Source of the DNA: Bacillota bacterium | GTDB lineage: Bacteria > Bacillota > Negativicutes > Sporomusales > CTSoil-080 | NCBI GenBank assembly: GCA_017889625.1 | Contig: JAGGAD010000024.1 | Coordinates: 1 to 35,944 of the forward strand | Direction of reading: 5' to 3' | Length of the DNA: 35,944 bases | Shown: in pieces, positions 1 to 35,944 of the stretch | Position numbering within the stretch: the first letter of the stretch is position 1 | How the letters are laid out: each line of letters opens with the position of its first letter | Made by a program: the position numbers and the translations under genes | The notes under the pieces: generated by a model | Told to the model about the DNA's origin: nothing | Database searches by the model: none | The model's input: the letters and a program-made list of their open reading frames with translations, nothing else

Positions 1-4
1 ACTT

Positions 5-33
5 ATGTTAACATCACTGTTCGGTTTTGTCAA
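5..33 (-). promoter_or_regulatory. Possible sigma-A promoter firing out of the left edge
   Basis: On the minus strand TTGACA is followed after 17 bases by TAACAT. The -35 is perfect and the -10 matches 4 of 6. It would serve a gene to the left of the window, reading the same way as the hydrolase gene. The rest of the first 107 bases shows no gene. Confidence 0.45.
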
Positions 34-107
34 CATCTTTTTTTGTTTCGCTGTTTTAATCACGTCGCCGTTTTCAACAGCTTCTATATATTATCATGCT
101 ATTTTTA

Positions 108-989
108 TTATGTCAATCGATATTGGGAGTCATTATTCTCGTTTCGCACAACTTTTATCATATTAGATACATTCAGTCTAAATGCATCAATTGGCTGCTG
201 ATTTTTGCTGGTCTGATCGCGAAACTCCTTTTCATACTCGGCTAGAATCTGTTCTTCGTTATAGCCCTGACCCGATAAATCAATAATAAAATTCTTAGTT
301 TCTTGTATCGCCAAGCTGCAATTTATCCAGTAGTCCTGCGTGGCCTGTTTATTTAATAACCCAAAATGCGGTGAAATAATAAATTTAGGATTTAATTCCT
401 GACACTTATGAATGGAAGCAAGAGCCGCAGATGAACTAGTGATAAAGGCCGCATAAACTTTTCCCGATTCACTCATATATCCAGTTGTTTCACTCGCAAA
501 CAAAGTTTCATTATTAACTAAAAAGGCTAATGAACATTGGGTATGCCCAGGAGTTGCGATTACCTTGATGGTTACTCCTCCTAAATCAGTTATATCGCCA
601 TCAGCGATAATAATATCCACTTTCAATAGTTCATCTTGATATTCTTGTAAATCACCAGAATTATATATTATTGCCGCATTATTGCTTAGACCCCGAATTG
701 CTTTTAAAGCGTTGGGCCGCTCCAAAATTTTTTTTGCATGTTCTGCGCCAAAGACCTTACAATTCGGCCACTCCTGCTTTAAATAAGGAATAGCGCCGAT
801 ATGGTCATAGTGCGAATGACTGATAAATATATAATCTAGCGTCAATTTATTAAGTCTTTGCTTAATGTTACTAATGAGCTTATCTGCACAATATGCCATC
901 CCGCAATCAAGTAAAGCCGCTTTCTCTCGTCCCAATATTAAAAATGCATTTCCGCCGTCGCCACCTGTAACTTCTACAATCTTATCCAC
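108..989 (-). CDS. Metallo-beta-lactamase-fold hydrolase
   Basis: An MBL-superfamily enzyme of about 293 residues. The metal motif HSHYDH (HxHxDH) lies about 60 residues in. A second ligand region, TPGHTQCS, follows near residue 150, and a late histidine (SPHFGL) near residue 210 would complete a two-metal site. No signal peptide is visible, so the protein is probably cytoplasmic. The family covers glyoxalase II-like thioesterases, lactonases and many uncharacterised hydrolases; the substrate cannot be read from the sequence. I place the start at the GTG at 989 because AGAGGTGA lies 8 bases upstream. The alternative GTG at 1001 has its ribosome site almost touching it and would add four residues. 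The gene stands alone, with a terminator of the upstream chemoreceptor gene between them. Confidence 0.85.
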   Translation of the reverse strand: MDKIVEVTGGDGGNAFLILGREKAALLDCGMAYCADKLISNIKQRLNKLTLDYIFISHSHYDHIGAIPYLKQEWPNCKVFGAEHAKKILERPNALKAIRGLSNNAAIIYNSGDLQEYQDELLKVDIIIADGDITDLGGVTIKVIATPGHTQCSLAFLVNNETLFASETTGYMSESGKVYAAFITSSSAALASIHKCQELNPKFIISPHFGLLNKQATQDYWINCSLAIQETKNFIIDLSGQGYNEEQILAEYEKEFRDQTSKNQQPIDAFRLNVSNMIKVVRNENNDSQYRLT

Positions 990-1078
990 CGAATTAATCA
1001 CCTCTTCTTACAAAATTAAAGTACGACTAAGAATAAAAAACAGCTGCCTATATTACTCAAAATATTTTCGGTATTAAT

Positions 1079-1107
1079 ATTATACACTACAATACCAAAT
1101 TACTAAT
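1079..1107 (-). promoter_or_regulatory. Candidate promoter of the MBL hydrolase gene
   Basis: A perfect TATAAT lies at 1079-1084 on the minus strand. The -35 at 17-base spacing (ATTAGT) is poor. The -10 is flanked by an inverted repeat, GGTATT (1070-1075) and AATACC (1091-1096), which could be an operator or chance in AT-rich DNA. Confidence 0.35.
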
Positions 1108-1116
1108 AGTAGAAAG

Positions 1117-1150
1117 GGGGGTGCTGAAGTTAAAACTTCAACGCACCCCC
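1117..1150 (-). terminator. Hairpin terminator after the chemoreceptor gene
   Basis: GGGGGTGC pairs with GCACCCCC and TGAAGTT with AACTTCA, with a two-base bulge and a 2-4 base loop. It sits about 55 bases after the chemoreceptor stop on the minus strand. The T-tract is short (TTTCT), so this is a strong stem with a weak tail. Confidence 0.7.
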
Positions 1151-1203
1151 GTACTACACTATTACCTGCCGGCGGCATTCCTCAACCATTTTGCCTTAGT
1201 TTA

Positions 1204-3180
1204 TTACAGTTTGAAGGCAGATACCGAACTCTGCAATTCCTGAGCCAGCATGGCCAAGGCTTGGCTAGATGACGCGATTTCCTCCATCGAAGCCAGTTGT
1301 TCTTCGGCAGCGGCCGAAACTGCCTGAGACTCGCCTGCGGACTTCTTGCCAAATTGATCAATTTTTCTGACCGAACCTACAATCTGCTGACTACCAGCCG
1401 CCATCTGATGGATGGCTTCCGATATCTCGCTCATCTGACCTGATACCTCACTCACGAGACCAACAATCTCTCTAAAAGCGTCTCCGGCTGTCTTAACTAC
1501 CTCAGCCCCTATTTTTACCTCACGCGTTCCATCATTCATGGCCACAACCGCCTTATCGGTCTCCCCTTGGATCTCGCCAATAAGCTGAGCAATTTTCTTC
1601 GCCGCATCCTGGGATTGCTCAGCCAATTTACGAACTTCTTCAGCAACTACCGCGAAACCCCGTCCTTGCTCACCAGCTCTAGCAGCCTCAATCGCCGCGT
1701 TCAGCGCCAATAGGTTGGTCTGACTGGCAATACTCGAAATACTGTCGACAATTTGACCGATTTCCTTGGAACGCTCGCCCAATTTGGTCACCACCTGTGC
1801 CGATGAATTGACCGTTTCCTCAATTTTGCCCATTTGGGCCACAGCCTTAACTACAGTATTATCACCGTCTTTGGCCTTATCTGCTGCCATGGCCGACTGA
1901 GAGGCCACCTGATTAGCATTAGCAGCAACCTGTTGAATGCTGGCCGACATCTGTTCTACCACCGCCGAAGTATCATTAGCGGCCGCCAATTGTTCATCCG
2001 CCCCAGCCGCTACTGAGATAATCGAAGTGGCGATATGGTTAGCGGCCTGCGCTGCTTGATCCGAGCTGGCAGTCAGTTCTTCCGACGAAGCCGCCACCTG
2101 ATCGGTAGCCCCATGCACTTTGTGGATAAGAGTTCGCAGGTTCTTCGCCATTTGTTCAAAACTCTGGCTCAAACGTCCGATCTCATCATCAGAATTAATA
2201 TTCAGTTTTGTCTCAGAAATATCCCCACCAGCAATACGATTAGCCACTAGTTCCAATCCCTGGATTGGTTTGGCAATCCTGCGAGCATACCAAGCGATAA
2301 TTACCGCAGCCAAAACCAAGACTATCGCAATTGTCACCATCGATATCAGCGTCAGTGACGCCACTACACCCGTCACCTCAGCCGTAGGAACAGTCGCCGC
2401 CAAGGACCACTTTGTTCCCGGCACTGGCGCGAACGCCAACATTTTATCGGCTCCTTTATATTCATAGCGAACAACCCCGGATTCGCCCTTGACCATACGT
2501 TCAGTAGCCACCTTCATTGCCGAACCAGCATCGTTATTTTCCAAAGCATTAGTCTTCATAGCCACCTCCTTGCTTGGATGAATGATTATTAACCCGTCAC
2601 CTCGGACCAGGTAGCCGTAACCGGTCTCTCCCGCCTTAACTCCCAGTACCTCTTTGGTAATATCTGTGATATTTATCGATCCGAACAGCACGCCGGTAAC
2701 CTTACCATCCGCCTTGACCGGCACAGCCAACACCACAATCAGATTACCGGTAGCCGGAGATATAAGCGGATCAGATACATTCTTTTCACCGTTCATCGCC
2801 TGCTGAAAATAAGCTCGCGAGGCAACATTTACAACTACGCCTTTATCATCATGACATATACCATTTGGTTCTATGTACCCCAGCGCCTCAAATCGAGCAG
2901 TATCTTTTTTAACTCGTATCAAGGCAGCGACAATCTCTTCCATATTACCACTTTGGAATACCTGAGCCGTTGCGATTCCAGCAATTTCAAACTGTCCTTT
3001 CTCTACCCAATCGCCAATACCGTTAGCTGAATGCTCCGCTAGCTCTCCCATAGATTTTGTTATTTCATCGGTAACAATTGCCCGAGCCTTCCAATAGTTA
3101 AGACCACCTAATGTACTCAGCGCTACCAGAAAGATTACCAAAATCGTGACTGTAAGTTTTGCTTGGATAGTTTTCATCAT
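1204..3180 (-). CDS. Methyl-accepting chemotaxis protein, dCache type
   Basis: A transmembrane chemoreceptor of 658 residues. A first membrane helix (about residues 8-28) leads into a ~250-residue extracytoplasmic sensor with dCache features: an internal AYFQQAMNG segment, then [16 protein letters not shown], and a second lobe around [11 protein letters not shown] second helix (about 283-303) is followed by a HAMP domain and a long cytoplasmic coiled coil. The signalling hairpin tip is intact ([20 protein letters not shown]) and would contact CheA and CheW. dCache domains commonly bind amino acids or organic acids; the ligand here is unknown. No CheW-tethering or methyltransferase-docking pentapeptide is seen at the C-terminus (ends SAFKL). 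GGGAGG lies 4 bases before the first of two adjacent ATGs, so the start may be 3180 or 3177. No other chemotaxis gene is nearby, so this is an orphan receptor. Confidence 0.95.
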
Positions 3181-3353
3181 TAACCTCCCAAAAACTTATT
3201 TGTAAGACATTTTTCGACATATTTCTTTTTTCACCTTTTAATATTCAATGTGTTTCGCAGGGTAATTTTTGTTATTTTTTAATTATTGCAAAAATTAATT
3301 ATTTTGCATTCCAACCTTGGCAAAGCCATCGGACCAATAACATATAGATTTAA

Positions 3354-3399
3354 AACAACCACCGTTACTACGCCAATCGGCATAGCAACGGTGGTTGTT
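3354..3399 (-). terminator. Terminator of the RND efflux operon
   Basis: A perfect 13-bp stem, AACAACCACCGTT (3354-3366) with AACGGTGGTTGTT (3387-3399), has a small inner GCC/GGC stem in its loop. It lies 13 bases after the pump stop codon and is followed on the minus strand by TTTTAAAT. The remaining DNA up to the chemoreceptor start (3181-3353) holds only an AT-rich 7-bp inverted repeat at 3287-3308. Confidence 0.85.
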
Positions 3400-3411
3400 C
3401 ATTTAGACATA

Positions 3412-6400
3412 CTATTCTACGTTTTTTTGCTTTAGCTTTTGTTTTAGCAAAAATATTTTTTTTATGTTTTTCAGCCATTTAGATACAGAATGGTTCTCAA
3501 AATATAGGAATATAATCGGAATCGCAATCAAAGTGAAAAATGTTGATGTTAGAAGTCCGCCGATAACCACCCAGGCCATTCCGACCCTTGTTTCCGAGCC
3601 AGCGGTCATCGCCAGCGCAGTTGGCAGCATCCCAACAATCATTGTTAGTGAAGTCATAAAAATGGGTTTTAATCTTGTTTTACCGGCCTCAATAACCGCT
3701 TCTTTCGCGCTCATTCCCCGTCCCATCAACGTCAAAGTATAATCCAATAGCAAAGTGCCATTCTTAGCTACTACACCATCCATAACCAAAATTCCAATCA
3801 ATGAATATAAATTTATGGTATTGCGAGTAACTGCCAACAAAGCCAGTGATCCAATAAGCCCGAACGGCAGGGAAAACATCCGGATAAACGGTGTTGAAAT
3901 GGATTCATACAAGGTCGCCAACAGCATATATACCAGGATCAGCGATAATACAAGGGCTTGAGCCATTTCACCAAAGGTACTGGCCATATTGTCCGCCTGG
4001 CCAGTAAACCGGTAAGTCACATTTTGCCCCAAATCTTCGGGCTTAATATTTTGGGCAATCTCATTTAAAACTTCTTGCAATGGACGCTCAGTTAGATTAG
4101 CGGCAATATTGATTGACTCTTGTTTATCTACCCGCCGCAGCATAACCGGCCCGACATTATCCTCGACCTTGGCTACATCGCCTAAGCGTACCAACCCATT
4201 ACCGGCCTGAACCGGTATCGAGCGAATATCGGACGCTTTAAATCCATCACTGTCTTTTATCCTGACGTAAATGTCAGTGTCTTGGCCATCGTTATTAGGA
4301 TCATTAGCAAAATACCCAGCCAATGTCCCTGTAATTGCTCCGGAAAATACACTATTAACGGCATTAACTGTCGTATTATAGAATTTCAACTTTTCCCGGT
4401 CAACAATCAACCGCAGTTCTGGTGCCCCTTCCGAATACGAACTGCGAATGTCTTTGACACCATTAATCTTGCCTAAGATATCTTGCACCCGATAAGAAGC
4501 TTTTACGATATCTTCCAGATTAGAACCGCGAATTTCTATTTGTACCGGTGAAGAATTACTGCCACTACCACCGGTGCCAGTCCCCCCCGACACCCCGGCT
4601 ACCGAAGATTGAGTTTCGCTAACTTGCACTATAGCCAGCGGAAAACTTTGCCGAAGGTACTGCCGCACTTGATCAGTAACCTGCCATACACTCCGACTGC
4701 GCTCTTTCCGGTCAACCATTTGAACGCTGACCCCGCCATAATTTCCGGCCGGTGAACCCACACTCGACAAGCAGTTGGTTATTTCTGGAATGGTCGTAAG
4801 ATAGTCTTCAATCTTTCTAACCTCAGCATTTGTTTTATCGATATTTTGCCCGACCGGAAACTGTACCGCAATCCGAAAACTGCCTTCATCGGTTTTCGGC
4901 ATATATTCCGCCCCGATAATACCGGTCGGAATTAAGGCAACAGCGCCAAGAAAAATAGTCAGCACAATCAATACAACTTTTTTGGGATTCACCAGACTCC
5001 AACTTAACAGTTTGCCATAGCGATCAATCGCGCCTTGCTCTAACCGATTCATGAAATCCCAGACCCGACCCCGGGGTTCTTTTAGCCCGTTTTTAAAAAA
5101 CCGCGACGCTAACATCGGTGTCAACGTAAACGATACAAACATTGAGCATAGCGTAGCAAATACGATAGTAAGGCCAAATTGCCGGAAGAACTGGCCAGTC
5201 ATCCCATTCATAAAGGCAATCGGCATAAACACAACCACATCGCAAAGCGTAATTGCAATAGCGGCCATGCCGATCTCATTACGCCCATCTTCCGCCGCAA
5301 TTTTCGCATCTTTACCCATCGTTAAATGGCGATGAATATTTTCCAGCACTACAATCGAGTCATCAACCAGAATACCGATACACAGCGACATCCCCATCAG
5401 TGACATCATATTAAAGGTGAATCCTGCCATGTACATAACAAAAAAGGTGGCAATCAATGAGGTCGGAATCGCAATCAGTACCGCTACTGTCGAGCGCCAG
5501 CCCCGCAAGAACAGAAACAACACTAAGCCAGTGGTAAACAATCCTTCGATAAGCGCTTCCAAGGTGTTATGGAGCGAATCCTGCACATACGTAGATGCAT
5601 CGGTAATCACTACAAATTGATAGTCCGGATACTCGGTGCGCAAGCTATTCAGTTGTTCCTTGGTTGCTTTAGCGGCATCCACCAAATTGGCATCACTATT
5701 TTTATATACCGTAAGTGAAATGGCATCCTGCCCATTAGTTCGGGCATAACGGGTAACCCGTTGATCCTGTTCTTTAATCGTCGCCAAACTGCTCAGCGGG
5801 ATATTGACGCCCTTAGAATTTGTAACATGAATGGATGCAAGTTCTTCCGGCGATGTATATTGTGCCGTCAACCGGACGTTGGTTTCCTTTTTGTTGGTAA
5901 AAACTGATCCAGCCGGGGTCAAAAGATTTTCTTGTCCAATCCTGGTAGCAATCTGGTTAAGAGAAATATTGAAGTATGCTAATTTATCTTTGTCAACTTC
6001 AACCGCAATCTCCTTATCGCGTCCACCATATAATTGCACATCAGACACACCACTCGCCCGCTGCAATCGTTCGACAAATACATCATTCGCCACTGTATAT
6101 ACATCAGCCAACGGTTTATCCGCAAGGACCGCTATTTCCATAATCGACTGCGCATTAACATCCCGTTTCATTACTGTCGGCGTTTGAATTCCGGTCGGTA
6201 ATTTACTAAGCACACGATTTACATACTGAGTAGCATCAATGGCGGACGTATCCGCATTGGCCCAAAATTCAAACTCAAGAATAATCTGCGCTTTTTCTGG
6301 TCGGGCTACCGAAGTCATGTGTTTCAAATTAGATAAACTGGACAGTGAATTTTCTAAAGGCTTAATTACATCTTGTTCCACTTGCGCCGTACCGGCACCG

Positions 6401-6555
6401 GGATAGTTGACGGTTACCGTAACATACGGAGTATTTATTGCCGGTAAAAGTTCCACGCCAATACGATAAAAGCTAACTAAGCCAAGAACTACAAATAGCA
6501 TGACAATCATCGAAATACCGATTGGCTTTTGAATGGAAAATCGGGTTATATTCAC
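3412..6555 (-). CDS. RND multidrug efflux pump permease, HAE1/AcrB family
   Basis: The inner-membrane proton-driven pump of a tripartite exporter. At 1047 residues it has the usual AcrB-family length. An N-terminal membrane helix (from ISMIVMLFVV) precedes a periplasmic porter loop, a central block of helices, a second large loop and a final helix block. The conserved acidic pair in helix 4 (GILVDDSIVVLENI) that relays protons is present, as is the matching helix-10 region (LIGILVMDGVVAKNG). A Gly/Ser-rich linker near residue 650 (GGTGTGGSGSNSS) is a flexible insertion. The GTG start overlaps the adaptor stop by four bases (GTGA), implying translational coupling. The operon order channel, adaptor, pump supports the assignment. 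The substrate class (hydrophobic drugs versus lipids or siderophores) is not determinable; HAE1 rather than heavy-metal RND is favoured because DD replaces the metal-pump signature. Confidence 0.95.
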   Translation of the reverse strand: MNITRFSIQKPIGISMIVMLFVVLGLVSFYRIGVELLPAINTPYVTVTVNYPGAGTAQVEQDVIKPLENSLSSLSNLKHMTSVARPEKAQIILEFEFWANADTSAIDATQYVNRVLSKLPTGIQTPTVMKRDVNAQSIMEIAVLADKPLADVYTVANDVFVERLQRASGVSDVQLYGGRDKEIAVEVDKDKLAYFNISLNQIATRIGQENLLTPAGSVFTNKKETNVRLTAQYTSPEELASIHVTNSKGVNIPLSSLATIKEQDQRVTRYARTNGQDAISLTVYKNSDANLVDAAKATKEQLNSLRTEYPDYQFVVITDASTYVQDSLHNTLEALIEGLFTTGLVLFLFLRGWRSTVAVLIAIPTSLIATFFVMYMAGFTFNMMSLMGMSLCIGILVDDSIVVLENIHRHLTMGKDAKIAAEDGRNEIGMAAIAITLCDVVVFMPIAFMNGMTGQFFRQFGLTIVFATLCSMFVSFTLTPMLASRFFKNGLKEPRGRVWDFMNRLEQGAIDRYGKLLSWSLVNPKKVVLIVLTIFLGAVALIPTGIIGAEYMPKTDEGSFRIAVQFPVGQNIDKTNAEVRKIEDYLTTIPEITNCLSSVGSPAGNYGGVSVQMVDRKERSRSVWQVTDQVRQYLRQSFPLAIVQVSETQSSVAGVSGGTGTGGSGSNSSPVQIEIRGSNLEDIVKASYRVQDILGKINGVKDIRSSYSEGAPELRLIVDREKLKFYNTTVNAVNSVFSGAITGTLAGYFANDPNNDGQDTDIYVRIKDSDGFKASDIRSIPVQAGNGLVRLGDVAKVEDNVGPVMLRRVDKQESINIAANLTERPLQEVLNEIAQNIKPEDLGQNVTYRFTGQADNMASTFGEMAQALVLSLILVYMLLATLYESISTPFIRMFSLPFGLIGSLALLAVTRNTINLYSLIGILVMDGVVAKNGTLLLDYTLTLMGRGMSAKEAVIEAGKTRLKPIFMTSLTMIVGMLPTALAMTAGSETRVGMAWVVIGGLLTSTFFTLIAIPIIFLYFENHSVSKWLKNIKKIFLLKQKLKQKNVE

Positions 6556-7817
6556 GAATTGTCACCCCGATCATCCGCGGCCGAGCTATGCGATATAACC
6601 ACCATTCCCGAGCGTAGTCGAGCCAAATTCGTCAGTGCAATTTGTTCACCTTCAACCAGCCCAGTGATAATTTCTACATTTTGGTCACCCCTGGCTCCAA
6701 TTTGGACTGCTCGCTGTTCAATGACATTTCCTGAACCAACCACAAATACATAAGCTGTACCATCCTTTTCTTGCACAGCGTCTTTCGCTACAACTAATAC
6801 ATTCTGCCGTAGCGGAGCATCAATCACGGCTCTAGCAAACATGCCACTGCGAACTTCCGGCCCCGGATTTTCCAACATAATCCGCGCCGAAAAAGTCAAA
6901 TTTTGCGCATCAGCAGCCGGACTTATATAGATAATCCTGCCCGGCAAGGTTTTCCCCAACGATTCTAGTTGCACATTTACCGCCAAGCCATTGCTTAACG
7001 CGCTGAGATCTTGCTCCGCTACCTGACAATCAATATAGATACTGCTATTATCAAAAATACTCAACAGCTTTTGACCCGCGGAAACCAAGTCGCCAGCTTC
7101 AACCTGCCGATAGCCAATCACTCCGGCCCGCGGTGCACGAATCACCAAATCATTGCGCTGTTTTTCCACAGCAGTTACGCTATACTGGGCCTTTTGGGCA
7201 GCGGCTCGATACGACTGAACCGACGCCGCGACCCCTGAATTCATTTGATTGGCCAAGGCATCCACCGCCGCCTTGGCATCAGAAACTTGCTGCTGACTTA
7301 CTTCTAATTCGTCTTGTGATATCCCCCCTGAACCATACACCATTTTATTCCGCTCATAACTAGCCAGCGCCCGCTGATAATCAGCCTTGGCTTTATCATA
7401 GTTGGCATTTACTGTCGCTTCGCTGGTTACTGCGTCGGATGCCGCCTGCTGATAAGATGCCTGGTTCTGCATAATAGCGATATCCGCATCCCCAGTATCT
7501 TGTACCACCAGAACTTGCCCCGGTGCTACCTGTTGTCCCAACATAACATTAACCGCAACCACCCGTCCTTGATACTTAGCTGCAATATCAACTTGCGCTG
7601 CCGGGACGGTCTGGCCGCTAAGCGCTATATGTTTTATTAAATCGGTTCGCTGAACGCCAGCGACATCAACCGTAGTTTGTTGCCGACCCGAGGAGGCCTG
7701 CTTACTCCCGGCATGGGTCAACTGAACAAGAGCGATTCCGACACACAATAGAAGAATTACCCCTGCAAAAATAAGGAGTTTCGCATTTTTCCCTTTTACT
7801 AAAAAATCATGCCACAT
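6552..7817 (-). CDS. RND efflux periplasmic adaptor (membrane fusion protein)
   Basis: A HlyD/AcrA-type adaptor of 421 residues linking the pump to the outer-membrane channel. A single N-terminal membrane helix (about 13-33, LLIFAGVILLLCVGIAL) anchors it; there is no lipobox cysteine. The first half of a lipoyl-like domain (YQGRVVAVNVMLGQQVAPG) is followed by an alpha-helical hairpin rich in Ala/Gln (about 110-210). Then come the second lipoyl half (VIRAPRAGVIGYRQVEAGD), a beta-barrel and a membrane-proximal domain near the C-terminus (VVGSGNVIEQRAVQIGARG). The ATG start has AAAGGAG about 13 bases upstream, a slightly long spacing. The gene begins 29 bases after the TolC-family stop and overlaps the pump gene by four bases. 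Confidence 0.93.
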   Translation of the reverse strand: MWHDFLVKGKNAKLLIFAGVILLLCVGIALVQLTHAGSKQASSGRQQTTVDVAGVQRTDLIKHIALSGQTVPAAQVDIAAKYQGRVVAVNVMLGQQVAPGQVLVVQDTGDADIAIMQNQASYQQAASDAVTSEATVNANYDKAKADYQRALASYERNKMVYGSGGISQDELEVSQQQVSDAKAAVDALANQMNSGVAASVQSYRAAAQKAQYSVTAVEKQRNDLVIRAPRAGVIGYRQVEAGDLVSAGQKLLSIFDNSSIYIDCQVAEQDLSALSNGLAVNVQLESLGKTLPGRIIYISPAADAQNLTFSARIMLENPGPEVRSGMFARAVIDAPLRQNVLVVAKDAVQEKDGTAYVFVVGSGNVIEQRAVQIGARGDQNVEIITGLVEGEQIALTNLARLRSGMVVISHSSAADDRGDNS

Positions 7818-7846
7818 TTTCTAGCCCCAGCTCCTTTTTTCTAAGC

Positions 7847-9145
7847 TTATTCATTTACCGTAACTCCCATTGCCGCCGCTAATCCAGCTTGATTGGTATT
7901 ATAATCGTATAATGCCTGAATATAGTTATTTCTCGCGGTAATCAAGGCCACTTCCGAATCAAGAATCTCCTGATTCGTTCCCAAGCCAGCATCAAACCTA
8001 ATTTGCGCAATATTATGCGCTTCTTCCGCTTCAGTTACCGCTACCCGGCTGGTGTCAATCCTTTTTTCTGCTTCTCGCATACTCAAATAATACTGGCTTA
8101 CATTGGCATAGATCGTATCCCCAGCCTGCTTGGCAATTTCTTGAGCTTTATTCAGAGCGGCGGTTGCTTCTTTTAGCTTAGATTTGGTTATTCCGGAATC
8201 AAACAAATTAAAAGATACAGTAAGGTAATACGAATAATAATTAAATTCCGTTCCCGGAAAGTGCCTACTTTGCCATGCATTATATCCATTAAGCGAAACC
8301 GTAGGCAAGTTACCGCTATTTGCAATTTTTATATTTTCTTCAGCAATAGCAAGATTAGCCTTATTCATTGCTATCTCCGGACGGTTTTTCAGGGCATAAT
8401 TCAAACACGCTTCCAGCGTCAAGGAGTTTTTTTCATATGCAAGATTTTCTTGCAGAATTACCTCACTGCCTCGCGGTAAACCAACCACTTTATTAAGATT
8501 AATTACCGCAATTTGATAACTATTTTGATCTTTTGTGAGCGTTCCTTCAGCATTTGCCAAACTGACTTGTGTCTGCAGGACCTGTAGTTTCGACGCCGAG
8601 CCTGCGTCATATTTATTCTGAAGATTTTTCAATTGAAGCGAATAGTCTTCCACCGACTTTTGATCTGCGGCAACAAGATTGCGATATTGTAACACTTGAT
8701 AATAAGTAGATGTAGCATCGAATTTGCTCTGCTGCTTAACTGCCGCCAGATTCAGTGTCGCAACTGTATAATTAAGCTTAGCTTGATCAACTAAGCTTTC
8801 ATTTTTTCCCCCACTATATAGCGGAAGACTAAAAGCAATTTGATTAGTAATAAGATCATACGGCGGCTTACTTGCTGAATCAGCATAAGTAGCTGCCGTC
8901 CGTTTCCGATAATCGTTATTGACATAATTTAACGTTAGTCCATTATTGCCTTTCGCTTCATTGACCGCCCACAAATATTTTTCTTTATCAGCTTCGGCCG
9001 CTTTTATATTCGAATTATTCTTTAGGGCCAGCGAAATGCAATTTTCAAGAGACAACTCAACCGGTGCCGCTAATACTGACTGACCTAACAAAACTAAAAA
9101 AGCAACCGTCATTATCAATCTGCTAACATATGGACAAAACTTCAT
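7847..9145 (-). CDS. TolC-family outer-membrane efflux channel
   Basis: A 432-residue outer-membrane factor. A signal peptide (about 1-27, ending VLAAPVE) is followed by the two pseudo-repeated helical halves of the family: LENCISLALKNNSNIKAAEA opens the first and LEACLNYALKNRPEIAMNKA opens the second. Closing helices resemble family members (AQIRFDAGLGTNQEILDSEV). Trimers form the outer-membrane barrel and periplasmic tunnel used by the adaptor and pump encoded just downstream. Its presence is direct evidence for a double-membrane cell. The start is fixed by AAGGAGG seven bases before the ATG at 9145. As first gene of the operon it carries the operon's upstream control region, which includes a perfect 34-bp palindrome. 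Confidence 0.94.
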   Translation of the reverse strand: MKFCPYVSRLIMTVAFLVLLGQSVLAAPVELSLENCISLALKNNSNIKAAEADKEKYLWAVNEAKGNNGLTLNYVNNDYRKRTAATYADSASKPPYDLITNQIAFSLPLYSGGKNESLVDQAKLNYTVATLNLAAVKQQSKFDATSTYYQVLQYRNLVAADQKSVEDYSLQLKNLQNKYDAGSASKLQVLQTQVSLANAEGTLTKDQNSYQIAVINLNKVVGLPRGSEVILQENLAYEKNSLTLEACLNYALKNRPEIAMNKANLAIAEENIKIANSGNLPTVSLNGYNAWQSRHFPGTEFNYYSYYLTVSFNLFDSGITKSKLKEATAALNKAQEIAKQAGDTIYANVSQYYLSMREAEKRIDTSRVAVTEAEEAHNIAQIRFDAGLGTNQEILDSEVALITARNNYIQALYDYNTNQAGLAAAMGVTVNE

Positions 9146-9212
9146 ACCCCAACCTCCTTCTTATAAGCGGTCATTTTCTCCCTGCTACACCTTATTTCCT
9201 ATATAAACACAG

Positions 9213-9246
9213 GAGCAATTTACACCATTAATGGTGTAAATTGCTC
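9213..9246. repeat. Perfect 34-bp palindrome between exported protein and efflux operon
   Basis: The arm GAGCAATTTACACCATT is followed directly by its exact complement, with no spacer. It lies 31 bases after the stop of the exported repeat protein and 67 bases before the TolC-family start. In RNA it would form a hairpin and could terminate the upstream gene, but no good T-tract follows on the minus strand. The spacerless symmetry with TTTACACC/GGTGTAAA cores would equally suit a dimeric regulator. Role undecided. Confidence 0.8.
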
Positions 9247-9277
9247 ACTGATTCGCTTTTTTACATCCGCGCTATCG

Positions 9278-9961
9278 CTAGAAGCAATTCCCGTTTTGAT
9301 CATATTGATGCCGGTACATCCCCTTATGTGGAAAAGCTGCTCTAACCGCCTGCAAGTCTTGTTTATATGTGTCGTTACCTACACCCAAATTTTGGGCTAC
9401 ATCCTTCCAGGTATTATTAATCCGACGCATTGAAAGAATATCACTTAACGATTTTCCGGTATTATTCGCCAACTCATTGGCTACAGCAATATCGCGAGAA
9501 TGATACCCCTGCTGCATAAGCTCCAGACTGGTTTTTTTTGAAATATTTAGCGTCTTTTCCAGTTGTCCCGAAGTTATATCCTGACGGGTTGTCTTCATAT
9601 TCTCTTTTGTTACGCCTAAAACTTGTGCTACATCCTTCCATGTATTAGTGAAAGTTTTTGCCGCCATTACTTCTTCCAATGATTTACCGCTAGCCTTAGC
9701 TAAGAAGGAGGCTCGCTTAAGATCTTTCATTCTGACGCCTTGCTGTTGGTACTTTAACACAGCTTCCTTGGTTACGCCAAACGTGTCGGCCAGATTTCGG
9801 GCCAGTTTGTCGGAATCACAATTACGTTGATGCATTCCATAGCCCGGTCCACCGACACCATTACTTTCCGCCGCTTGAGCCGCAAAGGGAATTATCGTGC
9901 CAGTCATAATAACCGCACCGCTTACTAATCCGATAACCAGTTTTTTGCTCCAAAAATTCAC
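9278..9961 (-). CDS. Exported two-repeat protein of unknown function
   Basis: I do not recognise a named family. A signal peptide (about 1-30, ending AAQA before AES) predicts export to the periplasm. The mature part is two helical repeats of about 65-70 residues (about 53-120 and 133-197). Each contains a (Q)QQG turn, a xxGKSLxxxx segment and an almost identical NTWKDVAQxLGV motif ending the unit. Each tail carries His and a single Cys: GMHQRNC (Cys48) and HKGMYRHQYDQNGNC (Cys226), a possible disulfide or metal site. The GTG start is chosen from AAGGAGG eight bases upstream. It lies between a two-component system and an RND pump, all on one strand, suggesting an envelope-stress accessory or sensor-modulating protein analogous in role, not sequence, to CpxP/Spy. 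That role is inference. Confidence 0.85.
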   Translation of the reverse strand: MNFWSKKLVIGLVSGAVIMTGTIIPFAAQAAESNGVGGPGYGMHQRNCDSDKLARNLADTFGVTKEAVLKYQQQGVRMKDLKRASFLAKASGKSLEEVMAAKTFTNTWKDVAQVLGVTKENMKTTRQDITSGQLEKTLNISKKTSLELMQQGYHSRDIAVANELANNTGKSLSDILSMRRINNTWKDVAQNLGVGNDTYKQDLQAVRAAFPHKGMYRHQYDQNGNCF

Positions 9962-10088
9962 TTTCGAAACCTCCTTAATATTTATTTAACGCTAATAGAT
10001 TCCGCTGCTTACATTCTTACTATAACTAAAAAATATGATCAAACCATGACAAAAAATTGACAAAAGTGTGAACTCTTATCGTCCTTAG

Positions 10089-10118
10089 TAAAAAACAAAA
10101 CCCGGTTTTCACCGGATT
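10089..10118 (-). terminator. Terminator of the two-component operon
   Basis: On the minus strand AATCCGGT-GAAA-ACCGGGTT forms an 8-bp stem with one G-U pair and a GNRA-like tetraloop, followed directly by TTTTGTTTTTT. It lies about 22 bases after the kinase stop and separates the kinase from the exported repeat protein gene. Confidence 0.88.
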
Positions 10119-10140
10119 AGAGCAGGCCGTCAAAATTGAT

Positions 10141-11604
10141 TTACGCTCCTGAAAATAAGATTTTGAATATAGTACCCTTGCCAATCGTACTATTAACCTC
10201 AACCGTAGCTCCGTGACGATCCATAATCTCTCTGGCAATTGCTAATCCAAGACCCGTTCCATTTTCTAACCGACTATGCGATTTATCGACTTTGTAAAAC
10301 CGCTCCCAGATAAACTGCAAATCTTCCTCCGGTATGCCACAGCCGGTGTCCTCTACCGCCAGCACAACGGTTGTAGCCATCCGATCAATGCTTACCGTAA
10401 CCGCGCCGCCGGCAGGGGTAAATTTCAATGCATTATCTAGTAAAATCAGCATTAACTGGATAAGCCGATCTCCATTGCCCCGAATATCGCTATTGTCAGC
10501 CAGTACCGTCAACTTTAACGTTACACCATTTAGTTCGGCTCGTTTCGTCATTATTTGCACCGCACCATCAGCAATTGCCGCTAACGGAATTACTTCTGTT
10601 GCTGATAAGCCTGGTTCCGCTTGCAATCGGCTTAAATCCAACATTTCTTTAATAAGCCTCTCCAAACGAATCGTCTCATCGCGCATTACTCCTTGATACT
10701 TAACTGCTTCTTCGCCACTAACCGCCCCGTCCAAAAGAGCTTCAGTGTAACCCCTGATAACTGTCAACGGTGTACGCAGTTCATGAGAAATATTAGCAAT
10801 AAAATCCCGGCGCATTTTTTCCATTCGGCTCGTATTACCCACAAACCGTTCCAATTCACACGCCAATACATTAAGGGATTTACCTAGTGCTCCTATTTCA
10901 TCCTTGGAATCAATGTTTATCCTAATATTATAATCACCACAAGCCATAGCAGCCGCCGATTTTTGCATAGCCTGGAGCGGCTTTACAATGCTACCTGACA
11001 GCCACCTGACAACGATAATGGCTAACCCCAACGCCAATAGGCCAATTCCACCAATCCAATAATACAATTGATGGAGGAATTCATCAATTCCCCGTACCGG
11101 AGAATTAAGAATCACGGCGGCTTCCACTTGCCCATCATTATTAGTAAATGGAACAGCAACCGTCAGCATATCCTCTTCATAGACCGGATGATAATAGTGT
11201 CTTGTCAAAACCTGTCCGGCAAAAACCGAGTCCATTTCCTTCATCGCCCGTTTTAACGGTCCAGTTCCCATTTTCCCTGGTGTACGCCGTTGTCCCGGAT
11301 TAAGCAACTGAGGCGTAGAAACTGTCAACACATTTCTAGAACTATCTACCACCCATACCCGGGCATCAAGAAACGTATCAACACTATTTATAAAATTTTC
11401 AAACTGATTATAGTCAATCCGCCCATCACGATAATTGTCTACAATACGCCCTATTTCATAGCCTTTGTTCAAAAGTTCCTGGCTCTTACTGGCAATCAAA
11501 TATTCTCGTAAAAGTACCGATATCGCCAGAGATACCCCCGCCAAAACAATAACCGTCAATAATATATAACTATACAATAACCGATTTTGTACAGACGGCC
11601 TCAC
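10141..11604 (-). CDS. HAMP-domain sensor histidine kinase
   Basis: A 487-residue membrane sensor kinase. A first helix (about 11-33) and a second (about 190-212) bracket an extracytoplasmic sensor of ~150 residues, followed by HAMP (about 210-262). The HisKA phosphoacceptor is His274 in NISHELRTPL. The ATPase domain has an N-box (LLDNALKFTP), a G1 box (VEDTGCGIPEE), an F-box (WERFYKVDKS) and a G2 box (GTGLGLAIA), so it should be active. The GTG start overlaps the response-regulator stop by four bases (GTGA), showing coupled translation. The signal is unknown. Because the sensor faces the periplasm and the next genes encode a periplasmic protein and an efflux pump, envelope or toxic-compound sensing is the likely job (inference). 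Confidence 0.95.
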   Translation of the reverse strand: MRPSVQNRLLYSYILLTVIVLAGVSLAISVLLREYLIASKSQELLNKGYEIGRIVDNYRDGRIDYNQFENFINSVDTFLDARVWVVDSSRNVLTVSTPQLLNPGQRRTPGKMGTGPLKRAMKEMDSVFAGQVLTRHYYHPVYEEDMLTVAVPFTNNDGQVEAAVILNSPVRGIDEFLHQLYYWIGGIGLLALGLAIIVVRWLSGSIVKPLQAMQKSAAAMACGDYNIRINIDSKDEIGALGKSLNVLACELERFVGNTSRMEKMRRDFIANISHELRTPLTVIRGYTEALLDGAVSGEEAVKYQGVMRDETIRLERLIKEMLDLSRLQAEPGLSATEVIPLAAIADGAVQIMTKRAELNGVTLKLTVLADNSDIRGNGDRLIQLMLILLDNALKFTPAGGAVTVSIDRMATTVVLAVEDTGCGIPEEDLQFIWERFYKVDKSHSRLENGTGLGLAIAREIMDRHGATVEVNSTIGKGTIFKILFSGA

Positions 11605-12293
11605 CGCTTCACCTCAAACTTATAACCAACTCCCCAGACAGTTTTTATGTCCCATGGCGCATTTTCCTGAGCACCGATCTTCTGTCTGATTCTCTTAATA
11701 TGGGTGTCAACCGTTCTGGTGTCGCCGCAATATGTATACCCCCATACACCTTCCAACAGCTGTTCGCGGGAAAACGCCCGGCCAGGATGTGATGCCAGAT
11801 GCCACAATAATTCCATTTCTTTGGCAGTAAGTGAAACTTCCCGCCCGGCTACACTGGCGGTATACTCGCCTAGATTTATTTCCAAATCGGAAAAACGTAA
11901 CACTTCCTGGTTGTTTATCCTGGCGTCAGGCAAGCGCCGAAGCACCGCTTTAACTCTGGCTACAACCTCCCTGGGGTTAAACGGCTTAGCAACATAATCG
12001 TCAGCGCCAGTGTCAAGCCCGATAATCCGTTCTTCATCATCACTAAGCGCCGTAAGCATAATAATCGGCACCCGCGAAAACTTACGTATTTGCCGACAAG
12101 CCTCCAGACCATCTAACACGGGCATCATTAAATCTAAAATTATTAGACTGGGATTTACCTGGTGAACCTTCGTGATTGTCTCCGCACCATCAGCGGCCGT
12201 TTCAACCTTAAATCCCTCTTTATTAATATATAAAGTCAAAAGGTCTCTGATCTTCGCATCATCATCGGCAATAAGCACCGTTTGCTCTGACAA
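11601..12293 (-). CDS. OmpR/PhoB-family response regulator
   Basis: A DNA-binding regulator paired with the downstream kinase. The receiver domain carries the acidic pocket (IADDDAK), the phosphoacceptor Asp54 (LIILDLMMP) and Lys103 (YVAKPF). The C-terminal winged helix ends with the typical DTRTVDTHIKRIRQKIG recognition region. I choose the TTG at 12293, giving 230 residues, because GGGGAGG lies 7-8 bases before it and the receiver fold begins at once (MSEQTVLIADD). An ATG 45 bases upstream at 12338 is in frame but has no comparable ribosome site and adds unalignable residues. Likely targets by proximity are its own operon, the exported repeat protein and the efflux operon. Confidence 0.95.
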   Translation of the reverse strand: MSEQTVLIADDDAKIRDLLTLYINKEGFKVETAADGAETITKVHQVNPSLIILDLMMPVLDGLEACRQIRKFSRVPIIMLTALSDDEERIIGLDTGADDYVAKPFNPREVVARVKAVLRRLPDARINNQEVLRFSDLEINLGEYTASVAGREVSLTAKEMELLWHLASHPGRAFSREQLLEGVWGYTYCGDTRTVDTHIKRIRQKIGAQENAPWDIKTVWGVGYKFEVKR

Positions 12294-12439
12294 AAAACTT
12301 CCTCCCCTTATGGCGTTAATATTATATTTAAAATTCAAGGCTCTTGCCTATCATATCCAACTACACCGAAAGTTAGCGATTCGATGCCTCGTATATTCTA
12401 ATTATCTAAGATCGTATTCTGCATTTCCCCGGGTAATCC

Positions 12440-12468
12440 TTTTTAATTGATACCAGAGAAGTTGTCAA
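12440..12468 (-). promoter_or_regulatory. Promoter of the two-component operon
   Basis: On the minus strand TTGACA, a 17-base spacer and TAAAAA. The perfect -35 and spacing support a sigma-A promoter starting transcription near 12433, giving a leader of about 140 bases before the TTG start. Confidence 0.6.
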
Positions 12469-12485
12469 TACTTAAATTGGCTACA

Positions 12486-12518
12486 TAAAACAGCGCACCC
12501 GCCATTGGGCAAGTGCGC
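12486..12518 (-). terminator. Terminator after the aminopeptidase gene
   Basis: The minus-strand RNA forms GCGCACUUGCC paired with GGCGGGUGCGC (two G-U pairs) around a four-base loop, followed by UGUUUUAU. It closes the peptide-uptake gene set and insulates the two-component promoter. Confidence 0.8.
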
Positions 12519-12560
12519 AACTGAATTACAGTTAAGTTTTTATAAATTATCCTTCTTCCA

Positions 12561-13460
12561 CTAAAAGTAGGGCAATTTGATAGCGGGAAATGTACTAACC
12601 TTAGGATGACGAATAACCATATCTACGTGACAATTACATTGATTTTTCCCTAAATTATAACTATCACCAAGCGCGAAATGGACAGTGCCGGCTGCTTTTT
12701 CATCAACGGAAATGTTGTGGATGATTTGCTGATAAGCTGGATTAAGCCCCAGGGCAAACTCACCAATCATATTGATCGCTGACTCAAAGGGTGCAATATA
12801 TTTGCGGAATTCTGCTGAGCACTCAATTAGCTGGCCATGCTCAAACACAAGTTTTTGTGGTTCAGCCGGCTGCCAAGAGCGGGTAATTGTTCCATCAACC
12901 ACCAAAACCCCATTGAAAGTTTCTTCAATCGGGCAGGTATAAATTTCACCGTCCGGCATTTGTGCTAAATGTTTACTGCTGCATATACCATCAGCAGCAA
13001 TCCACTGTCGTCCGGCTACGGAAAAGGAAATATCTGTTCCCAGCACTGAGGTAATATGGATTTTTTCCACCCCTTCTAGGGCTTTTTTTATTTGAGCTAA
13101 CTGTATCGCCAGCTCTTTATAGTTAGTTCCGCCCCAAAAATCATCTTCTAAATAACCTTTCTGCCAGTCAAACAAGCTCAGTATTCGGCATCCCCGTTGC
13201 CGCATGCTGATACGCTCTGCTTTACATTTTTCATAGCCCGGCTTATCCGGTTCGTATACCTCAATAACATGACTCACACTATCAGCCCATTCCTGCTGTT
13301 CAAGTGATGTCGTCCTGGCATTTACTACATATGCCGGATAGGGCAACAGCTCAGCTATAGCTTGAGCTAGTTCACGATCTGATTGATAGCATACTGCAAC
13401 CCCTTTGACTTGGCCGCCCGCGTTTAGTGAGACAATTAAATTCTGCCGCAAAACATTCAT
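12561..13460 (-). CDS. M29-like metal-dependent aminopeptidase
   Basis: A 299-residue protein with the C-terminal signature of the AmpS/AmpT (M29) aminopeptidase family. A Glu in IGEFALGLNP is followed by DEKAAGTVHFALGDSY and then CHVDMV, whose Glu, His and His/Asp residues would bind the catalytic metals. No signal peptide is seen, so it is cytoplasmic. It is shorter than classic M29 enzymes (about 370-410 residues) because the N-terminal region is reduced, so activity on peptides is likely but unproven. The related fold is also used by ring-opening dioxygenases of the NicX type. I place the start at the ATG at 13460, nine bases after GGGGGA, rather than at the TTG 15 bases upstream. It follows the oligopeptide-binding protein on the same strand, so it may trim imported peptides. 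Confidence 0.8.
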   Translation of the reverse strand: MNVLRQNLIVSLNAGGQVKGVAVCYQSDRELAQAIAELLPYPAYVVNARTTSLEQQEWADSVSHVIEVYEPDKPGYEKCKAERISMRQRGCRILSLFDWQKGYLEDDFWGGTNYKELAIQLAQIKKALEGVEKIHITSVLGTDISFSVAGRQWIAADGICSSKHLAQMPDGEIYTCPIEETFNGVLVVDGTITRSWQPAEPQKLVFEHGQLIECSAEFRKYIAPFESAINMIGEFALGLNPAYQQIIHNISVDEKAAGTVHFALGDSYNLGKNQCNCHVDMVIRHPKVSTFPAIKLPYF

Positions 13461-13499
13461 AAGACAATCCCCCAAACTAATTTACCGCTAGTAAGTGAA

Positions 13500-13525
13500 A
13501 GCGCTCGTTATAAAGAACGAGCGCT
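13500..13525 (-). terminator. Intergenic hairpin after the peptide-binding protein gene
   Basis: A perfect 10-bp stem AGCGCTCGTT / AACGAGCGCT with a 6-base loop lies 14 bases after the binding-protein stop. The minus-strand tail (TTTCACTT) is weak, so it may be a partial terminator or an mRNA-stabilising hairpin that keeps the binding protein more abundant than the downstream peptidase. Confidence 0.6.
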
Positions 13526-13538
13526 GCTAACCATATTT

Positions 13539-15149
13539 TTATTCTGACAGGCTGATGCCATAATAGGACATATCAGTCCAGCCATTCCAAGCTACTTTAA
13601 AGTTCTTAACTTTAGGTTGTACCACAAAGAGATGTTCTGTCGAGTAGAGTGGTAACATCGCAGCATCGTTAATTACAATCTCATTTTCCATTTCTTGATA
13701 CAGTTTATAACGATCTTCCTGATTAATCATGACACGTGCCTGTTCCAGTTTTTGAGTTATTGCTTCATTTTTATAATTAAAGGAACGAATCACTGAGTTG
13801 CGCGGAGCAAAAAATGTATAAATAAAGTTATCTGGATCATTAAAGTCAGCCCACCACTCATCCATATACGCAGGCAACTGTCCTTGTTTTCTAGTAGATA
13901 GTAAGGAAGCTTTATCCATTTGCTTAATTTCCACAGTAATACCGACCTGTTTAAGCATTGCTTGTACCGCTTCATTAACCCGGAGCGTCGCCGGTTTGTC
14001 AGCAGTTTGGGCAATCACCATACTAAAGCCATTAGGATATCCTGCTTCAGCCAACAATTGTTTGGCTTTTTCCGGATCATAAGAAATTTGCGGTGCATTC
14101 GGGTTATACCCAACTGCCCCTGGCGGCACGATGGTATTAACTAATTTTCCTTTGCCAAAATACAGTTTATCCAGCAATTCCTGACGATTAATCGCCATTT
14201 GGAAAGCCTTTCTGACACGTATATCATCAAACGGTTTAATATTTTGATTAATACTATAATAATAGAAACCTACTCTAGGGCCTTTGACAATCTGGCTTTT
14301 CCATTTATCACTGCCTTCAAAGTAAGGAATTTGGGTTCTGGCCAAATCGCAGTTGAACACATCTAATTCGCCGGTTTCAAACATCATTTTCTGCGTGTCG
14401 GCATCTGGTACAATCTTTATAAGAATACCGTCCAACGAAGCTTTACCGCCCCAATACTGGTCATTGGCCACCAACGTAATATGATCATTGACAACCCATT
14501 CTTTGATTTTAAACGGCCCTGTGCCCACAGTTTTTTCCGGATCTAACCCAAACTGGGTTCCTGCAGCTTCAGTGGCCTTGCGATTATAAATAGACGCGGC
14601 CGGCGTAGCTAAATTAGCTAAAAAAGGCGCAAACGGCTGGGCTAAAGTAATTTCAACCGTGTATTTATCAATTGCTTTTACGCCGGAGGTAGTATCAGCT
14701 CGGCCATCCATCCGTTCTTTTGCCCCGGCAATCATATCGAAAAAGTTGGTATTTAAAGCTTTGGTTTTAGGATTGAGCATTCGGTCAATGGTATACACAA
14801 CATCATCAGCAGTAAGCTCTTCACCATTATGAAATTTAACCCCTTGGCGCAGATAGAAGGTATATACTTTTCCATCCGCAGATATATCCCATTTTTCTGC
14901 CAGGCCAGGAACCAGTTCCGATACTCCGGGTACAGTAGTCTTTACTTCGACCAATCTTTCAAAGATGTTTAATGGTAAGGTATATTCTTCCGTATTAAGC
15001 TGAGTATCAGCAGTACCAGGATCGCTAATGGCAGCCACTCTTAATGTGTTTTTGCTAGTTGATTTATTCATTAATGAACACCCGGTCAAAAACACAAAAG
15101 AAAAAGCTAAGCATAAAACCATAGCAATCAATTTTTTACGACAACTCAC
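13539..15149 (-). CDS. oppA: Oligopeptide ABC transporter substrate-binding lipoprotein
   Basis: A family-5 extracellular solute-binding protein of 536 residues. The signal peptide ends in a lipobox, LTGC, with Cys24 as lipidation site, anchoring the protein outside the inner membrane. The family signature is clear: EKWDISADGKVYTFYLRQGVKFHNGEELTADDV, split here over residues 85-115, then a GTGPFKIKEW motif and a late QEDRYKLYQEMENEI segment. It captures di- or oligopeptides for the OppBCDF importer encoded upstream; nickel or other ligands are possible in this family, so peptide specificity is inferred from context. The GTG start has GGAGGGG about 4-8 bases upstream. It is separated from oppF by 358 bases and appears to have its own promoter. 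Confidence 0.92.
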   Translation of the reverse strand: MSCRKKLIAMVLCLAFSFVFLTGCSLMNKSTSKNTLRVAAISDPGTADTQLNTEEYTLPLNIFERLVEVKTTVPGVSELVPGLAEKWDISADGKVYTFYLRQGVKFHNGEELTADDVVYTIDRMLNPKTKALNTNFFDMIAGAKERMDGRADTTSGVKAIDKYTVEITLAQPFAPFLANLATPAASIYNRKATEAAGTQFGLDPEKTVGTGPFKIKEWVVNDHITLVANDQYWGGKASLDGILIKIVPDADTQKMMFETGELDVFNCDLARTQIPYFEGSDKWKSQIVKGPRVGFYYYSINQNIKPFDDIRVRKAFQMAINRQELLDKLYFGKGKLVNTIVPPGAVGYNPNAPQISYDPEKAKQLLAEAGYPNGFSMVIAQTADKPATLRVNEAVQAMLKQVGITVEIKQMDKASLLSTRKQGQLPAYMDEWWADFNDPDNFIYTFFAPRNSVIRSFNYKNEAITQKLEQARVMINQEDRYKLYQEMENEIVINDAAMLPLYSTEHLFVVQPKVKNFKVAWNGWTDMSYYGISLSE

Positions 15150-15200
15150 TAAAACCCCTCCACTAATTTTTAAATAAAATTTTTATTTTAAAATTCCTTT

Positions 15201-15229
15201 ATAGTAACCAAGGTTAGCCGTCTTATCAA
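15201..15229 (-). promoter_or_regulatory. Promoter of oppA
   Basis: On the minus strand TTGATA, a 17-base spacer and TACTAT. It would start transcription near 15194, about 45 bases before the oppA start, allowing higher expression of the binding protein than of the permease genes. Confidence 0.6.
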
Positions 15230-15237
15230 TCTGCGGC

Positions 15238-15396
15238 TTAATTTTCACTGTTTTTATAGCTTAATACGGTTACTACCCCAGGACCAGGTCCTGCCAGAAT
15301 ACAATTGCTATGGACAACAACCCTATGGTTACTGCTCTTTTTAAATAGCCTCGGCCATAGGTATATCACAATAATCGAGTAGAACAAAACCACCAA
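15238..15396 (-). CDS. Possible small membrane protein (52 residues)
   Basis: An open frame from TTG (or the next codon, GTG) to TAA. The first ~14 residues are hydrophobic (VVLFYSIIVIYLW), followed by a basic patch (RLFKKSSNHR) and a Gly/Pro-rich segment LAGPGPGVVTVLSY. No good ribosome site precedes it, and it matches no family I know. It could be a real small protein, the decayed end of a lost gene, or chance. It overlaps the region containing the 15-base palindrome but ends before oppA. Confidence 0.25.
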   Translation of the reverse strand: MVVLFYSIIVIYLWPRLFKKSSNHRVVVHSNCILAGPGPGVVTVLSYKNSEN

Positions 15397-15507
15397 AATT
15401 CAATTGGCCAAGCCCAAGACACGTGGTCGTGGATGAGCTGTTTCGCCTACGGCACCCTACATAGCCAAACTCTCAACATTAGTTTGAAACGATAAACACC
15501 ACTTTTT

Positions 15508-16479
15508 TTAGGTTAAAGAAAAATGACAAGCACACTTTCTCCCGCCACGATCCGTTAATTTGGGTTCTTCTACCCGGCAAATTTCCTGTACATAGGGACA
15601 TCTGGCATGAAAACTACAACCCGGAGGTGGATTTATTGGGCTTGGCACCTCCCCTTCTAGCAATAGTCTCTCACGATTGCGTAGCCTAGGATTGGGAATT
15701 GGTGCAGCATTCATCAAAAATGCTGTATACGGATGCAGTGGCTGCTCAAATATTTCTTTACAATTTCCCAGTTCTACCACTTTCCCCAAAAACATCACAC
15801 AAACGCGATCAGCCATATAACGTACCACACTCAAATTATGAGAGATGAAAAAATATGTCAAGCCAAATTGGCCCTGCAGATCTTTCAATAAATTGAGAAT
15901 TTGGGATTGGATAGACACGTCAAGCGCGGATACTGGCTCATCACAAATCAACAATTCCGGATTTAGCGCCAGCGCTCTGGCGATACCAATTCGCTGCCTC
16001 TGTCCGCCGCTAAATTGGTGGGGGTACCTATTCATAAATTCTTTTCTTAACCCCACCAGATTCATTAGTTCTTCTACCCTATTTTCTTTGCTCGTACCAT
16101 TTGCCAGCTTATGGGTTGTCAAAGGTTCTCCAATAATATCGCTAACCTTCATCCGTGGATTGAGACAAGCATAAGGATCTTGAAAAATAAATTGCACTTG
16201 TTTTTTAAACTGCTTAGTAGCCTCCGCACTTAAACTAAAGATATTTTCGCCTTTATAACAGACTTCGCCGTCCGTAGGCTCCAATAAATTAATCAACAAC
16301 CGCGCTAACGTACTTTTGCCGCAACCAGATTCGCCGACCAAGGCCAAGGTTTCATGCTGATATATTTCCAGATCAACATTATCGACAGCCTTAACAGTAT
16401 TTTTCCGTTTACTCAGCCACCCGCCTGTATCAACAAAGTATTTTTTTAAGTTTTTGCTTTGAATAAGTATTTCGCCCAC
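15508..16479 (-). CDS. oppF: Oligopeptide ABC transporter ATPase, OppF/DppF type
   Basis: The second ATPase subunit of the peptide importer, about 323 residues. Walker A GESGCGKST, Q-loop FIFQDPY, signature FSGGQRQR and Walker B LLICDEPVSALD are all intact. The C-terminal oligopeptide-transporter domain has a cysteine set (CSFHARCPYVQEIC and a later C-A-C); in related Dpp/Opp ATPases such cysteines hold an iron-sulphur cluster. I prefer the GTG at 16479, eight bases after AGGGAG. A GTG at 16488 overlaps the ribosome site. It follows oppD by 12 bases. Confidence 0.93.
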   Translation of the reverse strand: MGEILIQSKNLKKYFVDTGGWLSKRKNTVKAVDNVDLEIYQHETLALVGESGCGKSTLARLLINLLEPTDGEVCYKGENIFSLSAEATKQFKKQVQFIFQDPYACLNPRMKVSDIIGEPLTTHKLANGTSKENRVEELMNLVGLRKEFMNRYPHQFSGGQRQRIGIARALALNPELLICDEPVSALDVSIQSQILNLLKDLQGQFGLTYFFISHNLSVVRYMADRVCVMFLGKVVELGNCKEIFEQPLHPYTAFLMNAAPIPNPRLRNRERLLLEGEVPSPINPPPGCSFHARCPYVQEICRVEEPKLTDRGGRKCACHFSLT

Positions 16480-16491
16480 AGTAAGCACTCC

Positions 16492-17520
16492 CTAACCACG
16501 ATACTTTAAGCAGCGAACAAAATGTCCCTGACCGACTTCTACCAAGTCTGGTTCTTGCTCTGCACAGATAGCAGATGCACATTCGCAGCGTGGATAAAAC
16601 CGACAGCCCTTGGGCAACTGCAACAAGTTTGGCAACATACCTGGTATGTTATAAAGCCGTTCCCCATTTTCCTTGAAAGCCGGCATGGCTTTTAGCAAGC
16701 CTGCCGTATAAGGATGTAAACAATTGTCAAATATTTCAAAAACGTTTGCCTGTTCTACAATTTTCCCTGCATACATAATCGTAACATCATCGCATACCTC
16801 AGCCACGACACCCATGTCATGGGTAATCAGCACAATAGCGGAATCAAGTTCTGTCTGCAATTTTTTCATTAATTGTAAAATTTGCGCCTGCACAGTAACG
16901 TCAAGCGCTGTGGTTGGTTCATCCGCTATTAACAGTTTCGGCCTACAGATTAGCGCCATCGCAATCATCACTCGCTGGCGTAAGCCGCCAGAAAGTTGAT
17001 GGGGATACGAGTCCAGTCGCTTTTTGGGTTCCGGTATACCTACTAACTTGAACATTTCAAGAGTTTTTTCCTTCGCCTGGGCTTTACTTAGATGCTGATG
17101 AAGGATTGCAGCTTCCATCACCTGTTTACCCACTGTATAGACAGGGTTTAACGAGGTCATCGGTTCTTGAAAAACCATTGAAATCTCATTGCCCCTGATC
17201 TGGCACATTTCTTTTTCCGTCAAACTGGCAATATTTTTTCCATCTAGAATAATATCGCCGGCTACAATCTTCCCCGTAGGAGGAGGCACTAGGCCCATGA
17301 TAGAAAGTGCCGTCATGCTCTTACCACAACCGGATTCACCAACAACGCCTAATATTCGTCCTCTGCTTACCGTAAAGCTTATATCGTCTACCGCAGGAAT
17401 TACACCCTTACTGGTAAAAAAATAAGTTTTAAGACCTTTTACTTCCAACATCTTATCCTTTTCAGGTGTAGATGTACCCCTTATAGTGTGATCATCAATC
17501 ATTGCACTATATTCTGCCAT
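16492..17520 (-). CDS. oppD: Oligopeptide ABC transporter ATPase, OppD/DppD type
   Basis: The first ATPase subunit, 342 residues. It has Walker A GESGCGKSM, Q-loop MVFQEPMTSL, signature LSGGLRQR and Walker B LLIADEPTTALD. The C-terminal domain has the cysteine pattern CRFYPRCECASAIC plus a later Cys, a likely Fe-S site by family analogy. A ~25-residue N-terminal extension (AEYSAMIDDHTIRG...) precedes the ABC domain. The start is the ATG at 17520, nine bases after GGGGG, not the TTG at 17535. It follows oppC by 19 bases and partners OppF as a heterodimer under OppB/OppC. Confidence 0.93.
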   Translation of the reverse strand: MAEYSAMIDDHTIRGTSTPEKDKMLEVKGLKTYFFTSKGVIPAVDDISFTVSRGRILGVVGESGCGKSMTALSIMGLVPPPTGKIVAGDIILDGKNIASLTEKEMCQIRGNEISMVFQEPMTSLNPVYTVGKQVMEAAILHQHLSKAQAKEKTLEMFKLVGIPEPKKRLDSYPHQLSGGLRQRVMIAMALICRPKLLIADEPTTALDVTVQAQILQLMKKLQTELDSAIVLITHDMGVVAEVCDDVTIMYAGKIVEQANVFEIFDNCLHPYTAGLLKAMPAFKENGERLYNIPGMLPNLLQLPKGCRFYPRCECASAICAEQEPDLVEVGQGHFVRCLKYRG

Positions 17521-17539
17521 GATAAGTGCCCCCAAACGC

Positions 17540-18424
17540 TTACTGTTTTAAATACGGATCAAGAGCGTCTCGCAGACCATCTCCCAAAAAGTTAAAAGCC
17601 AAGGCTACTATTAATATTGCGACTCCCGGTACAATGGCTACCCATGGTGCCATAAACAAAAATTCTTTTCCTGTTGAAACCATTAGACCCCAGCTAGCCA
17701 TAGGCGGTTGTACGCCTACCCCCAAAAAACTCAACGTTGCTTCGGACATAATTGCATCCGGTATCCCCAAGGTAAACAGTACTAATAACGAGGGAATACA
17801 ATTAGGAAATAGATGCCGTAAAAGTATCACCCAATTCTTTACGCCCATAATTTTAGCCGCTTCGACAAATTCCTTTTCTTTTAGTACCAGGGTTTGTGAT
17901 CTGACCACCCTAGCGGTTCCCGCCCAATTCACCATACTTATGGCAATAAAGATGTTCAAAAGACTTGCTCCTAACGTATACATGACCACCATAGCCAACA
18001 ACAAGGAGGGGAAAGCCATAACAATATCTGCTAGTCTCATAATGATATAATCAGTCTTTTTCCCATAATACCCAGCTACCAATCCAAGAATTGTTCCAAT
18101 CACCATGGATATTAATGTTGGTATCAAACCAATAACTAGCGATATTCTAGATCCATAGATAATTCTGCTTAAAATATCACGGCCAAACATATCGGTCCCC
18201 AGTAAATATTGAGCAGAAGGCCTTTGAAATTGCTGACTCATATCCACATTATAAGGATCGTATGGCGCTATAAATGGAGCCAACACAGCGGCGCTAATAA
18301 ACAACACCAGTACTATACTTCCGACTAAAGCACTTTTATTTTGCTTGAATGATTGAATTAATTCTGCGAAAAATGATTCTTCAAGATATTGTGATTGCTC
18401 TATTGCCTGTTGTTGCGATTCCAT
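17540..18424 (-). CDS. oppC: Oligopeptide ABC transporter permease, OppC/DppC type
   Basis: An inner-membrane permease of 294 residues. An N-terminal OppC_N region with the first helix (GSIVLVLFISAAVLAPFIAPYDPY) is followed by the LLGTDMFGRDILSRIIYG motif typical of OppC and by five more helices. The cytoplasmic EAA-type coupling loop (EAAKIMGVKNWVILLRHLFPN) contacts the ATPases. The gene lies 10 bases after oppB and uses an ATG with GAGGGTGA upstream. Confidence 0.94.
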   Translation of the reverse strand: MESQQQAIEQSQYLEESFFAELIQSFKQNKSALVGSIVLVLFISAAVLAPFIAPYDPYNVDMSQQFQRPSAQYLLGTDMFGRDILSRIIYGSRISLVIGLIPTLISMVIGTILGLVAGYYGKKTDYIIMRLADIVMAFPSLLLAMVVMYTLGASLLNIFIAISMVNWAGTARVVRSQTLVLKEKEFVEAAKIMGVKNWVILLRHLFPNCIPSLLVLFTLGIPDAIMSEATLSFLGVGVQPPMASWGLMVSTGKEFLFMAPWVAIVPGVAILIVALAFNFLGDGLRDALDPYLKQ

Positions 18425-18434
18425 ATGTTCACCC

Positions 18435-19355
18435 TCATTTGTTTTTGATGCGCGGATCTAAAAGGAAATACAGCAAATCGGCTGCTAGATTTCCTAAAAT
18501 AACCAAGATGGTAGTAAATAATATCGAGCCTTGCAATAGGGGCAAATCTCTTGTTTGAATGGCATTGACCGCAATACGCCCTATTCCAGGGATGCTAAAA
18601 ACAGTTTCGGTTATGACAGACCCAGATAGCATGGATGCTACTTGAATTGCCATAACTGTGACTACCGGCAAAAATGAATTTTTAAGGGCATGATTGAAAA
18701 GAACCGCAATGGTTTGCAAGCCTTTGGCTCTAGCTGTTCGTATATAGTCGTTACCCATAACCTCCAGCAAACTCGAGCGTGTTAGACGAGCAATCGTCCC
18801 TGCAGCACCCCAACCCAAAACCACCGCCGGCATAATAAGACAAAGCGGGTTATTAAAGCCAGAAACAGGAAGCCAGCCTAATTTAAAGGCAAAAATGTAT
18901 TGCAATAAAAGACCTGACCAAAAAACAGGCATTGATACCCCCATTAACGCACTACCCATAAAAAAATAATCAATAACTGAATATTTTTTTACAACAGATA
19001 GTATTCCAGCAGGAACTCCTACCACCCAAGAAAAGATCATCGCCGATATTGCTAATAATAAGGTATTAGGGAAGGCATCTAACAGCAATGTAGCGACCGA
19101 CCTGTTAAGCTTATAAGAAACACCAAAATCGCCATGCAGTGCATCCCAGATAAAGTTTAAATACTGGACAAATATCGGTTCATCCAAATGCATCTGGGCC
19201 CGCACCCGCACTATAGTATCAGGATCAACATGTTCATTCATCATCAATGTCACCGGGTCACCCGGAACAATATGTAAAAGTATGAAGATAAGTAATGTTA
19301 CGCCTAGTAATATTGGTATTGAACTTATAATACGTTTAACAATGAATCCTATCAC
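18435..19355 (-). CDS. oppB: Oligopeptide ABC transporter permease, OppB/DppB type
   Basis: The first gene of the importer operon, 306 residues. The N-terminus VKRIISSIPILLGVTLLIF and the following HIVPGDPV motif are hallmarks of OppB/DppB; six membrane helices and the EAA-type loop (YIRTARAKGLQTIAVLFNHA) follow. I place the start at the GTG at 19355 because GGAGG stands 7 bases upstream and the protein then starts like its family. An in-frame ATG 63 bases upstream (19418) has no ribosome site and would prefix unusual residues; that stretch overlaps a leader hairpin. Confidence 0.93.
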   Translation of the reverse strand: MIGFIVKRIISSIPILLGVTLLIFILLHIVPGDPVTLMMNEHVDPDTIVRVRAQMHLDEPIFVQYLNFIWDALHGDFGVSYKLNRSVATLLLDAFPNTLLLAISAMIFSWVVGVPAGILSVVKKYSVIDYFFMGSALMGVSMPVFWSGLLLQYIFAFKLGWLPVSGFNNPLCLIMPAVVLGWGAAGTIARLTRSSLLEVMGNDYIRTARAKGLQTIAVLFNHALKNSFLPVVTVMAIQVASMLSGSVITETVFSIPGIGRIAVNAIQTRDLPLLQGSILFTTILVILGNLAADLLYFLLDPRIKNK

Positions 19356-19397
19356 TAATAATCCTCCAGCTATATATATATATTGATATTGTAACCC

Positions 19398-19451
19398 TAA
19401 AATAAAAACACCGTGCATTCGTTTTTTACTACTAATCGAATTTTCACGGCG
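19398..19451 (-). promoter_or_regulatory. Terminator-like hairpin in the opp leader (possible attenuator)
   Basis: Within the opp 5' leader the minus-strand RNA can pair CGCCGUG with CACGGUG and UUCG with CGAA, then runs into UUUUUAUUUU. This resembles an intrinsic terminator about 45 bases ahead of oppB. It could attenuate the operon. No riboswitch or T-box consensus was recognised beside it. Confidence 0.5.
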
Positions 19452-19524
19452 TCATTGCCTGTACCTAAATAATTTTTTACAACTCTTGACAAAACTTTTT
19501 TAAAATGAACAAATTAATACAAAA

Positions 19525-19553
19525 ATTATACCATGATGTTAATTTTGAATCAA
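19525..19553 (-). promoter_or_regulatory. Promoter of the opp operon
   Basis: On the minus strand TTGATT, a 17-base spacer and a perfect TATAAT. Transcription would begin near 19518, giving a leader of about 160 bases before oppB. Confidence 0.75.
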
Positions 19554-19580
19554 ACAAACTCACAGCCTTTTAATGATGTT

Positions 19581-19644
19581 TAAACGTTAAATAACCAGGG
19601 CATTCTAAAGTTTGCTTTAGAATGCCCTGGTTATTTAACGTTTA
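19581..19644. terminator. 30-bp perfect hairpin overlapping the DUF4127 stop codon
   Basis: The arms 19581-19610 and 19615-19644 are exact complements with a 4-base loop (TTTG); each holds the core AACCAGGGCATTC or its complement. The right arm includes the last two or three codons and the TAA of the DUF4127 gene. No T-tract follows on either strand. It is probably a terminator or 3'-end stabiliser, unusually long for either. Confidence 0.8.
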
Positions 19645-21194
19645 ACTTCTACTTGTAATTCAAACATTCTGTTCCATGGGAAAGAAACTTTTATTTTTTC
19701 TGGCTTTATCCAAAGATGTTCTTCGGCAAAGACCTGAATCTGTTTTTGCGCTTCAACTGTCAAAACTGGCTTAAAATCGTTAAGATAAACTGAGCTTTTT
19801 TTGCTAGGCAAAACCAGTTGATTATCTAATTTTTTTCTAATGTTAGCCTCATAGGCCCAATCATCCAGGTACCGAACGGTCAATAGCCGTTTTCGGCTTT
19901 CTTCACTCATCGCTCCCGACAGCATTCCCTGCCCAATAGCATAACCCATAGTATTACTTGCAGTGTTCCAACCTGAATACGAGCTGAGTTTTTCCAGTAA
20001 ATTACGTCTGGCTAATTCCGTCATAAGCGCATTATCAGCGCCATTGGCAAAAGAAATATCAGCAATCGTGACTTTTTTGCCTGCATTTAATTGGTCCTCT
20101 ATCCCATCAATAAACTTAGATAACCTCGGGGTAAGCGCAGTTGTATTTTGCGGCGCCCCTGCTTCCGGCGTTTTCCCTGTTTCCGAAGTATTGACCGCAA
20201 TAACTAAATCAGGATGCACCGGATTATAAAACACGATTCCGCCCGCAGCCGTAATATGATCTACAATTGTCTTGCCAACTTTTTGATCCTCATAACTAGG
20301 CACTGAATCCCCACCCACTCCGGGTGCATACTGCAACTGAACTACTGGAATTTGCATGTTTAAGTCATTGTAGGCTCTGACAAGCATGATCATCCCCAAT
20401 TGATCAGCTCCCGGAAAAGTTTGAAAAATATCAGGTGATAAATCAGCTGCCAATTTAGTAAATTCTCGACCTTCTTTATGACTTTGAGAATAAGGCGATG
20501 TATCATCTCTTCCTAATAAGAAGAATCGAAATAACCCTTGCCTATCCATATTAATTAGTGAAGCATTCACGGCAAAATTTTTCCGGCGGCGTTTCATCCA
20601 ATCATCTAAAAATGCTGAAGGAATATCCGCCAAAGTAGAATCTAACTCTTTTTCTTCTTGTTCTGTAAGTCCTACAATATCTTGCTTATCTCTTAATGCT
20701 GTTAATCGGAAAATACTCCAGCCATACTTTTCGTAATAATCAGGCTCAACGCCGCCCTCACTGCCCTGGGGAGTTCGCAAAACAGTAGTATATACATACA
20801 GCCCTATATCAGGAAATGTTTTATGCAATTGCCCAAACCGCTTTAAGCGTTTCTGTAATACAGTCTCAGCAAAACAATGGGTTCGAGAATCAACTAAACC
20901 ACCATAAATCAAAGAATCTCCTGACAATACCATTGCATCAGCCTGCCAGGCATTTTCCATTATCCACTGCCACAACTTTTCCGGGTCACCTTTCTTGCCG
21001 CGACTAGCGATTATTTCTTGTGGCGGTACTAAAATTTTAATATTTGCCGCCTTAGCAGTATCAGTTACATATTCCATGCTAACCGGGCGGTCATCTTGGG
21101 GTACATACATTATAGTGCTAGCTTGAACGCTAGCAAAACCTATCAAAAACGGCAATAAAAAAACAATTCCTACAATCAGCTTTTTTATCTTCAT
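19635..21194 (-). CDS. Exported DUF4127 family protein
   Basis: A 519-residue protein recognised as DUF4127 from the start of the mature region (IMYVPQDDRPVSMEY), the DAMVLSGDSLIYGGLVDSR segment and the later DISFANGADNALM block. A signal peptide (about 1-25, ending VQAS) predicts export. The biochemical function of the family is unknown to me. Conserved Asp/Arg clusters (QDDRP, SGDSL) could be a catalytic site, but that is a guess. The ATG at 21194 follows a GGAGGAAAC site. It is transcribed alone from its own promoter, upstream of and in the same direction as the opp operon, separated from it by a large hairpin. Confidence 0.85.
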   Translation of the reverse strand: MKIKKLIVGIVFLLPFLIGFASVQASTIMYVPQDDRPVSMEYVTDTAKAANIKILVPPQEIIASRGKKGDPEKLWQWIMENAWQADAMVLSGDSLIYGGLVDSRTHCFAETVLQKRLKRFGQLHKTFPDIGLYVYTTVLRTPQGSEGGVEPDYYEKYGWSIFRLTALRDKQDIVGLTEQEEKELDSTLADIPSAFLDDWMKRRRKNFAVNASLINMDRQGLFRFFLLGRDDTSPYSQSHKEGREFTKLAADLSPDIFQTFPGADQLGMIMLVRAYNDLNMQIPVVQLQYAPGVGGDSVPSYEDQKVGKTIVDHITAAGGIVFYNPVHPDLVIAVNTSETGKTPEAGAPQNTTALTPRLSKFIDGIEDQLNAGKKVTIADISFANGADNALMTELARRNLLEKLSSYSGWNTASNTMGYAIGQGMLSGAMSEESRKRLLTVRYLDDWAYEANIRKKLDNQLVLPSKKSSVYLNDFKPVLTVEAQKQIQVFAEEHLWIKPEKIKVSFPWNRMFELQVEVKR

Positions 21195-21338
21195 TTAGTT
21201 TCCTCCACTATTTAAGGTTTAACTACCATACACTATTGTAAATTCTTTATGTAATCTTAAATTCCTACAAATAAACTTAGAACTTCAATTGTACTTTATG
21301 GAAATTGCTTTTTAGCATATGTTCTTTCACCACCACCG

Positions 21339-21367
21339 ATTATATATTATTTTTTTAATAAGTACAA
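21339..21367 (-). promoter_or_regulatory. Promoter of the DUF4127 gene
   Basis: On the minus strand TTGTAC, a 17-base spacer and a perfect TATAAT, giving a leader of about 140 bases. Confidence 0.65.
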
Positions 21368-21485
21368 TAACAGCTCATAGTCGACGTAATGTAAGACTAA
21401 CCACCTATAATATTAACTGGCACAAGCATACCTTTACTTTATCCCCAATAGAGAATTTATTTTTATAATTTTCTAAAATATCCAC

Positions 21486-21513
21486 TTGACGTAATATTTA
21501 ACATTGTTATAAA
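21486..21513 (+). promoter_or_regulatory. Promoter of the Fe-S flavoenzyme gene
   Basis: TTGACG, a 16-base spacer and TATAAA. The predicted start near 21520 falls at the edge of the palindrome at 21521-21543, so a protein bound there would block initiation. Confidence 0.65.
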
Positions 21514-21520
21514 ATTAACT

Positions 21521-21543
21521 TAATCAATTCACTGAATTCATTA
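21521..21543. promoter_or_regulatory. Palindromic operator candidate for the TetR regulator
   Basis: Symmetric halves TAAT-c-AATTCA and TGAATT-c-ATTA around a central C, with one mismatched pair in 11. It lies at the transcription start of the flavoenzyme gene. TetR dimers typically bind palindromes of 15-25 bp in such positions. Its regulator is inferred to be the TetR protein encoded just downstream; no second copy was found before the tetR gene. Confidence 0.55.
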
Positions 21544-21566
21544 GATGAAAATAAGGAGGTATTCTA

Positions 21567-23564
21567 GTGTCTCAACAATACCAAAAGTTATTTGAACCAG
21601 TTAAAATAGGCTCCTTAGAAATAAGAAACCGTTTTGCAATGGCCCCAATGGGTCCCTTGGGTCTTGCCGATGCCGAAGGCGGCTTTAATCAGCGCGGTAT
21701 AGAATATTATACAGCCCGGGCCCGCGGCGGCACCGGTCTTATCATTACAGGGGTAACTTTTGTAGATAACGTCGTTGAAGAGCATGGCATGCCGAACGTC
21801 CCCTGTTCAACTCATAATCCTGTGCATTTTATTCGTACATCCCGTGAAATGACTGAACGAATCCACGCCTATGATTCAAAGGTGTTTATCCAATTAAGTG
21901 GCGGCTTTGGCCGAGTAACAATACCGACTAATTTAGGCGAATATCCTCCCGTTGCGCCTTCACCAATTCAGCATCGCTGGCTTGATAAAACTTGCAGAGA
22001 GCTGACAATAGCTGAGATTAAATCCATTGTTGAAAAATTTGGCGATGGTGCATTTAATGCTAAGCGAGCTGGCTTTGACGGCGTTCAAATTCATGCCGTG
22101 CACGAGGGCTACCTTATCGACCAGTTTGCCATCTCCTTTTTCAACCACCGAACTGATGAATATGGCGGTTGTCTGGAAAATCGTCTGCGCTTTGCCCGAG
22201 AAATTGTCGAAGAAATTAAGCGAAGATGCGGCAGTGACTACCCCATTACCTTGCGCTATAGTCCTAAGAGCTTCATAAAAGACTGGCGTGAAGGAGCTTT
22301 ACCCGGTGAAGAATTTGAAGAGAAAGGCCGAGATATTCCTGAGGGTATCGAAGCTGCAAAACTACTGGTAGCTTACGGCTATGACGCCTTAGACATAGAT
22401 GTAGGATCTTATGATTCCTGGTGGTGGAGTCACCCACCAATGTATCAAGCTAAAGGTCTTTATATTCCCTATGCAAAAATAATTAAAGACTCAGTGGATG
22501 TGCCGATAATTTGTGCAGGACGTATGGACAACCCCGATTTAGCATTAGGTGCAGTAAATAACGGTGCCTGCGATATGATAAGTCTGGGCCGTCCGCTTTT
22601 GGCAGACGAGAATTATGCAAATAAGCTTCGGGCTGGAAAATTAGCCGATATTCGTCCTTGTTTATCTTGTCAAGAAGGCTGTATGGGCCGTATTCAGGAA
22701 TATTCCGCATTAAATTGTGCCGTAAATCCGGCAGCTTGCAGAGAGAAAGAAACAGCCCTTTCGCCAGCAATCAAGAGTAAACTAGTAGCTATTATCGGTG
22801 GTGGAGTTGCCGGTTGTGAAGCGGCCAGAGTTTTAGCCCTGCGAGGACATAAACCGGTAATTTATGAAAAAGCAAGTCGTTTAGGGGGAAATCTAATTCC
22901 CGGTGGAGCACCTGACTTTAAAGAAGATGACCTTGCCTTAGTTGCTTGGTATGAACATACCCTTAAGGAACTTGGTGTGGAAGTTAAACTTAACGCTGAA
23001 GTTACTGCGGAAAAATTAAAAGGTATTTCGGCAGAAGCCCTAATCATTGCTACCGGTTCAAAACCAAAAATGTTCAGTTTAGGCGATGACCACAACGTAT
23101 ATGCTGCTCAAGACGTACTGCTTAAAAAGGTTGATCCTGGTGAAAAGGTTGTTATTGTCGGCGGCGGACTCGTCGGCTGCGAACTTGCTATTTGGCTCGC
23201 TCAAGGTGGAAAGAAAGTTGCCTTGGTAGAAGTTCAAGATAAGTTATTAGCTATAAATGGCCCCCTCTGCCACGCTAACTCGGAGATGCTTGAAAGGCTA
23301 GTGCCCTTCAAAGGCGTTGAAGTATTAACCTCCGCTAAAGTTGTTAAAACCACTGAAAAGGGCGTTTTAGTTAATATTAACGGAAGTGACCGGGAACTTC
23401 CGGCTGACAGCGTCATTTTGGCAGTAGGCTATAGCTCTGAGGCTTGCCTATATAATGAGTTTAAATATGAGCTTTCTGACGTCTACCTAATTGGTGACGC
23501 CCGTAATGTTTCAAATATAATGTATGCTATTTGGGATGCTTACGAAATTGCTGCGAATTTATAA
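21567..23564 (+). CDS. Fe-S flavoenzyme, 2-enoate / 2,4-dienoyl-CoA reductase family
   Basis: A 665-residue three-part oxidoreductase. Residues about 1-340 form an Old Yellow Enzyme-like FMN barrel (RNRFAMAPMGPLG; active-site segment IHAVHEGYLIDQF near 175-187). Cys365, Cys368, Cys372 and Cys384 (CX2CX3CX11C) would bind a 4Fe-4S cluster. The rest is an FAD/NAD(P)H domain with GGGVAGCEAA near residue 409 and GGGLVGCELA near 530. Electrons would pass from NAD(P)H through FAD and Fe-S to FMN to reduce an activated C=C bond. Length and domain order match clostridial 2-enoate reductase as well as FadH and BaiCD/BaiH; the substrate is unknown. The GTG start follows AAGGAGG by 7 bases. It has its own promoter and terminator, with a TetR gene next. 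Confidence 0.92.
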   Translation: MSQQYQKLFEPVKIGSLEIRNRFAMAPMGPLGLADAEGGFNQRGIEYYTARARGGTGLIITGVTFVDNVVEEHGMPNVPCSTHNPVHFIRTSREMTERIHAYDSKVFIQLSGGFGRVTIPTNLGEYPPVAPSPIQHRWLDKTCRELTIAEIKSIVEKFGDGAFNAKRAGFDGVQIHAVHEGYLIDQFAISFFNHRTDEYGGCLENRLRFAREIVEEIKRRCGSDYPITLRYSPKSFIKDWREGALPGEEFEEKGRDIPEGIEAAKLLVAYGYDALDIDVGSYDSWWWSHPPMYQAKGLYIPYAKIIKDSVDVPIICAGRMDNPDLALGAVNNGACDMISLGRPLLADENYANKLRAGKLADIRPCLSCQEGCMGRIQEYSALNCAVNPAACREKETALSPAIKSKLVAIIGGGVAGCEAARVLALRGHKPVIYEKASRLGGNLIPGGAPDFKEDDLALVAWYEHTLKELGVEVKLNAEVTAEKLKGISAEALIIATGSKPKMFSLGDDHNVYAAQDVLLKKVDPGEKVVIVGGGLVGCELAIWLAQGGKKVALVEVQDKLLAINGPLCHANSEMLERLVPFKGVEVLTSAKVVKTTEKGVLVNINGSDRELPADSVILAVGYSSEACLYNEFKYELSDVYLIGDARNVSNIMYAIWDAYEIAANL

Positions 23565-23592
23565 TACGACAATTTGATTTAGCAAATTTTTT

Positions 23593-23635
23593 ATACCCTG
23601 ATGACGTCGAAGCGCAATCAGGGTATTTCTTTTTT
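23593..23635 (+). terminator. Terminator of the flavoenzyme gene
   Basis: ATACCCTGAT pairs with ATCAGGGTAT across a 14-base loop and is followed by TTTCTTTTTT. It lies about 30 bases after the stop. Confidence 0.9.
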
Positions 23636-23645
23636 CATAAATTAA

Positions 23646-23674
23646 TTGAAAAACTAAATGGAGTATTGTTTAAT
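23646..23674 (+). promoter_or_regulatory. Promoter of the TetR gene
   Basis: TTGAAA, a 17-base spacer and TTTAAT. Each box has one mismatch to consensus. This lets the regulator be made independently of the flavoenzyme. Confidence 0.55.
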
Positions 23675-23759
23675 AGGATAGACAGGTTTCAGCGCCTGCT
23701 TTTATATTTTTAAAAATTCAGGACGTTATCGATATCTAGCCAATGAGGTGACTAACTTT

Positions 23760-24347
23760 ATGTCAAAAATAACAAACCGAGCAAAGCAGGCCGAAGCCAC
23801 CAAGAACAAAATTTATGAATGCGGTGTTAAACTCATTCGTAAGCATGGTTTTGATCAAGTCACGGTAGAGCAAATTTCTAAAGGAGCCGGCGTTTCTGTA
23901 GGTACTTATTACTACTACTTCCAGTCTAAGTTTGATCTCTTCAGTGAAATTTTCAAAAGAGCTGATGAATACTTTCAAAACCACGTGGCAAACAATTTAA
24001 CTGCCGAAGATCCGGTGGATCAAATAGTAGAGTTCTTTGATAAATATGCTGATTTCAACATTTTAGACGGTATCGAAATGGTAAAAAAGCTCTATACTGC
24101 CGATAATAAAATGTTCATAACCAAAGGTCGGGCCATGCAAATTATACTTAATTCAATTATTGAGAAGGGTCAGGCTAATAATCAAATCACTAAGAGCTTG
24201 TCTTCACAAGAAATAACCACTGCTCTTTTCGTTACCGCAAGAGGTGTCATATATGAATGGTGTCTTTATGATGGCAAACTGGACTTGAAACAAGAAATGA
24301 AGAAACTTATAACCATAATGGTAAATGGTCTAACGTACACCGCTTAA
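23760..24347 (+). CDS. TetR/AcrR-family transcriptional regulator
   Basis: A 195-residue ligand-responsive repressor. The N-terminal helix-turn-helix (about residues 15-55) contains VTVEQISKGAGVSVGTYYYY followed by FQSKFDLF, the classic TetR pattern. The C-terminal helical domain, which would bind the inducer, shows no specific family I can name. The start is the ATG at 23760, eight bases after GAGGTGA; a GTG four codons upstream is part of that ribosome site. Encoded directly after the Fe-S flavoenzyme, it probably represses that gene through the palindrome at 21521-21543, with the enoate substrate or product as inducer (inference). Confidence 0.92.
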   Translation: MSKITNRAKQAEATKNKIYECGVKLIRKHGFDQVTVEQISKGAGVSVGTYYYYFQSKFDLFSEIFKRADEYFQNHVANNLTAEDPVDQIVEFFDKYADFNILDGIEMVKKLYTADNKMFITKGRAMQIILNSIIEKGQANNQITKSLSSQEITTALFVTARGVIYEWCLYDGKLDLKQEMKKLITIMVNGLTYTA

Positions 24348-24358
24348 ACAATAACGCT

Positions 24359-24399
24359 AAATCGGCTATTTGCCTATCAAGCAGACAAATAGTCGGTTT
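24359..24399 (+). terminator. Terminator of the TetR gene
   Basis: AAATCGGCTATTTG pairs with CAAATAGTCGGTTT (two G-U pairs) over a 13-base loop, followed by CTATTTTAT. The following ~130 bases to the tmRNA terminator contain only a small GCGAG/CTCGC hairpin. Confidence 0.8.
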
Positions 24400-24533
24400 C
24401 TATTTTATAAGGAACAATATTGTGTTAGACGAATTTGGCGGATTTAAAGTTTTGCGCGTTGTTAATGGAGGCGAGACGCAACCTCGCAAAAGAAAAACTT
24501 TCTATACTTTGAAAAAAAGTTCCCAAAAAGGCA

Positions 24534-24562
24534 CAAAAAAATGACCGTTTCAAAACGGCCAT
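24534..24562 (-). terminator. Terminator of tmRNA
   Basis: On the minus strand ATGGCCGTTT-TG-AAACGGTCAT (one G-U pair) is followed by seven or more T. It lies about 22 bases beyond the mature tmRNA 3' end. Confidence 0.9.
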
Positions 24563-24583
24563 TTTTAGCATTATTTTCTATTT

Positions 24584-24929
24584 TGGTGGAGGCGAGGGGA
24601 ATCGAACCCCTGTCCAAAGGTCTCGCTACACAGGTCTCTCCGAGCGCAGTCTGTAGTTTAAATTTTGCCCCGTTGACGCTTACAGACAAGCTTCTCTGGC
24701 GCTATCTCGATAAAAATTCCCAGTCGGCCCTCCGAGAATTGGGCTTCAGGTATCCCGCTAATTGACGTCCTATCCTAGGCCACGGGCGAACGCAGGCAGG
24801 ACGTTAGCATTAAGCTGCTAAAGCGTATTCGTTGTTTGCGTTTACTTAAAATCCACCGTATTGACGGGCAAATGGAACCCCGGCTCGCTACCTATGCCAC
24901 AACAACCCCTGTCGAAGCCAGTACGCCCC
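24584..24929 (-). ncRNA. ssrA: tmRNA (transfer-messenger RNA)
   Basis: The RNA that rescues stalled ribosomes. The 5' end GGGGGCGUACUGG and the 3' end ...CGCCUCCACCA form the tRNA-Ala-like acceptor stem (one G-U pair), with an encoded CCA. The T-arm GGACAGGGGUUCGAUUCCCC is canonical. The tag reading frame lies at 24810-24839 and encodes ANNEYALAA, ending in the usual ALAA degradation signal before UAA. With the tRNA-borne alanine the tag would be A-ANNEYALAA. The one-piece form is complete at about 346 nt. Its protein partner SmpB is encoded immediately upstream on the same strand. It appears to have its own promoter. Confidence 0.96.
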
Positions 24930-24983
24930 CGTAATAATAACGGGACGCCACTGTGGCGTTATACGCAAACTCAAGTGTTATTC

Positions 24984-25012
24984 ATTATAACATAAAAATC
25001 ATTTTCCGTAAA
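24984..25012 (-). promoter_or_regulatory. Promoter of tmRNA
   Basis: On the minus strand TTTACG, a 17-base spacer and a perfect TATAAT just after the smpB stop. The ~48-base precursor leader contains two hairpins, ACGCCAC/GTGGCGT and CCCGT/ACGGG, directly ahead of the mature 5' end where RNase P would cut. Confidence 0.65.
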
Positions 25013-25474
25013 CTATTGTTTTTGATTTTCGCGAAAGGCCCGGGCAACTTCCCGCTTAGCATCTCGTTCCGCAATATCCTGGCGCTTATCATAGGTCTTT
25101 TTCCCGGTTGCCAAACCCAATTCCACTTTTGCTTTGCCCCGAGTAAAATAAAGTTTGATTGGCACAAGAGTATATCCTTTTTCCTTGGTCTTACCAATCA
25201 ATTTATTTATTTCATAGCGGTGCATCAATAGTTTTCTAGTCCTGAGCGGCTCATGGTTGAAGCGGTTGCCCTGATCATACGGACTAATATGCAGATTGTG
25301 TAACATAAGTTCACCATTATCAATTCTCGCATAACTATCTTTAAGGTTGGCCTTGCCAGCCCTAAGCGATTTTACCTCAGTACCAGACAGTGCTATCCCT
25401 GCTTCATAATTTTCATGAATATGATAGTCATGCCTCGCCTTACGGTTTTCAGCTACTATCTTAATATTCCCCAT
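25013..25474 (-). CDS. smpB: SsrA-binding protein SmpB
   Basis: A 153-residue RNA-binding protein that escorts tmRNA into stalled ribosomes. Diagnostic segments are present: [43 protein letters not shown], and the C-terminal tail with [17 protein letters not shown], which enters the mRNA channel. The start is the ATG at 25474, preceded by AAGGGTGA; a GTG three codons upstream is possible. The tmRNA gene follows directly, and RNase R is encoded nearby; the three act together in trans-translation and decay of the defective mRNA. Confidence 0.97.
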
Positions 25475-25509
25475 CGAGTTCACCCTTCTTCACCCATCAT
25501 GCCCTTAAT

Positions 25510-25518
25510 ATTATAGCA
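25510..25518 (-). promoter_or_regulatory. Extended -10 promoter of smpB
   Basis: TGCTATAAT on the minus strand, an extended -10 element with no clear -35. Transcription would start near 25503. Confidence 0.5.
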
Positions 25519-25557
25519 CAAAAAGCCAGCAACCGCACATCAGCTTTATCACCTATT

Positions 25558-25587
25558 TTTACCGATTTTGATATTAAAATCGGTAAA
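25558..25587. repeat. 12-bp inverted repeat between smpB and DUF815 genes
   Basis: TTTACCGATTTT and AAAATCGGTAAA are separated by six bases. It lies between the two divergent promoters and lacks a T-tract on either side, so an operator is as likely as a terminator. Confidence 0.65.
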
Positions 25588-25625
25588 TTTGCCAAGCTAC
25601 TAGACGACAACTCATTGATCCATCA

Positions 25626-25654
25626 TTGACAATTACTGTCACGGCTTTTATACT
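25626..25654 (+). promoter_or_regulatory. Promoter of the DUF815 gene
   Basis: Perfect TTGACA, a 17-base spacer and TATACT: a strong sigma-A promoter about 75 bases before the start codon. Confidence 0.8.
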
Positions 25655-25734
25655 GTATCCAATATTCATACTCCTATGTGAGTTCTTAATTGGGCTGACA
25701 TTAGCTGAATTTTAGATTTGGAGGAACCACCGTA

Positions 25735-26976
25735 ATGAATGATTCTACTAAACTCTCCCAGCTTGTCCTTTACCGCAACTTACTTGCTGATCCTTTAGTA
25801 TACAAACTACACCTGCTGCTTACTTCCAATGCCGAGCCTGATTTAGAATACGAACTAGCTGCTGGGCTTATTGAGGCCGCTGAGCGATTAGGTCTTGACG
25901 GCAATCTTTGGCAAAGTTATCTTATTCACTGCATCGCCAGTGACGAAAATACTTTTACTCTAGCCGTGGAAAAATCTCATGGTCAAATTGGTCAAAGTAT
26001 TCGTGAGGCTGCAATACATGATATCGCTATATTACTTACAATCCTTAAGGCCCAGCCGTTGCCGGCTTGTCATAATTTAGTTGAAAATTTTTCACCCACT
26101 AAACCTACTGGCACTGCGGCAATTACTATGCTAAGAGAGTTTATTTTTTCGTCTACACCAACGGTTACACCAAATGAACTTATTGATAAACTAATTGAAT
26201 ATTATATTCACTATGGCAGCGGACCAACTGCCGGCTTTAAGGCTTTTCGCTGGAACGACAAAACCGGCCTTGTGGGAATTGTCCATCCAGATGCCATCAA
26301 ACTGGACGATATTATTGGCTATGAATCACAAAAGGCTACTCTTGTTCAGAATACTGAGGCCTTTATTGCCGGGCGCCCGGCAAACAATATTCTTCTTGCC
26401 GGAGCCCGCGGCACCGGTAAATCTTCTTCAGTGAAGGCACTTATAAATCGTTATCATACTGACGGCTTACGATTAGTCGAAGTCCCCAAACATCAGCTGA
26501 GCCAACTTAACATCATTATTGATAGATTGCGTAACCGCAGTCAAAAGTTTATTATTTTTCTGGATGATCTTTCTTTTGAAGAAGCTGAATCTGATTATAA
26601 ATACCTCAAATCTATTATTGACGGCGGTATTGAAGCCCGACCAGCCAATGTACTTTTATATGCTACATCCAACCGACGCCATCTTATTAGAGAAAGCTGG
26701 GCGGACCGGGCTGATGTTCAGGATATTCACAGCGCTGACACGGTTCAGGAAAAAATTTCTTTAGCTGATCGGTTTGGTATTACGCTGACATTCTCTGCTC
26801 CCAACCAAGACGAATTTCTTCAAATTGTTGAAGGCATTGCTAAACGCAATGATATTTCATTACCAGCTGCCGAACTCAAATCAGCAGCAATACGGTGGGA
26901 AATGTCCCGCTCCGGCCGTTCAGGCCGAGTAGCCAAGCAATTTGTTACCCATCTGCTTAGCAACAACAAAAATTAA
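25735..26976 (+). CDS. DUF815-family AAA ATPase
   Basis: A 413-residue P-loop ATPase. The first ~185 residues are a helical region without a recognised motif. The ATPase core has Walker A GARGTGKSS (near residue 222), Walker B FIIFLDDLSFE (near 275) and a sensor-like YATSNRRHL (near 310), then a helical lid. This order matches DUF815, found widely in bacteria with no settled function. No membrane or signal segment is seen. The ATG has GGAGG nine bases upstream. The gene is transcribed alone from a strong promoter and is terminated jointly with rnr. It sits inside the secG–rnr–smpB–ssrA neighbourhood but on the opposite strand. Confidence 0.9.
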   Translation: MNDSTKLSQLVLYRNLLADPLVYKLHLLLTSNAEPDLEYELAAGLIEAAERLGLDGNLWQSYLIHCIASDENTFTLAVEKSHGQIGQSIREAAIHDIAILLTILKAQPLPACHNLVENFSPTKPTGTAAITMLREFIFSSTPTVTPNELIDKLIEYYIHYGSGPTAGFKAFRWNDKTGLVGIVHPDAIKLDDIIGYESQKATLVQNTEAFIAGRPANNILLAGARGTGKSSSVKALINRYHTDGLRLVEVPKHQLSQLNIIIDRLRNRSQKFIIFLDDLSFEEAESDYKYLKSIIDGGIEARPANVLLYATSNRRHLIRESWADRADVQDIHSADTVQEKISLADRFGITLTFSAPNQDEFLQIVEGIAKRNDISLPAAELKSAAIRWEMSRSGRSGRVAKQFVTHLLSNNKN

Positions 26977-27011
26977 TAATCAGACTTTTAAATAATAATA
27001 TATATAATACT

Positions 27012-27064
27012 AAGTACTACGAAAAAATGGCCTCCATGGGGAGGTCATTTTTTTCGTAGTACTT
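27012..27064. terminator. Bidirectional terminator between DUF815 and rnr genes
   Basis: A long stem (AAGTACTACG, A-tract, TGGCCTCC against its complement, with one bulge and one wobble) has a 3-5 base loop. A-tract and T-tract lie inside the stem, so it works on both strands for the convergent genes. Confidence 0.9.
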
Positions 27065-27075
27065 GTCAACTTACA

Positions 27076-29325
27076 CTATTTTCTCCGTTTACGCCGGGGA
27101 ACTGTTGTTTTTTTGCGTCCAGCTTTTGGCGGTTCTGCTCGTCCAATAGGTTCTTTGCGAGGCCGTTTACTGCCGCCAATTCTAAGGCTTGGGGTTAAAC
27201 TATCCTCCCGGCTTAATTCAAAGTCGATATTGCGTTCTTCTGGGTTAACTTTAACCAAAAGTACCCGTACGGCATCCCCTAAACGGTAGGTTTTACCGCT
27301 ACGCTCACCGATAAGTGAATATTGTTCTTCGGCGTAACAATAATAATCATCATCCATGCTTGAAACATGTACTAAGCCTTCAATGCCATTTTCCAATTCG
27401 ACAAATAAGCCAAAAGCAGTTACACCATTAATATTGCCGTCAAATTCTTCTCCAATAAACTGCGCCATATATTCGACTTTTTTAAGATCCACCGTTTCCC
27501 GTTCAGCCTCGGCAGCCGCCCGTTCCCGCTGAGACGAATGCAACGCAATTTCCGGCAATATTGCTGCCAATTTTTGCCGTCGTTTAGCCGAAACCTCTCC
27601 ATCCATAAATGTTTCACGCAAAATACGATGGACTATTAGATCAGGATACCGACGAATCGGCGAGGTGAAATGAGTATAAAACGGGGCCGCTAAGCCGAAA
27701 TGCCCTAAATTTTCAGCTTCATAACGAGCTTGTTTTAGAGACCTCAGCATAACGGTACTAATAATCCGTTCCTCCGGTCGTCCGGCAATCAGTCCTAAAA
27801 CTTTCTGCAGGGCCTTGGGGCTTACTTCCTCGGTTTTTCCTAATGATTGTCCAAAGTTATGCAACAAATTGTCCAGTTTAACCATTTTTTCCGCTTCGGG
27901 TTCTTCATGTACCCGAAAAACAAATGGTATCGCTAATGTATGAATGTGTTCAGCAACCGTCTCATTTGCCAACAGCATAAATTCTTCAACAATGGATTCA
28001 GCAACACTGCGCACTCGTTTAACAATTCCTATTGGTTTACCATTGTCATCTAGTTTGACCTTTAATTCAGGAAAATCAAAATCAATTGCTCCCCGGCGCA
28101 TGCGACGATCCCGTAAGATATGGCACAATCGTTCCATATCGTTAATATGCTCCAAAAGCGGCTGATATTTTTCTTTGAGCTCCGCATCATTATCTACCAG
28201 AATACCGCGAACGACATTGTATGAGAGTCTGGTGTGCACCCGAATAACACTGGGAAAAATCTCATAATTTAAAACCTTTCCCTGATGATCCACTTCCATC
28301 TGGGCTGATAATGTCAGGCGGTCTTCGCCGGCATTAAGGCTGCATATACCATTAGATAACCGTTGCGGCAACATTGGCAATACCCGGTCTACCAAATAGA
28401 CACTAGTTCCCCGCTCACGCGCTTCATTATCCAGCGCAGTATTTTCCCGTACATAATAGCTAACATCAGCAATATGTACGCCCAAAGAGTAACGTCCATT
28501 TTTCAGCCGCTCAACATGAACAGCATCATCAAGATCTTTCGCATCTTCCGAGTCAATAGTCACCACCGGCAAATGCCTAAGATCGCGCCGTCCCACCAAG
28601 TCTTCCTCGCTTATCGAAGTATTCGCTTTAAGTGCTGCCTGTTCTACTTCTGGTGGAAAAGATGTTGACAAGTTATTCCGGCGAATAATTGACAATATTT
28701 CTAGTCCTGGGTCACCTTTATGCCCTAGGACTTCAATGACTTTACCTTCGGCATTACGTTTTTTCTCCGGCCATTTAGTAATTTCCACAACTACTTTGCT
28801 GCCATTTTTCGCCCCATTGAATTCACCTTTAGGGATAAAGATATCCTGGCGGATACGATTCTCGTCCGGTGTAACAAATGCAAAATGGCGGCTATTTTCA
28901 AAGGAGCCAACAATGGTAGTATTAGCCCGATGAATAATGCGGATAACTTCTCCTTCCTGTGCTTTACCGGTGGCTGACCTTCGGCTATGAAGCCGAACTA
29001 CAACGCTGTCCCCATGCATCGCACTCATCATCGAATCAACTGGAATATACACATCCGGCTCTTCTTGATTCTTGGGGAGAACAAATCCATAACCTTTATC
29101 GCTGGCCGACATTGTGCCAACCAACAAATTCATGCGTTCTGGTACACCATACTTGCCAAACCTGGTCTTAATCACTTCAGCATTAGTTTCTAATTCATCC
29201 AACACCGACCAAAAACTAGTCAGATCATTGCCCTTTAGGCCCAGCACTTCTGCAATCTCTTCTGCAGTTAGTGGCTTATAGGCTTCAGTGTACATAAAGG
29301 TCAAAATCTTTTCTTTTAAAGTCAT
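27076..29325 (-). CDS. rnr: Ribonuclease R
   Basis: A 749-residue 3'-5' exoribonuclease. An N-terminal winged-helix segment (about 1-60) precedes cold-shock-type OB domains. The RNB catalytic domain has DSEDAKDLDDAVHV (near residue 265), whose aspartates bind the metal, and the downstream FTSPIRRYPDLIVHR signature. An S1 RNA-binding domain (about 625-710) follows, and a very basic C-terminal tail (KRPRKEP...RRKRRK). RNase R digests structured RNA and, with tmRNA-SmpB, the mRNA of rescued ribosomes. The start overlaps the upstream thioesterase stop by four bases (ATGA), and a shared terminator follows. Confidence 0.97.
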   Translation of the reverse strand: MTLKEKILTFMYTEAYKPLTAEEIAEVLGLKGNDLTSFWSVLDELETNAEVIKTRFGKYGVPERMNLLVGTMSASDKGYGFVLPKNQEEPDVYIPVDSMMSAMHGDSVVVRLHSRRSATGKAQEGEVIRIIHRANTTIVGSFENSRHFAFVTPDENRIRQDIFIPKGEFNGAKNGSKVVVEITKWPEKKRNAEGKVIEVLGHKGDPGLEILSIIRRNNLSTSFPPEVEQAALKANTSISEEDLVGRRDLRHLPVVTIDSEDAKDLDDAVHVERLKNGRYSLGVHIADVSYYVRENTALDNEARERGTSVYLVDRVLPMLPQRLSNGICSLNAGEDRLTLSAQMEVDHQGKVLNYEIFPSVIRVHTRLSYNVVRGILVDNDAELKEKYQPLLEHINDMERLCHILRDRRMRRGAIDFDFPELKVKLDDNGKPIGIVKRVRSVAESIVEEFMLLANETVAEHIHTLAIPFVFRVHEEPEAEKMVKLDNLLHNFGQSLGKTEEVSPKALQKVLGLIAGRPEERIISTVMLRSLKQARYEAENLGHFGLAAPFYTHFTSPIRRYPDLIVHRILRETFMDGEVSAKRRQKLAAILPEIALHSSQRERAAAEAERETVDLKKVEYMAQFIGEEFDGNINGVTAFGLFVELENGIEGLVHVSSMDDDYYCYAEEQYSLIGERSGKTYRLGDAVRVLLVKVNPEERNIDFELSREDSLTPSLRIGGSKRPRKEPIGRAEPPKAGRKKTTVPRRKRRK

Positions 29326-29729
29326 GATTTCACTTCGCCGACAATCATTAGTGTCGCCTTCCCTTCAGCGCTTACTGACCCATCTGCCAGCCTTATTTCA
29401 GCTGCCATTTCAATCATTTTGCCGCGTTCCTTAATTACCCAGCCGCAAACCGTTATCTTTCGCCCCACTGGCGTAGGTTTACGGAATCGGACCTCCAGGC
29501 GCGCTGTAACTGCATGAAAACCTTTGGCATAATAATAGCGAGCCATAATTTCATCAAGCAGAGTACTTATTATTCCGCCATGAACGACACCATCATATCC
29601 TTGATGTTCCGCTCCTGGTGTAAACTCGGCTATATACTTATTATCTTGCTCCAAAAATTCCAATTTCAATCCTATGGGATTAAGCTTACCACAGGCAAAA
29701 CACCATTCATTAGTTTCTACTTTATTCAT
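29322..29729 (-). CDS. PaaI-like hotdog-fold thioesterase
   Basis: An acyl-CoA thioesterase-like protein of about 135 residues. It shows an N-terminal CFACGKLNPIGL motif common in this subgroup, the hotdog helix with VVHGGIISTLLDEIM (His-Gly-Gly plus an acidic residue, likely the active site) and a closing strand RFRKPTPVGRKITV. It is cytoplasmic. The substrate is unknown. I favour the ATG at 29729; the ATG at 29741 (four more residues, MYIY) abuts its ribosome site AAGGA. It is translationally coupled to rnr by a four-base overlap and preceded by the esterase gene, forming a three-gene operon. Confidence 0.9.
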   Translation of the reverse strand: MNKVETNEWCFACGKLNPIGLKLEFLEQDNKYIAEFTPGAEHQGYDGVVHGGIISTLLDEIMARYYYAKGFHAVTARLEVRFRKPTPVGRKITVCGWVIKERGKMIEMAAEIRLADGSVSAEGKATLMIVGEVKS

Positions 29730-29749
29730 ATAGATGTACATTCCTTTCT

Positions 29750-30490
29750 TTACTGCAAATTATCTGCCAAAAATTCGGACACACAATCAAATACTTTATT
29801 TCTTTCTATATCAAGGGTTACAATATGTCCCGAGCGTTCTAACCATACCAGTTGCTTATGCCTACTGCCTAGCCTACTATAGATATACTCTGCACTCTCA
29901 GGCTTAACCGTATGTTCTCTACGCGACTGGATAACTAACGCCGGAACCTTAATTTCGGGCAATAGCTTGTCAACATGTTTGATAAACTCAAGCAGACTGG
30001 TCAAACTACTCAGCGGTGTAGCATCATAATTCACGCTATAACGGATGTCGACTGGCAATTTACGGCGTTTTTTTAAAACAAACTTCTTAAAAAGACGGTA
30101 AATTGGCAACAGTGGCAACCTTCGTTCATTAATAAAAATAGGTGCACTCAATGCTGCTACTTTACTTACCGGATATTCATGCGCCAACTTTAACGCCAAC
30201 AGACCACCCATTGATAACCCAACAACAGCAACACTTTTCGTCACTGCTTTTAATATATAGTACCCGTCCTCGACTGCGCCATACCAATGCAGCCAATTCG
30301 TCCTGGCCATATCTTCTACATTGGTTCCATGACCACATAGCCGAGGTCCCAACACCGTATATCCAAGCTGGTTAAGATGTTCACCCAAAAGCAGCATTTC
30401 TGATGGAGATCCTGTAAATCCATGTACAAGTAATACGCCTTTATCTTCGCCTGGTAAAAAAAATGGTTCAGCTCCGCTTACAATTGGCAA
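29750..30490 (-). CDS. Alpha/beta-hydrolase carboxylesterase, Est30-like
   Basis: A 246-residue carboxylesterase of the Est30/YvaK type that often neighbours secG and rnr in Firmicutes. The oxyanion segment is VHGFTGSPSEM. The nucleophile is Ser93 in GLSMGG, and the base is His222 in SGHIVTLD. Where Est30 has its catalytic Asp (RHDE), this protein appears to have Glu192 in SRREHTVKP. The TTG start is supported by GGGGAGG six bases upstream. No signal peptide is seen, so it is cytoplasmic. It likely hydrolyses short-chain esters; the physiological substrate is unknown. Confidence 0.88.
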   Translation of the reverse strand: MPIVSGAEPFFLPGEDKGVLLVHGFTGSPSEMLLLGEHLNQLGYTVLGPRLCGHGTNVEDMARTNWLHWYGAVEDGYYILKAVTKSVAVVGLSMGGLLALKLAHEYPVSKVAALSAPIFINERRLPLLPIYRLFKKFVLKKRRKLPVDIRYSVNYDATPLSSLTSLLEFIKHVDKLLPEIKVPALVIQSRREHTVKPESAEYIYSRLGSRHKQLVWLERSGHIVTLDIERNKVFDCVSEFLADNLQ

Positions 30491-30524
30491 AAAAATCCTC
30501 CCCTAGCTGTTATAGTATGTTTTT

Positions 30525-30533
30525 AGTATACCA
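30525..30533 (-). promoter_or_regulatory. Extended -10 promoter before the esterase operon
   Basis: TGGTATACT on the minus strand, about 35 bases before the esterase start and after the pyrophosphatase terminator. No convincing -35. Confidence 0.4.
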
Positions 30534-30592
30534 TTAATTAGTAATAAATTATAGTTATCTCCACCTGCGCCCACTAGTTCAACTTTCTCTGC

Positions 30593-30626
30593 AAAAAAAA
30601 GTGCTGGCTATTTATGCCAGCACTTT
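30593..30626 (-). terminator. Terminator of the pyrophosphatase gene
   Basis: AAAGTGCTGGC / GCCAGCACTTT with a 7-base loop, followed on the minus strand by eight T. It lies 8 bases after the stop. Confidence 0.95.
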
Positions 30627-30633
30627 AATTCTA

Positions 30634-32637
30634 CTAGAAGAATAACAACGGAGCAATAATCAATGAAATTGTTCCAGCTACTTTGATCAACGGATTCATT
30701 GCCGGACCTGAAGTATCTTTGAAAGGATCGCCTACAGTGTCGCCGATAACTGCGGCAGCATGAGTCGGCGTACCTTTACCGCCGTATTTTCCAGTCTCAA
30801 TGAATTTCTTGGCATTATCCCAAGCACCACCAGCATTGGCCATAAATATAGCCATCAACACACCGGCAGCGGTAATACCAGCCAAGAATCCAGCAAGAGC
30901 TTTAGCTCCCATGCAGAAGCCTACCAACAGAGGAACACCAACCGCAAAAATCCCAGGAAGGATCATTTCACGGATAGCAGCTTTGGTGCTGATATCAACA
31001 CAACGAGCATAGTCAGGACGACCAGTTCCTTCCATGATACCAGGGATTTCGCGAAACTGACGACGAACTTCGCTAATCATTTCAAAAGCAGCTTTACCTA
31101 CAGCTTCCATGGTGAAAGCGCAAACCAGGAATGGTAGGGTTGCACCAAGGAAAATACCGATGATGACAACCGGATCAGTAAGGTTAATAGTTAAATGACC
31201 ATTGAGCAGAAGGTCTGAAATTTTTGGATTTTTCTTAATTTCTTCGCTAAATGCAGTGAAGAGAGCCAGTGCGGTAAGAGCCGCCGAGCCAATAGCAAAG
31301 CCTTTAGCAATAGCCGCTGTAGTATTACCAACCGAGTCCAATTTATCAGTTGTTTTACGTACGTCTTCACCAAGTTCAGCCATTTCAGCAATACCACCAG
31401 CATTGTCTGCTACCGGACCAAAGGAGTCCACAGCAACAACCATACCTGCTGTACACAACATCCCCATAGCCGCCATAGCGATACCATAAATACCGGCAGC
31501 ACTAAATGAAACATAGATAGCAATAGCGAAAACAATCATCGGCAGAGCGGTACTACGAAGGCCTACTGCCAAACCTGAGATAATGTTAGTAGCAGGACCA
31601 GTTTGTGACGAGTCTGCAATATGCTGAGTCGGAGCTTTAGCACTAGAGGTATAGTACTCGGTAATCATACCGACAAGAACATTAACAATCAACCCAGCTA
31701 CAATTGCAACAAAAATATGACGTCCTTCAGTATTACCAAAGGTAGCTGTAGCTGTTAAATAAGCGATTATCGCAGTAATCAAATTAGTGCCCCACAAGCC
31801 ACGGTTAAGCGCTGCCTGAGGATCGCCATCTTCACCTGTACGTACAAAGAAGGTACTAATAATAGCCGCAATAATACCAGCAGCACCAATAAGAAGCGGG
31901 AAGATAACGCCATTTACACCATACAGCGTGTTGCCAATAAGCATCGCCGCAATGGCAGTAGCACCGTAAGATTCAAACAAGTCAGCTCCCATACCTGCGG
32001 TATCGCCGACATTGTCACCAACATTATCTGCTATGACTGCAGGGTTACGAGGATCATCTTCAGGAATACCAGCTTCGATCTTACCAACAAGATCAGCGCC
32101 GACATCCGCAGCTTTAGTATAAATACCGCCGCCAATACGGGCAAAGAAGGCTATTGCACTTGCACCAAACGCAAAACTGTTAATTACCACTGGATCACGG
32201 AATATTATGAATAAAACAGATACACCTAAGAGACCGAGACCAGCTACCGACATACCCATAACTGCGCCAGCTCTAAAGGATACCCCCAATGCTTTATTCA
32301 AGCTGGTGCGGGCGGCTTCGGTAGTACGTGCATTTGCTTTAGTAGTAGATGACATACCTATGTATCCGGCAATTGCCGAGCAAATCGCACCAACAAGGAA
32401 AGATATCGCCAATTGATAAGTACCTACAACAAGCAAAATAACAAAAATAATTACAGTAAACGGGATGAGAGTCTTGTACTGACGATTTAAAAATGCCATA
32501 GCCCCTTCAAAAATTGCCTGTGAAATCTCTTTCATTCTGTCATTCCCCTGGTCTTCTTTTAGCACACTGACCATGAGGTAAGCTGCAAATAGCAATGCAA
32601 TAATGCCAGCTATCGGCGCAATAAAAACTAAATCCAT
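30634..32637 (-). CDS. hppA: Membrane-bound cation-pumping pyrophosphatase
   Basis: A 667-residue integral membrane enzyme (about 16 helices) that couples pyrophosphate hydrolysis to H+ and/or Na+ export. The catalytic loop [19 protein letters not shown] with [10 protein letters not shown] is intact, as are the late motifs [12 protein letters not shown] and [15 protein letters not shown]. The diagnostic position in [10 protein letters not shown] is Ala, where K+-independent enzymes have Lys, so this should be the K+-dependent type; such enzymes may pump Na+, H+ or both. It has AAGGAGGA about ten bases before the ATG. It follows secG by 74 bases, with a hairpin between, so it may be read through from the secG promoter. 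Confidence 0.96.
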
Positions 32638-32672
32638 TTTTGTTTTCTCCTCCTTAGATTAAATAAATGCTC

Positions 32673-32703
32673 AAAAATACCTCAATGTGGCCATTGAGGT
32701 ATT
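32673..32703 (-). terminator. Hairpin between secG and hppA
   Basis: A perfect 12-bp stem AATACCTCAATG / CATTGAGGTATT with a 4-base loop, then TTTTTGAGC on the minus strand. It is terminator-like, yet only 35 bases remain before hppA, with no room for a clear promoter, so partial read-through probably supplies hppA. Confidence 0.75.
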
Positions 32704-32711
32704 GAACAAAC

Positions 32712-32942
32712 CTAATGTGTTAGTTTTACCAACGCCAATGTAACCACCGCAAATACAAGCCCTAAAATCATTGTTATCTTAGCCAACACTTCGTCTAAGC
32801 CCTTTTTCTTACCACCAAAAATGGCCTCAGCGCCCCCAGCTATCGACCCTGACATTCCAGCGCTTTTACTTGATTGCAAAACAACCGCACCAATAAGTAA
32901 AACGGATAATATCCCATCAAAAATCATTAGCCCAGTAATCAC
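32712..32942 (-). CDS. secG: Preprotein translocase subunit SecG
   Basis: A 76-residue inner-membrane protein with two helices (about 2-22 and 52-73). Between them is the conserved cytoplasmic loop VVLQSSKSAGMSGSIAGG, followed by FGGKKKGLDEVLAKIT, both diagnostic of SecG. It joins SecYE to aid export by SecA. The GTG start follows GGGGGTG. The gene has its own strong promoter and heads the secG–rnr–smpB–ssrA neighbourhood. Confidence 0.96.
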   Translation of the reverse strand: MITGLMIFDGILSVLLIGAVVLQSSKSAGMSGSIAGGAEAIFGGKKKGLDEVLAKITMILGLVFAVVTLALVKLTH

Positions 32943-32972
32943 GTCTACACCCCCTGCCTCTCATACCACTCT

Positions 32973-33001
32973 ATTTTAACAAATCACACTACACTTGACA
33001 A
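32973..33001 (-). promoter_or_regulatory. Promoter of secG
   Basis: On the minus strand TTGTCA, a 17-base spacer and TAAAAT, about 30 bases before the secG start. Confidence 0.75.
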
Positions 33002-33322
33002 TGTTTGCTACCATATTTTTGCACATTACCTACTGCTTTATTCTATAGTACTGGTATTTTTATCATCGCCGTTCAAAACTATAACAGATTTCATCCAATA
33101 ACCGGCCATTCTTCACCAATTTTTTGACCTTCTAAAAAACTAAAACTACTTTTATAGTTATATTTTACAATTTCCCCTATTTTTTATTAAGAATAGTAGT
33201 GCATTCACTATTAATATGCAGAAAATAGCAGCTCTACCGTGGAAACGGCCAGCCAAAATTTATTTTGCCGGGTCTAGTGGTAATATCAGTATTTTTCAGC
33301 TAAATCTACCCTTTCGTTCTTT

Positions 33323-33377
33323 CATAGAAATACTATAATAGTTCTATGACCATAGTTTCATACTACTCCATGAAACT
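33323..33377 (+). promoter_or_regulatory. -10 box and two inverted repeats before the KimA-like gene
   Basis: A perfect TATAAT (33334-33339) lies inside the inverted repeat CATAGAA (33323-33329) / TTCTATG (33342-33348). A second repeat, AGTTTCAT / ATGAAACT (33354-33377), would be at the start of the transcript. The -35 is weak, which would suit an activator- or repressor-controlled promoter. Confidence 0.5.
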
Positions 33378-33418
33378 GGGCTAAAAATTTAATAGACTAC
33401 AGGAGGCGTTACATCGTT

Positions 33419-35260
33419 ATGATGCGCTTTATCCGGCGGTTTCTCATTGGCCGGCCGTTACACAACCAAGAGATGTCCCATGAGAAACTGCCAAAATGGC
33501 AAGCTTTGGCTACATTTTCTTCTGATGCCCTTTCATCTGTTGCCTACGGCCCGGAACAGATAATGCTTACTCTCGCTATACCCGGCCTACTTGCCTATGG
33601 TTACTTGGGTCCCGTGGCAATCGCCATCCTGATATTGCTTGCAATAGTAACCCTTTCCTATGTTCAAGTAGCCCACGCTAACCCCGGCGGCGGTGGTTCC
33701 TATTCAGTTGCCATTCATAATCTAGGGGAATTTCCGGCCCTTACCGCTGCTGCTGCCTTATTTGCCGATTACACGCTTACAGTTGCAGTGAGTGTGTCCG
33801 CAGGTACTGCGGCGCTTATTTCCGCATTTCCTGAGTTTATCCCCTACGAGATATATATCGACCTTGGCGTCTTATTTTTAGTACTTATGCTGGTTAATCT
33901 CCGCGGAGTAAAAGATTCTTCTACCACTTTTGTTTACCCAACATACGCTTTTATTTTTGGTATTCTCGCCTTAATAGGCGTAGGTATATATAACGCGGTA
34001 ACCGGAACGGTTCCAGTTATCCCTGCTGAATCCATGGTCAAACAGCAACTCGACTGGTCCCTATTCTTTCTGCTACTGCGGGCCTTTGCTAACGGTTGCA
34101 GTTCGATGACTGGTATCGAAGCTATTTCTAACGGCGTACCAATGTTCAAGGAACCGCAGGTCAAAAATGCCGCCCACACCACTTTCTTCATGTCCGGAAT
34201 GCTTGGCGTCATGTTCGTCGGCATTTCCTTCCTTATCATGCATTTTCATATCTTGCCCGAGGAAAATATTACCGCCTTATCAGTGGTTGCCGAAAATATC
34301 TTTGGCCGCGGCTTTATGTACTATTACATTCAAATTACTACCATGCTTGTATTATATCTCGCCGCGAATACAGCCTATAACGGTCTGCCGCCACTGCTTT
34401 CTATTTTAGCCAAAGACGGCTATATGCCCCGTTATTTGGGAGCCAGAGGTGAACGACTGAATTTTTCTAACGGCATTATTCTTTTAAGTGCATTTGCCGC
34501 TGTTCTTATTGTTATCTATAACGGTGACACTGAACATCTGATCTCACTCTATGCCATTGGTGTTTTCCTATCGTTCACAATCGCCCAAAGCGGCATGGTC
34601 GTCCACTGGTTTAAAGAAAGAAAGCCTTGGTGGCATGCCCGCGCCATCCTTAACGGGTTTGGGGCTATCATCACCGGGATAGTCGTACTAATTATCGCCA
34701 TAACTAAATTTTTCTATGGAGCTTGGATGGTACTTATCTTCATCCCCATTACGATTAAAATCTTCAAAGCTATCCGCGCTCATTATAACAATGTAGCGGA
34801 ACAGTTATCTTTATCTAATAGCGGCTTTGCAGAAATCCTCGCCCTGCCTCAAGCCACTAATTTGGTAATTGTCCCCATCGCCAGTCCTACCAGAGTAGTC
34901 GCCGAAACTCTACGCTATGCCAGATCACTTAGCGAGAACGTTATCGCCCTACATATCACCACTGACGAAGTAGAAGGTTGTAAAATCGAAGAAAAATGGT
35001 CCGCCTGGAATCCAGGTGTAAAGCTAGTAACTGTGTATTCACCTTATCGTCTAGTAGTTCAACCAGTGCTAGACTTTATCAGCGAGCTTGAAATTCATAA
35101 ATGCAATTACGACTACATTACCGTAATCATTCCAGAATTTGAAACAAAAAAATGGTGGCATATTTTACTTCATAATCAGACTGGCTGGGTTCTACGCACA
35201 CTTCTAATATTAAAGGAAAATGTCGTAGTTACCACCATTCCTTACCACCTCAGGAAATAG
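33419..35260 (+). CDS. kimA: KimA-type potassium importer, APC superfamily
   Basis: A 613-residue permease resembling Bacillus subtilis KimA (YdaO) throughout. Shared features are the RRFLIGRPL start, the SSDALSSVAYGPEQI motif in helix 1, VAVSVSAGTAAL, GCSSMTGIEAISNGVP, LAANTAYNGLPPL and the WWHILLHNQTGWVLR...PYHLRK end. About 12 membrane helices fill residues 30-455. The last ~150 residues form the cytoplasmic universal-stress-like domain that in KimA binds c-di-AMP. It would import K+ with protons at low external potassium. The ATG at 33419 has AGGAGG 12 bases upstream, a long spacing. It is transcribed alone and converges on the OmpH-like gene. A generic amino-acid transporter is the alternative. 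Confidence 0.88.
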   Translation: MMRFIRRFLIGRPLHNQEMSHEKLPKWQALATFSSDALSSVAYGPEQIMLTLAIPGLLAYGYLGPVAIAILILLAIVTLSYVQVAHANPGGGGSYSVAIHNLGEFPALTAAAALFADYTLTVAVSVSAGTAALISAFPEFIPYEIYIDLGVLFLVLMLVNLRGVKDSSTTFVYPTYAFIFGILALIGVGIYNAVTGTVPVIPAESMVKQQLDWSLFFLLLRAFANGCSSMTGIEAISNGVPMFKEPQVKNAAHTTFFMSGMLGVMFVGISFLIMHFHILPEENITALSVVAENIFGRGFMYYYIQITTMLVLYLAANTAYNGLPPLLSILAKDGYMPRYLGARGERLNFSNGIILLSAFAAVLIVIYNGDTEHLISLYAIGVFLSFTIAQSGMVVHWFKERKPWWHARAILNGFGAIITGIVVLIIAITKFFYGAWMVLIFIPITIKIFKAIRAHYNNVAEQLSLSNSGFAEILALPQATNLVIVPIASPTRVVAETLRYARSLSENVIALHITTDEVEGCKIEEKWSAWNPGVKLVTVYSPYRLVVQPVLDFISELEIHKCNYDYITVIIPEFETKKWWHILLHNQTGWVLRTLLILKENVVVTTIPYHLRK

Positions 35261-35305
35261 CATAAAAAAACCGACCGTAATGGTCGGTTTTTTTATGCTA
35301 TTTCC
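35253..35305. terminator. Bidirectional terminator containing both stop codons
   Basis: A perfect 24-bp stem (35253-35276 with 35282-35305) and a 5-base loop GTAAT. The outer part GGAAATAG and its complement are the last codons and TAG stops of the two convergent genes. The inner part is an A-tract, CCGACC, its complement and a T-tract, active on both strands. Confidence 0.95.
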
Positions 35306-35762
35306 CCAGTAATTTTTTACCAACTTCAGTAGTAATATCTTCACCGCCAAAATGCACTTGGCCTTTATCCAATACTGCACTTAATCCTTTAGCCTCGGCA
35401 ACTGCCTTTACTGCCGCATTCACTTTATCCTCAATAGGTGTTATTAACTCTTTCTGTTTCGCATTTAGCTGCTGTTGCAACTCATTATAGTAATTCTTCT
35501 TGTCCTGATCATTCATCGCCGCCGCTTTAGCGTCAAAGTCCTTCTTAGCTTGTTCAACAGCAGCTTGCATAGCTGTCTGAGCCGCCGCCATATCCGGACA
35601 TTGGGACATCAGTAATTGATAATCTACCACACCTACTTGAGGCGAAGGCGCTGCTAAAGCCTTACTGTTTTGTAAAGATACACCCCCAACTACTCCTAAT
35701 AAGACAAAAACCGCGATCACCGTCGTCGTAAACTTAACGCAATTTTTTCCGAATTTATGCAC
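35298..35762 (-). CDS. OmpH/Skp-family periplasmic chaperone
   Basis: A 154-residue exported protein. The signal peptide (about 1-38, ending KALAAP) is followed by the OmpH-type opening VGVVDYQLLMSQCPDM and a charged, Ala/Gln-rich coiled coil (about 60-125). The family's closing segment, VAEAKGLSAVLDKGQVHFGGEDIT, is split about residues 118-141. Skp-type trimers hold unfolded outer-membrane proteins in the periplasm, so the gene is another sign of a diderm cell. The GTG start has AAGGGG about seven bases upstream. In Negativicutes OmpH copies often lie in the bamA/lpx cluster; this one stands alone, so it may be an extra paralogue (inference). Confidence 0.9.
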   Translation of the reverse strand: MHKFGKNCVKFTTTVIAVFVLLGVVGGVSLQNSKALAAPSPQVGVVDYQLLMSQCPDMAAAQTAMQAAVEQAKKDFDAKAAAMNDQDKKNYYNELQQQLNAKQKELITPIEDKVNAAVKAVAEAKGLSAVLDKGQVHFGGEDITTEVGKKLLGK

Positions 35763-35800
35763 ACTGCTACCCCTTTTCTTAACACATTTATTATACTGCC

Positions 35801-35829
35801 ATTATAGCAATGTTTATTACCACATTCAA
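35801..35829 (-). promoter_or_regulatory. Promoter of the OmpH-like gene
   Basis: On the minus strand TTGAAT, a 17-base spacer and a perfect TATAAT with an extended TGC element. A second TATAAT lies further downstream (near 35787-35795). Confidence 0.8.
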
Positions 35830-35849
35830 CAACCTCTTTAATTTACATG

Positions 35850-35944
35850 TGTATAACTTGTGATAATGTCACCATGTAGACTATCGTGAGATAATGTCAC
35901 TATGAAAAACGAGGTGCACTATCTCATGTCACAGAAACAACTAA
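35850..35944 (+). mobile_element. Probable left end of an insertion sequence, cut by the window edge
   Basis: Two copies of GATAATGTCAC (35862-35872 and 35890-35900), 28 bases apart and each followed by (C/T)ATG, precede an ORF start. Repeated short motifs just before a transposase gene are typical of the ends of several insertion-sequence families. The exact boundary is not visible and the element continues beyond the window, so family assignment is tentative. Confidence 0.45.
35926..35944 (+). CDS. Start of a truncated ORF, possibly a transposase
   Basis: Only six codons (MSQKQL) are inside the window. GAGGTG stands nine bases before the ATG, so it is a real translation start. The MSQKQL opening and the preceding repeats recall transposases of the ISNCY/helix-turn-helix-integrase type, but this is recollection rather than proof. 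Confidence 0.4.

Follow-up and report, generated by a model that had tools for sequence, protein, structure and literature searches.

A probable envelope-stress regulon joining a two-component system, an exported repeat protein and an RND pump in a Negativicutes genome

Six co-oriented minus-strand genes, encoding in transcription order a response regulator (RR), a membrane histidine kinase (HK), an exported two-repeat protein given the working name REP, a TolC-family channel, an adaptor and an RND pump, are probably the consolidated form of a Negativicutes envelope-stress regulon in which kinase, RR, REP and pump would act together. The window is the whole of contig C79 (35,944 nucleotides) of a 3.3-Mb genome, 98% complete, that belongs to the order of Sporomusa. 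The original prediction had described a co-oriented block at this place, and all six of its genes were recovered at the coordinates given below. Its further proposal was a joint function of kinase, pump and exported protein, with tuning of the kinase, a chaperone or buffer activity and the reporting of envelope damage as possible roles of the last. The functional link is supported by an RR-HK-REP order conserved in many families and by a promoter element that stands before REP and, in relatives, before distant RND operons. The regulon evidence is independent of the adjacency on which the prediction had relied.

Gene block and promoter element

The RR (11601–12293) combines Response_reg (E 6.5e-31) and Trans_reg_C (E 1.1e-29), the domain pair of the OmpR/PhoB class, and begins at a TTG codon at 12293 that is preceded by GGGGAGG. 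Its gene overlaps by 4 bp with that of the HK (10141–11604), for which a domain search returned a HAMP-HisKA-HATPase architecture, and an intrinsic terminator at 10099–10118 closes the RR-HK transcript. REP (9278–9961, 227 aa) is followed by a 15-bp hairpin at 9213–9246 (-25.8 kcal/mol, z -7) that has no U-tract and is likely a partial terminator or an element of mRNA processing or stabilization. The genes for the TolC-family outer-membrane channel (7847–9145; OEP/TolC match 1.1e-62), the HlyD-type adaptor, or membrane fusion protein (6552–7817), and the AcrB-type pump (3412–6555; match 2.2e-233) stand together as a tripartite RND efflux system of the ACR_tran type, and a strong terminator-like hairpin (3354–3400; -38.7 kcal/mol, z -9.7) lies at their end. 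With a gap of 29 bp between tolC and the adaptor gene and an overlap of 4 bp between the adaptor and RND genes, these three form one operon. The expectation that each part of the block has its own terminator or hairpin thus holds at the HK-REP and REP-tolC junctions and fails within the pump genes. An Rfam search returned a tmRNA as its only match.

A PhoB-type promoter element, located by pattern and by weight matrix, occupies 10019–10063 on the minus strand, before REP. Its consensus is YTGTCA-N5-YTGTCA-N11-TANNNT, and in the window three half-sites follow one another with an 11-bp period (TTGTCA at 10063–10058, TTGTCA at 10052–10047 and TGATCA at 10041–10036), the last of them ending 11 bp before the -10 box TATAGT (10024–10019), an arrangement of tandem direct repeats before a target promoter that is typical of sites of OmpR/PhoB-class regulators. 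When scored with a matrix built from 62 sites in other genomes, the REP site is the top-scoring place in the window at 24.3 bits, against 1.1 bits for the next unrelated place and a maximum of about 3 in shuffled windows. Over the whole 3.3-Mb genome, two promoters fit the element, that of REP and one on contig C52 belonging to an EamA-type transporter gene, with none in the reversed control. A further YTGTCA pair at 11012–10996 lies inside the HK gene, has no -10 and was judged to be a chance occurrence. A search for a regulator site shared by REP (before 9961), tolC (before 9145) and the RR gene (before 12293) had been suggested as a check; the window scan found the element only at the first, and no element indicating autocontrol precedes the RR gene either here or in the relatives' loci that were scanned.

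The REP family and its neighbourhoods

REP was described beforehand as an exported protein with two repeats and of no recognized family, and this description stands in each respect. The Sec signal peptide is obvious, with cleavage after AQA, and is followed by two all-helical repeats of about 67 aa (residues 57–123, encoded at 9593–9793, and residues 134–200, encoded at 9362–9562) and a histidine-containing tail. The repeats are 40% identical to each other over 67 aa (E 7e-18), and the second holds the most conserved motif, INNTWxDVA. An AlphaFold2 model is all-helical with pLDDT >90 over the repeats; a fold search against the PDB returned no match with E <0.001 (the best VIA Z being 6.9, to designed toroids), an absence that proves nothing. 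Searches of Pfam, NCBIfam, PHROGs and the PDB sequences assigned REP to no named family, and its matches to HTH_10, Death and Cas9_a were rejected as weak, different from one homologue to the next and unfitting for an exported protein. The LTXXQ-type Pfam profiles that cover Spy, CpxP and ZraP found no match in a Pfam-A scan of 33 REP homologues at E 0.001, and no relationship of REP to Spy or CpxP is detectable at the level of sequence.

The genome of the window holds two further full-length REP paralogues and four short ones with a single repeat (about 130 aa), and homologues occur in 37 of 60 relatives. Neighbourhoods were read for 75 non-redundant full-length copies, of which 30, mainly in Sporomusa- and Pelosinus-type genomes, adjoin a kinase; this count excludes the matches of about 930 aa recorded as kinases beside REP at loci L132 and L157, which are unlike the RR-HK pair. 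The order RR-HK-REP on one strand recurs in some 25 distinct genomes spread over many families of Negativicutes, usually in a syntenic place between birA/coaX/dusB and hpt/ftsH, and this conservation speaks for one old operon. Named members in which REP and kinase stand together include Pelosinus fermentans JBW45, P. propionicus, Lucifera butyrica, Propionispora sp. 2/2-37, Propionispira raffinosivorans and P. arboris. A different arrangement, adaptor-RND-REP-RR-HK, occurs in Sporomusa silvacetica and Sporomusa sp. KB1, where the RND protein is 82–83% identical to that of the window and the RR is of a different kind.

The association is not universal. REPs of the Selenomonadaceae have neither an adjoining two-component system (TCS) nor the promoter element, and several genomes with the ancestral kinase have no REP beside it, so REP has uses outside the TCS-pump circuit. 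For the refuting condition set beforehand, that most homologues lie apart from kinases and pumps, the outcome is split: 30 of the 75 copies adjoin a kinase, and those of the Selenomonadaceae do not.

The element, the regulon and the regulator

The element precedes REP in homologues down to about 30% protein identity, in the form YTGTCA-N5-YTGTCA with a spacing of exactly 11 bp and a TATACT-like -10, and nearly all of its exact matches in 1.24 Mb of REP loci stand before REP. It is present before 26 of the 30 kinase-linked REPs and 4 of the 45 others (Fisher p 5e-12, for sequences that are not independent), and the four unlinked copies with the element (Lucifera copy 2, S. acidovorans, G038 and SKW2/G009) occur in genomes that carry the ancestral kinase elsewhere. 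Across 59 relatives the strict element was found 157 times, against 6 for a reversed-pattern control. All 28 genomes with the ancestral kinase contain it (150 sites in 118 Mb), compared to 6 of 31 without (7 sites in 94 Mb), an association that p-values overstate since related genomes are not independent. A contrast within one genus-level group points the same way: S. silvacetica and KB1 have neither the ancestral kinase nor a convincing element, while S. acidovorans has both. A different recognition helix in the neighbouring RR, as in S. silvacetica and KB1 (RVIDTHIFNLRRK), goes with absence of the element.

Beyond REP, the element lies at most some 400 bp upstream of the operon for the homologous adaptor and RND proteins in nine genomes (G015, G028, G030, G035, G043, G049, which is Pelosinus JBW45, G052, G053 and G057) and reaches it in a tenth, G031, through a leading marR gene, whereas 0.005 would be expected from site density; sites with one mismatch precede this operon in G036, G010 and G020. 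Most other targets are also envelope genes, among them a small outer-membrane (OM) beta-barrel (7 genomes), an HtrA-like protease, a GlsB/YeaQ-type membrane protein and several families of small exported proteins. A common site for helper, pump and protease or OM genes, as in Bae- and Cpx-type systems, is therefore present in the relatives, and the window has such a site before REP alone. Because the element is found before REP and before RND operons, even where the two are far apart on the chromosome, comparison of these genomes indicates that TCS, REP and pump would belong to one regulon.

In the proposed mechanism, the HK would sense a disturbance of the periplasm or inner membrane and phosphorylate the PhoB-class RR, as the domain architecture of both proteins suggests, and the RR would bind the tandem 11-bp YTGTCA repeats 11 bp before the -10 and activate the REP promoter. 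REP would then be made in quantity while transcription passes the leaky hairpin into the tolC-adaptor-pump operon, such that the pump rises with REP. Since no element precedes tolC, control of the pump in this genome would depend on read-through past a strong hairpin, and read-through is suggested by the lack of any other element, the short gaps and the placement of the relatives' pump operons under the same element. REP itself, as a periplasmic helical repeat protein, would by analogy most likely be a Spy/CpxP-like helper that may bind damaged envelope proteins or the sensor domain of the kinase and so feed back on the signal.

Two RRs of this genome are candidates for the regulator, that of the window and one on a 4.7-kb contig, C31. 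As a counterpoint, the HK of the window matches the kinases linked to REP in relatives at only 28–31% identity, and the RR of the window branches as sister to the REP-linked RR clade, not inside it; a close copy of the ancestral kinase was not found in this genome (none at 1e-70). It is conceivable but unlikely that a diverged ancestral regulator, that of C31, acts on REP and the pump by way of the element while the TCS of the window controls something else. The C31 RR is fast-evolving and falls inside the REP-linked clade (support 99/97), and it is 53% identical to the Pelosinus-type RR, compared to 50% for the RR of the window, both of which favour such an assignment. Against it, the recognition helix of the C31 RR has changed to RVIDTTIKRLRHK, while the RR of the window keeps the RTVD helix, with RTVDTHIKRIRQK resembling the RTVDATIKRLRQK of the relatives' REP-linked regulators; identity of the DNA-binding domain to those regulators is 47% for C31 and 52% for the window, the highest value in the set of related RRs compared from this genome; and the kinase of C31 reaches only 32% identity. 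Given the retained recognition helix, the closest DNA-binding domain and the preserved RR-HK-REP order, the RR of the window is likely the regulator of the REP element, as far as sequence comparison can assign it.

Other readings and known systems

The remaining alternatives concern the signal and the neighbourhood itself. A metal-homeostasis circuit of the ZraP or Cus kind, in which the HK would sense a metal, the histidine tail of REP would buffer it and the pump would export it, draws on a similarity of the adaptor to CusB/HlyD_D23 and on the C-terminal tails of REP homologues, which contain 10.8% histidine compared to 2.0% in the folded part. The tails leave room for a metal-linked role, but several of them have no histidine at all, the RND protein matches multidrug models best (692 bits; the CusA/CzcA model, TIGR00914, gives 390 with a cut-off of 701), the RR and HK fall short of the heavy-metal subfamily cut-offs, and the regulon includes HtrA and OM proteins; such a circuit is improbable. 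A phosphate-starvation response by way of PhoB, with the element as a Pho box, is far harder to credit and was rejected. In Escherichia coli, PhoB binds direct repeats of CTGTCAT, and its site and helix seem similar to the element and the recognition helix found here. The targets are envelope genes, however, no strict site was found near the phoU genes of the genomes tested, and the element follows the REP-linked kinase and not phoU, which occurs in all six of them. The idea that REP is a chance neighbour, uninvolved in what TCS and pump do, for which the REPs of Selenomonadaceae and others far from kinases and pumps could be cited, is likewise highly improbable because of the shared element; three arrangements unite REP, TCS and RND or share that element (the window, the MFP-RND-REP-RR-HK order of the two Sporomusa, and the trans regulon of the relatives).

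The envelope-stress regulon that we favour looks like the Bae and Cpx systems of E. coli in its workings without being a member of either. As in Bae (BaeSR with mdtABCD-baeSR, spy, acrD and tolC), it would unite an OmpR-class TCS with an RND operon, TolC and a helical exported helper, all answering to a single regulator; BaeR has sites before spy, the mdt-bae operon (mdtABC) and acrD, with modest induction of tolC (PMC2731931). Unlike in Bae, the site consists of YTGTCA direct repeats with an 11-bp period, REP is not detectably Spy-related, the host is phylogenetically remote and the ancestral neighbours are TCS and REP as opposed to TCS and pump. With Cpx (CpxRA, CpxP, DegP) it shares a dedicated exported protein under the system's own control and a target set that includes a DegP/HtrA-type protease; in Cpx, CpxP inhibits CpxA (PMC2731931). 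It differs from Cpx in that REP has no LTXXQ profile, an RND operon belongs to the regulon in many genomes and feedback by REP is drawn by analogy. An OmpR-class RR and a membrane HK are encoded together, as in both systems, but the RR and HK miss the NCBIfam equivalog cut-offs (BaeR 210 bits against 380, BaeS 188 against 500, CpxR 162 against 341 and CpxA 136 against 486), and together with the missing Spy/CpxP profile match this places the circuit outside Bae and Cpx. Its domain architecture, recognition-helix motif and spacing to the -10 are those of PhoB/OmpR-family regulators that use 11-bp direct repeats, with envelope genes in place of pst and pho as targets.

A search of the open-access literature, with subscription papers outside its scope, found no envelope-stress TCS or regulon of this kind for Negativicutes, Veillonella, Sporomusa or Pelosinus; the circuit is familiar in its logic and new in its components, its site and its lineage. 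The Negativicutes have an outer membrane within a phylum of mostly one-membrane bacteria. We suggest tentatively, as a reading that falls somewhat short of probable, that they have a class-wide envelope-stress response of their own, in which an OmpR-class TCS is paired with the REP family, whose members would partner the kinase in the periplasm and regulate it by feedback, the role of the unrelated CpxP and Spy in Proteobacteria. The TCS, the promoter element and a target list of RND, HtrA-like and OM proteins make envelope monitoring in this class directly testable, and a family of exported repeat proteins gains its first functional context. If true, this would be a case of unrelated exported helpers taking up the same place in a stress circuit.

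A minor observation concerns the wider reach of the repeat. Much weaker matches to REP, showing a related pattern of repeats, come from other Bacillota, where the exported helical-repeat proteins of loci L093–L112 share a signal peptide and repeats of about 60 aa with endings like W-x-x-V/I-A-x-x-L-G-V, and are very distant from REP (E 1e-4 to 1e-13).

Targets of the PhoB-type element and the second Lucifera pump operon

Aside from REP, the exported two-repeat protein (window 9278-9961, minus strand), and the pump, the most widespread target of the PhoB-type promoter element is a conserved small outer-membrane beta-barrel protein ('...APLTDLQQGETNIGYNHYNLD...'; loci L229, L232, L240, L246, L250, L252 and L262). 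Lucifera butyrica (G005) carries 23 copies of the element (e.g., on contigs C87, C95, C96 and C115), and the near identity of several of these (TTGTCACTTTTTTGTCACAAATTTGTTATAGACT) suggests that the element controls a repeat or a family of paralogous genes that has expanded in this organism. The same genome holds a second adaptor-RND efflux operon (contig C27, L268) with its own histidine kinase-response regulator pair, of a different kind, upstream; thus the adaptor-RND pump seems to have been captured by two-component systems more than once.

Paralogues and distant relatives of REP

Two full-length REP paralogues, 38-40% identical, are present in the host genome on contigs C13 (L008, ~7.1-7.9 kb) and C75 (L009), both without a two-component system and without the element. 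Genes for other exported, proline/glycine-rich proteins surround the C13 paralogue. Four short (~130 aa) exported single-repeat relatives are dispersed over host contigs C66, C100, C60 and C70 (L004-L007 and L010-L013), with no element seen upstream of any of the four genes, and similar short proteins occur in genomes G001, G002 and G026. Distantly related exported repeat proteins from other Bacillota (L093-L112; GYGWGEIVIACSIAVNSGKTLDDV...GWGEIAKGLGV), which have charged, low-complexity tails, constitute a wider superfamily without a name.

A tmRNA gene in the window

The window also contains a tmRNA gene (24584-24930) encoding the tag ANNEYALAA.
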